DNA of 42,652 nucleotides from a virus. Below, one piece after another: positions 1-42,652 of this stretch. Below the pieces are notes generated by a model. It had not been told where the DNA came from. It ran no database searches and was given only the letters and a program-made list of their open reading frames with translations. Every line of letters starts with the position of its first letter. Within the stretch, counting starts at the first letter, position 1. The stretch spans positions 1 to 42,652 of IMG/VR virus record IMGVR_UViG_3300042731_003658; one strand, 5' to 3'. The translations under genes were made by a program, and so were the position numbers.

Positions 1-130
1 TCTTATTCTGACTAGCATTCCACTTAATAACATAAGCATCTACTGGTAAATTATAAGTGTCCAAATGCCCGCCAGATATGGTGGCCGCCTGAATTTGCTC
101 TGAACGAATAGCTGTGTTTGCTGTAGCCAT
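1..130 (-). CDS. tail-fibre-like protein, N-terminal fragment (runs off window)
   Basis: A leftward reading frame starts at the ATG at 128-130 and is open to the window edge, giving about 43 residues beginning MATANTAIRSEQIQAATISG. The start 'MAT..IR..QI' resembles the start of the 841-residue fibre-like protein just upstream in the same operon (MATKIRGAQIKDAL). That makes another fibre or virion-surface protein likely. The C-terminal bulk lies outside the window, so the product cannot be named more precisely. Confidence 0.6.
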   Translation of the reverse strand, partial: MATANTAIRSEQIQAATISGGHLDTYNLPVDAYVIKWNASQNK

Positions 131-164
131 TTATTTTTATTATCCTTTATATTTTACTTGAATC

Positions 165-608
165 CTAATCTTCTTCTTTTTTAGTTTTTTTTCGTATTTT
201 TCTTACTTTCTTTTCTTTATTAACTTCAGGTATTAATTCTTCGTCTGTACTCATACCATCTTCAACTTTCTCACATTGTTCTTCAATTTGTTTAGCTAAC
301 ATCTCTGTTTCTTTTCTATCGGCTGCAAGTATATCTTCCAAAACCAAAATGATACCGTCCAATTTGAGCATCTGCTCTTGGACTCTATCTATCTGATTTT
401 CAATAGATTTAATTTGATTCCGCAAACCAGTTACTGTGTCAACACCTAAGTTCCTTTCAGCCCTTGCCCACAACAACTTCTCTTCCATAGTTTTACGTAA
501 AAACATTTTGTCATTCCTCCTAACTCTTTCCATTCTATCTAAAGTTCTTTCCATTTTTTCTCTTTTATGTGTTGGAAGTTTATCCACCGCCTTACCTTTA
601 AGTTTCAT
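165..608 (-). CDS. small charged coiled-coil protein in the fibre module
   Basis: A 147-residue, highly charged protein with no recognised family. Residues about 55-115 form a heptad-like helical region (QIKSIENQIDRVQEQM and on), and the C-terminus is lysine-rich (KEKKVRKIRKKTKKEED). It lies between two fibre-like genes in one leftward operon. Its central pattern, a helix of the form I..I..QI followed by II.vLE..lA..R, resembles the 119-residue protein at 3870-4229. The two may therefore be paralogues acting as fibre chaperones or connectors; that role is inference from position. There are no membrane segments or catalytic motifs. Confidence 0.7.
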   Translation of the reverse strand: MKLKGKAVDKLPTHKREKMERTLDRMERVRRNDKMFLRKTMEEKLLWARAERNLGVDTVTGLRNQIKSIENQIDRVQEQMLKLDGIILVLEDILAADRKETEMLAKQIEEQCEKVEDGMSTDEELIPEVNKEKKVRKIRKKTKKEED

Positions 609-625
609 ATTTTTCCTTATAATAA

Positions 626-649
626 GGAGCGCATCTATCGATACGCTCC
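626..649. other. intergenic hairpin after the long fibre gene
   Basis: Inverted repeat GGAGCG / CGCTCC with a short inner ATC/GAT helix and TATC loop, between the stop of the 841-residue fibre gene and the next start. There is no clear U-run after it on the minus strand, so it may be an RNA-processing or stability hairpin rather than a strong terminator. Confidence 0.45.
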
Positions 650-655
650 GTTATA

Positions 656-3181
656 TTAATTATTAGCAATATAGTAAATCAATAATAAGTCACTGGTTTC
701 AGGAGCCATACTAAACGTCACCGTAGTACCGGACAATTCATAGTCATTACCTGAACCTTCTTGTTGTAATAGACCGTTTAAGAATACCTGCACAGAATTA
801 GCGATAGGAGTAAACCCTAAAGTAAACTCAGTAGTAGCACCATCACAATTGGAAGACTCATCCTCAAACTTAATGTCAGACTCAAGAACTGCCTCAGTAT
901 CATCGGTTATATTAGTCCACTGCATACCACTAGCTGTGGTATATTTGAGATAATAACCATCGGAAGGACTATTAGCTATATCCAACTTAGCCTCTGTTAT
1001 ACCTGCATCTTTAACGGCCAAGGAATTACTTATGATACCTATCGTAGAATCATCATAAGCAATGGTCAACTCAGTAGCATCTATAGTAAGACCATCGTTA
1101 ACTTTATAGTCAACAGCTACACCAGAAGCAGAAACATCAATACCATCACCAGCGCCCACATTCAGTGTAGTAGATCCGCCAAGAGATACTGAACCGCCAC
1201 CTATCATACCAGTACCAGCTGTAACTGTTAAACTACTATTAGCTAATTGAACATTATCCACACCGCCAGTAGCAATAACCACACTACCTGCTGTTACCGT
1301 AAAATCATCACTGTTAAAAGAAGCCACGCCTTTATTAGTATCAGAAGCATCTTCACCTGCAACACTGATGGTAGTTCCAGTGTGAGTTACATCTATTCCT
1401 TCACCACCACTGATAGTAACCGTATGATTGCTTATAGTTAAAGCGCCTGATTCAGTGTTTATGGCTTTAAGAACAGTGTCTTCTAAACTAACAGCCCCTG
1501 AAGTTACATCAAAATCCGAGGCCGAAAATGAAGCCACACCAAGTACACTATCTGTAGCTGTGTTAACGCTAAAATCTAAAAAACCAGCAGCAGAGCCGCT
1601 ATCATCATAGGAAACAGTAATATTAGTCTGACTACTACCGGTACCACTAACCATAGCCCCTACGTAGTCTTCTATGGTTTCTCTACGATATGTAACCAAA
1701 GCATCATAGTCCGTAGCAGACAAATGATAATATTCGTTGGAGGAACCACCTTGTATACCTATAAGATTATTGTGCTCTATATTAGAACCAAACGTGGCCC
1801 AGGAGGTCCCGTTCCACACCAAAAGCCTATCCTCATCTTCTACCCAAGTGGCTGTCCCTTCGTTACCTGAAGTAGTTACAAAATCCCAAGAAACACCGCT
1901 CCATTCAGCTATTTCATTATCATGACCTGCCCAAATACCAGAAGCAGAAGTTCCTACAATATACCTGTCACCTACATTGGTTCCAGAAGCAGGTGGGGCT
2001 GTAAGATCCCTATCTAAAACTGAATCTTGCCAATCAAGACCTTGAATTAAACCATCAACATACCCCTTTGTTGTAAGATCTGAGGTAGCAACAGGTGTAA
2101 TACCCCCAACGGTACTTGTAAAAGGCCTAGTACCATCCGCTCTAGAATACATAGTGTGGTCGTCATCAGACAAACCAGACAAACTACCATGATCTAAATC
2201 ATTTACATACTGAGTAACACCCGAAGATGTGATTCTATCAGGATGAATATCCTCTGCGCCCGTCAAATCCCATCTGATGTGCTCAGCCGCAACAAAATTA
2301 GTTGTTTGATCGTGATCAACACCGGAATGACTAAGTGATATGGATCTACTTGAAGTAATATCTCCACCGCCAGACAAAATACCTCCACCTGTAATAGACA
2401 CAGAAGAATGAGCAATATGCTCATCAGCAACGTAATTTGTTGTCTGGTCATGATCAATACCGCTATCTTTAACATAAAGATCGGTACCGCTTACACCTAA
2501 ATCAATGCTGTCATAATTAAATGTTACTGTTTGAGAAGCATAAGAAAGGGGAGCTCCAGCAACACCCATAGCATACTGAGTATGGTCATTATCATCTAAC
2601 CCAATTAACTCGCCATGATCGCTTATCAATGTACCAGTAGCTGTAGCTATCCCATTGTCGACATACCACTTCGTTGCTAAGTGAGCATCATCTGTAGGGG
2701 TAATACCACCAACAGTACTTGTAAAAGATCTAGCACCATCTACAAGAGAATATTGTGTGTGATCATCATCAGCGAGGCTGGCCAGACCTCCATGATCGAT
2801 ACCAGAAGCTACAATACGATCTGGATGAATATCCTCTGCGCCCGTCAAATCCCATCTGATGTGCTCGGCCGCAACAAAATTAGTTGTTTGATCGTGATCA
2901 ACATCAGAACTCGATAAAGAAATAGTCCTCGATTGTGCTATAGTACCGCCACCTGTCAATATACCACCGGTAGATATAGAGACACTAGAGTGAGCTATAT
3001 GTTCATCAGCAACATAATTAAGTAGTAAGTCATGGTCAATTTCGGAAGGCAACGTTTCTATATAATCATCATAAACTCTAATACCAGTACCTGAACCAAC
3101 AGCCATAACCCCGTCAGTCATTATTAAACCTGCGCCGGCAAGAGCATCTTTAATTTGTGCGCCTCTAATTTTAGTAGCCAT
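656..3181 (-). CDS. long tail-fibre-like protein with internal repeats
   Basis: An 841-residue beta-rich protein, low in Cys, with repeats typical of phage tail fibres. 'DDDHTQY'-type boxes recur (DDDHTQYSL, DDNDHTQYA, DDDHTMYS). A longer duplicated unit contains NFVAAEHIRWDLTGAEDIH and TSTVGGITP. A mid-protein segment around residues 385-470 (GDRYIVG, then repeated W-N/S-G-x-S-W) resembles the DUF2793-type tail domain. The last 65 residues (VQVFLNGLLQQEGSG and on) match the C-terminus of the neighbouring 182-residue protein and form a probable terminal beta domain. The gene is in a fibre operon, 33 nt downstream of that small protein. A receptor-contact role is likely but inferred. Confidence 0.8.
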   Translation of the reverse strand: MATKIRGAQIKDALAGAGLIMTDGVMAVGSGTGIRVYDDYIETLPSEIDHDLLLNYVADEHIAHSSVSISTGGILTGGGTIAQSRTISLSSSDVDHDQTTNFVAAEHIRWDLTGAEDIHPDRIVASGIDHGGLASLADDDHTQYSLVDGARSFTSTVGGITPTDDAHLATKWYVDNGIATATGTLISDHGELIGLDDNDHTQYAMGVAGAPLSYASQTVTFNYDSIDLGVSGTDLYVKDSGIDHDQTTNYVADEHIAHSSVSITGGGILSGGGDITSSRSISLSHSGVDHDQTTNFVAAEHIRWDLTGAEDIHPDRITSSGVTQYVNDLDHGSLSGLSDDDHTMYSRADGTRPFTSTVGGITPVATSDLTTKGYVDGLIQGLDWQDSVLDRDLTAPPASGTNVGDRYIVGTSASGIWAGHDNEIAEWSGVSWDFVTTSGNEGTATWVEDEDRLLVWNGTSWATFGSNIEHNNLIGIQGGSSNEYYHLSATDYDALVTYRRETIEDYVGAMVSGTGSSQTNITVSYDDSGSAAGFLDFSVNTATDSVLGVASFSASDFDVTSGAVSLEDTVLKAINTESGALTISNHTVTISGGEGIDVTHTGTTISVAGEDASDTNKGVASFNSDDFTVTAGSVVIATGGVDNVQLANSSLTVTAGTGMIGGGSVSLGGSTTLNVGAGDGIDVSASGVAVDYKVNDGLTIDATELTIAYDDSTIGIISNSLAVKDAGITEAKLDIANSPSDGYYLKYTTASGMQWTNITDDTEAVLESDIKFEDESSNCDGATTEFTLGFTPIANSVQVFLNGLLQQEGSGNDYELSGTTVTFSMAPETSDLLLIYYIANN
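2241..2321 (-). repeat. 81-bp direct repeat, copy 1, inside the fibre gene
   Basis: The 81 nt differ from 2823-2903 at one visible position (A/G). Both copies encode the NFVAAEHIRWDLTGAEDIH segment. This marks a recent duplication or gene conversion within the fibre. Confidence 0.85.
2823..2903 (-). repeat. 81-bp direct repeat, copy 2, inside the fibre gene
   Basis: Partner of the repeat at 2241-2321, 582 bp away and in frame (194 codons). It could act as a recombination site that lengthens or shortens the fibre. Confidence 0.85.
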
Positions 3182-3213
3182 AGGTTTTAACTTCTCCTTA
3201 TATTATTTTAAAA

Positions 3214-3762
3214 CTATACATCAATCATATAACTCGTAAGTATAATATCATCAATCTCGGGAGGTAAATCAAAATTTATGTTTCTACCTGAAATTACATA
3301 ATCCTTACCACTACCTGGTTCTTGTAACAAACCATTTAAGTACACCTGAACCGTATCGTTAATCGGTGTATGATGCAATGTAAACACCGTGTTATTATCA
3401 TCTATAGTACCGCTTACAGGTTGGTTTACCTTATAACCTGTCTTCCTATAGTATAAATCATCGTGATTATGTTCATAAACAAACCCCGAAGTTGTAGCGA
3501 TCTCATATATTGCGCCTACTAAATCTTCTGGGTGTGGGGCTATATACTTAAAGGTTACTTCGTAATCACCAGACTCTATAAAATCATTATTAGTTAAAAC
3601 CTGACCATTATAAATAAGGTCTATTTTCCCCGGAACATATCTTTTATCCGTGTAAAATATCTTATTATTATTATCCTTAACGCCTATAAGTTCATCAGCA
3701 AATTCTATACAAGAACTACCAACATAAGTTATTCTAGAACCCGGCCTTCTTAGCGTTATCAT
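3214..3762 (-). CDS. short fibre-module protein with duplicated beta domain
   Basis: A 182-residue protein. Its C-terminal 65 residues (VQVYLNGLLQEPGSGKDY, then P-rich and hydrophobic strands) are close to the C-terminus of the adjacent 841-residue fibre. An earlier segment, around residues 45-75 (IDLIYNGQVLTNNDFIESGD), looks like a divergent second copy of the same fold. It may be a short fibre, a fibre tip or a fibre connector. It starts at ATG 3762 and is followed after 33 nt by the long fibre gene, so the two are probably co-transcribed. Confidence 0.7.
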   Translation of the reverse strand: MITLRRPGSRITYVGSSCIEFADELIGVKDNNNKIFYTDKRYVPGKIDLIYNGQVLTNNDFIESGDYEVTFKYIAPHPEDLVGAIYEIATTSGFVYEHNHDDLYYRKTGYKVNQPVSGTIDDNNTVFTLHHTPINDTVQVYLNGLLQEPGSGKDYVISGRNINFDLPPEIDDIILTSYMIDV

Positions 3763-3777
3763 ATTAATACATTAAAA

Positions 3778-3856
3778 TAAAATGGCCAATACATGAAAAG
3801 TTTACATCAATCTTAATAATCGATAAGGTAAACCACTTCAAATATCGGCCATTTTA
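3778..3856. other. long intergenic stem-loop, possible terminator
   Basis: A perfect 10-bp outer stem (TAAAATGGCC at 3778-3787 with GGCCATTTTA at 3847-3856) encloses a second stem (GTTTAC/GTAAAC flanked by TGAA/TTCA). On the minus strand it follows the stop at 3870 and continues into a U-rich stretch. It may be a terminator or a processing site between two fibre-gene pairs. Confidence 0.5.
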
Positions 3857-3869
3857 CACACCCTTTAAT

Positions 3870-4229
3870 TTATTTTTCAATATCTACATCTTTTTTGTCA
3901 TTACCTATTGCGGCGGCGGTCGAAAGACTCTCGTCTTTATTATCTCTTACTTCCCTTAGCTTTTTAGCTGTTTCCTGTCGCGCGAGATCTCTTTCAGCAG
4001 AAGCCACCATATTTTCTATAAGGTTTATAATAGTCTTTTCATTTAATCTAAGTTGATTTATTTCACCTTGGATCATATGAACCTGTTTGACTTTAACATC
4101 TATATCCTGTCTGAAACGGTCTAACAATGTTATTACAAACCCTACCTCATCTTTACCCAAAACACCTTTGTCTTCAGCGGTGTTTATCACTTGCCTTAAT
4201 TTATTTCGTTCTGCCCTGTCCTGTAACAT
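3870..4229 (-). CDS. small coiled-coil protein in the fibre module
   Basis: A 119-residue, mostly helical, highly charged protein. Residues about 45-100 carry a coiled-coil pattern (VHMIQGEINQLRLNEKTIIN and on). It lies directly downstream (22 nt) of the 438-residue fibre-like gene. It resembles in pattern and placement the 147-residue coil protein at 165-608, which lies behind another fibre. No known family is recognised. A fibre-assembly chaperone or oligomerisation partner is an inference from the repeated fibre-coil gene order. Confidence 0.7.
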   Translation of the reverse strand: MLQDRAERNKLRQVINTAEDKGVLGKDEVGFVITLLDRFRQDIDVKVKQVHMIQGEINQLRLNEKTIINLIENMVASAERDLARQETAKKLREVRDNKDESLSTAAAIGNDKKDVDIEK

Positions 4230-4251
4230 TATTCCTCCACGCCTTTAATTA

Positions 4252-5568
4252 TTATTGCCTTACTACATATGTAATATTTCTATCAGCATGTACATTAAAT
4301 CTAAAAGTTATACCGGATGCAGTGGTCTCGGCATAATCTCTATCAGCATTAACACCATTAACACCGGTGTCTGCGGCCAACAACTGACCATCTAAATAAA
4401 CATCCATATTAGCTCCTTCACGGCCTGCGGTGGAACTAGGTGTGTATGTTATTGAATACGGTAATGGGTGTTCTACATTTTTACTAATATTAACAGCTGC
4501 GGTCTCTACATATTTGTCGCCAGAAGACGCTATAACTGAATCAGCTACGTCCTGCAAGGCAACGTCGAGGGCCTCCAGAGCAGCTGTAATTGTAGAGCCA
4601 TCAGTAATATAATTTTCTTCAGAATAAAGTCTAGAACCAACACCATCATTCAAGTCATTAATGGCTGATGTCAAATCACTAGGATTGCTTTGAAGAATAT
4701 AACTTGCTGTAGTATTATCCCACGGTTGGGGATTATCATCTCCATCCGAGGCTCCGGTGTAACTCCATAAGTTACTAATATCCTCAATTAGTACAATATC
4801 ACCTTCCCATGAACTCACAAAATCAGTCCTAAGCCATTCATATTCAGCTACATCCGACATTCTACGCCTATAAGGATAAACAAAGGAAATGTTTGTGGGA
4901 TAACCAACAGCATTAGAAAGATCGCACGTACTACCATTAGCATAGAATCTAATGTAAACATCGCTGCCGGCGCCTGAACCACTAAAATCAGCACCATCGT
5001 GAAGTTTACCATAGATTGTATAGCCGGAAGTATCCTGGATTTCTCCATCCGTAGCTGTATTAATTATATCTACCCTACATACATTATCTAAACCACCTTC
5101 ATCATAATAAGTACCTGAATTAGTAACGCTATTGAAAATAGGTAGGCCTCTACGATCAGTAGGCAGAGCGTAGGTAGCTGTTGTAGGCGATATTAAAACA
5201 CCTGTAGAAGTCCCGGATACGGTATAACCACTATTACTATTAGTATCACTAACAGCAATAATTACAGTTTTTGAATCTAGAGTGTTGCCTTTAATATTAG
5301 CTAAACTCATTTGTTTGGTTACTGTATTAACAGCGTCTGTATTAGTGGGATCGAAGTACATTCCAGGGTCATCATACCAGTTAGTATTACCCTTTACCTG
5401 CTTCAAGAGCGTTCTTAAAACATTTATATCACCTTCCAATGTACCAGAAGTGGTGGGTTCAGCTATTGCAGACGTATTAACTGACACAACCCCATCATCG
5501 TATGTACCAGTATTTCTTATTTGTTCTAATTGCCTAAGTAAACTTCTAGCCATCGACTCATCCTCCAA
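4252..5568 (-). CDS. tail-fibre-like virion protein
   Basis: A 438-residue, Thr/Ser/Gly/Asn-rich, beta-type protein. It has a helical N-terminus (SLLRQLEQIRNT) and a long middle of short strand-turn units. The C-terminal domain contains MDVYLDGQLLAADTG and then DRDYAETTASGITFRF. That pattern (hydrophobic-V-Y-L-x-G-x-L-L, then D-Y, then a final hydrophobic strand) parallels the terminal domains of the 182- and 841-residue proteins. It is the first fibre gene of the module in the direction of transcription. The exact role (fibre, spike or baseplate decoration) is not resolvable here. Confidence 0.7.
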   Translation of the reverse strand: MEDESMARSLLRQLEQIRNTGTYDDGVVSVNTSAIAEPTTSGTLEGDINVLRTLLKQVKGNTNWYDDPGMYFDPTNTDAVNTVTKQMSLANIKGNTLDSKTVIIAVSDTNSNSGYTVSGTSTGVLISPTTATYALPTDRRGLPIFNSVTNSGTYYDEGGLDNVCRVDIINTATDGEIQDTSGYTIYGKLHDGADFSGSGAGSDVYIRFYANGSTCDLSNAVGYPTNISFVYPYRRRMSDVAEYEWLRTDFVSSWEGDIVLIEDISNLWSYTGASDGDDNPQPWDNTTASYILQSNPSDLTSAINDLNDGVGSRLYSEENYITDGSTITAALEALDVALQDVADSVIASSGDKYVETAAVNISKNVEHPLPYSITYTPSSTAGREGANMDVYLDGQLLAADTGVNGVNADRDYAETTASGITFRFNVHADRNITYVVRQ

Positions 5569-5591
5569 GATTATATTTTAGTCGAAGAGGT

Positions 5592-6074
5592 TTATCTCAT
5601 AGTACTGTGAGATAGCTCTTTTATACGACGCAGTAAGATAAGCCTTAAACTATCCTTATTTGCTCGTTGTTTGGCAATATTTTCAGCATACTTTAACAAC
5701 TGTACGTCGCTTATTTTAGGTACTATTTCACGGGCCTTCCTTACTGAAAGTTCCACAAGTCCTTCAACGCTCATATCTGTAGTAGAAACTACCGGCGGAA
5801 CATATTCTTTAAATTTTTCAGTATTAGGCTTATTTATGGATATATTAACTTCCTCTTCATAAACTGTGTCGTCTTCTTTAAATATCTGCCATTTACTACT
5901 ATCTCTGAGTTTTACATTTCTAAGCCAATTAATAAATTCTTCCCCATCTTCTAAACCATGCTTTTCACCATACTGTTCATATAACTCGTTCAAGGGAACA
6001 GTGGATCCTGGGCCAATTGTTCTTTTCATAGTGTGTGCCCAGAGGTGTGTCATATTCTTAACATAACCATTCAT
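5592..6074 (-). CDS. conserved phage protein of unknown function
   Basis: A 160-residue soluble protein without transmembrane segments. The N-terminus (MNGYVKNMTHLWAHTMKRTIG, then PGSTVPLNELYEQYG) has the look of a conserved phage family, but I cannot name a function. The C-terminal half is helical and charged. It lies between the head module and the fibre module, where neck, head-completion or connector genes are often found. That placement is the only functional hint. The ATG at 6074 follows a GGAGAAG ribosome site. Confidence 0.65.
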   Translation of the reverse strand: MNGYVKNMTHLWAHTMKRTIGPGSTVPLNELYEQYGEKHGLEDGEEFINWLRNVKLRDSSKWQIFKEDDTVYEEEVNISINKPNTEKFKEYVPPVVSTTDMSVEGLVELSVRKAREIVPKISDVQLLKYAENIAKQRANKDSLRLILLRRIKELSHSTMR

Positions 6075-6123
6075 AATCTCTTCTCCTTTATAACAAAAAT
6101 TAATGTAACCTTGACCTTTTCTT

Positions 6124-6438
6124 TTATTGTAATTTATCTATAAGATAATGAAGTATATTAGATAGTCTATGTAAAATAATAGCAAACATAAACCAAATAA
6201 AAACATCATGTAATAGATTATGTCTGTAAAAATAAAACATATTCATAGAGAACAAACCCATCCATACTGACAAACAATAAGGACATTCTATTATAGAATG
6301 TGCAAACTCTATAAATTTGTTTTTACTGTTTCTTAATAAAAAAGCCCTGAACGGACTAAATAACTCAGATTTACTTATTATATTAGTAACAGCCTCTATA
6401 AATATAACCAAACATATGATTTCTAAAAATGAATTCAT
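6124..6438 (-). CDS. small membrane protein with CPYC..W motif (DUF1360-like)
   Basis: A 104-residue protein with two or three hydrophobic helices: about 3-20, 55-72 (the SVWMGLFSMNMFYFY region) and 78-95. A CPYCLSVW motif follows the first half. This layout resembles the DUF1360 family of small phage and bacterial membrane proteins. The family assignment is tentative because it rests on the motif and topology only. Function is unknown. It lies directly downstream of the endonuclease gene next to the MCP. Confidence 0.6.
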   Translation of the reverse strand: MNSFLEIICLVIFIEAVTNIISKSELFSPFRAFLLRNSKNKFIEFAHSIIECPYCLSVWMGLFSMNMFYFYRHNLLHDVFIWFMFAIILHRLSNILHYLIDKLQ

Positions 6439-6462
6439 AAACGCCTTCTATACAATAAGCGG

Positions 6463-7968
6463 TTAGATAATTCTATAAACATAAGTTCTGTGGCCGCAAT
6501 CCCAAATCCTATCATAACCTTGAGCTTTTCTCAATTCAAATTCAGTTTTACCTGACTCACGTTCTACAGCAATCTTTCTCAAAGAGAAATTCCTATATCT
6601 TATACCGGATTTAAAATGATGTGGTGTATATTTAGTTAAAGTCAGTAATTTAAAACCTAATATATCATATACCACATTAAAAATATTAGCATACCTCATA
6701 TCACAGTAGGACCTTATCTCATCATATCCTAATTTCTTTGCATACATAACTACGTGCTTAAATAGTTTGTTTGCTCCACCTACAACAGTATAATTTATCA
6801 AAGAACAGAATCTTTTCAACTCTAATACATTTTTATTTGATATACGTTTTCTTAATAAATTACCTACACCACATGCTGCAATTAACTTGTTATTATTAAA
6901 CAGTCCCCAAGCCTTTACACTATTTGACTTTCCTTGTAAATGATTCTTTTCAAAAAACCCATTAGCTTCATTAGCAGAAATCTCTCTAACGTCGCAATTT
7001 CTTGCAAAGACCTTATGTTTAATAATTCCCAATGCCTGGCAGATCCTAGAAATTACAATATCAAACTTATTATAGATCTCGTCTTCAAAAACCGTTATTA
7101 GTCTCACTCCATTATTAAAACAAGCTACCATCTTTTCATAATGATAATTTCTATCAGTATTACCAAGATTTTCGGAATGCCAGTATAAACCGCAAACCTC
7201 AACAGCAACTTTATTAGAAGGAAAATACAAATCTAATTCTTTTGGTCCTATTACAGTTCTATCATTATATAGACATTTTATATTGGGGTGATGTTCCTTA
7301 AAAAAATCACGAATTTTCTGTTCAGGTTTGGACGTATAATTATTGTTCAAATAACATGTAATACATCTAGCCCCAGTAATGATCTCTCCCCTGCTATTAG
7401 CATCTCTAAAATTATGAAAAGTTGTTTTCCAAGTATGCCCATTAGGACACTTTAATTTAATTTTACTTTTACTATTTAAATATTCTTTTGAAAGTAATTG
7501 GTAACCGCGCTCTTCAACATAGTTTCGTATATAATCAATATTATGAATGTGTATTTTATTTTTATATCTCTTTACATTTTTATTATTTTTTCTATATACT
7601 GCGGCTTTCTTTAATAAAATAGAAGCTTTATTTTTTCTATAATAACTTCTACCTTTCCCTATCATATAATCATGATCTCTTTTTTCATGATAATTTTTAT
7701 TTTTCAATCTAATACGTTCTGCTTCACACTTCTCTGAGCCACAATAAATTTTCTTTTTATAAAATGTTTTAAACTCTTTACCGCATATTTTACATAACCT
7801 TGTATATTCTTTATAACAATTAAGCTCTCTGTTACGATCTCGCCACCTTAGCCTGTCCTTTTCCTGTTTAGATTTAATAGCACAGGATGAACAATACTTT
7901 TGACTCCCTGTAGTAGGAGTAAAAATATTATCACACTGTTTATATTGACATTTCTTATCTTTGTACAT
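6463..7968 (-). CDS. free-standing Vsr-like homing endonuclease with zinc modules
   Basis: A 501-residue protein. The N-terminus has Cys clusters of zinc type (CQYKQC..YCSSC; CKICGKEF..YC..KC). About residues 150-205 form one 'GYQLLSKEY..CPNGH..W..C..C' DNA-binding module. The catalytic core follows around 210-300, with NDRTVIGPKELDLYFP, VEVCGLYWHS and RLITVFEDE. That combination is the signature of the Vsr/EDxHD-like homing endonucleases typified by I-Bth0305I. The C-terminal domain ends with RKAQGYDRIWDCGHRTY, shared with the second Vsr-like gene at 24581-26176. It lies between the MCP stop and the next gene, so the MCP gene is the natural guess for its target. It is not inside an intron or intein. 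Upstream is a 15-bp hairpin and no strong ribosome site. Confidence 0.85.
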   Translation of the reverse strand: MYKDKKCQYKQCDNIFTPTTGSQKYCSSCAIKSKQEKDRLRWRDRNRELNCYKEYTRLCKICGKEFKTFYKKKIYCGSEKCEAERIRLKNKNYHEKRDHDYMIGKGRSYYRKNKASILLKKAAVYRKNNKNVKRYKNKIHIHNIDYIRNYVEERGYQLLSKEYLNSKSKIKLKCPNGHTWKTTFHNFRDANSRGEIITGARCITCYLNNNYTSKPEQKIRDFFKEHHPNIKCLYNDRTVIGPKELDLYFPSNKVAVEVCGLYWHSENLGNTDRNYHYEKMVACFNNGVRLITVFEDEIYNKFDIVISRICQALGIIKHKVFARNCDVREISANEANGFFEKNHLQGKSNSVKAWGLFNNNKLIAACGVGNLLRKRISNKNVLELKRFCSLINYTVVGGANKLFKHVVMYAKKLGYDEIRSYCDMRYANIFNVVYDILGFKLLTLTKYTPHHFKSGIRYRNFSLRKIAVERESGKTEFELRKAQGYDRIWDCGHRTYVYRII

Positions 7969-7981
7969 AAATAGAATAGTT

Positions 7982-8031
7982 AAACAATACTTTATACACC
8001 ATAAGTTTAGAGGGTATATAAAGTATTGTTT
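7982..8031 (-). terminator. hairpin downstream of the MCP gene, probable terminator
   Basis: A perfect 15-bp inverted repeat (AAACAATACTTTATA at 7982-7996 with its complement at 8017-8031) around a 20-nt loop. In the minus direction it lies 11 nt after the MCP stop and runs into TTTAACTATTCTATTT. This would limit read-through into the endonuclease gene. The stem is AT-rich, so its strength is uncertain. Confidence 0.6.
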
Positions 8032-8042
8032 TATAGCAAAAA

Positions 8043-8701
8043 TTACAGACTTCTATCAATAACTCCAATACCTAGCATTCTCGGATCAAGACAGGCGAAT
8101 CCAAGCTCTGCCCATCCAAAAAACCCTTGCTGTTGAGAACGAAGCAGAGTAGGATCATCGTATGCTTCATATTCCTTTCGAATAGGCATAACAAGAGAAT
8201 CATTGACAGTAGAGTCAAAACCTATAATCTGGGTCTCGCCCAGCGTATTAATGGTACCATCAGCATTGGTCAAATTAGGATTATCAAGAGTATACTGATT
8301 GTAAGTATTTCCACTAGCAGCAATAAACTTACCATACTCAGATCCGTAACCATTTATGTTATAAAGACCAGTGGCGCCAAGATGCTGAACTTCATGCATT
8401 GTCACATTCCAAATAACTCCCATTCCGGCCGCCTGGAAAACTTCTCGCCGTGTAATGGGGTCAATATCCGTATCCGTCCATTCACGAATGTCAGCCGCAT
8501 CTTCAGGAGATATATACAAATCAGTCAACTGGCGTCCTACTCTCTTGAAACCAACCATCATTTTATTGATGAGTTCCTTAGAAAGGTATCCAGCTCCTGT
8601 AGAAGCTGGGTTGATTTCATAAATCGGAGCAGGCCTGGACCCTAACAGACCTTTACCAGAAAAAGACGATGTACAAGCTGGCATAATAACTCTCCAACCA
8701 C
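8043..8701 (-). CDS. MCP exon 4 (C-terminal 219 residues)
   Basis: The exon begins in phase 1 at 8701 (GT GGT TGG AGA). The ATG at 8684 only mimics a start, because codons upstream of it (GWRVI) continue the MCP. The exon encodes the capsid core, including GVIWNVTMHEVQHLGATG and ending GIGVIDRSL, and closes with TAA before the hairpin at 7982-8031. Confidence 0.85.
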
Positions 8702-11655
8702 CACTCTGTTACTTTTATGACCTGAAATTATTTATTTTCAGGCGGGCTAAAATTTCTTTTAACCTCTCCATGTCTCCATGGAGTTCAGAACATACCTTCT
8801 ACTCAATGAGTAGCTACTTGGTGTTCGTTGAGAACTGGAGTTACTTTATGATGCATACATTTAGGTAATATATTCTTAATACCATCAAAAAACTTTAAAT
8901 CCTGCTTAATATAAGTAAAAACTATCCTATATTTATTGTCTTGCTGTCTTACAGTAATTCTACTGTTATAAAAATTAGAAAAAAGATCTGCTAAAAAATA
9001 TACCTCTTCCTTACTAAAATTATCAGTACAAAAACGAAGACTATTTTCACAAAAATTACCGTCATCACCTATCAAGACCGCTAACGAAACCATATTAAAA
9101 TTACTTATTAAAAACTCTTTAGGCAGAATTTTGGTTTTATTTTTGTAAAAAAGTTTGTGTAATTCAGTTAAATAAGGATGAACACCGGTAGACATAGAAT
9201 ACACTTTCTGAATATTATATAATTTTTTATTACTCCTACCATCAGGCATCCACATCTTTTTTCCTCTATCTCTATTCCACATATTTGAAGTGGTAAACGG
9301 CTTTAAATTATTATATTTCCATTTTAACCATTCAACTTGATCCGTGGAGTGCTCTTCTCTAAATAATGCATTTTTTAAATGTGATCTTTTCTCTATATGA
9401 CCATCGCCTAATACACTACCTATCAAAAGACTTTTTTGAAAATCAGAAAAATCAGTTCTTTTTAATTCTCCATATATATGTTTTGGTTTAATAAATGTCA
9501 TATCGTGTTTTTTAAGCGATGCCATAACAGTTTGTATAGATACTCTCAACTCTACAGCTGTTTCAAATATATTCCCTTTAAATGTATTTTTTAAGATATC
9601 TCTTTCTATAATCATAAGTTCTCCATTTCTGCTGATTGTCTCTATTCATAGGGTTTTTACTGTACATTGACTAGTACCTATGACCTAACGAGAGTTTCCA
9701 GCATATTCATAGTTTGCTTTATATATCACTATATAAAGGAGCATGTGTGTTTACTCTTCCTCATAATCTGCCAATTCCTTGGCCACCTTAGCGGCCGAAC
9801 GCTGTGCAATATCAATACGAGAATCACGAGCATAAGTAATCTTCCACTGTGCCGACGCGTTAATATTAAACGTAGGCACGTAAACCTCTTCACCTATACC
9901 TTCAATGAAATTCTGAGCCATATAACCGAGTCCCGGTAACACCCACACGGGAATCTCGAAGTCTTCTGCTCAATATCTTCACATGTATTCGTTAAATACA
10001 TGTCGTTTCACAAAGAAACTGCTTTATGTTTCCATAAAGATGAGACCATATCAAAACCCTTCTAAGGGTTTCCCCAATTTCGGCTTCACTTGAAGCCTAC
10101 GGCTATAAAAGCCTGGTCGTTGAACGCTTTTTACACGCTGCTGATTACCCATATATCTTTTTAATTATTACTATATCAGTATAAAAAGCTTTAGGGCTTT
10201 CCAGCAATTAAGGGGATTTTGACGTAATATTACTATTACGAAACGCAACAATTTACGGGATAAACGGCTTGAGCCATTCTGTTACTTTTTGACCTGGAAT
10301 TTTTTTTATTTCAGGCGGGCTATCGCGAGATAACCTCTGTATGTCTCCATACAGTTCGGACTATATTATTACCTATAAAGGTACCTAACGTGTAGTCTCT
10401 GAGATGTCTTTATTATTAGGATTATTGTTTAAAAACTTTACTTTATTTACTATATCGAAAACTTCGTCAGTATTGAATTTGTTATTCTTTTTTAATTCTA
10501 AGTACTCTAACATCAGTATAGCTTGTCTACGTTTGGCATATAATTTATCCTTAACATACAACAAGAACTTTTCTATATCATCATAAGACCTAATGTATAG
10601 ATTGTAATAGTATTTCTTTTTATTTTTACCTAATCTTTTCTTGGCCTTAGACTTAGTAGTTCTAATAGAATACTTAATATCCAAATTATCAAAAATAGTG
10701 ATTATGTTATTCCGATTAGTATCAGATCCAGTAGTTATATCTATAGTTGGTATAACACGCGTATGATAATATTCTCTAATATCCCCATTGACTAATTCAT
10801 ACTCACTTTTTTTGTTTTCAGTAACAACAAAACATACCGAACCATCACCGTCTATCATACCGGCCAACCAAGAGGCAGTGTAATTTCTATTACCATTATC
10901 ATAATTATAGTTAAGATTCAAATTTAACAACTCATCATATAATTTCTTCTGGTAATCAGTGTAAGGTGTATTATTTTGTTTCCAGCCACATTCATAAACA
11001 TAATGTAGTCTGTCAACACAGAATTCCCTAATTATTTCTAATTGAGGTTTTCTAACAACACTACAACCTACCACCAAGTCCGCGAACTCTATACATTTAA
11101 TAAGTCTATTTATAGTGAGCTCTTTTTTATCCTTACCTACTGTAGCCTTCCTGAATCTTATATGATGGTTTATATCATTATCATCTAAGTATTTGTGACA
11201 CAACTCAATCAAACCAAAATTAGTATTAACGAATTGTATACACGGACTTAATCGTAATTTACCTCTAGGATAAAATCTACTTATATAAACACCAAAATCA
11301 CTATCCACTAAACCAGCTATATAATTAGTACTAATAATAAAGTTATCTGCATGATTATCCATTTTATCTTCCTTTTTATTACGTTATCAGTAAAGAACAG
11401 CTTTAGGAGTTTCCAGCATATAGTTAGGTTTACTACGTAGTCTCCCAACTACGCGGGGCACAAAAATTTACCCGGTGCCAACCGTTCAGTAGCAAACATT
11501 CCTCGCATAATCGAATCCAGCTCTAATTTCTGAAGGATAGGAGTTGTGATAGCAGCAGCAAATGCCTTAAAAGCGGCCTCACCAGCGGGGCCAATCTCAG
11601 CAGTGGCTTTAAATAATTCCTGCATTTCTTTGAGTTCCATATTCAACTCCTCCAA
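8043..11655 (-). CDS. major capsid protein, split gene (4 exons, 3 group I introns)
   Basis: Joining exons 11655-11470, 10274-10255, 9970-9753 and 8701-8043 gives a continuous 360-residue protein with no internal stop. The junctions read ..ERLAPG|AQAVYPV|AEDFEIPVW.. and ..DYEEE|CGWRVIMPAC.. Exon lengths (186, 20, 218, 659 nt) sum to 361 codons including the stop. The protein has the general layout of an HK97-fold capsid protein: a helical N-arm, an E-loop-like stretch and a beta-rich centre. It lies after protease, scaffold and decoration-like genes. Each predicted 5' exon ends in U and each intron in G, as group I splicing requires. The capsid role rests on order and general features, not on a database match. 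Unspliced, no exon makes a plausible protein. Confidence 0.85.
8702..9752 (-). ncRNA. group I intron 3 in the MCP gene (1051 nt, with endonuclease gene)
   Basis: The 5' splice site is after GAGT, where GAGU pairs with GCUC in the intron to give a P1 with a terminal U-G pair. A TGCTGGAAA core element lies at about 9695-9704, AATCAGCAG follows, and a GGAGACATGG hairpin is near 8766-8783. The 3' end reads GTAACAGAGTG, nearly the same as intron 1 (GTAACAGAATG). Introns 1 and 3 also share a long AGCCCGCCTGAAA..CAGGTCA..AAAGTAACAGA tail, so they are related. The intron carries the LAGLIDADG-type gene at 8803-9615. Confidence 0.8.
8803..9615 (-). CDS. LAGLIDADG-type homing endonuclease in MCP intron 3
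   Basis: A 270-residue intron-encoded protein. Residues 1-45 look like a helix-turn-helix (ETAVELRVSIQTVMASLKKH). The nuclease half has LLIGSVLGDGHIEKRSH, a first LAGLIDADG-like helix, and later VLIGDDGNFCENSLRF, a second. The basic motifs between them (VEWLKWKYNNLKPF) are typical of the LAGLIDADG_2 intron endonucleases. It presumably cuts intron-less MCP alleles at the exon 3/exon 4 junction. It has its own ribosome site (GGAGAACTT before ATG 9615). It appears intact. Confidence 0.8.
   Translation of the reverse strand: MIIERDILKNTFKGNIFETAVELRVSIQTVMASLKKHDMTFIKPKHIYGELKRTDFSDFQKSLLIGSVLGDGHIEKRSHLKNALFREEHSTDQVEWLKWKYNNLKPFTTSNMWNRDRGKKMWMPDGRSNKKLYNIQKVYSMSTGVHPYLTELHKLFYKNKTKILPKEFLISNFNMVSLAVLIGDDGNFCENSLRFCTDNFSKEEVYFLADLFSNFYNSRITVRQQDNKYRIVFTYIKQDLKFFDGIKNILPKCMHHKVTPVLNEHQVATH
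9753..9970 (-). CDS. MCP exon 3
   Basis: 218 nt, entered in phase 2 (A GCA GAA GAC TTC) and left in phase 1 after GAGT. It encodes AEDFEIPVWVLPGLGYMAQ and on to KVAKELADYEEE. Read alone it ends immediately in TAA, which is an intron base, confirming that it is an internal exon. Confidence 0.85.
9971..10254 (-). ncRNA. group I intron 2 in the MCP gene (284 nt, no ORF)
   Basis: A compact intron with the clearest group I core of the three. It has AATTGCTGGAAA (P element, about 10198-10209), AATCAGCAGC (Q), GTTCAACGACCAGG (R, 10112-10125) and GATATGGTCT (S, 10043-10052), followed by paired hairpins. The 5' exon ends CCCGT and the intron ends GATATTG. It has no coding frame, so it may depend on an endonuclease encoded elsewhere, or no longer move. 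Confidence 0.85.
10255..10274 (-). CDS. MCP exon 2, a 20-nt micro-exon between two group I introns
   Basis: GCTCAAGCCGTTTATCCCGT encodes AQAVYP plus two bases of a Val codon. It is bounded by the GTAACAGAATG 3' end of intron 1 and the start of intron 2. It keeps the frame between exon 1 (phase 0) and exon 3 (phase 2), and is the only segment here that does so. Confidence 0.75.
10275..11469 (-). ncRNA. group I intron 1 in the MCP gene (1195 nt, with endonuclease gene)
   Basis: The 5' splice site is after CCGGGT, with GGGU pairing GCCC downstream through a terminal U-G pair. The core includes TATGCTGGAAA at about 11410-11419, TCAGAGACTACACGT (R-like, about 10388-10403), AATATAGTCC (S-like, 10358-10367) and the CTGTATGGAGACATACAG hairpin (10337-10354). 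The endonuclease frame at 10385-11362 lies inside and its last codons overlap the R-like element. Confidence 0.85.
10385..11362 (-). CDS. double-motif LAGLIDADG homing endonuclease in MCP intron 1
   Basis: A 325-residue protein with two LAGLIDADG helices: YIAGLVDSDFGVY near the N-terminus (about 13-25) and SWLAGMIDGDGSVCF in the middle (about 162-176). Each is followed by strand-rich DNA-binding segments. This is the monomeric two-domain type. Both acidic residues of the motifs are present, so it looks active. Expected target: intron-less MCP DNA at the exon 1/exon 2 junction. The start at 11362 has an AAGGAAGATAAA ribosome site. The 3' end of the gene doubles as part of the intron core. Confidence 0.88.
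   Translation of the reverse strand: MDNHADNFIISTNYIAGLVDSDFGVYISRFYPRGKLRLSPCIQFVNTNFGLIELCHKYLDDNDINHHIRFRKATVGKDKKELTINRLIKCIEFADLVVGCSVVRKPQLEIIREFCVDRLHYVYECGWKQNNTPYTDYQKKLYDELLNLNLNYNYDNGNRNYTASWLAGMIDGDGSVCFVVTENKKSEYELVNGDIREYYHTRVIPTIDITTGSDTNRNNIITIFDNLDIKYSIRTTKSKAKKRLGKNKKKYYYNLYIRSYDDIEKFLLYVKDKLYAKRRQAILMLEYLELKKNNKFNTDEVFDIVNKVKFLNNNPNNKDISETTR
11470..11655 (-). CDS. MCP exon 1 (N-terminal 62 residues)
   Basis: Starts at ATG 11655 behind TTGGAGGAGTTGAAT-type spacing. It encodes an alpha-helical N-arm (MEELNMELKEMQELFK and on to MFATERLAPG). Without splicing the frame would end after six intron codons (KFLCPA). Confidence 0.85.
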
Positions 11656-11704
11656 ATTTAATTAGTTTAGGAAGCACTATAGAGTGCTTTAATCCCATTA
11701 AAAC

Positions 11705-12352
11705 TTACACCAACAGCTTTACCCTTATCGGATATAGAGTTGTGTTGTTAAAATTAGCCTGACACTTAGCCAAACTGGCTCCCTTCATACATATACCCAC
11801 AGCTGTAGTCTGACCATCGATATAAGACCCATTAGCCTTATCTGTGGAAGCTGTACCTACGGAAACATCAGTACTATTATTAGTCAGCTTAGCCTCATCG
11901 GCCGCAACATACAACGCGTCACCTGGTTTCATATTATCGCCAGTTTGAATAACACTCGCTGTCATGTCACAAGTATAATGCACGGTATCCCAAATACCAA
12001 GATGAGCGACACCCAAAGGTGCCTCTTTGGTACCCTGGATATCACCATTACTATCGTAATCCGGCTGGGCAAGCACATCACTAGACCCCAAATCACCGGG
12101 CATCATAAAACCAGTAGGATGTACTTGGTGATACCCAGTCTTGACCTTCTGCATAGCGATCCCAAATGGCGTGGCAGTAACACCATGCGCCATTTTATAG
12201 ACGATAGCGTCCTGATTTGCAGCTGAAGAATCAAGATAAACAACGGAACCAGCATAAGCTACTACAGCGCCAACGCCGCCAGTAGATGTGGCTGTCTGTG
12301 CCCCGTAACTACAAAATTGATTTAAAACAACAGGATGTCTTGGACTAAACAT
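11705..12352 (-). CDS. capsid-associated (decoration-like) protein
   Basis: A 215-residue, Gly/Ala/Thr-rich, beta-type protein without membrane segments. Repeated short strands (GVTATPFGIAMQKV, PLGVAHLGIWDTV, KPGDALYVAADEAKL, AVGICMKGA) suggest a head decoration or stabilisation protein. It sits between the coiled-coil scaffold candidate and the MCP, a usual place for such genes. No specific family is recognised. The role is inferred from order and composition. Confidence 0.65.
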   Translation of the reverse strand: MFSPRHPVVLNQFCSYGAQTATSTGGVGAVVAYAGSVVYLDSSAANQDAIVYKMAHGVTATPFGIAMQKVKTGYHQVHPTGFMMPGDLGSSDVLAQPDYDSNGDIQGTKEAPLGVAHLGIWDTVHYTCDMTASVIQTGDNMKPGDALYVAADEAKLTNNSTDVSVGTASTDKANGSYIDGQTTAVGICMKGASLAKCQANFNNTTLYPIRVKLLV

Positions 12353-12373
12353 ACCCCCAGTTCCTCCTTATTT

Positions 12374-13060
12374 CTAATTTTTCATCTTCGCTGCCATAGC
12401 CTTGCCTAATTCAGCGTACTTTGACAGGAAGCTGTCATCAGTTTTCACTTCTAAATTCATAGCTGCTGATGCAGTAAGATTTGGGTCTACATTAGCAGGA
12501 GCCAAATCATCTGAATCACCATCTGCATTAGCGTCTTCCACTGTAGGTGTATTCGGAGTCGGTTCGACAACCACAGAGTCAACGGGTTTCTTAGCCAATT
12601 CGGCCTCAACCGCTGCCCTTATAGAAGTCAACTCTTCTTTATAAGAAGCAAATTCCTCATCACTCATCTCTCTAACCTTAGCAGACTGAGTCTTCTTATC
12701 AGAGAGAGCTACACCAACACTAACCAATTCATTCATTCTGATCTCAGCAGCTTTGTCTTTATTCATATTATCAATTAAAGTCTCCGCTTCAGTGAGTTTA
12801 TTAGCCTTCTCTTCGGTTTCCTTCTTAGCCGCCTCAAGCTCAGAAGTCAACTCGTCAATTTTACTATTCAAACTCTCGATGGTACCAGCAACCTCTTCCA
12901 ATTCGGTATTTTTAGCCTCCAAGGATTCTGTTAACTGGGAGATAGCTTCAGCGGATTTGTTGAGAGCCCTCTCGGTTTCAGCTCTCTGTGCTTCTTCCTC
13001 TTTCTGAGAAAAAATTTCAGTAACAAGCCTCTCCACATCTTTTTTCAGTTCATCACTCAT
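12374..13060 (-). CDS. probable capsid scaffolding protein
   Basis: A 228-residue, acidic, Glu/Ala/Lys-rich protein. A long predicted coiled coil covers residues about 5-155. A Pro/Asp-rich linker follows (VEPTPNTPTVEDANADGDSDD). The short conserved-looking C-terminal segment ends YAELGKAMAAKMKN. A coiled coil with a basic C-terminal tail, placed between protease and MCP, is the usual design of tailed-phage scaffolds, whose C-terminus binds the shell. Assignment is by architecture and synteny only. Confidence 0.7.
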   Translation of the reverse strand: MSDELKKDVERLVTEIFSQKEEEAQRAETERALNKSAEAISQLTESLEAKNTELEEVAGTIESLNSKIDELTSELEAAKKETEEKANKLTEAETLIDNMNKDKAAEIRMNELVSVGVALSDKKTQSAKVREMSDEEFASYKEELTSIRAAVEAELAKKPVDSVVVEPTPNTPTVEDANADGDSDDLAPANVDPNLTASAAMNLEVKTDDSFLSKYAELGKAMAAKMKN

Positions 13061-13161
13061 AGAGTAATACCTCCTATAAATTTTAATGAGATATTTATTT
13101 TTCCAACCTGAATAAATTTAATTCATCTATACCTTTTCCAAGTACCTAAAACAAAAAAAGA

Positions 13162-13569
13162 TTACGGTAACGACTGGGCAGCGCCAGTATTACCGCGACA
13201 AGCCATTGTGCTAACATCAGGACTAACTCCCATCATAACCATTACATCACAGGAACCAGCCGCACTAGAGGTGATACTAATTTTGTTAGTACCAGTATCC
13301 TTAGTAACATACGGATTCATACCCGACGCTTGAGGACCAAGCGTTACTTTACAGTAAGTAGCAGCGGCCATACCATGAAACTTAACCCCACTAACCAATG
13401 TAACGGTACCAGCCCCACTAAATGTAACTGTTTCTGCCCATACGAAAGGATACGCATGGTTATTACCCATATTACGATAAATAACGGCTAGTGCGTCATC
13501 ACCATTTATACGAGTAATTTTCGGAATACTCTTAAGTAAACCCTGTTGTCCAATGTTTATACTTGGCAT
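13162..13569 (-). CDS. small beta-rich head-module protein
   Basis: A 135-residue protein made of short beta strands (ETVTFSGAGTVTLVSGVKF, NKISITSSAAGSCDVMVMMG). It could be a small capsid cement or fibre protein. It is encoded between the maturation protease and the scaffold candidate. I do not recognise a family. The ATG at 13569 follows GAGGAGG. Confidence 0.65.
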   Translation of the reverse strand: MPSINIGQQGLLKSIPKITRINGDDALAVIYRNMGNNHAYPFVWAETVTFSGAGTVTLVSGVKFHGMAAATYCKVTLGPQASGMNPYVTKDTGTNKISITSSAAGSCDVMVMMGVSPDVSTMACRGNTGAAQSLP

Positions 13570-13621
13570 AATAAAAACCTCCTCTACGATCTAGTTTTAA
13601 CTGCCTCGTGTCGAGCAGCTT

Positions 13622-14761
13622 CTAATTCAACTTCTTGGCTACATCCAAAAGATTATTTAATTTTTTAGTTAACTCTTTTCTATTATCAAATTTATTGGCT
13701 CTATTTAACATGTCTCTAATAATAACGGCCGCGGCCGCCTTTATCTCATGCCTCATACAATCTGGATCAGTTGTGTCACGAGAAAATGACGTGCATTTTT
13801 TATCGTAAGCTGTACACCAATCCTCCTTGTTACTGTTCTCTTCACCAGTATCAAGTCGGCGTTTGTAATTAACACATATCCCAACATCATTAGGCTGGGC
13901 CGCTGAATTTTCTTCTTCCACACTGTTTAAATCGGGTTGTGTGTCAGAAGGGTCTGTAATTACAGAGTCATTCTCATCTATCTTATTAGAGGTTAGTTTA
14001 TTATCATGGTCTATTACACTGTAATTTAATATAACTACTTCTTTACACTCAGTATTATGTTCTTTTTCACTAGCTGTCTCTAATATTACAGAGGACGGAT
14101 TTGCTGGGTTTTTAACTATTCCGCACCCGGAAAATGTTATATTCCTTAGAACACGCTCTATAACACCATCAGCTATTTCCTTACCGTCACGCATTACTTT
14201 AGCCAACTTACCAAAAAATCTGTCAGTACTAGCCAGTCCCATAGCTTCAGCCTCTTTACGTGAAAGTACCAAATCACCTACCTTAACGTCGTAATCAGAA
14301 AAATAACATTCCATTGAAACTTTCCAAGAGCCGTCGGCTATTTCTTTTGCTACACCCGGAAATCTATTTTTGTACACTACACCGGCTATCACCACATGCA
14401 TATCACTATTCTCAGTATTTATACTGCCTTCCTCTTTATTAGACAATTCAGTTAGATCTAGACGTTTATGGTTACCGTCCACAAAGGCTCTATCATAGAT
14501 ATGACCTATTATCTCATCTTCACTATGCTCTATATCCAAGGCTTTACTAACTATAGTGTCCTTAGCTCGCACCAACTCAGACGGTAAGAAATATGCATGG
14601 TTTAAATTAGCTCCGGCCGAAACAAACACTGCAGAAAAATACTGTAAATCTGGTTGCTTGTCCTCAGACCTTGGTAATTCTATTACAGCTGCCGCAGCCT
14701 CAAACAATTCATCCGTGGTTTCTTCCAACCTGATATCAGCCTCTATATAAAATTTTTCCAT
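13622..14761 (-). CDS. prohead maturation protease
   Basis: A 379-residue protein. The N-terminal two thirds has the prohead-protease layout: a beta-rich domain with KALDIEHSEDEIIGHI (candidate catalytic His in IEH, about 98), then VVIAGVVYKNRFPG and the nucleophile region GSWKVSMECYF (candidate Ser). This is followed by a conserved-looking FSGCGIVKNPANPSS segment. The C-terminal third is charged, with a Cys-containing stretch of unknown role. It lies between portal and scaffold, where the protease that trims scaffold and capsid is expected. The exact family (S78/U35-like or gp21-like) is not decided. Confidence 0.75.
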   Translation of the reverse strand: MEKFYIEADIRLEETTDELFEAAAAVIELPRSEDKQPDLQYFSAVFVSAGANLNHAYFLPSELVRAKDTIVSKALDIEHSEDEIIGHIYDRAFVDGNHKRLDLTELSNKEEGSINTENSDMHVVIAGVVYKNRFPGVAKEIADGSWKVSMECYFSDYDVKVGDLVLSRKEAEAMGLASTDRFFGKLAKVMRDGKEIADGVIERVLRNITFSGCGIVKNPANPSSVILETASEKEHNTECKEVVILNYSVIDHDNKLTSNKIDENDSVITDPSDTQPDLNSVEEENSAAQPNDVGICVNYKRRLDTGEENSNKEDWCTAYDKKCTSFSRDTTDPDCMRHEIKAAAAVIIRDMLNRANKFDNRKELTKKLNNLLDVAKKLN

Positions 14762-14778
14762 TTGGATTCTCCCTAACT

Positions 14779-16599
14779 TTACTCATCCTCATCGTTTTCA
14801 TTTCTTAATTTAGCTAATTCCAAGATAAATTCTGTAAAGACTTCATCTGTCATATCTTTTACCACATCAGTTAATGAAGCAGTTTTTTGGGACGGGGTGG
14901 TTTGTGGTTTAGTAGTCTTTTTCACTTTCGTACTATTCTTTTTATCTGGACTTTGTGGTTGTTTAGTTTTGGCTGGCTTACCTGTAGGCCTTCCATTAGA
15001 CGGTGATCCAGTAGGACCTTTCTGTTCTGCTTGTACCTTGGATTGTTGCCAAGGAGATCCTATTATACCAAATATTCCTGAATCTACAAGATCGAACTCT
15101 TCTTCCATATTGGCTAATTCATTAGGATAATCAAAACCAATCTCCTCAAGCGCGGTGCGGTAACTCATCATCCTCCTATCTACCAGCTGAGACATAATAT
15201 TCATATACATTATTGTGTCTTTAAGTACACTATCATCCCATCTAATTTTAGGGAATCTATCAAAACCCATAGCCTCGGCTATCTGTCTATATTCACCATA
15301 TATCCACCTAGTAACCTGACGGCGAGCATAGTCTATTTCTTCTTGTATACCCTTTAAGGCCAGTTGAGCTTGCGATGGATTCATACTATCGCCCATACCA
15401 TCTATTAGAGCTCTAGGTACTCCTATACCTGCAGAAATATCATCATTTACCTGAGCATATTTTTCTTTACCCAAAACCTCGCCTATCTCAGGGGAAACTA
15501 TTTTTTCCACACTTAGAGTATGATTCCAAACCACATTAAAAGACTTACCAGATGTATTAAATAACTGGGACACAGCCTCTAACTCAGTCTGTGTAACGAC
15601 TGGATATTCGTCACTACCTATCGTAATTTTTAATATATAATTAGTTATACCATCTAGTGTGCTTAGATCAGCATCCCTTAAAGCCTTTTTATATTCAACA
15701 CTGTCAAATAATTTAAATGAGCGTGGTTTAGCGTATCGCTCATAAGGCATTTTTCTATAAGTTACAAAACCTACAAGACGTGGATCTAATTGAAATTCCT
15801 TACCTTGTTCAGCGGCGGATCTTAAGTCAGAAGGTAGAGATTTTATTAATGCCTTCTCATCCTCAGTTAACTCAGCTGGCGGTTTTTTTAGTAATTCAGT
15901 TAATTCAGTAGGCGGCGTTAGTTTGACACTTACCTTATCAAACAACAAGTTTCCTGAGATATTTACTAATTCCGGATTTAGTACAGTGTATCCTACGGGC
16001 AGGTGGCCTTTTGACCATATGTTTTTCTTTGCTGCTGATTCTATTTGGCCAGTACTTTTCTTGAGTTTTTGGCCTGGTATCGGTGATAAATGAGATACAC
16101 GAGGCTCGTATTTGGCTAATACTTTATAAGTTGTCACATGCCCGTATTTAAAGAAGTCTAAAAAAATCCAATCAAGTACCTCATGGAATCTAACATCAAA
16201 TGCCCACACATCGAAAAAACTTTTTATTTTTTCATCGTCTATATCATGCTCGAACCCCTTAGACGAAAGCCCTGCTAATATATTAGTCGAACTCCCTATC
16301 TCTGGAACTGTGTGGTAGTAATTAATAGCGTTTTTAAATTGTTCTTTTGGGGTCTGTGATAAGGGATCTTTTTTAGCAAGATCAAGAAAGTTTCTGTCCA
16401 ATAGGTCCCTGTTAATTACAGCGGCCTTATCTTTAAAGGCCTTTGGAACAATACCACCTCTTTCTAGAAATGCAAGGGTTTTTGGTTTAGGATCCAAATA
16501 AAAAGTAGACTTACCGGAGGCCTCATCCACGGATATAGATTTTATGCCCACGTCGGGGTATTTCTCTTGTAACTCTTTTGTAACTTTATTAATATCCAT
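14779..16599 (-). CDS. portal protein
   Basis: A 606-residue protein with portal features. It has a helical N-terminal part containing DWIFLDFFKYGHVTTYKVL, the wing segment, then NVVWNHTLSVEKIVSPEIG and DISAGIGVPRALIDGMGDS, the stem/crown transition seen in many phage portals. A helical stretch follows (YARRQVTRWIYGEYRQIAEA). The C-terminal tail is low-complexity (Pro, Thr, Lys, Gln) and ends in an acidic helix. It is the expected size and lies two small genes downstream of the terminase. Confidence 0.8.
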   Translation of the reverse strand: MDINKVTKELQEKYPDVGIKSISVDEASGKSTFYLDPKPKTLAFLERGGIVPKAFKDKAAVINRDLLDRNFLDLAKKDPLSQTPKEQFKNAINYYHTVPEIGSSTNILAGLSSKGFEHDIDDEKIKSFFDVWAFDVRFHEVLDWIFLDFFKYGHVTTYKVLAKYEPRVSHLSPIPGQKLKKSTGQIESAAKKNIWSKGHLPVGYTVLNPELVNISGNLLFDKVSVKLTPPTELTELLKKPPAELTEDEKALIKSLPSDLRSAAEQGKEFQLDPRLVGFVTYRKMPYERYAKPRSFKLFDSVEYKKALRDADLSTLDGITNYILKITIGSDEYPVVTQTELEAVSQLFNTSGKSFNVVWNHTLSVEKIVSPEIGEVLGKEKYAQVNDDISAGIGVPRALIDGMGDSMNPSQAQLALKGIQEEIDYARRQVTRWIYGEYRQIAEAMGFDRFPKIRWDDSVLKDTIMYMNIMSQLVDRRMMSYRTALEEIGFDYPNELANMEEEFDLVDSGIFGIIGSPWQQSKVQAEQKGPTGSPSNGRPTGKPAKTKQPQSPDKKNSTKVKKTTKPQTTPSQKTASLTDVVKDMTDEVFTEFILELAKLRNENDEDE

Positions 16600-16610
16600 T
16601 TATATTCCCT

Positions 16611-16802
16611 TTACGGATTAACATCCTGAATACTTTCTTTTCTACCTATTACAGAATCCATATCAGCAAAAGTGGTTTCCCTGCCAATTCTATGCCTTGT
16701 ATAATCATCGGCCCAAGAAGGTACTGAGGCATTTGGTGTGCCTGCACCAGATACTGTAGCCCACCAAGGACCTGGTTGAAAATCCTTATTTTCTTCAGTC
16801 AT
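16611..16802 (-). CDS. small unknown protein before the portal
   Basis: A 63-residue soluble protein containing FQPGPWWATVSGAGTPNASV and a charged C-terminus. The start at 16802 is behind AAGGAGATATGTA. It is packed tightly between the membrane protein and the portal (11-nt gaps), so translation is probably coupled. I do not recognise a family. Confidence 0.6.
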   Translation of the reverse strand: MTEENKDFQPGPWWATVSGAGTPNASVPSWADDYTRHRIGRETTFADMDSVIGRKESIQDVNP

Positions 16803-16813
16803 TACATATCTCC

Positions 16814-17170
16814 TTATTGGTCTGTATCTAATTCATCATGAGAATCATTACCATTTTCTCTAAGTTTTGTCTTAGCGTAGATACGTCCTAGCGCTAATGT
16901 AACAAAACCGCCACCTAAGAACCCCAATCCTATCGAAGCAGAGATCCATGGCTCATTAGTTCCGGGCATAATATGGAACATACCCCACACGGTAGGAGCA
17001 TACAAAAACAGTAACCACTGAAATTTCATAGAAGCAAAATTACGTAAAAGTTTTTGTATCCACAGATCCCAAAAGGTTCTATCAAAGATGGATAATTCTA
17101 TCTTCTTCAAGCCTCCGCATATAAGACATGTTTTATTACAATTACACATACGAACTTCATCATCAGACAT
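16814..17170 (-). CDS. membrane protein with N-terminal Cys cluster
   Basis: 118 residues when started at ATG 17170, chosen because GGGGAGGTGTACT precedes it. A longer frame to 17191 lacks a ribosome site. The N-terminus has CNCNKTCLICGG, a compact four-Cys metal-site candidate. Two hydrophobic helices follow (about 43-62, FQWLLFLYAPTVWGMFHI, and 70-95, ISASIGLGFLGGGFVTLAL), then a charged tail. Position between terminase and portal is unusual for a membrane protein. Function is unknown. Confidence 0.65.
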   Translation of the reverse strand: MSDDEVRMCNCNKTCLICGGLKKIELSIFDRTFWDLWIQKLLRNFASMKFQWLLFLYAPTVWGMFHIMPGTNEPWISASIGLGFLGGGFVTLALGRIYAKTKLRENGNDSHDELDTDQ

Positions 17171-17231
17171 AGTACACCTCCCCACGACCATATCCTTAGT
17201 GTAGTTCTCTAATAAATAGAAGGTTAGTTTA

Positions 17232-20051
17232 TTATTTAATTATACGCTTATTTTTTAATATAGCATGTCCTAATAAACCATCAAGCACTGTAGTACCAGG
17301 TGAACTATGAGCTCCTAGAAAATGCCAAGGGGCATTAGGTTTACGCTCTTGTACATAACCCCCTGTCTGGTATAACAGTGGTTCAGGATCGCCCTCCAAT
17401 TCACGGGCCACGAGCTTACAACCATGAGCAGCTAGAATCATGGCTGAATATAAATCCTTATTCTGCCCCTTCTTAGGTGTATCAAAATGCAGAGCGCCGG
17501 AGCCAGTCTGTGTTACAACTATATTCAACATTTGCTTCTTTAAAGTCAAAATGTTTTTGTAAATCTTATCAAGTACAGAGACACCATCAACAGGGGTCTC
17601 TGGAAATAATAACTTCTTATCTTCCAACATAGCTAGAGTAGTAAAATTAGCATCAGTTATCCATGTCGGATTAAAATTAACCATCTCAAGTATATGGCGG
17701 CCCTTCAAAGTTACCTTATCTTTATCCGAGCGATCTATTATCGGTTCCTTACTATTATAGCCTTCTTCTAATAAGTCCATTATAGCATTACCACCGCCGC
17801 CCTTATCCATGAAAATCCTAACAACATTATAGGACTCACAGATAGCCTGTACTGTCATTGTTAATTCCTGTGTGGTCTTACCCTTCAATTCCAACACATT
17901 AACAAGCACATTTGGATTACCCAGCCTTACGATTACTACACCGCAACTCGCACTACCTCCCTGACTTGGGTCTACACCAACAACATATTCGGCTCCTGGC
18001 TCACCACGGACCTCCAAACCAAAAGATCCGGTACAAGACTCCAACACGGAAGCTTTGAAAAATCCCTCTGAATCAGATACCATCGCGGCTTCGTATTCCA
18101 TACTAAATTCAGCGGAAGACATTATACGTTCCGCCTCCTTTATATTATTCTCATCAAGAAATCCATTTGGTAAATCCCAATAAGGTACCTGCCAAACTTT
18201 ATATTGAGATTCTTCACCGTGAAGCTCCATTTGCCGCCAATAGTCTTTCATTCTACGCCACATATGATTGAACTTATAAAACCCTGATGAAGTCATTACC
18301 ATTTTATTAATTTTACCATCTTCAAAATCATCCTCTGTAGCTAGTCCTAACTTAATCAATTTTTCTTGCCGCTGTAATCTCCTAACATTTTCCATTGGTT
18401 CGAGTGTTGTGGCGCCCATAGGTCTAACAACCATATCCAATACTTGGTCTGGGACTTGAGCTAACTCGTCCACTACTATAAGATAGAAACGTGAACCACG
18501 GATCTTACTATTATGACTGAAAAAACCATTTGCACAGTATTCATTACCGTCTGGTACATGAATATCATATGTACACGCTTCTCCATCAGTAATTTCTATT
18601 ATTTCATCATAATATATATTAGTATTATTTAATCTGCGTATTATGTCTATTCTACTATCATCAATATGTCCATATTTATATAATAAATCATCACATAATG
18701 CAAAAGATAAGTCTTTTCTACTAATCAGTTTGCTGGGGACTATATCGGGGCATTTTCTACAACCATCGAAGCCTTTGTAATGATATTCATTAACAAAATC
18801 AATTACCATATGTATGTCAATTGGTACAGTATCATAATGGTTATATGTATCTCTATGAATGTATTTATTGGTTTTTCTGGATAAACCAAAACCTATTTCT
18901 TTCATATATAAATCAACATTAGTACCAGTAATATCTAATGTATAACACACATTCCAATTTGAGTTACATTCGGGCTTTTTACTCAACTTTGCAACAATAC
19001 CATAATGTAGTAAGATATATTGTAATTGGCCAACTAATTCTTTTGAAGTATTTGTAAAAATAATTCTATCACCTTTATCCGAAATAGAACCATCACCGTC
19101 CATCAATCCTCTTATAAAAGATGACATAACATCCCTGCTTGAACATAATATAACTTTTGGTATGGATTTGTCTATAGTTTTAACTTTAGATAAACCAAAC
19201 GTATCACATAACCACGAATTAACTATAGATGAATCACACCCAGCAACTAATAAACCCAAAGAATAAGCCTGTTCCTTTGTCACATCAGTATGTCCACTAT
19301 GCCACCGTTTAGTTCGATCTATTAATACACGATCCCCAACTACCATAGCATCAAATCTACACCAAACTATCTCACCGCCTCTGACTACTTTAAACTCATG
19401 ATTAGGCGTACCTTCGCTTTCAAAACCTTTTTTGGTCTTAATTTTGATAGTATTTTTTATACCATTACATAAAGATCTATCAGTTAGCTTAAAAGCACCA
19501 TTAGACCACACCATATCTTCTCTATCTAAATAGTGATTGTGATCTATATTATCAACATGAGCGTCATCTATTTTTCCAAATCTATCACTAAATGTCAAAT
19601 AATTACAAGAAGTTATACAGCCATCGCCCAAAGGTAACGCTTCGATAAATGAGGGACTACAACCTCCTACGGACTTGAATCTTAAATAACAGGTATCAGA
19701 GCCCCTGGTAGGTCTCTTCTCACAGGCTTCACGTAATAGTGGGGATTTTGCGTAAAGTTTCTCAACTTCACTGAAGATCATCTTGCTTTGGCGGAAAACG
19801 GGCCCAATTAACCCTACTCTATATCCTGGGTACAGCATACAACTCAAAGTAGATAAAGTTCCTAACATAAAAGTCTTACCTACGCCACGGCCACAAATAG
19901 CTATAACGTAGTTCTTAAACCACATATCCTCGAAGACCGCCCTTTGTATAGGTGCTAAATCCACACGCAACAGGTCATAGGCAGCAATGCATGGATTTTC
20001 TCTATAAAATTCTATGAGTTCCATACCCTGCTCCATGATTATGTCGGACAT
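17232..20051 (-). CDS. terminase large subunit, interrupted by an intein
   Basis: A 939-residue precursor. The N-terminal ATPase has Walker A GRGVGKT (54-60). After removal of the intein the junction reads ..PLGDG|SKIRGSRFYL, followed by Walker B (YLIVVDELAQ). The C-terminal nuclease has VVGVDPSQGG, IFMDKGGGG and a late Asp in NKDLYSAMILAAHG, the expected acidic metal ligands. The mature protein would be 569 residues, normal for a terminase that cuts and translocates phage DNA at the portal. It heads the packaging operon. The ATG at 20051 follows AAGGAGAGGTAGTT. Confidence 0.92.
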   Translation of the reverse strand: MSDIIMEQGMELIEFYRENPCIAAYDLLRVDLAPIQRAVFEDMWFKNYVIAICGRGVGKTFMLGTLSTLSCMLYPGYRVGLIGPVFRQSKMIFSEVEKLYAKSPLLREACEKRPTRGSDTCYLRFKSVGGCSPSFIEALPLGDGCITSCNYLTFSDRFGKIDDAHVDNIDHNHYLDREDMVWSNGAFKLTDRSLCNGIKNTIKIKTKKGFESEGTPNHEFKVVRGGEIVWCRFDAMVVGDRVLIDRTKRWHSGHTDVTKEQAYSLGLLVAGCDSSIVNSWLCDTFGLSKVKTIDKSIPKVILCSSRDVMSSFIRGLMDGDGSISDKGDRIIFTNTSKELVGQLQYILLHYGIVAKLSKKPECNSNWNVCYTLDITGTNVDLYMKEIGFGLSRKTNKYIHRDTYNHYDTVPIDIHMVIDFVNEYHYKGFDGCRKCPDIVPSKLISRKDLSFALCDDLLYKYGHIDDSRIDIIRRLNNTNIYYDEIIEITDGEACTYDIHVPDGNEYCANGFFSHNSKIRGSRFYLIVVDELAQVPDQVLDMVVRPMGATTLEPMENVRRLQRQEKLIKLGLATEDDFEDGKINKMVMTSSGFYKFNHMWRRMKDYWRQMELHGEESQYKVWQVPYWDLPNGFLDENNIKEAERIMSSAEFSMEYEAAMVSDSEGFFKASVLESCTGSFGLEVRGEPGAEYVVGVDPSQGGSASCGVVIVRLGNPNVLVNVLELKGKTTQELTMTVQAICESYNVVRIFMDKGGGGNAIMDLLEEGYNSKEPIIDRSDKDKVTLKGRHILEMVNFNPTWITDANFTTLAMLEDKKLLFPETPVDGVSVLDKIYKNILTLKKQMLNIVVTQTGSGALHFDTPKKGQNKDLYSAMILAAHGCKLVARELEGDPEPLLYQTGGYVQERKPNAPWHFLGAHSSPGTTVLDGLLGHAILKNKRIIK
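18510..19619 (-). mobile_element. intein with LAGLIDADG endonuclease domain in the terminase
   Basis: 370 residues from Cys145 of the precursor to Asn514. Block A: CITSCNYLTFSDRFG. Block B: EGTPNHEFKVV (the T-x-x-H). The endonuclease has LGLLVAGCDSS (degenerate first motif) and IRGLMDGDGSIS (canonical second motif). Blocks F and G: YDIHVPDGNEYCANGFFSHN. The penultimate His, terminal Asn and following Ser (+1) are all present, so class-1 splicing should work. The insertion splits a conserved G-D-G/S-K-I-R-G segment between the two Walker motifs. Confidence 0.93.
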
Positions 20052-20070
20052 AACTACCTCTCCTTATTAA

Positions 20071-20580
20071 TTAGTCCTCATTCTCATTCTCTTTAGGACC
20101 ATCTTTATCATATCTATTACCAACGTAATCCTTTCTTTTCTCAAGATCTTTTAATTCTTCCGCTTTATTGAGTCTAACTCTCTCTTTCAGTTTCTCTTTC
20201 TTTAAATCATCAAAAGCTACAGCTAAGTCAACTATAGAAAACCCCTTATATTCATTGGGATTTATTCTATCCTTACGTCTAGTGGCCAGGTTCTCCTTAA
20301 ATGCCTTGTTTTCTTTTCTTATTCTCTCTAAACTCATAGCTATATCCATCTGTGAATTAACTTCATCCTTAACAGATTTCAATAATCTATATTCAAGTAC
20401 CCTATTTTTAGCTAAATCCATAACATCATCTAAATCGCTGGCCGATAAATCCTCGTCCTCAAAATCTGCCATATAAACCTCTACAAATTCCTTATACATC
20501 GCGGCCTCTTCTTCGTTAAATACAGAGTTAACAGGTATTATCTCTTTGACTAATCTTTTTGTACCTTTCTTCCTACCCAT
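20071..20580 (-). CDS. charged helical protein upstream of the terminase (terminase small subunit candidate)
   Basis: A 169-residue protein with a basic N-terminus (MGRKKGTKRLVK), an acidic middle (DFEDEDLSASDLDDVMDL) and long charged helices. Its position immediately upstream of the large terminase (19 nt) is where the small subunit is often encoded. No helix-turn-helix is obvious. The call is positional only, and it may be an unrelated phage protein. Confidence 0.6.
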   Translation of the reverse strand: MGRKKGTKRLVKEIIPVNSVFNEEEAAMYKEFVEVYMADFEDEDLSASDLDDVMDLAKNRVLEYRLLKSVKDEVNSQMDIAMSLERIRKENKAFKENLATRRKDRINPNEYKGFSIVDLAVAFDDLKKEKLKERVRLNKAEELKDLEKRKDYVGNRYDKDGPKENENED

Positions 20581-20582
20581 AC

Positions 20583-21014
20583 TTAGTAATATCCCATATC
20601 ATCGAAATATTCCTCTGGATCTACATTCATCAACCCGCATTGCTCCAAAAATAAAACCAATAACTCTGGAGTAATATCATGACTAAAATATTCTATATCC
20701 GCCCCCACTGACAACTCAATACGATTGGCATTTCTTAAACCCTTTAAAGTCATGACATCATTAACTTCATCCAATTTGTCCTTGTTATTCTCCATCCATA
20801 AACACACATCTGGAAAATCAACGTCATCACAATACATATTTGCTAATTCGTCCGACAGCGGGTTTTTCTTCTTAAAATAAATTATTAAGGAATTCGAAAT
20901 TTTATCCCTGGTTTCCTGTTTATGCCTCTGGCCTTTCTTTGACTCACTTATCGCACGTCGACTCAATTCGCTTAACTTAAAACCAACTGGCCGGCCCCTT
21001 TTTCCATTACCCAT
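20583..21014 (-). CDS. protein with NUMOD3-like DNA-binding motif next to the terminase
   Basis: 143 residues from ATG 21014, which follows GTGGAGGAATAGA directly after the upstream stop. A longer frame to 21038 overlaps that gene. Residues about 10-40 (SELSRRAISESKKGQRHKQE, then TRDKISNSL) match the NUMOD3 pattern (K-I-S-x-x-x-K-G-x-x-H-x-x-E-T-R-x-K-I-S) common in homing endonucleases. Here no nuclease domain follows. The C-terminus is acidic (EEYFDDMGYY). It may recognise packaging-site DNA, but this is inference. Confidence 0.65.
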   Translation of the reverse strand: MGNGKRGRPVGFKLSELSRRAISESKKGQRHKQETRDKISNSLIIYFKKKNPLSDELANMYCDDVDFPDVCLWMENNKDKLDEVNDVMTLKGLRNANRIELSVGADIEYFSHDITPELLVLFLEQCGLMNVDPEEYFDDMGYY

Positions 21015-21015
21015 T

Positions 21016-21339
21016 CTATTCCTCCACTTCTGTGACACTCGAGAATTTTTTACATTCGGGACAAACCATCCCTACTGTAACCGTAGTAGCTGAAATTATA
21101 TATCCGCAACTATCACAACATACATAAGTTTGGCGACCCCTAGCTTTAGGGGGTTTCCTAAAACTAAATGGTAGGTTCTTAGAATCCGACCTCTTACTCT
21201 CTCTGTGTATCATTTCGTTGTGTTTACCAATACCGACGGCTGGCTCATAACGTCTTGGCGAGCCCGGTGGTAGTTCTTGATTCAAAGAGGTTTGTTTCAC
21301 GCCTTTGGTTATATCTTTTATAAATTCATTATTCATCAT
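21016..21339 (-). CDS. zinc-ribbon protein
   Basis: 107 residues from ATG 21339, chosen for a GAGG site 7 nt upstream; a TTG at 21345 is the alternative. The C-terminal 45 residues hold a zinc ribbon (VCCDSCGYIISATTV and then MVCPECKKF). The N-terminal half is basic and probably unstructured (RKPPKARGRQ just before the ribbon). It probably binds nucleic acid. It overlaps nothing and ends one base before the next start. Confidence 0.65.
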   Translation of the reverse strand: MMNNEFIKDITKGVKQTSLNQELPPGSPRRYEPAVGIGKHNEMIHRESKRSDSKNLPFSFRKPPKARGRQTYVCCDSCGYIISATTVTVGMVCPECKKFSSVTEVEE

Positions 21340-21407
21340 ATACAATCCTCAAACTTCTTTTTTTCTTTACCTCTTCCTTTGTTTTAGTAGATAGTAGATT
21401 AATTAGA

Positions 21408-21725
21408 TTAATAATTGGCTACTATTTTTTCTACGGTTTTTCCATTATCATTCAATAAAAAAGCAATAGTATCGAATATAACAGAAAATTCTTCTCCGTT
21501 ACTTAATCTACAAATCAATATAATGTGACGTTTGCAATCAGAACATTGATTTTCTATACCGTCACAATCACACATTGACTTTGTGTCAAATATCAGTATA
21601 TCAGGATTTTCCTCTATAATTGGATACTTACCAGTAATTATAGGCTCTGATATACTTATTTTTCTTATGTCATCTAAAATCCACCATTTCTGGTTATTAT
21701 CATATCTTCTTATCTTCAATATCAT
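21408..21725 (-). CDS. small unknown protein with Cys pairs
   Basis: A 105-residue soluble protein. A cluster of Cys in its middle (MCDCDGIENQCSDCKRH) could bind a metal. Alternating hydrophobic strands on both sides (DILIFDTKS, HIILICRLS, FSVIFDTIAFLL) suggest a compact beta fold. The family is not recognised. The ATG at 21725 follows GAGGAAGTAGAC. Confidence 0.6.
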   Translation of the reverse strand: MILKIRRYDNNQKWWILDDIRKISISEPIITGKYPIIEENPDILIFDTKSMCDCDGIENQCSDCKRHIILICRLSNGEEFSVIFDTIAFLLNDNGKTVEKIVANY

Positions 21726-21783
21726 GTCTACTTCCTCCTCGATTTATATACTATCTACTATCTACTAAATACTACGTAACACC

Positions 21784-22353
21784 TTAATAAAACTTTCGTC
21801 TACAATCCACATGAATTTCGCGCTTACTGGCTATATAATCAGATAGATAGACAGTAAGTTCCTCAGGAGTATAAGTTCTTAAATCCTTTTTCCAGGGCCT
21901 TACGCTCCACGGACCGTAATGATATCCACAGGCGTTTCTTATAATATTATATGATTTTTCACATAGCATCTGTGTAGCCTCTTGTACCTCACTAACCAAA
22001 TCAGCGGCCAGAGCTGGATGATTTCTCATAGTATGACCAGTCTTATCTATACCCTGCTTCCTGAGATCATGTATAATACACGCCGACAGTATCTCATCCC
22101 TACTACTTTCACATTCAAGACTACGACACATCTGATATGCTACTGTAAACACCTTCTTTGTATGTAATATAGTGCCATCAGGACCTAGCTCGTCTATAGG
22201 ATGAAACTTGCCAGATGAAGATGCCGGGCAGTCAATAAAAAAATATTCCGGTGCAGCATGTAAACAAAGACGAGTGAACTCTCTTATCACAACGCTGAAA
22301 ATAAGCTCCAACTGGTCAGCAAAGACCTCATCCCTAAATTTATCGTCAACCAT
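21784..22353 (-). CDS. HD-domain phosphohydrolase
   Basis: A 189-residue protein with the HD superfamily pattern. H64 lies in a helix before KVFTVAY, H95-D96 is in ACIIHDLRK, H112 is in RNHPAL, and a late Asp is in VYLSDYIASKREI. GYHYGPWS lies between. Such proteins hydrolyse nucleotides or cyclic nucleotides with divalent metal. In phages they are found among nucleotide metabolism genes, as here near the dNMP kinase. The substrate cannot be read from sequence. An anti-signalling role against host cyclic nucleotides is possible but unsupported. Confidence 0.8.
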   Translation of the reverse strand: MVDDKFRDEVFADQLELIFSVVIREFTRLCLHAAPEYFFIDCPASSSGKFHPIDELGPDGTILHTKKVFTVAYQMCRSLECESSRDEILSACIIHDLRKQGIDKTGHTMRNHPALAADLVSEVQEATQMLCEKSYNIIRNACGYHYGPWSVRPWKKDLRTYTPEELTVYLSDYIASKREIHVDCRRKFY

Positions 22354-22370
22354 TAAAAATTCCTTTTATA

Positions 22371-22628
22371 TCAATAAGGTTTGAACTGTTGACTAGTTGT
22401 ATCAACACCAGTCCTCAGAGGCTCAGTCCTTATTGAGTTATGATTTGGGTTATAGCCCGGGGCTTTCCAACCATCCCCTCTGACTGCATCACAATTATGT
22501 CTTGCAGCAATAGAGCCCGGAGTTATAGTCAAATTTTTATAGTTATAGTTTCTATCTGTAACCCAAGGGTATCGCTCACGCATTTTGACCCAGCGCGGAG
22601 ATGCATATTCTGATATATCTATAGGCAT
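22371..22628 (-). CDS. small unknown protein behind a poly-G ribosome site
   Basis: An 85-residue, basic, Pro/Asn/Arg-rich protein (MPIDISEYASPRWVKMRERY at the start). No hydrophobic core is apparent, so it may be a virion peptide or flexible linker. It is notable for its ribosome site, a run of ten G in place of AGGAGG, 7 nt before ATG 22628. Confidence 0.6.
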   Translation of the reverse strand: MPIDISEYASPRWVKMRERYPWVTDRNYNYKNLTITPGSIAARHNCDAVRGDGWKAPGYNPNHNSIRTEPLRTGVDTTSQQFKPY

Positions 22629-22635
22629 AAACTAA

Positions 22636-22645
22636 CCCCCCCCCC
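22636..22645 (-). promoter_or_regulatory. G10 homopolymer acting as ribosome binding site
   Basis: Ten consecutive G on the minus strand (ten C on the plus strand) stand exactly where the Shine-Dalgarno sequence of the 85-residue gene is expected, 7 nt upstream of its ATG. Slippage would change spacing and hence translation. Confidence 0.5.
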
Positions 22646-22677
22646 TTTACAAGTTTATTCTTTTGAAACTTAATAAC

Positions 22678-22941
22678 CTAATCCTTATTAGCCTTTATGA
22701 GGTCAACCATAGCTACTTCTTTATCACTATTTTCCAGTTTATTAGCCTGCATAAAACCCATAAGATTCATAGCAAAATCAGGGATGTCTTTTCCTTCCCA
22801 CTCATAGTTAACGCTCATATAGGCATTATCACCCATCTTACAAACTACCCTGGCATAATTATAACCATCCTTACTCTTACTAATAGTGGAAAATACTACA
22901 CTATCCGGGTCTATTGAAAAATTCATTTTTTTAGCTGCCAT
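22678..22941 (-). CDS. small unknown protein downstream of dNMP kinase
   Basis: 87 residues from ATG 22941, which follows AAGGAGATTAAA; the longer frame to 22995 would overlap the kinase gene and lacks a site. It starts MAAKKMNFSIDPDSVVFSTI and has several beta strands (YNYARVVCKMGDNAYMSVNY). The family is not recognised. It is probably co-translated with the kinase 10 nt upstream. Confidence 0.7.
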   Translation of the reverse strand: MAAKKMNFSIDPDSVVFSTISKSKDGYNYARVVCKMGDNAYMSVNYEWEGKDIPDFAMNLMGFMQANKLENSDKEVAMVDLIKANKD

Positions 22942-22951
22942 TTTAATCTCC

Positions 22952-23539
22952 TTATTTATATTTAATAAGTGTATTGGAAAGTATATCCAAAACATCTTTG
23001 GCTGAGCGCCGTAGATCTTCTAAAGTTCCATCATTAGAGACCTCTACATCAAATTTATAATCATCCAGTCCTGTTTCTGAAGCGTGTGTAGAATTAGTAA
23101 TAACATCTCTACCATCACGATTTATCCTAATTAGAAGTCCACCATGTCTGGTAATATACGAAGCCTCGGATTTATATCGTAAATCGGTTATTATAACATT
23201 TTTGTAATCCTTTTCTTTTATCACATCGAATAAAATCCTGGTCCAATACTCATTATCAACTGTTCTATACCACTCCCCAAATTCCTGCATTATAGTTCTA
23301 CCGCACCAATAACCATCACTAGAAGATAACGGATATCTTTTGTCTGGAGTTTCTTTTTCATTACCCCACAACTGTTCCCACGATAGTCCAAAAGCATCCT
23401 GGCATCTACGCTTAAGCTCAGTAGCAAACGCCATTAAAACATATGGCGGATAAGCTAATTTATTAAGTTCTTCCGCAAGCATTTCAGCAAACGCATCTTT
23501 TCCAGAGCGGGCCTTGCCCGAAATCGCAAATAAAGCCAT
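22952..23539 (-). CDS. deoxynucleoside monophosphate kinase
   Basis: A 195-residue P-loop protein. Walker A GKARSGKD lies at residues 8-15. It has the layout of phage dNMP kinases (T4 gp1 type): a long insertion containing WEQLWGNEKETPDKRYPL, the motif QEFGEWYRTVDNEYWTR, then VIITDLRYKSEA and a basic R-x-x-R lid. It phosphorylates dNMPs to dNDPs using ATP, feeding phage DNA synthesis. The start is behind AAGGGGAATTTAAA. Confidence 0.85.
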   Translation of the reverse strand: MALFAISGKARSGKDAFAEMLAEELNKLAYPPYVLMAFATELKRRCQDAFGLSWEQLWGNEKETPDKRYPLSSSDGYWCGRTIMQEFGEWYRTVDNEYWTRILFDVIKEKDYKNVIITDLRYKSEASYITRHGGLLIRINRDGRDVITNSTHASETGLDDYKFDVEVSNDGTLEDLRRSAKDVLDILSNTLIKYK

Positions 23540-23558
23540 TTTAAATTCCCCTTTTCCG

Positions 23559-23696
23559 TCAGTTACTACTCATTATCTTCAAAATTTTTTTGTAAGTTTT
23601 TCTGTAAGCATTATTAATAAATTTATCGTGCTCTTTTTTATTTCTCTTTATTATTTCATCACGTCTTTTTAATACATCGTCTTCTTTCTTTGCCAT
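23559..23696 (-). CDS. 45-residue basic peptide
   Basis: ATG 23694-23696 follows AAGGATACTAC and ends at TGA 23559. The product is highly charged (MAKKEDDVLKRRDEIIKRNK and on) and would form one long basic helix. It fits exactly between two genes of the operon. Function is unknown; it may bind nucleic acid. Confidence 0.6.
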   Translation of the reverse strand: MAKKEDDVLKRRDEIIKRNKKEHDKFINNAYRKTYKKILKIMSSN

Positions 23697-23712
23697 GTAG
23701 TATCCTTATCAA

Positions 23713-23955
23713 TTAAATTTTGAATTTTTTAATATCACTACTTATTTTACTTTGAAATTTCTTTATCTGTTGTCTAAGATGTGTAGATTCGTTTTTTAGA
23801 TGCATCACTGCATCATCTATATCGCTTTTTCTGTCAACTTCGATAAATTTAATTACATACTCTTTACAATCATGCGAATCACACTTCCTATTATCCTCAT
23901 TACATACACATTCTATATCCAAACCATTGAATTTTGCCCACGCCCGCTTAATCAA
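23713..23955 (-). CDS. small Cys-containing protein
   Basis: 80 residues from TTG 23955, preferred because TGGAG lies 8 nt upstream within the previous gene's end; a TTG at 23973 is the alternative but has no ribosome site. Residues about 17-35 hold a Cys cluster (CVCNEDNRKCDSHDCKEY). A coiled C-terminal half follows (HLKNESTHLRQQIKKFQSK). The family is unknown. It overlaps the stop of the DIP1984-like gene by 8 nt, so translation is likely coupled. Confidence 0.55.
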   Translation of the reverse strand: MIKRAWAKFNGLDIECVCNEDNRKCDSHDCKEYVIKFIEVDRKSDIDDAVMHLKNESTHLRQQIKKFQSKISSDIKKFKI

Positions 23956-24361
23956 TTTCCGTTCTCCACTCAATCATACGTAGGTTGTTTTTAATAGTGG
24001 TGTATTCCTCCAACAACTTATCTCTATTCGAAATTAAACTGAACACATCAAACAACACATCTTTATTCTCTATAAGAGAGTCCAAAACATTTATTTTTTT
24101 CTTTATGGTATTAGCAATAATCACAGCATTAGCCAGACTTACTTCCGAACCACCAATGGAGACTGTGACATCATTATTAACCTTATTAACCAATATAAGA
24201 TGGCTTCTATATTTATCAAGTAATGATAACAACATAGTTATAACAGCGTCCTCTAACTCCTGATTGGATCCTATCATATCATCCAAACATGTACTCAATT
24301 GGTTTATTTTCTTTTTTAAACTGCCCATTTCTACTAAGACCTCAGCCAATACCATACTCAC
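23948..24361 (-). CDS. DIP1984-like helical protein
   Basis: 137 residues, mostly helical. The pattern LAEVLVEMGSLKKKINQLST, then LVNKVNNDVTV, SLANAVIIANTIKKKINVL and a C-terminal KNNLRMIEWRTEID resembles the DIP1984 (septicolysin-like) family of small bacterial and phage proteins. The match is by eye on spacing and key residues (N-K-x-N-N, final I-x-x-x-x-W). Biochemical function in that family is not established. The start is GTG 24361, or ATG 24355 six nt further in. Confidence 0.6.
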   Translation of the reverse strand: MSMVLAEVLVEMGSLKKKINQLSTCLDDMIGSNQELEDAVITMLLSLLDKYRSHLILVNKVNNDVTVSIGGSEVSLANAVIIANTIKKKINVLDSLIENKDVLFDVFSLISNRDKLLEEYTTIKNNLRMIEWRTEID

Positions 24362-24363
24362 AC

Positions 24364-24579
24364 CTACTCCGGCCTAACTTCACGAGCCTGAATACCGCGT
24401 TCAGACTCAACCAACGTAAAAGACACCTTTTGTCCTTCTGTGAGGGTCTTGTAACCCTCCATATCTACGTGACTATAATGCACAAAATAATCCTTAGCTT
24501 TCGGATCACCATCTATCTGCACAAACCCATAACCTCTAGGATTACTAAACCATCTAACACTACCAATATAACGTTCCAT
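24364..24579 (-). CDS. cold-shock domain protein
   Basis: A 71-residue, full-length CSD. RNP1 is RGYGFVQ (15-21) and RNP2 is YFVHYSHV (31-38). The W-F-S-N-P-x-x-G-Y-G-F-V start is typical. The C-terminal strand (KVSFTLVESERGIQAREV) completes the OB fold. It binds single-stranded RNA or DNA and may act as an RNA chaperone during infection. The ATG at 24579 is one nt after the stop of the endonuclease gene. Confidence 0.9.
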   Translation of the reverse strand: MERYIGSVRWFSNPRGYGFVQIDGDPKAKDYFVHYSHVDMEGYKTLTEGQKVSFTLVESERGIQAREVRPE

Positions 24580-24580
24580 A

Positions 24581-26176
24581 CTATTTACAATTCTCCTTGA
24601 TAAATTTTTTATTTCCGCAATCCCAAATTATATTACGACCTTGGGATTTACGAATTTGCCGCTCAGCGGCCGGTTCGTTTTTTAACTTCTCCATACTAGA
24701 CCTATGTTTTCTGTTTAACTTCTTAAAATACCAATAATCTGGTTTGGTATTACCTATACAAGTGAACCCCATTATCTCGTATAAACCACCATCACACCAC
24801 CTGAGATCTGAATATGAAAAAATCGATTTCCAACTACAATTATTTTCAAAGTAATTTAATAACTTAGACTCAATTCCAATAATTTCATAATTTAATTTTG
24901 AACAAAATCTATGTAATTCCCAAACATTCTCTTGTTCATTAGCCATTGGTAATTTACTAAAAGACATAACACCAACAAGTTTATTGCAATAAAAAGCACC
25001 TAATCTAGCAGACGATACATTATCATAACCTTGTAAATGATTTTTTTCACAAAATTCTTTTATTACACCCGGGCTAACTTCCTTTATCTCACAATCACGG
25101 GCGTAAATAACCTCACAATCTCCAAAACCAATAATACTATTTAAAGTACTATTAACAATATCCTTTTTATTAATAAATTCATCCTCAAAAATAGTTAATA
25201 ACCTATATCCTTTTTCTTCGCAGGCTTTTAATTTATTAAGATGATAATTTTTGTCTTTTCCAGCTAGTTCGGAGTGCCAATAGAGGCCACAGTATTCTAT
25301 GGCTAATTTTTTTTCCGGGATTACAATATCTAATTCCTGTGGAGAAATTAGGGTTCTATCCCTTTCAATAATATCGTATTCCAAATTAGCTCTCAGATAA
25401 TTTAATAGACTTTGTTCACCATTAGAGGTACCACTAAAAGAACACTTATAGCACCTCTGGCCTTGCTGCCACCTATTCCAAGTTATTGAATGTTTATGAC
25501 CATCTGGACAAATATATTTTAATTTTTGCTTGCCGTTTTTGTATTCCTTAATTAAAAGCTTATAACCCTCTTTCTCAAACTCTGACTTTATATACTCTAT
25601 ACTATGTATACATTTACCAGAACATATAGGGCATCTTTCAGTAGAGTTATTATTCCAATAACCCCACGTAATATAACCCTCATGTCCTTTAGGACACTTA
25701 TATCTCATCTTTGTATTAGCGTTTTTATAACTATCCTCTAATAAGACATACCCATTAGTTTTGAAAGCCTCTTTTACTTCCTCTATAGTTGGTTTGATAT
25801 TTTTAGAGCACAAAGCGCACCTATTACCCTTAGAAGTCCACGAATCCCACGACGTTGTGTATATATGACCATTAGGACAAATATATTCAAGTTTTGTATC
25901 GCAAGATATATATTCAGTGCTTAAAAGAGTGTACCCCTCTTTGGCAAAAACTCTTCTTATATATTCTATATCCCTACCATATACTCTACTGTTTTCGGAA
26001 CAATAAGGACACCGTCTACCGGCGTTCCATTTATTCCAAGTAATGCCACGTCTATGTCCATTAGGACATTCATATTCTAACTTGGAAGAAGAATTAATAT
26101 ACTCTTTAGAAAGTAATTTATATCCGTTTTCCTCAAAACTTCTTTTTACAAAATCATATGTTAGCTTTTTAAACAT
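24581..26176 (-). CDS. Vsr-like homing endonuclease with four zinc-ribbon repeats
   Basis: A 531-residue protein. Four tandem modules of about 65 residues occupy 1-260, each with 'GY.LL..EY......K..Y.CP.GH....TW..W.....RC..C'. The nuclease core at about 265-345 contains RDRTLISPQELDIVIPEKKL, IEYCGLYWHSE and RLLTIFEDEF, matching the Vsr-type homing endonucleases (I-Bth0305I class). A C-terminal domain ending RKSQGRNIIWDCGNKKF is shared with the gene at 6463-7968. It sits exactly between the lysin (TAATG overlap) and the cold-shock gene (1-nt gap) and is not in an intron. It looks intact. Confidence 0.87.
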   Translation of the reverse strand: MFKKLTYDFVKRSFEENGYKLLSKEYINSSSKLEYECPNGHRRGITWNKWNAGRRCPYCSENSRVYGRDIEYIRRVFAKEGYTLLSTEYISCDTKLEYICPNGHIYTTSWDSWTSKGNRCALCSKNIKPTIEEVKEAFKTNGYVLLEDSYKNANTKMRYKCPKGHEGYITWGYWNNNSTERCPICSGKCIHSIEYIKSEFEKEGYKLLIKEYKNGKQKLKYICPDGHKHSITWNRWQQGQRCYKCSFSGTSNGEQSLLNYLRANLEYDIIERDRTLISPQELDIVIPEKKLAIEYCGLYWHSELAGKDKNYHLNKLKACEEKGYRLLTIFEDEFINKKDIVNSTLNSIIGFGDCEVIYARDCEIKEVSPGVIKEFCEKNHLQGYDNVSSARLGAFYCNKLVGVMSFSKLPMANEQENVWELHRFCSKLNYEIIGIESKLLNYFENNCSWKSIFSYSDLRWCDGGLYEIMGFTCIGNTKPDYWYFKKLNRKHRSSMEKLKNEPAAERQIRKSQGRNIIWDCGNKKFIKENCK

Positions 26177-26823
26177 TATATTATTAAGTCAAACCTGTTA
26201 TCCGCGCGCACTAAAACATCAAAATAACCCTCACCATAGCCGGCTATCAGATCTGCTTTATCAAGACCGTTTATTATTTTTCTCGCATTGCGCCAATCAG
26301 TTTTATCATCACCAAAATACGTAGATAATTTTCGACCAGTGAAGGTACCATCTATCATACCTATAATAAGAATTTCTCTAGCAACTACTAAATCCATAGC
26401 CATGTCAGGATTACCGATCAAATCAATACCCAGGGCATCTGACCAGAATGCGTAATTACGACGACCGGTAAGTTGTACAAAACCACGGCCAGCGTACTTG
26501 ACCCCATCACCAGGCTCTACATTACCTAGTCTAGTTGCTACATGAGGTCGTTCGCCATCTATGTCATACATTCTATGAAAATAATCGTTATTACCATACT
26601 CCTTTATTGGTTGTATGGTTTTAGCCGTCTCATGATGTACTGTGGCTAAGATATAGGCCAACCACTGGAACTCTACAACATAGGAGTCCTCATAATCCGA
26701 CAACCGTTCTACATCGTTTTCCCAATAATCTAATATAGCATTAAAACCATCGACCTGCTTTTGTTTAAGCTTACCACCGAACATAGGTCGTATATGAGTA
26801 TAAAATGTCTCTCTATTAAACAT
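26176..26823 (-). CDS. GH19-like endolysin
   Basis: A 215-residue lysozyme/chitinase-type protein. It has TVHHETAKTIQPIKE (catalytic Glu65 in HHET), then VKYAGRGFVQLTGRRNY (110-124), both hallmarks of GH19-like phage lysins. A C-terminal helical part follows. There is no signal peptide or cell-wall binding domain, as is usual for lysins of phages of Gram-negative hosts that rely on a holin. It would cut peptidoglycan glycan strands at lysis. A holin is not identified nearby. Confidence 0.85.
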   Translation of the reverse strand: MFNRETFYTHIRPMFGGKLKQKQVDGFNAILDYWENDVERLSDYEDSYVVEFQWLAYILATVHHETAKTIQPIKEYGNNDYFHRMYDIDGERPHVATRLGNVEPGDGVKYAGRGFVQLTGRRNYAFWSDALGIDLIGNPDMAMDLVVAREILIIGMIDGTFTGRKLSTYFGDDKTDWRNARKIINGLDKADLIAGYGEGYFDVLVRADNRFDLII

Positions 26824-26885
26824 TACAATACCATCCCCTCTTATGATTTACTTTACTCTAATTAAACAAGAGGTTACATTATTTA

Positions 26886-27887
26886 CTATAATCTGGCCGC
26901 TAAAAGTGCACCATTAGCAACGGCTGTCATAGGATCGACAGCCTTTCTTACATCACCTATTTTGATGGGGAAATCGACTTTATTAAGAATTGTCCTAATT
27001 CTGTTATTAAATCCCTTAGCCAATGTGAGACCGCCAGATACAACCAAAGAAACCTCCTCCCTAAAGATAGGAAGGGATTTCTCGCGCTGTTTAAGTTCAT
27101 ACGCTATATTTCTTATAGTATACTCTATGACACTATTATAGTAAACAGACACAGCTTCCATTATTTTAGACGTGTGCTTATCTAAATCCACACCAGATTC
27201 TTTTTCTAACTGCACTATACTAGGTGATATGTCAAGAGCATTACCTACTGACATATCAATAAAATCACCAGCCTTAGTCGTACTAAACTCAACGAGAGGA
27301 TCTCCCTGGTGGATTACTGAAGTATTAACCATACCGGCGCCGAAGCTCAAACATATACCTGTTAAACCCTCGTCTAACAACTCACTAAGAGCTATAGCAA
27401 ATGCCTCGTTTATCGGCTGAGCAGAATAACCCATCCCTCTTAAATAAGTACCCATCATTTCAGTATGGTACACAATATCAAAATCACCGTCTATTGGTTT
27501 TGCTGGCACTGAATAGACCAATTTTGTTTCGCCGTCGCCCTTACCTATCAAACTCTCAAGCAATAGTTTTAACATAGGTAATGAGTCTTTTTCCTTAGGT
27601 GATATAACTCCCCTCCTTAACGGCCTTTTAGCCACATCATTTCTTTCAATAGCTGTTTCAAGTGCTTCTTCGCCTACTACTACGAACGATCCGTCTGAAT
27701 CTTCTATAAAATTAAACCCTCGCTTTTCTATGGCTTTCCTAATACTATTACGATTAACATCGCTCTTTGGAACAATACGATAGAAAGCATCGCGAGCCAT
27801 CTTAAACATCGGTTTACCCTCAGTGTTGACTCTTGCCGAAACTAACATGTTAGTACCAACATCAACACCAATTCCATTAACATCCAT
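26886..27887 (-). CDS. actin-like ATPase (ASKHA fold)
   Basis: A 333-residue protein with the actin/Hsp70 nucleotide site. Phosphate-1 loop: GIGVDVGTNML (5-15). Phosphate-2: GICLSFGAGMVNTSVI. Adenosine motif: VVSGGLTLAKGF. A connect-like NEAFAIALSEL segment is also present. It is nearer in style to MreB/DnaK-like than to ParM sequences I know. Phage actins form filaments for DNA segregation or positioning, but a role here is inference. The next gene (22 nt away) encodes a coiled-coil protein that may be its partner. Confidence 0.8.
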   Translation of the reverse strand: MDVNGIGVDVGTNMLVSARVNTEGKPMFKMARDAFYRIVPKSDVNRNSIRKAIEKRGFNFIEDSDGSFVVVGEEALETAIERNDVAKRPLRRGVISPKEKDSLPMLKLLLESLIGKGDGETKLVYSVPAKPIDGDFDIVYHTEMMGTYLRGMGYSAQPINEAFAIALSELLDEGLTGICLSFGAGMVNTSVIHQGDPLVEFSTTKAGDFIDMSVGNALDISPSIVQLEKESGVDLDKHTSKIMEAVSVYYNSVIEYTIRNIAYELKQREKSLPIFREEVSLVVSGGLTLAKGFNNRIRTILNKVDFPIKIGDVRKAVDPMTAVANGALLAARL

Positions 27888-27909
27888 AATTATTATCTCC
27901 TTAAATATA

Positions 27910-28626
27910 TTATCGTAAAGACTTCCCTAACAAATCCCTTAATTTATCCACTTTGTCATCCACCGTGTCCTCTTTAAGGATTGTTTCAACACTTATTGAT
28001 GGTTTAAGCCCGTCTCCAGAGGTATCATCTAACGGGTCAACAAATACCTGCTCCATCTGTGGTCTTTGGGAATCCTCAACGGAGGTGTTGTTGTAACTAT
28101 CTATAACCGCAGGTTTGGCCTTCAAAACATCTATAACCTCTTGTTTACCTATTAAGTCCTGCTTTAACACTGATACTTGCTGCCTTAACTCAACCAACTC
28201 ACCGACATCAGCCTCTAATTTAGATAACTTCTCTTTTAATTGACTGTTTTCCTTTAACACGGCGCTGTAAAGTCTGTTAATATTATCATTAGCGGCCCTC
28301 ATTTCTGATAGATTAGATTTATATTCACTTATCCTAATGGCCATATCTTTGTCGCCTTTAGACACATCAGCTATTGCAGAACTTACAGCCTTTCTTATCT
28401 CCTCATCCACCTGCTCAGGTGAATAGAAATTCTTATTAGGGGCTTCACTGGTTGAAGAGGCTCTTTTAAGATTAATAAGCTCAGCTTTAAGACTCGTTAA
28501 CTCATTCGTCAACATCTCTATTACCTCTGAATCAGAACCTGATGAGGTACGGGCCTGCATATCACGTGGGCCACTTCTATTTAAACGACGACCATCAGAT
28601 TTAACATGTTGTTTTCTATAAATCAT
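27910..28626 (-). CDS. coiled-coil protein paired with the actin-like gene
   Basis: A 238-residue protein. The basic N-terminus (MIYRKQHVKSDGRRLNRSG) could touch DNA. Two coiled coils occupy about 35-60 and 105-165. A disordered linker follows, then a short amphipathic C-terminal helix (DDKVDKLRDLLGKSLR). Basic head, coil and terminal helix resembles adaptor proteins of filament systems, and the gene directly precedes the actin-like gene in the operon. No family is recognised, and the pairing is inferred. Confidence 0.65.
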   Translation of the reverse strand: MIYRKQHVKSDGRRLNRSGPRDMQARTSSGSDSEVIEMLTNELTSLKAELINLKRASSTSEAPNKNFYSPEQVDEEIRKAVSSAIADVSKGDKDMAIRISEYKSNLSEMRAANDNINRLYSAVLKENSQLKEKLSKLEADVGELVELRQQVSVLKQDLIGKQEVIDVLKAKPAVIDSYNNTSVEDSQRPQMEQVFVDPLDDTSGDGLKPSISVETILKEDTVDDKVDKLRDLLGKSLR

Positions 28627-28628
28627 AA

Positions 28629-29213
28629 TTATTTCCTGCTATACTGAACTTCATCTATGAGACCGTATTCCTTGGCCTCTTCCGCAGTCATGAAATTATC
28701 ATATTCCATATCTTTCTTTATCTTACTCAATTTCTGGCCGGTAAATTCCACATAATAGTTGGCCATTTTAGCATGCAATCCCTCCAGATGTTTGTGGTAA
28801 TTCTTTAACTCACTATACTTACCTTTGATACCACTAGATAACTCATGTATCATAATATTTGTGTTTGGAAGAGCGTACCTCTTTCCCTTAGTACCTGCTG
28901 CCAACAAAAAAGAGCCAGCACTCATACACTTACCATAACCCAGCGTGACTATATCAGGTTTTATATACTGCATAGCATCAAACACACCCATCATTTCATT
29001 AACACTACCGCCTGGGCTATTAATATACATATAGATGTCCTTCTCTGCTGAGGCCGATTCAAGAAATAAAAGTTGGGCGACAATAGAATCAGCAAAACCC
29101 TCACCTATCAGACCGCGTATAAAAACAATTCTGTCTTTGAGTAGTCTGGAATACAGGTCGTAGATCTTTTCATGACCATTCGTGCCTTTTTCAATAACGT
29201 ACGGAACTGACAT
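28629..29213 (-). CDS. clpP: ClpP-like serine protease
   Basis: A 194-residue protein with the complete ClpP triad: Ser98 (GKCMSAGSFLLAAG), His123 (NTNIMIHE) and Asp172 (DMEYDNFMTAEEAKEYGLID). YINSPGGSVNEMMG forms the oxyanion strand. Length matches mature bacterial ClpP and there is no propeptide. It forms tetradecameric degradation chambers with a host or phage AAA+ unfoldase; none is in view. In phages it may serve capsid maturation or host takeover. It is not in the head module here but beside the actin-like pair. The start is behind AAGGGAGAATTAAA. Confidence 0.9.
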   Translation of the reverse strand: MSVPYVIEKGTNGHEKIYDLYSRLLKDRIVFIRGLIGEGFADSIVAQLLFLESASAEKDIYMYINSPGGSVNEMMGVFDAMQYIKPDIVTLGYGKCMSAGSFLLAAGTKGKRYALPNTNIMIHELSSGIKGKYSELKNYHKHLEGLHAKMANYYVEFTGQKLSKIKKDMEYDNFMTAEEAKEYGLIDEVQYSRK

Positions 29214-29214
29214 T

Positions 29215-29484
29215 TTAATTCTCCCTTAAAAATTGTTCTCTAATAATGTTTTCAACATATTTTGGGGTAATAGACAATTTTTCAAAATGCTCAGCATAGT
29301 ACCTCCCTGACTCTGCTGAGTATATAGTTATGTTACCCACATCATAGTCATACCAGTGGTCTGGTGAGCCTTTTATGAAATAATAATATAGTCCACCATC
29401 CACCACTATTTTCCTTCTACCTTTCCTTTGGTTGTTGGCAGTTTGACTTTCGTTGGGTTTAAGTTTTAATTCTCTAACTATCAT
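29215..29484 (-). CDS. small unknown protein before clpP
   Basis: An 89-residue protein. Basic N-terminal half (NNQRKGRRKIVVDG), then an aromatic-rich stretch (YYYFIKGSPDHWYDYDVG) and a helical end. The family is not recognised. It is the first gene after the tandem promoters at 29.5-29.6 kb, with ribosome site TGGAG and only a short leader from the nearer one. Confidence 0.6.
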   Translation of the reverse strand: MIVRELKLKPNESQTANNQRKGRRKIVVDGGLYYYFIKGSPDHWYDYDVGNITIYSAESGRYYAEHFEKLSITPKYVENIIREQFLREN

Positions 29485-29502
29485 AAGGTTTCTCCAAAAT
29501 CA

Positions 29503-29530
29503 ATAATAAAAACTAAATTCTATCTGTCAA
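29503..29530 (-). promoter_or_regulatory. sigma70-like promoter P2
   Basis: Minus strand TTGACA (29530-29525), 16-nt spacer, TATTAT (29508-29503). It lies directly upstream of the 89-residue gene and clpP. Confidence 0.6.
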
Positions 29531-29538
29531 GAGCATAG

Positions 29539-29557
29539 CCCCGAGCATCGTTCGGGG
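29539..29557. other. GC hairpin between tandem promoters
   Basis: CCCCGA / TCGGGG with a 7-nt loop, the only very GC-rich element nearby. It lies in the 5' leader expected from promoter P1 and upstream of P2. There is no U-run, so it may be an operator or leader structure. Confidence 0.55.
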
Positions 29558-29591
29558 ATTGCGGCTAAAGTTGTTCATTCCTTTCAAAAAT

Positions 29592-29619
29592 AATATAATA
29601 CACATTATCAATTTGTCAA
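29592..29619 (-). promoter_or_regulatory. sigma70-like promoter P1
   Basis: Minus strand TTGACA (29619-29614), 16-nt spacer, TATATT (29597-29592). It overlaps the end of the 63-residue gene and drives leftward toward clpP, the actin-like gene and beyond. Confidence 0.7.
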
Positions 29620-29799
29620 GTAATCTGTTAAAATCTTTTCTATTCGCAGCTGATCGGCGTAATCTGCATAAGAATTAAACTTAATCAACCCTGTGATCTT
29701 TTCGACCGAGGCATAAAATAGTTTGTTGTCGAAGACAACTGAATAAAATTTATCTGATGCAGTTTCTGATATAAAATTTACGAAATTTAATTCGAACAT
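29608..29799 (-). CDS. small unknown protein
   Basis: 63 residues (MFELNFVNFISETASDKFYS start), with alternating hydrophobic and aromatic residues, soluble. It is preceded by AAAGGTAC. Promoter P1 lies across its stop codon. The family is not recognised. Confidence 0.5.
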   Translation of the reverse strand: MFELNFVNFISETASDKFYSVVFDNKLFYASVEKITGLIKFNSYADYADQLRIEKILTDYLTN

Positions 29800-29889
29800 A
29801 AAAGTACCTTTCTGAATCAGGTTATTGTTTTAAAAAAAAATTCACTGCAGGAGGTTTTAGAAAAACCGACTGCATAGTAGTTTTATTCA

Positions 29890-29987
29890 AACTTCTATTA
29901 TTCGTAACTTCTATTATTCCTAAATGTCCTGCCAGGTACAGAAATTTCTGTGCATTTTGGGAAAGTTTTCTGTGCATTTTAGGAAAA
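29890..29987. repeat. iteron-like repeat cluster with palindrome
   Basis: Three elements are packed together. The first is two 14-bp copies of AACTTCTATTATTC (29890-29903, 29906-29919). The second is a perfect 14-bp palindrome ACAGAAATTTCTGT (29938-29951). The third is two about 21-bp copies of TTTCTGTGCATTTTRGGAAA (29945-29965, 29967-29987; period 22). They overlap and follow the 3' end of the winged-helix gene. They could be binding sites for that protein, as an operator or replication origin; this is inference. Confidence 0.65.
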
Positions 29988-30428
29988 TGGTTTTTCCACA
30001 GCATCGATGGCGTAGTAAAATTGAGCGTATTTTTCTCTACCTTTTGCATCAGTTTCGCTCATCCATTTACCCAAAACATATACTTTCTGTTTCTTCTGTG
30101 CACCGTCGCCACGTGTTTTGGTTTTCAATTCTTTTATTTTTATTATACCATTTTTTTCCAGATCTCTTAAATTATCTCTAACACAATGCCTTGAAATAAA
30201 TAAATCTTGAGCCAGTTGTTCTTCGCCTATACTCGCAGCTAAGTACCCCTTCAAAAAATATTGCTCGTAAACTTCTTTTCCGTACACATTCCTCATGGGT
30301 GCTCTAACAACATTTCTCCTAAGCCAATAATATGTTAGCTCCATTCCCTTTCTTGAGGTCATTATTTTTCTATATTCATCATTGTCTAATAAACTATAAC
30401 CCACCACTACAAATTGATTGTCTTTCAT
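29979..30428 (-). CDS. winged-helix DNA-binding protein
   Basis: A 149-residue protein. Residues about 66-100 form a helix-turn-helix (EEQLAQDLFISRHCVRDNLR, then DLEKNGIIKI), followed by a basic wing (KTKTRGDGAQKKQKVYVLG). This fold is used by phage replication initiators and transcription regulators. Direct repeats and a palindrome overlap its 3' end and extend downstream, a natural place for its sites. Which role applies cannot be told from sequence. The ATG follows AAGGAGAATTAA. Confidence 0.7.
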   Translation of the reverse strand: MKDNQFVVVGYSLLDNDEYRKIMTSRKGMELTYYWLRRNVVRAPMRNVYGKEVYEQYFLKGYLAASIGEEQLAQDLFISRHCVRDNLRDLEKNGIIKIKELKTKTRGDGAQKKQKVYVLGKWMSETDAKGREKYAQFYYAIDAVEKPFS

Positions 30429-31208
30429 TTAATTCTCCTTATAATCCTCGCCTTCTCTTAAAGTCAAAATTTCCGGCCCAGCTTCAGTTAGCGCTACTGT
30501 GTGTTCCCAATGCGCTGCTAATTTTTTATCTACAGTTCTTACTGTCCATCCGTTATCCACAACCTCAAGTCTATTGGATCCCTCTACTATCATAGGTTCT
30601 ATAGCTAACACTATACCTTGTTCCAACACCAACCCCTCATTGGGTTTGTCTGTGAAATTATATACTTGTGGTTCTTCATGTAGATCCATACCTAATCCAT
30701 GACCTACAAATTCTCTAACCACATTAAAACCGTTTGATTCAGCGTGTATTTGTATACTGTGGGATATTTTATTCAGTCGTCGGCCTTTTTGTAGATTTGC
30801 TATCCCGTTATATAAGCATTCTTGGCCAATTTTTATTAATTTTTCGGCTTCGTAACTAACCTCGCCTATTGGAACAGTTATAGCCGAATCACTATAATAA
30901 CCATCCAATAATACACCGTAATCTACACTAAGTATATCACCTTCCTCTAGTGGTTTATCGGACGGTATTCCATGTATCACCTCATTGTTTATTGATGCGC
31001 ATATGGAATTAGGAAAGCCATGATATCCTTTGAATGCAGGTAAACCACCATAATCATTAGCAAATATTTCTCCTAATTTGTCTAATTCATTGGTGGTTAC
31101 CCCCGCCGTTTTTGAGGTAATGTCAATTACTAGTTGTAGGTATGCAGCAGTAATTCTACAGGCATTTCTTATTTTATTAATTTGTGATTCAGTTTTTAAT
31201 ACAACCAT
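30429..31208 (-). CDS. map: type I methionine aminopeptidase
   Basis: A 259-residue, full-length enzyme of the bacterial type Ia. All metal ligands are present at almost the same numbering as E. coli MetAP: Asp96 (SVDYGV), Asp107 (YYSDSAI), His170 (VGHGLG), Glu204 (AIEPM) and Glu235 (WEHTVA). The substrate His79 (VIHGIP) is also there. It removes initiator Met from new proteins. It is rare in phages and probably acquired from a bacterium. The ribosome site is weak, so it may be translated by coupling with the gene ending 2 nt upstream. Confidence 0.93.
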   Translation of the reverse strand: MVVLKTESQINKIRNACRITAAYLQLVIDITSKTAGVTTNELDKLGEIFANDYGGLPAFKGYHGFPNSICASINNEVIHGIPSDKPLEEGDILSVDYGVLLDGYYSDSAITVPIGEVSYEAEKLIKIGQECLYNGIANLQKGRRLNKISHSIQIHAESNGFNVVREFVGHGLGMDLHEEPQVYNFTDKPNEGLVLEQGIVLAIEPMIVEGSNRLEVVDNGWTVRTVDKKLAAHWEHTVALTEAGPEILTLREGEDYKEN

Positions 31209-31210
31209 GT

Positions 31211-31459
31211 CTATCGGTCAATTTTTAGTAGGCAATTTCCTTTATCTTTAGGTTCGTAACAAGAACATCTTAACACTATATGGTCTAGGTCAAGAGCGGT
31301 TTCCATACACAGCCTGTGTTTGTAAACCACATCTCCTTCAGATTCAAATGTTTCTGTATCTATACCATAGTCTTTATTATCAAGCGGTATGATAATTCTT
31401 TCTAACATGTGTATACAAGAGGAACAAATCGATCCTTCTAACGGGTCTCTTTCTATCAT
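31211..31459 (-). CDS. small Cys-rich protein
   Basis: 82 residues with a CSSCIHM pair near the N-terminus and a C-terminal group (CMETAL..CSCYEPKDKGNC). Spacing suggests a zinc or Fe-S site. The pattern resembles small phage and bacterial metal-binding proteins of unknown role. The ATG is preceded by CGGAGGTCATT. Confidence 0.6.
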   Translation of the reverse strand: MIERDPLEGSICSSCIHMLERIIIPLDNKDYGIDTETFESEGDVVYKHRLCMETALDLDHIVLRCSCYEPKDKGNCLLKIDR

Positions 31460-31481
31460 AATGACCTCCGAAATGTTAATA

Positions 31482-31691
31482 TTATAGTTCTCTTTGTTCG
31501 TAAGCCCTCTTTATTGTTTCCTCGGTTTTACCTCCCGCTAATCTTCCAGCTCTTTTGAGTCTTTTTATTTTATTATTTATGCTTTCCCTAGATCTACCAG
31601 GGAACATAATTTCTAATTCTTTAATGGTGCATTTATCATAGTTATCCATAAGTTTCTTTTCGTCACTATGACTCCACTCTTTACGCCTCAT
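31482..31691 (-). CDS. Myb/SANT-like DNA-binding protein
   Basis: 69 residues. The pattern EWSHSDEKKLMDNYDKCTIK, then ELEIMFPGRSRESINNKIKRL is a single Myb/SANT-like helix bundle with W-S-x-x-E at the start and a basic third helix. A likely small transcription or DNA-binding factor. AAGGAGGTATAA precedes the start. Confidence 0.7.
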   Translation of the reverse strand: MRRKEWSHSDEKKLMDNYDKCTIKELEIMFPGRSRESINNKIKRLKRAGRLAGGKTEETIKRAYEQREL

Positions 31692-31710
31692 TTATACCTC
31701 CTTATTTGAC

Positions 31711-31878
31711 CTATATCCCCTTCAAACTTTCAAAGTATGCTATGATACTGGTTTGGACCTTTGAGTCCTTTAGAAGCTCTTTCATGAGCTCTAAAACATC
31801 TTTATCGACGTTACCTCGAGCAATAGTTTTATTTATTTCTTCAATAAACTCATTGGTCCATTCTTTTGTAGTACCCAT
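31711..31878 (-). CDS. small acidic helical protein
   Basis: 55 residues from ATG 31878, which follows TTGAGGGATGAC; a longer frame to 31899 begins before that site. The sequence MGTTKEWTNEFIEEINKTIA and a leucine-rich end suggest a short helical bundle. The family is unknown. Confidence 0.5.
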   Translation of the reverse strand: MGTTKEWTNEFIEEINKTIARGNVDKDVLELMKELLKDSKVQTSIIAYFESLKGI

Positions 31879-31959
31879 GTCATCCCTCAATTGGCACACT
31901 GATTTAGTTTAAACATAGACCCTCATAAATATATGAGGTTAGTTTATTCGACCATGATG

Positions 31960-32169
31960 TTATCTACCATGTAATAGTTTACCCTTCCTAACAGTGTAGT
32001 TTAAGATAGTTTTATCTATAACATCTACAAAGGCTAACAAACAACCTTTACATATTATTGAGTCATTTATTTTTATATAAGCTCCGCTATATGTTTTACA
32101 TATATGACAAGAAGCATCACCAAAGTCACCGTTGTCTTTTCTTGGATTATTTATTGCTTCAAATCTCAT
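31960..32169 (-). CDS. small zinc-ribbon protein 1
   Basis: 69 residues with ASCHICKTYSGAYI and IICKGCLLAF, two CxxC pairs spaced like a treble-clef or ribbon zinc site. The first of three consecutive genes of this design. Its start overlaps the stop of the next gene upstream (ATGA type). The target is unknown. Confidence 0.6.
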   Translation of the reverse strand: MRFEAINNPRKDNGDFGDASCHICKTYSGAYIKINDSIICKGCLLAFVDVIDKTILNYTVRKGKLLHGR

Positions 32170-32369
32170 CTATATAATTCCTTTTCTTTTTCAATTACAA
32201 GTGAATTGCCTTCTAATAGACATTTTTTACATATTATTAATGTGTCGTAATCAATATTTATTTTTAATAAAATCTCATCTTCACATCTGCATTTATTACA
32301 ACGCCAAGGGATTCCTTTTAATTTCAGTTCAATGTTCTTTACTGTTTCAAATGTCACATTAAAGGCCAT
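32166..32369 (-). CDS. small zinc-ribbon protein 2
   Basis: 67 residues with WRCNKCRCEDE and LIICKKCLLEG. The second half matches the end pair of zinc-ribbon protein 1 (IICKGCLL), suggesting duplication. It overlaps both neighbours by about 4 and 1 nt. Confidence 0.6.
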   Translation of the reverse strand: MAFNVTFETVKNIELKLKGIPWRCNKCRCEDEILLKINIDYDTLIICKKCLLEGNSLVIEKEKELYR

Positions 32370-32602
32370 TACTTTTTTTCCTCAAAAAAGCCATGTATTT
32401 CTTTTTGTCGATGCCCTTCTAAGGTGTCTTTGAGCTCTCTTAACTTTTTTTCGCAGTTAAAACAGATTAGTACATTTTTTTCCCCAGTATATATATATTT
32501 ATATCTAAATTTAGTTATTAAATCATCACTAAGTGCAGTGTTTGTAATATCATGAGAGCTTTCTTTACCACATCTATAACACTTTAACATAAGTGTTACC
32601 AT
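32369..32602 (-). CDS. small zinc-ribbon protein 3
   Basis: 77 residues with LKCYRCGKESSHD and VLICFNCEKKL, then a charged helix. It has the same two-pair design as its two downstream neighbours but diverges outside the Cys pairs. Start is GTG/ATG in the 32597-32602 region behind GGAGTATGCAC. Confidence 0.55.
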   Translation of the reverse strand: MVTLMLKCYRCGKESSHDITNTALSDDLITKFRYKYIYTGEKNVLICFNCEKKLRELKDTLEGHRQKEIHGFFEEKK

Positions 32603-32616
32603 AGTGCATACTCCTT

Positions 32617-33177
32617 TTATTCTACTTTACCCAAATCACAATTTTCCAAATCCTCTTTAACCATTCTGTATTCTTCAAATGTAGGTTCTTCTATATAAAC
32701 ATCTTGATAATAATAATAAGCTAATTTAGCGGCCTCATATTCATTTTTAACCCACACATCAACTGTGCTTTTAACAAATGGATGATTACAATTCACATCG
32801 TCTTCTGGATTGCCATCATAGAATCCTATTACCGTTTTATCTGGATTAAGATAATACCACGCTAATTCGAAAAATGTTCCAATTATCGGTTTTTTCTCGT
32901 CATATTGATTCATATTACAAATAGCCATGGTACTTCTCATAACATAAGAACAGTCCTTTGGTACTAACAGCTCAATACCCTTTGTTTTATAGACCTTCAG
33001 TCGTTTATCATCTTTACCGTTGTTTTTTAATACCATATTGTTGAACCCATTATTACATGGATCTATAATACACCAATCTGGATTTCCAGCAAAACATCGT
33101 CTTATGTTTTTTCTCCATTCGTAACTTTCTGGTTTATCAACTGATATCTGCCCTATTAGATAAATCGTTTCCTTCAT
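32617..33177 (-). CDS. nucleoside 2-deoxyribosyltransferase-like protein
   Basis: 186 residues. The Rossmann-like start is IYLIGQISVDKPESYEWRKN. Later motifs are CIIDPCN, then a nucleophile-type GTFFELAWYYL (Glu) and a C-terminal NHPFVKSTVDVW. This order fits the nucleoside deoxyribosyltransferase superfamily, which moves or cleaves base-sugar bonds. The catalytic Glu is present, but the substrate is not evident. It could serve nucleotide salvage, modified-base metabolism or NAD-related defence interplay; these are open. Confidence 0.6.
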   Translation of the reverse strand: MKETIYLIGQISVDKPESYEWRKNIRRCFAGNPDWCIIDPCNNGFNNMVLKNNGKDDKRLKVYKTKGIELLVPKDCSYVMRSTMAICNMNQYDEKKPIIGTFFELAWYYLNPDKTVIGFYDGNPEDDVNCNHPFVKSTVDVWVKNEYEAAKLAYYYYQDVYIEEPTFEEYRMVKEDLENCDLGKVE

Positions 33178-33409
33178 TTTCCTTTTCCTCGTTTTCGTAA
33201 TAACTTAGTTTTTCTTCATATGCGCGTAATTTATTTCCATAAGTATCGATTTTGTTTGTAAATACTTTTAATATTTTGGTATATTCTTCGTATATAGCAT
33301 CAACCATTTTCTTACTCGATTCTCTGTAGATCTTGTCCAATACCAAAATACTGAATAAGAATCCGATTACACAACCAATTCCAATCCCGTATAGTAATGT
33401 GTCAGTCAC
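33137..33409 (-). CDS. membrane-anchored coiled-coil protein
   Basis: 90 residues from GTG 33409 (AAAGGAG 8 nt upstream). One N-terminal transmembrane helix (LLYGIGIGCVIGFLFSILVL), then a long charged coiled coil. The layout recalls phage spanin or i-spanin-type or Rz-like proteins, but the genes nearby are not lysis genes, so this is weak. The 3' end overlaps the next gene by 41 nt. Confidence 0.6.
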   Translation of the reverse strand: MTDTLLYGIGIGCVIGFLFSILVLDKIYRESSKKMVDAIYEEYTKILKVFTNKIDTYGNKLRAYEEKLSYYENEEKENEGNDLSNRADIS

Positions 33410-33815
33410 CGTTTTTCTCCTTTAAGTAATTTAGGATATCTTTATGGAGATTAACAAAATCAAAAACATAACCACCGAAAAATCTCTCATTAATTATATT
33501 ATCTATTATTTCCGATTCTTGTTCTTTATTAGAAAGTTCTAATAATAGCTTGTAAGTTTTTTGAGAACCATATACTTGAGTTAGAGAACATTTTCTTACT
33601 TTGTACTCATCATTGCCCACAAAATATTTACACATAGTTATGATTTCTTTTTCGGGTCCGTTTAACGTGGTCTCAGTGTATTTCAAATAATCAGGATCGG
33701 TATTCATTTCTGAATTAATTAAATCATTTGAATATGTATCATGTGGTGTTAATACTACTAAGAATGTCAATAAAACTAGGCACATCTTCGTTATCATTCT
33801 TTTTAATATCTTCAT
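33402..33815 (-). CDS. secreted or lipid-facing protein with signal peptide
   Basis: 137 residues from ATG 33815; a TTG at 33824 is the alternative, and the ribosome site AAGGA fits either only moderately. Residues 1-28 form a signal peptide (basic KILKRMITK, then CLVLLTFLVVL, then a polar end near SND). The remainder is soluble with a Cys pair (MCKYFVG..KCSLTQ), so disulphide formation outside the cytoplasm is possible. It overlaps the upstream gene by 77 nt. Exported phage proteins often act in superinfection exclusion or lysis control; no evidence decides. Confidence 0.55.
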   Translation of the reverse strand: MKILKRMITKMCLVLLTFLVVLTPHDTYSNDLINSEMNTDPDYLKYTETTLNGPEKEIITMCKYFVGNDEYKVRKCSLTQVYGSQKTYKLLLELSNKEQESEIIDNIINERFFGGYVFDFVNLHKDILNYLKEKNGD

Positions 33816-34032
33816 AAGGATCAAGTATCCTTCTTGTTAGTTCTCTTTCGGCGCCGTTAACGGCGTCTATCCATTCTGATATTTGTGTATAGCCTATTCT
33901 TGTCTTCAGTATTAATTGTCCAACTAATTCGCAAATTACATAATTCAGATCCCCTTTATTTTGGATTTTTTCGGCAAGGGAACCGATGTCATTTTTAAAA
34001 CTATCTCTTTTTAATTTTTCTATATAAGGCAT
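33739..34032 (-). CDS. DUF6899-like small phage protein
   Basis: 97 residues from ATG 34032, chosen for GGAG 6 nt upstream; a frame to 34044 is longer but unsupported. MPYIEKLKRDS, GDLNYVICELV, ISEWIDAVNGAERELTRR and LDPYEDIKKNDNEDV reproduce the order of the DUF6899 pattern (MPYI..R, GDLNY, E-x-x-R-R, PYED). Family function is unknown. The 3' half is shared with the signal-peptide gene in another frame. Confidence 0.65.
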   Translation of the reverse strand: MPYIEKLKRDSFKNDIGSLAEKIQNKGDLNYVICELVGQLILKTRIGYTQISEWIDAVNGAERELTRRILDPYEDIKKNDNEDVPSFIDILSSINTT

Positions 34033-34067
34033 TTTTAACTCCATCTATTTAAATAAAGGTTAATTTA

Positions 34068-34265
34068 TTATTCTTCCTCTATATTCAAGCCTATTGCCCA
34101 TGGCTCTAAAACAACACCTGTCCTTAAGTAATAATTAAGTACTAATATAACCAAGTTAAGTTCTCTTAGTTTGTTTTCAAATAATTCCTTAGTCTCCATA
34201 GCTATTACTAGTTGCTCTGATACCTCTTCTTTGGTTAGCTCTTCTAGGTAATCCATCATACTCAT
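34068..34265 (-). CDS. small helical acidic protein
   Basis: 65 residues from ATG 34265, directly after the upstream stop and behind AAGGAACACTAAA. Mostly helical (MDYLEELTKEEVSEQLVIAM) with a hydrophobic centre (LNLVILVLNYYL). The family is unknown. Confidence 0.6.
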   Translation of the reverse strand: MSMMDYLEELTKEEVSEQLVIAMETKELFENKLRELNLVILVLNYYLRTGVVLEPWAIGLNIEEE

Positions 34266-34266
34266 T

Positions 34267-34560
34267 TTAGTGTTCCTTATCAAGTTCTTTATTTAACATA
34301 TATATATTTATTGAGGCAAGTATGTATTTTACAATTAAATCAGATAGATTATCGTGCAATCTATCCATATACTTTTGTGTATACTCACACATATGTAATT
34401 CTTCATTACAGCTGAACGTATAGCTATTTAATATGTTTTTTATTATTGTTTTGAATGCTTCTATGTCTTTTTCAGATATTTTGGTATATATTTCCATTAC
34501 TTTTGACACTATTGTATCAATTATGTTTTCTGTCACAAAATAATCGTATAGTTCTGGCAT
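34267..34560 (-). CDS. small helical protein
   Basis: 97 residues, helical, Ile-rich (ENIIDTIVSKVMEIYTKISE), with two Cys in the middle. The ribosome site is AAGGAGCGGTTAT. The family is not recognised. Its stop is one base before the next start. Confidence 0.6.
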   Translation of the reverse strand: MPELYDYFVTENIIDTIVSKVMEIYTKISEKDIEAFKTIIKNILNSYTFSCNEELHMCEYTQKYMDRLHDNLSDLIVKYILASINIYMLNKELDKEH

Positions 34561-34571
34561 ATAACCGCTCC

Positions 34572-34949
34572 TTAAATAATTATTTCCAAGCTTTCTAATT
34601 TACCGTTATTAAAATAAATATAGTAACTGAAACATTTATGATCTATACATGTTATTATGTCGAGTACACCATTGTATTGTATCCTTACGTCTTTTGTTGG
34701 TACTTTTTTTAAACTGCCTACCAACTTAGATAATTTATGTTCGTTCCACTCTGGTTTTCCGTAGTAATATCTTTGCTCCTCAGGAACAAGTTCTAATACA
34801 AACTCATTTCTAATCAAACAGCCATCTTCTGTAATAGTGTAATCTTCAAAATTACAGTCCAGTGATTTTGTTTGGAATATGGAATCTTGAATTTCTTTTT
34901 TTGTATTAGGTAACGGATACTTACAAATTACATTATCGTAATTTCCCAC
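34572..34949 (-). CDS. small mixed alpha/beta protein
   Basis: 125 residues from GTG 34949 behind GGGGGACAA. Contains the strand-rich end VRIQYNGVLDIITCIDHKCF, then YYIYFNNGKLESLEII. There are no membrane segments. The family is unknown. Confidence 0.55.
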   Translation of the reverse strand: MGNYDNVICKYPLPNTKKEIQDSIFQTKSLDCNFEDYTITEDGCLIRNEFVLELVPEEQRYYYGKPEWNEHKLSKLVGSLKKVPTKDVRIQYNGVLDIITCIDHKCFSYYIYFNNGKLESLEIII

Positions 34950-34958
34950 TTGTCCCCC

Positions 34959-35051
34959 TTAAAAAGATTCAATGAAAGATGCAGCAAACAATAAAGTTAC
35001 TGATATTATTATTAGAGTTATTTGTAATATATCGATTGTTTTTAGTTTCAT
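34959..35051 (-). CDS. 30-residue single-pass membrane peptide
   Basis: ATG 35049-35051 follows the upstream TAG directly; ends at TAA 34959. The product MKLKTIDILQITLIIISVTL, continuing LFAASFIESF, is one hydrophobic helix after a basic start. It fills exactly the gap between two genes. It could modulate a membrane target such as a holin or host protein. Confidence 0.5.
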   Translation of the reverse strand: MKLKTIDILQITLIIISVTLLFAASFIESF

Positions 35052-35384
35052 CTAGTCCCACCAATTTGGTAATTCCCTTTTCAGTATTTCACAGAGTAAT
35101 TCTATATCTTTGTGTTTAGTCCTTTTACCATCTTTAATATAATCATTCTTTATTATTCTGTCAAGCAAAAATATACATAATTCTATGTCTTTCGCGATTT
35201 TAATTGAATCAATACTTATACTATGTTTATAAAAAAAGCCAGCAGTTAATATGAATTTAAACTTAAGTATCCTGAATATAAATAAATTATCGTAATGTCT
35301 ATCAGCCCAAATGATTTTAAACCACAACAAAAGATTTTTGATTCCGTGTATAATGCCTCGTAATAATCCAATTTTATTACTCAT
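35052..35384 (-). CDS. small phage protein with hydrophobic helices
   Basis: 110 residues. A hydrophobic N-terminal half (GIKNLLLWFKIIWADRHYDN, then LFIFRILKFKFIL) is followed by a charged helical end ending WWD. The W-x-D-R-H-Y-D-N stretch looks conserved-type, but I cannot name the family. An internal promoter lies inside its 3' half. Confidence 0.55.
   Translation of the reverse strand: MSNKIGLLRGIIHGIKNLLLWFKIIWADRHYDNLFIFRILKFKFILTAGFFYKHSISIDSIKIAKDIELCIFLLDRIIKNDYIKDGKRTKHKDIELLCEILKRELPNWWD
35136..35164 (-). promoter_or_regulatory. sigma70-like promoter inside a gene
   Basis: Minus strand TTGACA (35164-35159), 17-nt spacer, TATATT (35141-35136), with an AATGAT stretch before the -10 as in the promoter at 37.1 kb. 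It would give the membrane peptide and later genes a second start. Confidence 0.5.
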
Positions 35385-35498
35385 TATGCATCACCACCTG
35401 TTTTTGTTTTTCAAATTCGTCGCTATCTTTCATACATATACGACCATCATTTATCTAATTCGTATAGAGAACCCTACCACGACCGTGACTGTTTTTAT

Positions 35499-35663
35499 TC
35501 ATGGCTCTCTGAATAAAACCATAGTTAGTATTGTGCACACTAATATAGCCCATATATATTTGGTTTCCTGAAAGATACATCTAACATAACAAGCTGGTAT
35601 AAGACATGCTACCAATATAATATTAACTAAGATTCTGAAAAATTTTCGCGGGCGGGAAAACAA
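35499..35663 (-). CDS. 54-residue two-helix membrane protein (TTG start)
   Basis: Starts at TTG 35663, 2 nt after the previous stop, with AAGGG 6 nt upstream; ends at TGA 35499. Two hydrophobic helices (ILVNIILVACLIPACYV and YIWAILVCTILTMVLF) are separated by a charged turn. The start codon is a judgement, as the frame has no upstream ATG. Confidence 0.5.
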   Translation of the reverse strand: MFSRPRKFFRILVNIILVACLIPACYVRCIFQETKYIWAILVCTILTMVLFREP

Positions 35664-35665
35664 CC

Positions 35666-35908
35666 CTAGCCCTTATTGCACTCAATTCTAAGTCTTTTAT
35701 ATTCTTTTCTCATCCTATACCAATCTAATTCACATCTGATATGCCACCATTTACATGATGCATTAGAAGAATACTTAAACAATGAAACAAGTTCTATTTC
35801 ATTAGGATTCTTTGTGAATTTTAAATCACCTGTGGAAGGATCTATCCACCAGTATCCATGATCTTCTTCCCCTTTGTAAAAACGTTTTAAAATCTGCTGA
35901 CGCAACAT
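35666..35908 (-). CDS. small Trp-rich protein
   Basis: 80 residues from ATG 35908, which follows GAGGAGGTATTT; the frame to 35932 is upstream of that site. Contains HGYWWIDPSTGDLKF and ASCKWWHIRCELDWYRM, then a basic C-terminal helix. The family is unknown. Confidence 0.6.
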   Translation of the reverse strand: MLRQQILKRFYKGEEDHGYWWIDPSTGDLKFTKNPNEIELVSLFKYSSNASCKWWHIRCELDWYRMRKEYKRLRIECNKG

Positions 35909-35919
35909 AAATACCTCCT

Positions 35920-36102
35920 CTATTTGGGCCACGATAAATTCTTTACGATTTTGTTATACTTTTCGGGTGACATTGATAGCTTCTTCCTTATATAACTGTT
36001 GCCCCACAAATTCCACATAACTAAAAATAGTAGTATAGCTTGTGTATATTTAATAATGTTATCTATAGTAAGATAACTATCTAATAGAACAGCTATATCC
36101 AT
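35920..36102 (-). CDS. small membrane protein
   Basis: 60 residues with one hydrophobic helix (YTQAILLFLVMWNLWG, about 20-36) and a basic C-terminal tail. The start lies inside the end of the upstream gene (10-nt overlap), consistent with coupled translation. Function is unknown. Confidence 0.5.
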   Translation of the reverse strand: MDIAVLLDSYLTIDNIIKYTQAILLFLVMWNLWGNSYIRKKLSMSPEKYNKIVKNLSWPK

Positions 36103-36332
36103 TTTTTTAACTCGTCTATAGTTGTATTAACAATTATAATTTCGTATTTTTTATTGTATATAGGAACTGTAATTTTTACTGTATCACCACTTACTTCGTA
36201 CTTTGTTCTTCCAAAAGCCCCACTTGCTGTAGCTGAATCTGATGCTTCAAACTTAGGCAACAGTAGTTGTAATTCGTTACGTATGGCTTGTTTAGTTGTT
36301 TCCGGTAAATAGTTAATATTTACTTCTTTCAT
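36093..36332 (-). CDS. small unknown protein
   Basis: 79 residues. A helical N-terminus (TTKQAIRNELQLLLPKFEAS) is followed by beta strands (YEVSGDTVKITVPIYNKKYE). Soluble. The start is behind AAAGGACAGCGGAAA. Confidence 0.55.
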   Translation of the reverse strand: MKEVNINYLPETTKQAIRNELQLLLPKFEASDSATASGAFGRTKYEVSGDTVKITVPIYNKKYEIIIVNTTIDELKKWI

Positions 36333-36349
36333 TTTCCGCTGTCCTTTAT

Positions 36350-36634
36350 TTAATCTATAACTATCGATAATCCTTTGTTATATTTACCTGTATTATCCAA
36401 CACACCGTAGGCCATTCTGCCGTCGCCTATCTCCATCGATTTTTGTGGTACATAAATATCTAATTCTTTATCAGACAAACCACCACTTATTTCAATCGGA
36501 CTTCCAGGTACAGTTCTGATTAATTTAAGCTCCAGGTCAATGTTGGCTATGTCATCTGGTAGATATTCTGAAAACTCATCCGATAGTATATCAATTAAAT
36601 TTTTAAGTTCTTTTACAAATGTCTCTTTATCCAT
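36350..36634 (-). CDS. small unknown protein
   Basis: 94 residues from ATG 36634; GTG 36646 is a possible alternative with a better ribosome site (GGAG 6 nt upstream). Begins MDKETFVKELKNLIDILSDE and ends in strands with GDGRMAYGVLDNTGKYNKG. It overlaps the upstream gene's end by 8 nt. The family is unknown. Confidence 0.55.
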   Translation of the reverse strand: MDKETFVKELKNLIDILSDEFSEYLPDDIANIDLELKLIRTVPGSPIEISGGLSDKELDIYVPQKSMEIGDGRMAYGVLDNTGKYNKGLSIVID

Positions 36635-36905
36635 TTTTGCACTCACACTCCTCTCCGCAATTACCCCCGCAAGAGCAATCATGATCTCGTTCCATCAGTT
36701 TAGTCATTTCTGTCTCAATTAATTCTTGAAATTCCTCAGAATCGTTTATTAATGATAAAAGAGTAACAATATAGAATATATTAGCGTTGTCATTCCTATT
36801 TATCAAGGTCTCTTCATCCATCTTAGGTAGATATAATTTGGTAGTCAGATCTTTTTCAATTACCAAAGCGCAATCCGCGTCATTTAATTCCATAGTCGTA
36901 CTCAT
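36627..36905 (-). CDS. small protein with Cys-rich metal-binding tail
   Basis: 92 residues. The body is acidic and helical, and the final 18 residues hold HDCSCGGNCGEECECKNG (six Cys and a His), a metallothionein-like or zinc-binding tail. The start has TAGGAGGAATAAATA. Function is unknown. Confidence 0.6.
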   Translation of the reverse strand: MSTTMELNDADCALVIEKDLTTKLYLPKMDEETLINRNDNANIFYIVTLLSLINDSEEFQELIETEMTKLMERDHDCSCGGNCGEECECKNG

Positions 36906-36917
36906 TATTTATTCCTC

Positions 36918-37085
36918 CTATACCCTCTCGTTCTTTATTACGTCAATATAACAACCTAATATGGCTTTATGGCCTTTACGGTTTGCTATATCAAGTTTTA
37001 TATTGGTAGGTATTAAATTTGTTTCTCTGTTAAATTTACTAATCAATTCTAATATGTCCTTTTCCAGTTCTTTGACTTTATTCAT
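36918..37085 (-). CDS. 55-residue small protein
   Basis: ATG 37083-37085 behind AAAGGATACCAAA; ends TAG at 36918. MNKVKELEKDILELISKFNR, then ETNLIPTNIKLDI has a helix followed by a strand. The form E-x-E-I-L-x-L-I-x-x-F-N-x-E-T-N-L-I-P looks like a common small prophage/phage family, not named here. It is the first gene after a consensus promoter. Confidence 0.6.
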   Translation of the reverse strand: MNKVKELEKDILELISKFNRETNLIPTNIKLDIANRKGHKAILGCYIDVIKNERV

Positions 37086-37123
37086 TTTGGTATCCTTTAT
37101 TTGATGTTATTTTATCCTAATAT

Positions 37124-37151
37124 AATATAATCATTTTTCTGGATTTGTCAA
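37124..37151 (-). promoter_or_regulatory. sigma70-like promoter P3
   Basis: Minus strand TTGACA (37151-37146), 16-nt spacer, TATATT (37129-37124). About 40 nt upstream of the 55-residue gene; it heads the long leftward block of small genes. Confidence 0.7.
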
Positions 37152-37225
37152 ATATGTTTTTAAAAACTCTATCCCATCTTCCCCCACGAGGAAGTTTTTT
37201 AGTTAGTATAATATCTTAGTCTGTA

Positions 37226-37417
37226 TTAATTGTGATAGTTTTTAGCCCACTGGTACTTACCCTCATCTAAATACACCCAGTTCAGGTCTACCCTTCTTTT
37301 TGAGTTCATTTCTGATAGCCTGTATTCTGTGTCAATGATCTCTCTCATGATGTGATTTAGAAGATTTGGTAGGTCAATGTCATTTTCAGCTTTCACTGAG
37401 ATATTAACTTCAACCAT
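37226..37417 (-). CDS. small unknown protein at the leftward edge
   Basis: 63 residues (MVEVNISVKAENDIDLPNLL, then a helix ending in YHN). AAAGGAGAAGTCGACCCTT stands before ATG 37417. It is the first leftward gene after the divergent region and follows the 32-bp repeats. The family is unknown. Confidence 0.55.
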   Translation of the reverse strand: MVEVNISVKAENDIDLPNLLNHIMREIIDTEYRLSEMNSKRRVDLNWVYLDEGKYQWAKNYHN

Positions 37418-37466
37418 AAGGGTCGACTTCTCCTTTTAAGCTCGAAATTAAATCCGGTAGTTCATA

Positions 37467-37542
37467 GTTCCTATTAAAGCCATTTTAATATTCACTCCGT
37501 TCCTATTAAAGCCATTTTAATATTCACTCCGTTCCTATTAAA
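37467..37542. repeat. 32-bp tandem repeat, 2.4 copies
   Basis: Unit GTTCCTATTAAAGCCATTTT plus 12 nt, at 37467-37498 and 37499-37530 (identical), then a partial third copy. On the minus strand each full copy contains an ATG frame (MALIGTE for one, MALIGTMNYRI for the last) behind GGAG. The second and third copies can also form an 11-bp hairpin (CCATTTTAATA/TATTAAAATGG). Confidence 0.85.
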
Positions 37543-37639
37543 ATGGAGGTTTGTTTATTCTAATTTATTATGGTCGATTTGTTTTTAGAACCCCGGACAA
37601 ATTATATATAAGGTAATATGGATAGTTCTATGCTGTGCT

Positions 37640-37714
37640 AATTAACTCTATGGTAACTGATTCTATACTAATTGATTCTATACTAATTGATTCTATACTA
37701 ATTGATTCTATACT
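37640..37714. repeat. 15-bp tandem repeat, about 5 copies
   Basis: Unit AATTGATTCTATACT. Three identical copies (37670-37714) are preceded by AACTGATTCTATACT (37655-37669) and a degenerate AATTAACTCTATGGT (37640-37654). AT-rich and iteron-like, in the divergent region. Confidence 0.85.
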
Positions 37715-38032
37715 AACTATATAGTATTACTACATATATCATGGTCGAACTGTTTTATGGGACCAAATTGATTGTAAGGGGGACCCTATATATGAGAGGA
37801 GTTATATGTATTTGTATTTGTTATTATAGCCCCCCTCCCTTTATGAGTTTTTATATCCATTTCTTGGATTTTTTGGTAAATGAGTGTTTTACTCGATTTG
37901 ACTCGTTAAATGACAAATTGACCTCATTCGACCCTTGCCGAGAGGTAAAATAATGCAGGGGGGTGTTCTTAATGGACATCTAACACATTGACGACCCGGG
38001 GGTATACTACCGGGGTATTGAAAGGAGTAATT

Positions 38033-38299
38033 ATGAAAAATTTGCAGAGATACAAAAAAATTAGAGAAGAAATGGCAGCCCTTAATAAAGAACTGCAGAA
38101 GATTGAGTCGTCATGGACGGTGGCCGGTGTATACAAAATCGGCCGGATACACAAAAACCAAACCCGGCTGCTGGAGCGGCTGGGGATGGCGAAAATCCGG
38201 GAGCACTGGAGTGAGTATTATGAGTGCCCCGTAGATGTCTATGGGACGGATAATCCGACAGCCGTTCTCAAGAAAGTAATCAAACATTGGAGAATCTAA
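38033..38299 (+). CDS. small basic helical protein (first rightward gene)
   Basis: 88 residues from ATG 38033 behind AAAGGAGTAATT; a frame to 37988 runs past the ribosome site. MKNLQRYKKIREEMAALNKE begins a charged helix, and RLLERLGMAKIREHWSEYYE follows. There is no known family. It is followed 6 nt later by a strong terminator, so it forms its own unit. Confidence 0.6.
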   Translation: MKNLQRYKKIREEMAALNKELQKIESSWTVAGVYKIGRIHKNQTRLLERLGMAKIREHWSEYYECPVDVYGTDNPTAVLKKVIKHWRI

Positions 38300-38305
38300 G
38301 ACTGT

Positions 38306-38340
38306 GGGGTAGGGACTCTGTGTCTCTACCCCGTTTTTTT
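38306..38340 (+). terminator. Rho-independent terminator T1
   Basis: 11-bp stem GGGGTAGGGAC / GTCTCTACCCC, 5-nt loop, then G and seven T. Nearly the same as T2 and T3. Confidence 0.9.
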
Positions 38341-38385
38341 GATATGAACATAACACAATAACCCAAAATAAGAAAGGAGTAAATC

Positions 38386-38511
38386 ATGATTAGATTAAAG
38401 AGAAAAGAAGAAGAAAACAGAAAGTTGGATTCCCATGCTCGGGTTAGGAAAGAGGCCGAAGAGGCCAAGAAGGAAAGAGAAGAGTATAGAAAGAAGTTCC
38501 GCATCATCTAA
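38386..38511 (+). CDS. 41-residue charged peptide
   Basis: ATG 38386 behind AAAGGAGTAAATC; ends TAA 38511. MIRLKRKEEENRKLDSHARV, then a Lys/Glu helix. It lies between terminators T1 and T2 as a one-gene cassette. It could bind RNA; function is unknown. Confidence 0.6.
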   Translation: MIRLKRKEEENRKLDSHARVRKEAEEAKKEREEYRKKFRII

Positions 38512-38517
38512 CCCGGA

Positions 38518-38558
38518 GGGGTAGAGGTACGTATTATGTACTTCTACCCCGTTTTTTT
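38518..38558 (+). terminator. Rho-independent terminator T2
   Basis: 13-bp stem GGGGTAGAGGTAC / GTACTTCTACCCC, 7-nt loop, then G and seven T. Confidence 0.9.
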
Positions 38559-38602
38559 GATAGTATAACTTACAAACTAATACAGTAAAGGAGGGTGGTA
38601 TT

Positions 38603-38815
38603 ATGAGTACATTAGAACAGCTTCAATACAAGAACTACAGCATCGGTGAGGATGGCCCGGGCCGTTGCGAGCACTGCGGCGAAAGTACCAAGAATAAGCA
38701 CCTTCGTCGTTATGAGAAGGGGCCCGTTCTGTGTATTCCGTGCTTTCTGGCGGATTACACCAATGCCCCCCAGCACGTCATCGACGAGATGGCTGCCTGG
38801 ATGGTAGAAAACTAA
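38603..38815 (+). CDS. small zinc-binding protein
   Basis: 70 residues. RCEHCGESTKNKHL and VLCIPCFLADY give two CxxC pairs, a short zinc ribbon, followed by a helix (HVIDEMAAWMVEN). GGAGGGTGGTATT precedes the start. Function is unknown. Confidence 0.65.
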   Translation: MSTLEQLQYKNYSIGEDGPGRCEHCGESTKNKHLRRYEKGPVLCIPCFLADYTNAPQHVIDEMAAWMVEN

Positions 38816-38825
38816 TAAAGCACTA

Positions 38826-38866
38826 CCTCGGATGCCACTGGCTGAGGTTAAACTTGTGGCATAACA
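38826..38866 (+). ncRNA. 41-nt H-type pseudoknot element, copy 1
   Basis: CCTCGG (38826-38831) can pair CTGAGG (38842-38847, one G-U), and ATGCCAC (38832-38838) can pair GTGGCAT (38856-38862), forming a pseudoknot with an 8-nt AT-rich loop. The 41 nt are identical to 42223-42263. It lies in the leader of the next gene. Confidence 0.7.
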
Positions 38867-38877
38867 CAATCACAACC

Positions 38878-38907
38878 GCCCCGGGGCGCAGTCCGGTTAC
38901 CCGGGGC
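38878..38907 (+). promoter_or_regulatory. GC hairpin just upstream of a ribosome site
   Basis: 8-bp perfect stem GCCCCGGG / CCCGGGGC, directly before AGAGAGG. It could mask or expose the ribosome site together with the pseudoknot. Confidence 0.5.
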
Positions 38908-38923
38908 AGAGAGGATATTGGCT

Positions 38924-39103
38924 ATGAATCATCTAAAAGAAAAGCACAGGCTTGAAAGTATGTGCTATAGATTCATGGAGGCTGCCCAGACTGCCGAAAC
39001 CGACGGCAATATGGAGGGCTCCAAGAGGTTTTGGGCTAAAGCCCAATTCTACTATGACCGCCTCACTGAACATGAGGCTGCTTGTAACAGGAAAGGAGGT
39101 TGA
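38924..39103 (+). CDS. small helical protein under pseudoknot leader
   Basis: 59 residues from ATG 38924 (AGAGG upstream); TTG 38918 is the alternative. MNHLKEKHRLESMCYRFMEA, then QTAETDGNMEGSKRFWAKAQ forms a TPR-like pair of helices. Its end overlaps the ribosome site of the next gene. Confidence 0.6.
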   Translation: MNHLKEKHRLESMCYRFMEAAQTAETDGNMEGSKRFWAKAQFYYDRLTEHEAACNRKGG

Positions 39104-39105
39104 CA

Positions 39106-39342
39106 ATGGCTGAACACTCATACTTCGAATGTAAATGCGGCAAGCCGTATTGCCGATTCTGTGATGGTGGTTTGGGATATTGCACAGTGTGTAATGGATT
39201 TGAAGGAACGCTAACCACACATTGCCCCGGCCGTAAACTCACCGAGGAAGAGGAGATCATGATTTACAATCTCGGCATCCTCGACTTCCGGAATGGTAGG
39301 TGGGTTTACAGACCCAATTACTCAAGATATTACAGAAAGTAA
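39106..39342 (+). CDS. multi-Cys zinc-binding protein
   Basis: 78 residues from ATG 39106 behind AAAGGAGGTTGACA. CKCGKPYCRFCDGG, then GYCTVCNGF and a His/Cys (TTHCPG) suggest two zinc sites. A tyrosine-rich tail ends RYYRK. It is the last gene before the structured region. Confidence 0.65.
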   Translation: MAEHSYFECKCGKPYCRFCDGGLGYCTVCNGFEGTLTTHCPGRKLTEEEEIMIYNLGILDFRNGRWVYRPNYSRYYRK

Positions 39343-39458
39343 CTCCAAAACTTGAGAGCGGGTTAGCCAGCGCTCTCAAGGCGGCGGGCCTTGTTTAGTG
39401 GCTCGGTTTGCTTCTTTTCACGTGGGCAAAAAACGGTGCTCGTGTGTGGAGTTTTTAG
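39341..39458 (+). ncRNA. possible structured non-coding RNA
   Basis: The outer stem AACTCCA (39341-39347) pairs TGGAGTT (39447-39453). Inside is a perfect 10-bp hairpin CTTGAGAGCG / CGCTCTCAAG (39351-39380, 10-nt loop), a second CGGGCC / GGCTCG hairpin and CACG/CGTG. There is no open reading frame of note. It is followed by terminator T3. This is a multi-branched fold by eye; it may be a phage small RNA or merely a read-through structure. Confidence 0.45.
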
Positions 39459-39464
39459 TATTAT

Positions 39465-39498
39465 GGGGTAGGAGCTTTTGCTTCTACCCCGTTTTTTT
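39465..39498 (+). terminator. Rho-independent terminator T3
   Basis: 11-bp stem GGGGTAGGAGC / GCTTCTACCCC, TTTT loop, then G and seven T. The third copy of the T1/T2 design. Confidence 0.9.
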
Positions 39499-39537
39499 GG
39501 AATTATACTAATAACAACCAAATACAAGGAGGGTATT

Positions 39538-39774
39538 ATGATTAATTTTGTAAAAAAGTTATTTGGTAGGGTGTTTAACAGGGCTCCGGTGAAAAGACCT
39601 TTAAAGTACAGAACCACTGAAACAGAATGGGCTTATTACTGGGTATCGCGCATCGGTGATAATAAAGAAATTATGCATGATCGAGTTACTGAATCGATGT
39701 GGCCTTATTGGTGGTTCATGAATCTTAGTGATCAAGGGCTCAGGAACATCCCGAAAGGAGGTTATCGTGTATGA
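39538..39774 (+). CDS. protein with one WAYYW..IGD repeat
   Basis: 78 residues from ATG 39538 behind AAGGAGGGTATT. A basic N-terminus (MINFVKKLFGRVFNRAPVKR) precedes one full unit, TEWAYYWVSRIGDNKEIMHD-RVTE, and a degenerate second (SMWPYWWFMNL). This is the unit repeated in the gene at 42282. The stop overlaps the GTG start of the next gene. Confidence 0.65.
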   Translation: MINFVKKLFGRVFNRAPVKRPLKYRTTETEWAYYWVSRIGDNKEIMHDRVTESMWPYWWFMNLSDQGLRNIPKGGYRV

Positions 39775-40051
39775 AAGGGTTAGAATTTGCGGCTACGTTA
39801 CAAGCATTGATGTAGTATCAGAATCAATGTGTGAAGTGATTATTGAAAGTAGGGTGTATATTATCCCTGCCGTCATTATTGGTGAAGCAGTGGTAAACAT
39901 ATTCCGGAAGCTATTCAAGGAAAACGATTATATTGAGGCTTCTGGAAGAGTGGCTGATGGTAAAAACTCCGCTGGAAAGAATGTGTTTGCTATAAACGTT
40001 ATACATTCCAGAAATTCACCAAATGGAAACCTGATAGACATACATGTATAA
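39767..40051 (+). CDS. OB-fold-like small protein
   Basis: 94 residues from GTG 39767 (AAAGGAGGTTATC upstream). Beta pattern ERVRICGYVTSIDVVSESMC, CEVIIESRVYIIPAVI, YIEASGRVADGKNSAGKNVF, AINVIHS resembles an OB fold of SSB type. It is near the clear SSB gene. It probably binds nucleic acid, but this is inference. Confidence 0.5.
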   Translation: MYERVRICGYVTSIDVVSESMCEVIIESRVYIIPAVIIGEAVVNIFRKLFKENDYIEASGRVADGKNSAGKNVFAINVIHSRNSPNGNLIDIHV

Positions 40052-40060
40052 AAATGAACC

Positions 40061-40092
40061 GCTGCTTAGGTTAAAAAGTTAACCTTGGTAGC
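40061..40092 (+). other. leader hairpin before zinc gene
   Basis: GCTGC / GGTAGC outer stem around a perfect 7-bp stem AGGTTAA / TTAACCT with AAAG loop, 21 nt before the next start. Possible translational control or transcript-end structure. Confidence 0.5.
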
Positions 40093-40113
40093 ACATACAG
40101 AAAAGGAGGGTTT

Positions 40114-40428
40114 ATGCATTCAAACAACAAAACCAGTGTAAAAAAGAACGTCATGGAGAATCCGTATCTGCTCGGGATATACCCCAATGGTAAGCCCAGC
40201 GTGTACGACATTGTTCAGCGCGCGAAGAAATTTGGCTGTGCGCCATTTCTGGTGCCTGGTAAAAGGATGATAATGGAATTTACCTGCCCCGCCTGCGGAG
40301 ATGGGCATATGATCAAATTTATTCGAAAACCCGACTTACGCCACAAGATTCACGTCTGTGTCAAATGTGGCTACAGGTATATGTCGCCAGGGTGGGTAGA
40401 GGTAAACGGTACATTTAAGAATTTCTAA
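40114..40428 (+). CDS. zinc-ribbon protein
   Basis: 104 residues. The C-terminal half has FTCPACGDGHMIKF and HVCVKCGYRYMSPGW, a zinc ribbon; the N-terminal half is basic with a helix (DIVQRAKKFG). AAAGGAGGGTTT precedes the ATG. It probably binds nucleic acid. Confidence 0.65.
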   Translation: MHSNNKTSVKKNVMENPYLLGIYPNGKPSVYDIVQRAKKFGCAPFLVPGKRMIMEFTCPACGDGHMIKFIRKPDLRHKIHVCVKCGYRYMSPGWVEVNGTFKNF

Positions 40429-40502
40429 ACCAATATACGCCGATCAAGGGGAACGCTGAATCGGTCATTGTTATGCCCAAGCCGGGCAGAAAGGACATTA
40501 CT

Positions 40503-41048
40503 ATGTCAGACATTAACGAAGCTTTGGTTGTTGGACATCTGGCCGCAGACCCGGAATTAAGATACACCAAAAACAACATTCCCGTTTGCAACCTCAGGGT
40601 TTATACGAACAGGAGATGGAAAGACAAGACCACCGGACAACCTCGTGAGAAGGTTGACCGACATACAGTGGTATGTTGGAATGCCGACGCGGAGAATGCC
40701 GCCAAGTACCTTCACAAGGGCAGTCATGTGCTCGTGAGGGGGCGATATGAAACCAGGGAATTCTTGGGAGCGGTCAAGGATGCGAATGGGAATGTCATCT
40801 GCTACGCCAATAATCAGCCCGTCATGGCCAAGAGATACGCCCATGAGATACAGGCCGCGTTCATCAATTATCTTGACAAGAGACCCACGGAGAATGCATA
40901 CGGAGACCCCAGGGCATATACGCAAGGGGCACAGAGTAGCCATGTACCACTTCCGTATGGGGTACAACAGCAATATGCGAATCCCAGTGAGCCTCCGGAC
41001 TATGATCTTCCGCCCGTGGATGTGTATACTGATATTCCTGGTGCATAG
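40503..41048 (+). CDS. ssb: single-stranded DNA-binding protein
   Basis: 181 residues from ATG 40503 (AAAGGACATTACT upstream); the frame to 40473 is longer but has no ribosome site. The N-terminal OB domain (about 1-105) has EALVVGHLAADPELRYT, VCNLRVYTNRRWKD, HTVVCWNADAENAAKYL, KGSHVLVRGRYETRE, typical of bacterial-type SSB. The C-terminal 70 residues are disordered, rich in Pro, Gln, Tyr. It ends VDVYTDIPGA, a variant of the usual D-D-D-I-P-F tip that recruits partners. It coats ssDNA during replication. Confidence 0.9.
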   Translation: MSDINEALVVGHLAADPELRYTKNNIPVCNLRVYTNRRWKDKTTGQPREKVDRHTVVCWNADAENAAKYLHKGSHVLVRGRYETREFLGAVKDANGNVICYANNQPVMAKRYAHEIQAAFINYLDKRPTENAYGDPRAYTQGAQSSHVPLPYGVQQQYANPSEPPDYDLPPVDVYTDIPGA

Positions 41049-41190
41049 GTGTTTCAGACCTCACTAGGCCCCCCGATCCTGAAAGAGAATCATTGTCACT
41101 GGTCCATTATTGGAATGACGACCGCCCTACAAGCACCTTGGGCAAACCAGAAGATTCCAGGATTAAAAAATTCAGCTTCTCAGCTTTTAA

Positions 41191-41240
41191 TTAATCACAT
41201 AGGAAGGCGGAGTATATCCGTCTTCCGAATGGTTGATTAA
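41191..41240 (+). other. two-part stem-loop in a leader
   Basis: Outer TTAATCA / TGATTAA and inner GGAAGGCGGA / TCCGTCTTCC (10 bp, one G-U), 32 nt before the next ATG. No U-run follows, so it is not an obvious terminator. The rest of 41049-41190 shows nothing I can support. Confidence 0.5.
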
Positions 41241-41271
41241 ATACATAGACAACATAAAGAAAGGAGGTATT

Positions 41272-41697
41272 ATGATAGGTTATGTAGATTCACGCATCGA
41301 CCCAAACAAAGCGGTGATGTACCAAGATTGGATTAACAGTAATGTTCCGGCCGACGGTAAAAAAGTGATAGGTTCATGTGTGCATTACTCCAAAAAGATG
41401 GTAGAGAGGTTTCCGGAACTTCGACTGGTTGGAATCCAAGACCTATTTGAGGGGCATTGTTGGTGCTTCACCGAAGATAATCTTGTAGTGGACCCTACAG
41501 CTCACCAATACGATAATGGGTTTTGTTATCCCAACGATCCCCTCGAAGAGGAGGATTTTCCAACTGGCAAGTGTATATGGTGCGGTGAGATGGTCATTCC
41601 AGATACCAATAGGGCAAGGGAATGGTTTGGGGCTGATATGGTAGGCCCTCATCATGAATGCGACCGTTTACTAATGGAGGATCTAAATTCAATATGA
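41272..41697 (+). CDS. possible papain/transglutaminase-like protein
   Basis: 141 residues from ATG 41272 behind AAAGGAGGTATT. The order GSCVHYSKKM (Cys), FEGHCWCFTED (His), NLVVDPTAHQY (Asp) fits the Cys-His-Asp triad of transglutaminase/papain-like folds in small phage proteins. A CxxC (CIWCGEM) and a late HH..C may bind zinc. Activity is unproven. It overlaps the next start by 4 nt (ATGA). Confidence 0.5.
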   Translation: MIGYVDSRIDPNKAVMYQDWINSNVPADGKKVIGSCVHYSKKMVERFPELRLVGIQDLFEGHCWCFTEDNLVVDPTAHQYDNGFCYPNDPLEEEDFPTGKCIWCGEMVIPDTNRAREWFGADMVGPHHECDRLLMEDLNSI

Positions 41698-41894
41698 GAG
41701 GAGGTAATCTTATTAAAAAATATTGTCCATGTTGTGGAAGACAGGTTGTATCATATAACCAATCTGACGAACATACGGCTTCTGGAACCAGACCTAAACG
41801 CGCAGTAAATCCTAATGAGTTATTCTGTGATGAATGCGGGGAGGAATTGGATGAGAATGGATTATTCCCAGAAGAAGCAGCCCAGTGTCAGTAA
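41694..41894 (+). CDS. zinc-ribbon protein
   Basis: 66 residues from ATG 41694, overlapping the previous stop. KKYCPCCGRQVVSYN and LFCDECGEELDENG make a zinc ribbon. The strong AGGAGG at 41698-41703 lies inside this frame and is ideally spaced for an ATT codon at 41712. A shorter 60-residue product with a rare start is therefore possible. Confidence 0.6.
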   Translation: MRGGNLIKKYCPCCGRQVVSYNQSDEHTASGTRPKRAVNPNELFCDECGEELDENGLFPEEAAQCQ

Positions 41895-41964
41895 ATTAAT
41901 ACAAACGAACAGATCAGAGCTCCATCGTTTCTCTTTAACTGCTTTTTGAAGAAAGGGGATTATT

Positions 41965-42213
41965 ATGTCAAGATTAACACCAATGGAGATTATGTTGGTG
42001 GAAGCCAACAAGAAAATTGATGCTTTATTGAAACTTTTATCGAAACCGGACAGGATAGAACCATCTAGCTACACAGAGGTTCGGCTTGACTTTGTCGACT
42101 TGCCCATACACATGAAATCACGAATCATGAAGAGTGGCAATACCATCGGTGCGAAGTTAAACACTGATTTCCACAACACATTTCCGGATGGACTCATCTG
42201 CACCATTAAATGA
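41965..42213 (+). CDS. small unknown protein
   Basis: 82 residues. A helical N-terminus (MEIMLVEANKKIDALLKLL) precedes a mixed second half (EVRLDFVDLPIHMKSRIMKS). AAAGGGGATTATT precedes the start. The family is unknown. A pseudoknot follows its stop. Confidence 0.6.
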   Translation: MSRLTPMEIMLVEANKKIDALLKLLSKPDRIEPSSYTEVRLDFVDLPIHMKSRIMKSGNTIGAKLNTDFHNTFPDGLICTIK

Positions 42214-42222
42214 TAACCAACT

Positions 42223-42263
42223 CCTCGGATGCCACTGGCTGAGGTTAAACTTGTGGCATAACA
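42223..42263 (+). ncRNA. 41-nt H-type pseudoknot element, copy 2
   Basis: Identical over 41 nt to 38826-38866. It lies 18 nt before the ATG at 42282, with AAGGAGG between. In copy 1 the distance to the ATG is longer and includes an extra hairpin. Confidence 0.7.
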
Positions 42264-42281
42264 TGAGACAAGGAGGTTTCA

Positions 42282-42652
42282 ATGAATTACAAAGAACAAA
42301 GAAAATTTGCAAAAGAACTATTTTCCGGCAAACTGCCGAGTGATGTGGTAAAAGTATTTGAAGATGAAGATGAGTGTTTCGGTGCTATCCTGGAAAAACT
42401 GAAACCGTTCCGGGAAATTGTTCTTGAAGTGATCAAGAATATCGAAATTCCCTCAGAATGGGCTTATTATTGGGCCAGGCTTATTGGTGATAAGGGAGTC
42501 ATGCGTGATAGAGTCACTGAATCAGAATGGGCTTATCGCTGGGCCAGGTGGATTGGTGATAGGAAAATCATGAGAGATCGGATCACCGAGTCAGGATGGG
42601 CTTATCGATGGGCCAGGGATATTGGTGATAAAGAAGTCATGCGTGATCGGGT
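42282..42652 (+). CDS. 23-residue tandem-repeat protein (runs off window)
   Basis: At least 123 residues from ATG 42282 behind AAGGAGGTTTCA, still open at the edge. A helical N-terminal domain (about 1-57) is followed by tandem units of 23 residues: SEWAYYWARLIGDKGVMRDR-VTE, SEWAYRWARWIGDRKIMRDR-ITE, SGWAYRWARDIGDKEVMRDR. The consensus W-A-Y-x-W-A-x-x-I-G-D-x-x-x-M-R-D-R-[VI]-T-E is probably two short helices per unit, forming a solenoid. Function is unknown. A single unit occurs in the gene at 39538. Confidence 0.75.
   Translation, partial: MNYKEQRKFAKELFSGKLPSDVVKVFEDEDECFGAILEKLKPFREIVLEVIKNIEIPSEWAYYWARLIGDKGVMRDRVTESEWAYRWARWIGDRKIMRDRITESGWAYRWARDIGDKEVMRDR

Follow-up and report, generated by a model that had tools for sequence, protein, structure and literature searches.

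The window analysed here, a 42,652-base IMG/VR virus record (IMGVR_UViG_3300042731_003658) with linear ends, represents an incomplete genome and carries on its minus strand a major capsid gene divided among four exons. Exon 1 (11470..11640, 171 nt) has an ATG start and ends in CCGGGT, exon 2 (10255..10274) is a micro-exon of 20 nt that encodes AQAVYP and two bases of the following V codon, exon 3 (9753..9970, 218 nt) ends in GAAGAGT, and exon 4 (8043..8701, 659 nt) includes the stop codon. When joined, the segments (171 + 20 + 218 + 659 nt) give an uninterrupted frame of 355 residues. A first-pass annotation made from the sequence had located the gene at 8043-11655 and described a continuous protein after removal of three introns, and both statements hold, with the gene read from the minus strand. 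The exon lengths given there (186, 20, 218 and 659 nt) likewise keep the frame and are correct for the last three exons. The 186-nt exon 1 and a protein of 360 residues had been counted from a TTG at 11655; the start is placed here at the ATG at 11640, because a GGAGGAG motif resembling a ribosome-binding site (11647..11653, minus strand) precedes it and relatives start there.

Residues 21-240 of the joined sequence match PHROG 2522, a major head protein family (E 1.7e-10), while the Pfam search of the same protein returned no match. Only three of 50,697 records resemble it; the similarity is distant and involves the major head proteins of Bacillus phage G (E 2e-7) and Tunturiibacter phage Tunturi_5 (E 1e-4). 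A profile of 32 relatives aligned by hhalign to phage G gp27 with a probability of 98.3, and upstream of the capsid gene there are matches to a head-decoration protein, a portal (weak, E 0.002) and a terminase. On the basis of the similarity over most of the protein and its position in a head module, we assign it to the head proteins of the PHROG 2522 and phage G type; the PHROG and gp27 matches bear out its initial naming as the major capsid protein. The AlphaFold2 model of one relative (L002) had a mean pLDDT of 41.8, which is too poor for reading an HK97 fold.

Several other features of the window were observed in passing. The terminase large subunit ORF (17232-20051, minus strand, 939 aa) holds an intein-like insert between its terminase parts, with matches to LAGLIDADG_3 (E 7.3e-16) and, just below the cut-off, to Intein_splicing (E 3.4e-8). 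Directly downstream of the capsid gene lies a nuclease-like ORF (6463-7968, minus strand) that matches PHROG families of HNH and homing endonucleases (E 2.7e-70); related ORFs follow the capsid gene in the contigs L102, L103 and L104. Another large nuclease-like ORF (24581-26176, minus strand) contains three stretches of the CapR domain, and a direct repeat of 109 nt (2219-2327 and 2801-2909, 90% identical) is located inside an 841-aa ORF matching DUF2793.

Exon junctions and insertion sites

From a search of viral contigs, 80 of 85 relatives were kept. The gene is in one piece in 69 of these 80 loci, some of them near-identical to one another; eight loci bear introns (L065, L066, L069, L072, L077, L079, L080 and L081), two are cut by contig ends (L060 and L078), and one shows a frame slip (L071). 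The joined protein of the window aligned without gaps at all three junctions to each of the 69 one-piece relatives, with identities of 68-88%, and the junction regions LAPG-AQAVYPV-AEDFEI and EEE-CGWR are strongly conserved among relatives. Identical junctions were obtained by splice-aware alignment, in which a T before the intron and a G at its end received a small bonus. A high intron penalty was used for mapping; a low penalty led to false introns at gene ends. Protein alignment alone places each junction only within the shifts that the frame permits, and it is the preceding U, the terminal G and the pairings P1 and P10 that narrow this range.

Intron-bearing genes were not all counted as independent. 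L072 is identical to the window, and L066 and L081 have introns of equal length at a shared site, L081 moreover stopping within the gene (residues to 200) and being mapped only in the low-penalty splice alignment. Four further genes (L100, L102, L103 and L104) came from searches outside the 80-locus set. A candidate 'intron' of 122 nt in L071 (site 290.0) was rejected and not counted, as tblastn recovers that gene in two neighbouring parts between which the frame slips slightly. The slip lies near residue 250 (L071:2457-2460) and is perhaps a sequencing error.

The resulting eleven distinct genes identify the capsid gene as an intron hot spot with ten insertion sites, which we name by residue and phase (58.0, 61.0, 64.2, 66.0, 70.2, 80.1, 89.0, 137.1, 205.0 and 214.0). 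They provide 23 introns with both ends and the end of one more. The sites are 58.0, 64.2 and 137.1 in the window, 61.0 and 66.0 in L065, 58.0 in L066, 80.1 in L069 and L077, 80.1, 89.0 and 137.1 in L079, 61.0, 70.2 and 80.1 in L080, 61.0 and 137.1 in L100, 80.1 and 137.1 in L102, 58.0, 66.0 and 137.1 in L104, and 205.0 and 214.0 in L103, which is cut by the contig end and retains the end of a 137.1 intron. A stretch of 93 nt holds seven of the ten sites (scan probability 2.9e-4), and conservation around the sites exceeds the mean of the gene (0.803 vs 0.746; p 4e-4, by circular shift 0.017). Both values were calculated with the sites already in hand, and the conservation at site 58.0 is at the 21st percentile. 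Six viruses are left with a total of seven micro-exons of 15-29 nt: 20 nt in the window, 15 in L065, 24 in L104, 26 in L079, 29 and 29 in L080, and 27 in L103. With the contig-cut L103 left out, all ten joined genes have an ATG start and no stop, and encode 354-359 aa. Next to each other in a different gene on the contig of L103 (L085:4363-8245), there seem to be two introns that carry LAGLIDADG-like ORFs; judged by eye, the exon between them is about 43 nt long.

Two contigs from bacterial genome bins labelled Fermentibacteria and WOR-3 (L107 and L108) also hold the gene. We have not taken either as the host on this account; the two may be virus contigs binned with bacteria.

Group I ribozymes and endonucleases

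Intron 1 (10275..11469, minus strand, 1195 nt, site 58.0) has a P1 helix GGGU/GCCC and a 325-aa ORF for a LAGLIDADG-type endonuclease (10385..11362, minus strand) with a homologue in L100; its P7-P3'-P8-P7'-P9 core lies at 10334..10403. Intron 3 (8702..9752, minus strand, 1051 nt, site 137.1) is built in the same way, with P1 GAGU/GCUC, a 270-aa LAGLIDADG_2 endonuclease ORF (8803..9615, minus strand; PF03161, E 8.2e-32) and the core at 8763..8832. The ORF of intron 1 overlaps with its 3' end the 5' strand of P7 and has its TAG stop in the 3' strand of P3, and that of intron 3 overlaps the P7 5' and P3 3' strands and has its TGA stop in P8. Both ORFs thus reach into the ribozyme core, so that the same bases serve endonuclease and ribozyme. 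Intron 1's product scored 20.8 against PF05204, just under the cut-off of 21.1, and the PHROGs that it matches best bear the name HNH endonuclease; the L100 homologue passes the cut-offs of PF05204 and PF14528. Both proteins are therefore placed among the LAGLIDADG endonucleases, that of intron 3 by PF03161 and that of intron 1 via the homologue. A Pfam search with the endonuclease-like ORF of the 80.1 introns (L069) gave no match.

Intron 2 (9971..10254, minus strand, 284 nt, site 64.2) is without a long ORF, the longest having 33 codons, and its core is at 10019..10124. Between the 5' strand of P7 and the 3' strand of P3 it carries added sequence with two hairpins that is absent from the other introns. 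We take such an insert to be typical of group IA, and intron 2 may represent a different subtype.

For the group I core motifs recognised in the initial reading, the covariance-model search proposed there was run with two models. The Rfam model RF00028 detected intron 2 with 67.8 bits (gathering cut-off 50); the 3' part of intron 1 scored 40.8 bits, below gathering, and the 3' part of intron 3 gave no match, the cores of these two introns being interrupted by ORFs. Short stretches were needed for this search: with the default (fast) Rfam filters nothing was found in the whole window, and even intron 2 escaped when 6.5 kb were searched by E-value. All three introns were found by model R2, which was built from 13 of the 23 introns, all from relatives and none from the window or from site 137.1, although two of the training introns occupy site 58.0, the site of intron 1. 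Over the whole window, R2 gave 76.4, 53.2 and 34.0 bits for introns 1, 3 and 2, respectively, and the next match reached 11.0 bits (E 0.41). In the 85 loci (799 kb), a further model, R1, had 27 matches at E up to 0.1, of which 25 fell in mapped capsid introns, those used for building R1 matching by construction, and two in L085; none was found at this threshold in any of the 69 one-piece loci.

Covariation was assessed on an alignment of 18 of the 23 introns, which left out intron 2 of the window, L065_66, L103_214, L077_80 and L104_137. In P7, P8 and P9, 94.8% of cells are paired compared to 76.9% after shuffling, and both-sided changes occur in 13 of 16 pairs. P7 is mostly GACUA/UAGUC; it reads GAACA/UGUUC at site 137.1, including intron 3, GACCA/UGGUC in intron 2 of the window and GACUG/CAGUC in two introns at 80.1, and its last pair is mismatched in four introns. 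When tested against shuffled partners with refitting, P1 (12 introns, among them the three of the window) and P3 (12 introns, intron 1 being the single one from the window) each gave p 1e-5; P3 pairs in all three window introns. In the P1 test, the own exon ranked first in 8 of 12 cases, and the rank of the window's intron 2 is not trusted because, by reading of the sequence, its score reflects pairing to the P4 motif rather than to its actual P1. The P1 of intron 2 is the weakest point, with only three pairs (CGU/GCG). P10 pairing amounts to 0.69 vs 0.52 in shuffled controls (p 5e-4; 20 distinct introns, group-wide), the positions of the internal guide sequence (IGS) having been placed by hand ahead of the test for intron 2 of the window, L103_205 and L103_214; intron 2 forms four of four P10 pairs, intron 3 three and intron 1 two.

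As had been noticed at the outset, the three introns of the window start after U and end in G. Each has a U.G pair in P1. Across the group, the 5' exon as placed ends in T for 23 of 23 introns and the intron ends in G for 22, the 80.1 intron of L080 ending in A as placed. The first-pass annotation had also concluded from a shared 3' tail that introns 1 and 3 are related. The tail is real, but the same AAGTAACA tail is found in 17 of the 23 introns and at six of the ten sites.

Probable splicing and possible spread of the introns

From sequence, covariation and relatives we infer, with a probability of about 0.93, that the locus encodes a functional major capsid protein of a tailed phage and that three group I introns remove themselves from its message. 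Three separate introns would leave the transcript by means of their own ribozymes, thereby restoring the coding sequence of the 355-aa head protein. The guide sequence of each intron would pair with the end of the 5' exon to form helix P1, with the U.G pair at the cut, and the guide sequences of many introns would pair with the start of the 3' exon as well (P10). Within the 20-nt exon, the bases predicted to form P10 of intron 1 and P1 of intron 2 do not overlap, and neither ribozyme would therefore need to wait for the other.

It appears rather unlikely that the 20-nt exon is often skipped by alternative splicing, with exon 1 joined to exon 3. Adjacent group I introns are reported to behave in this way in the TerL gene of SIOphi, and Twort orf142 is cited likewise (PMC11878797), but skipping here would shift the frame and exon 1 would continue into exon 3 for 22 more codons up to a TGA, therefore yielding a fragment of 79 residues that may be a by-product.

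We consider it very improbable that the gene is a decaying remnant, broken by mobile elements, with a different copy supplying the capsid. Because the record is a fragment, a further copy could lie outside it; the P1 of intron 2 is weak, and the capsid branch of the window is long (0.26, neighbours about 0.04-0.08). However, the intact capsid gene elsewhere that the first-pass annotation had thought of did not turn up, as neither the window record nor the related 77-kb record G001, both of which are incomplete, yielded a second copy. The dN/dS of the window capsid against three relatives is 0.035-0.037, values that are rough because dS (> 2.4) is saturated, and the 355 codons contain no stop or frameshift. 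Furthermore, compensatory changes keep the ribozyme helices, and the joined genes are open in all ten viruses.

An assembly artefact, in which introns of different strains were stitched into one contig, is also highly improbable. The related records are metagenome contigs and were judged as assembled, but the same arrangement is present in the window and G001 (100% identity across the 12,663 bases compared, although the two may not be independent), four records, each bearing its own dataset number, repeat that of L100 at 99.8% or more, and the guide sequences fit the local exons. Finally, separate translation of the pieces without splicing and assembly of the capsid from them can practically be dismissed: exon 4 has an internal ATG (213-aa ORF) and exon 3 an internal GTG (65-aa ORF), but exon 2 comprises six whole residues and offers no start codon, exon 3 has no in-frame ATG before residue 81, and exons 1, 2 and 3, each read on into the intron, meet a stop within seven codons.

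The endonucleases encoded in introns 1 and 3 would cleave alleles that lack the intron, and the introns would spread by homing, as suggested by the endonuclease family and the scattered distribution of the introns. On a tree of 79 capsid proteins, the intron-bearing genes are scattered, with seven label changes, and the window's gene belongs to a supported set of six rows whose other members are without introns. The sister genes L100 and L102 have 137.1 in common and differ in 61.0 vs 80.1, and the sisters L065 and L080 share only 61.0. The endonucleases at 58.0 and 61.0, two sites 9 nt apart, form one family, and that of the window at 58.0 is 62% identical to the L100 protein at 61.0, compared to 41% and 48% for those of L104 and L066 at 58.0. 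In the ribozyme tree, the three 61.0 introns group together (support 0.86), apart from the window's 58.0 intron, other supports being modest. The histories of endonuclease and ribozyme therefore seem to differ. No co-conversion tract was seen around site 137.1, a test that is not strong because third positions are too diverged.

We tentatively suggest that the short stretch with seven sites in 93 nt could be a battleground of homing introns, although we hold this to be possible rather than probable. One endonuclease lineage would have come to sit on ribozymes aimed at 58.0 and 61.0, so that ribozyme and endonuclease were swapped or re-aimed within a single cutting target. Every intron that arrives may protect the gene against rivals cutting next door, so that the exons left behind become ever shorter.

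Comparison with known systems

The genes described here form a natural set: close relatives such as L100 and L102 or L065 and L080 differ in how many putative self-splicing introns they carry, where these lie and how far apart they are. Two questions become testable through this variation, namely the smallest distance at which a pair of group I ribozymes can function in a phage message, and whether the settling of adjacent introns reflects endonucleases competing for one target. Ordinary gene calling readily overlooks exons of 15-29 nt and would read the capsid gene of such phages as truncated. In a literature search that covered few subscription papers, no phage capsid gene with clustered insertion sites and 15-29-nt exons came to light; we do not claim that none has been published.

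The spacing of 20 nt had at first been described as close to the smallest reported for group I introns. This does not hold: a shorter exon is present in the relative L065 (15 nt) and, outside phages, in placozoan cox1, where a 1-nt exon separates two group IB introns (PMC5436844). In Agaricus bisporus cox1, an exon of 3 nt lies between introns (PMC2987802). Like the capsid gene of the window, both cox1 genes have introns crowded in a conserved gene with micro-exons left between them; unlike it, they are mitochondrial and their exons are far shorter.

Among phages, SIOphi and phiNIT1 carry adjacent group I introns within one gene, as does the window, in their terminase and ribonucleotide reductase genes, respectively, with splicing shown in vitro, and a small exon between two group I introns is described for phiNIT1 (PMC11878797). 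The genes are other ones, and the phiNIT1 exon is likened here by its description as small. Such a small exon, and exon skipping, are thus on record for Bastillevirinae, and three group I introns with exon skipping are cited for Twort orf142 (PMC11878797). Twort thus resembles the window in having three group I introns in one structural gene, but this is a tail tube gene, and skipping of exon 2 in the window would shift the frame. For the Jug phages, about 18.5 introns per genome are reported.

Introns in phage capsid genes have also been described. In mycobacteriophage LittleE, an endonuclease-bearing capsid intron comparable to those of the window was proved to be spliced by cDNA and N-terminal sequencing, and the authors call group I most likely (PMC3706429); it is a single intron, however, and its endonuclease is of the HNH type. 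Further parallels come from crAss-like phages (PMC7886860). In their Delta group, capsid introns occur along with a TerL intein, and in the Zeta-group phage OLRF01000054 the MCP gene is in five fragments. The latter shares with the window a major capsid gene split by several introns, but it belongs to another phage group and was compared by the gene and its number of fragments. Multi-intron phage capsid genes are therefore already known, and the capsid gene of the window, with the splicing that we infer for it, is best regarded as a rich variant of them.
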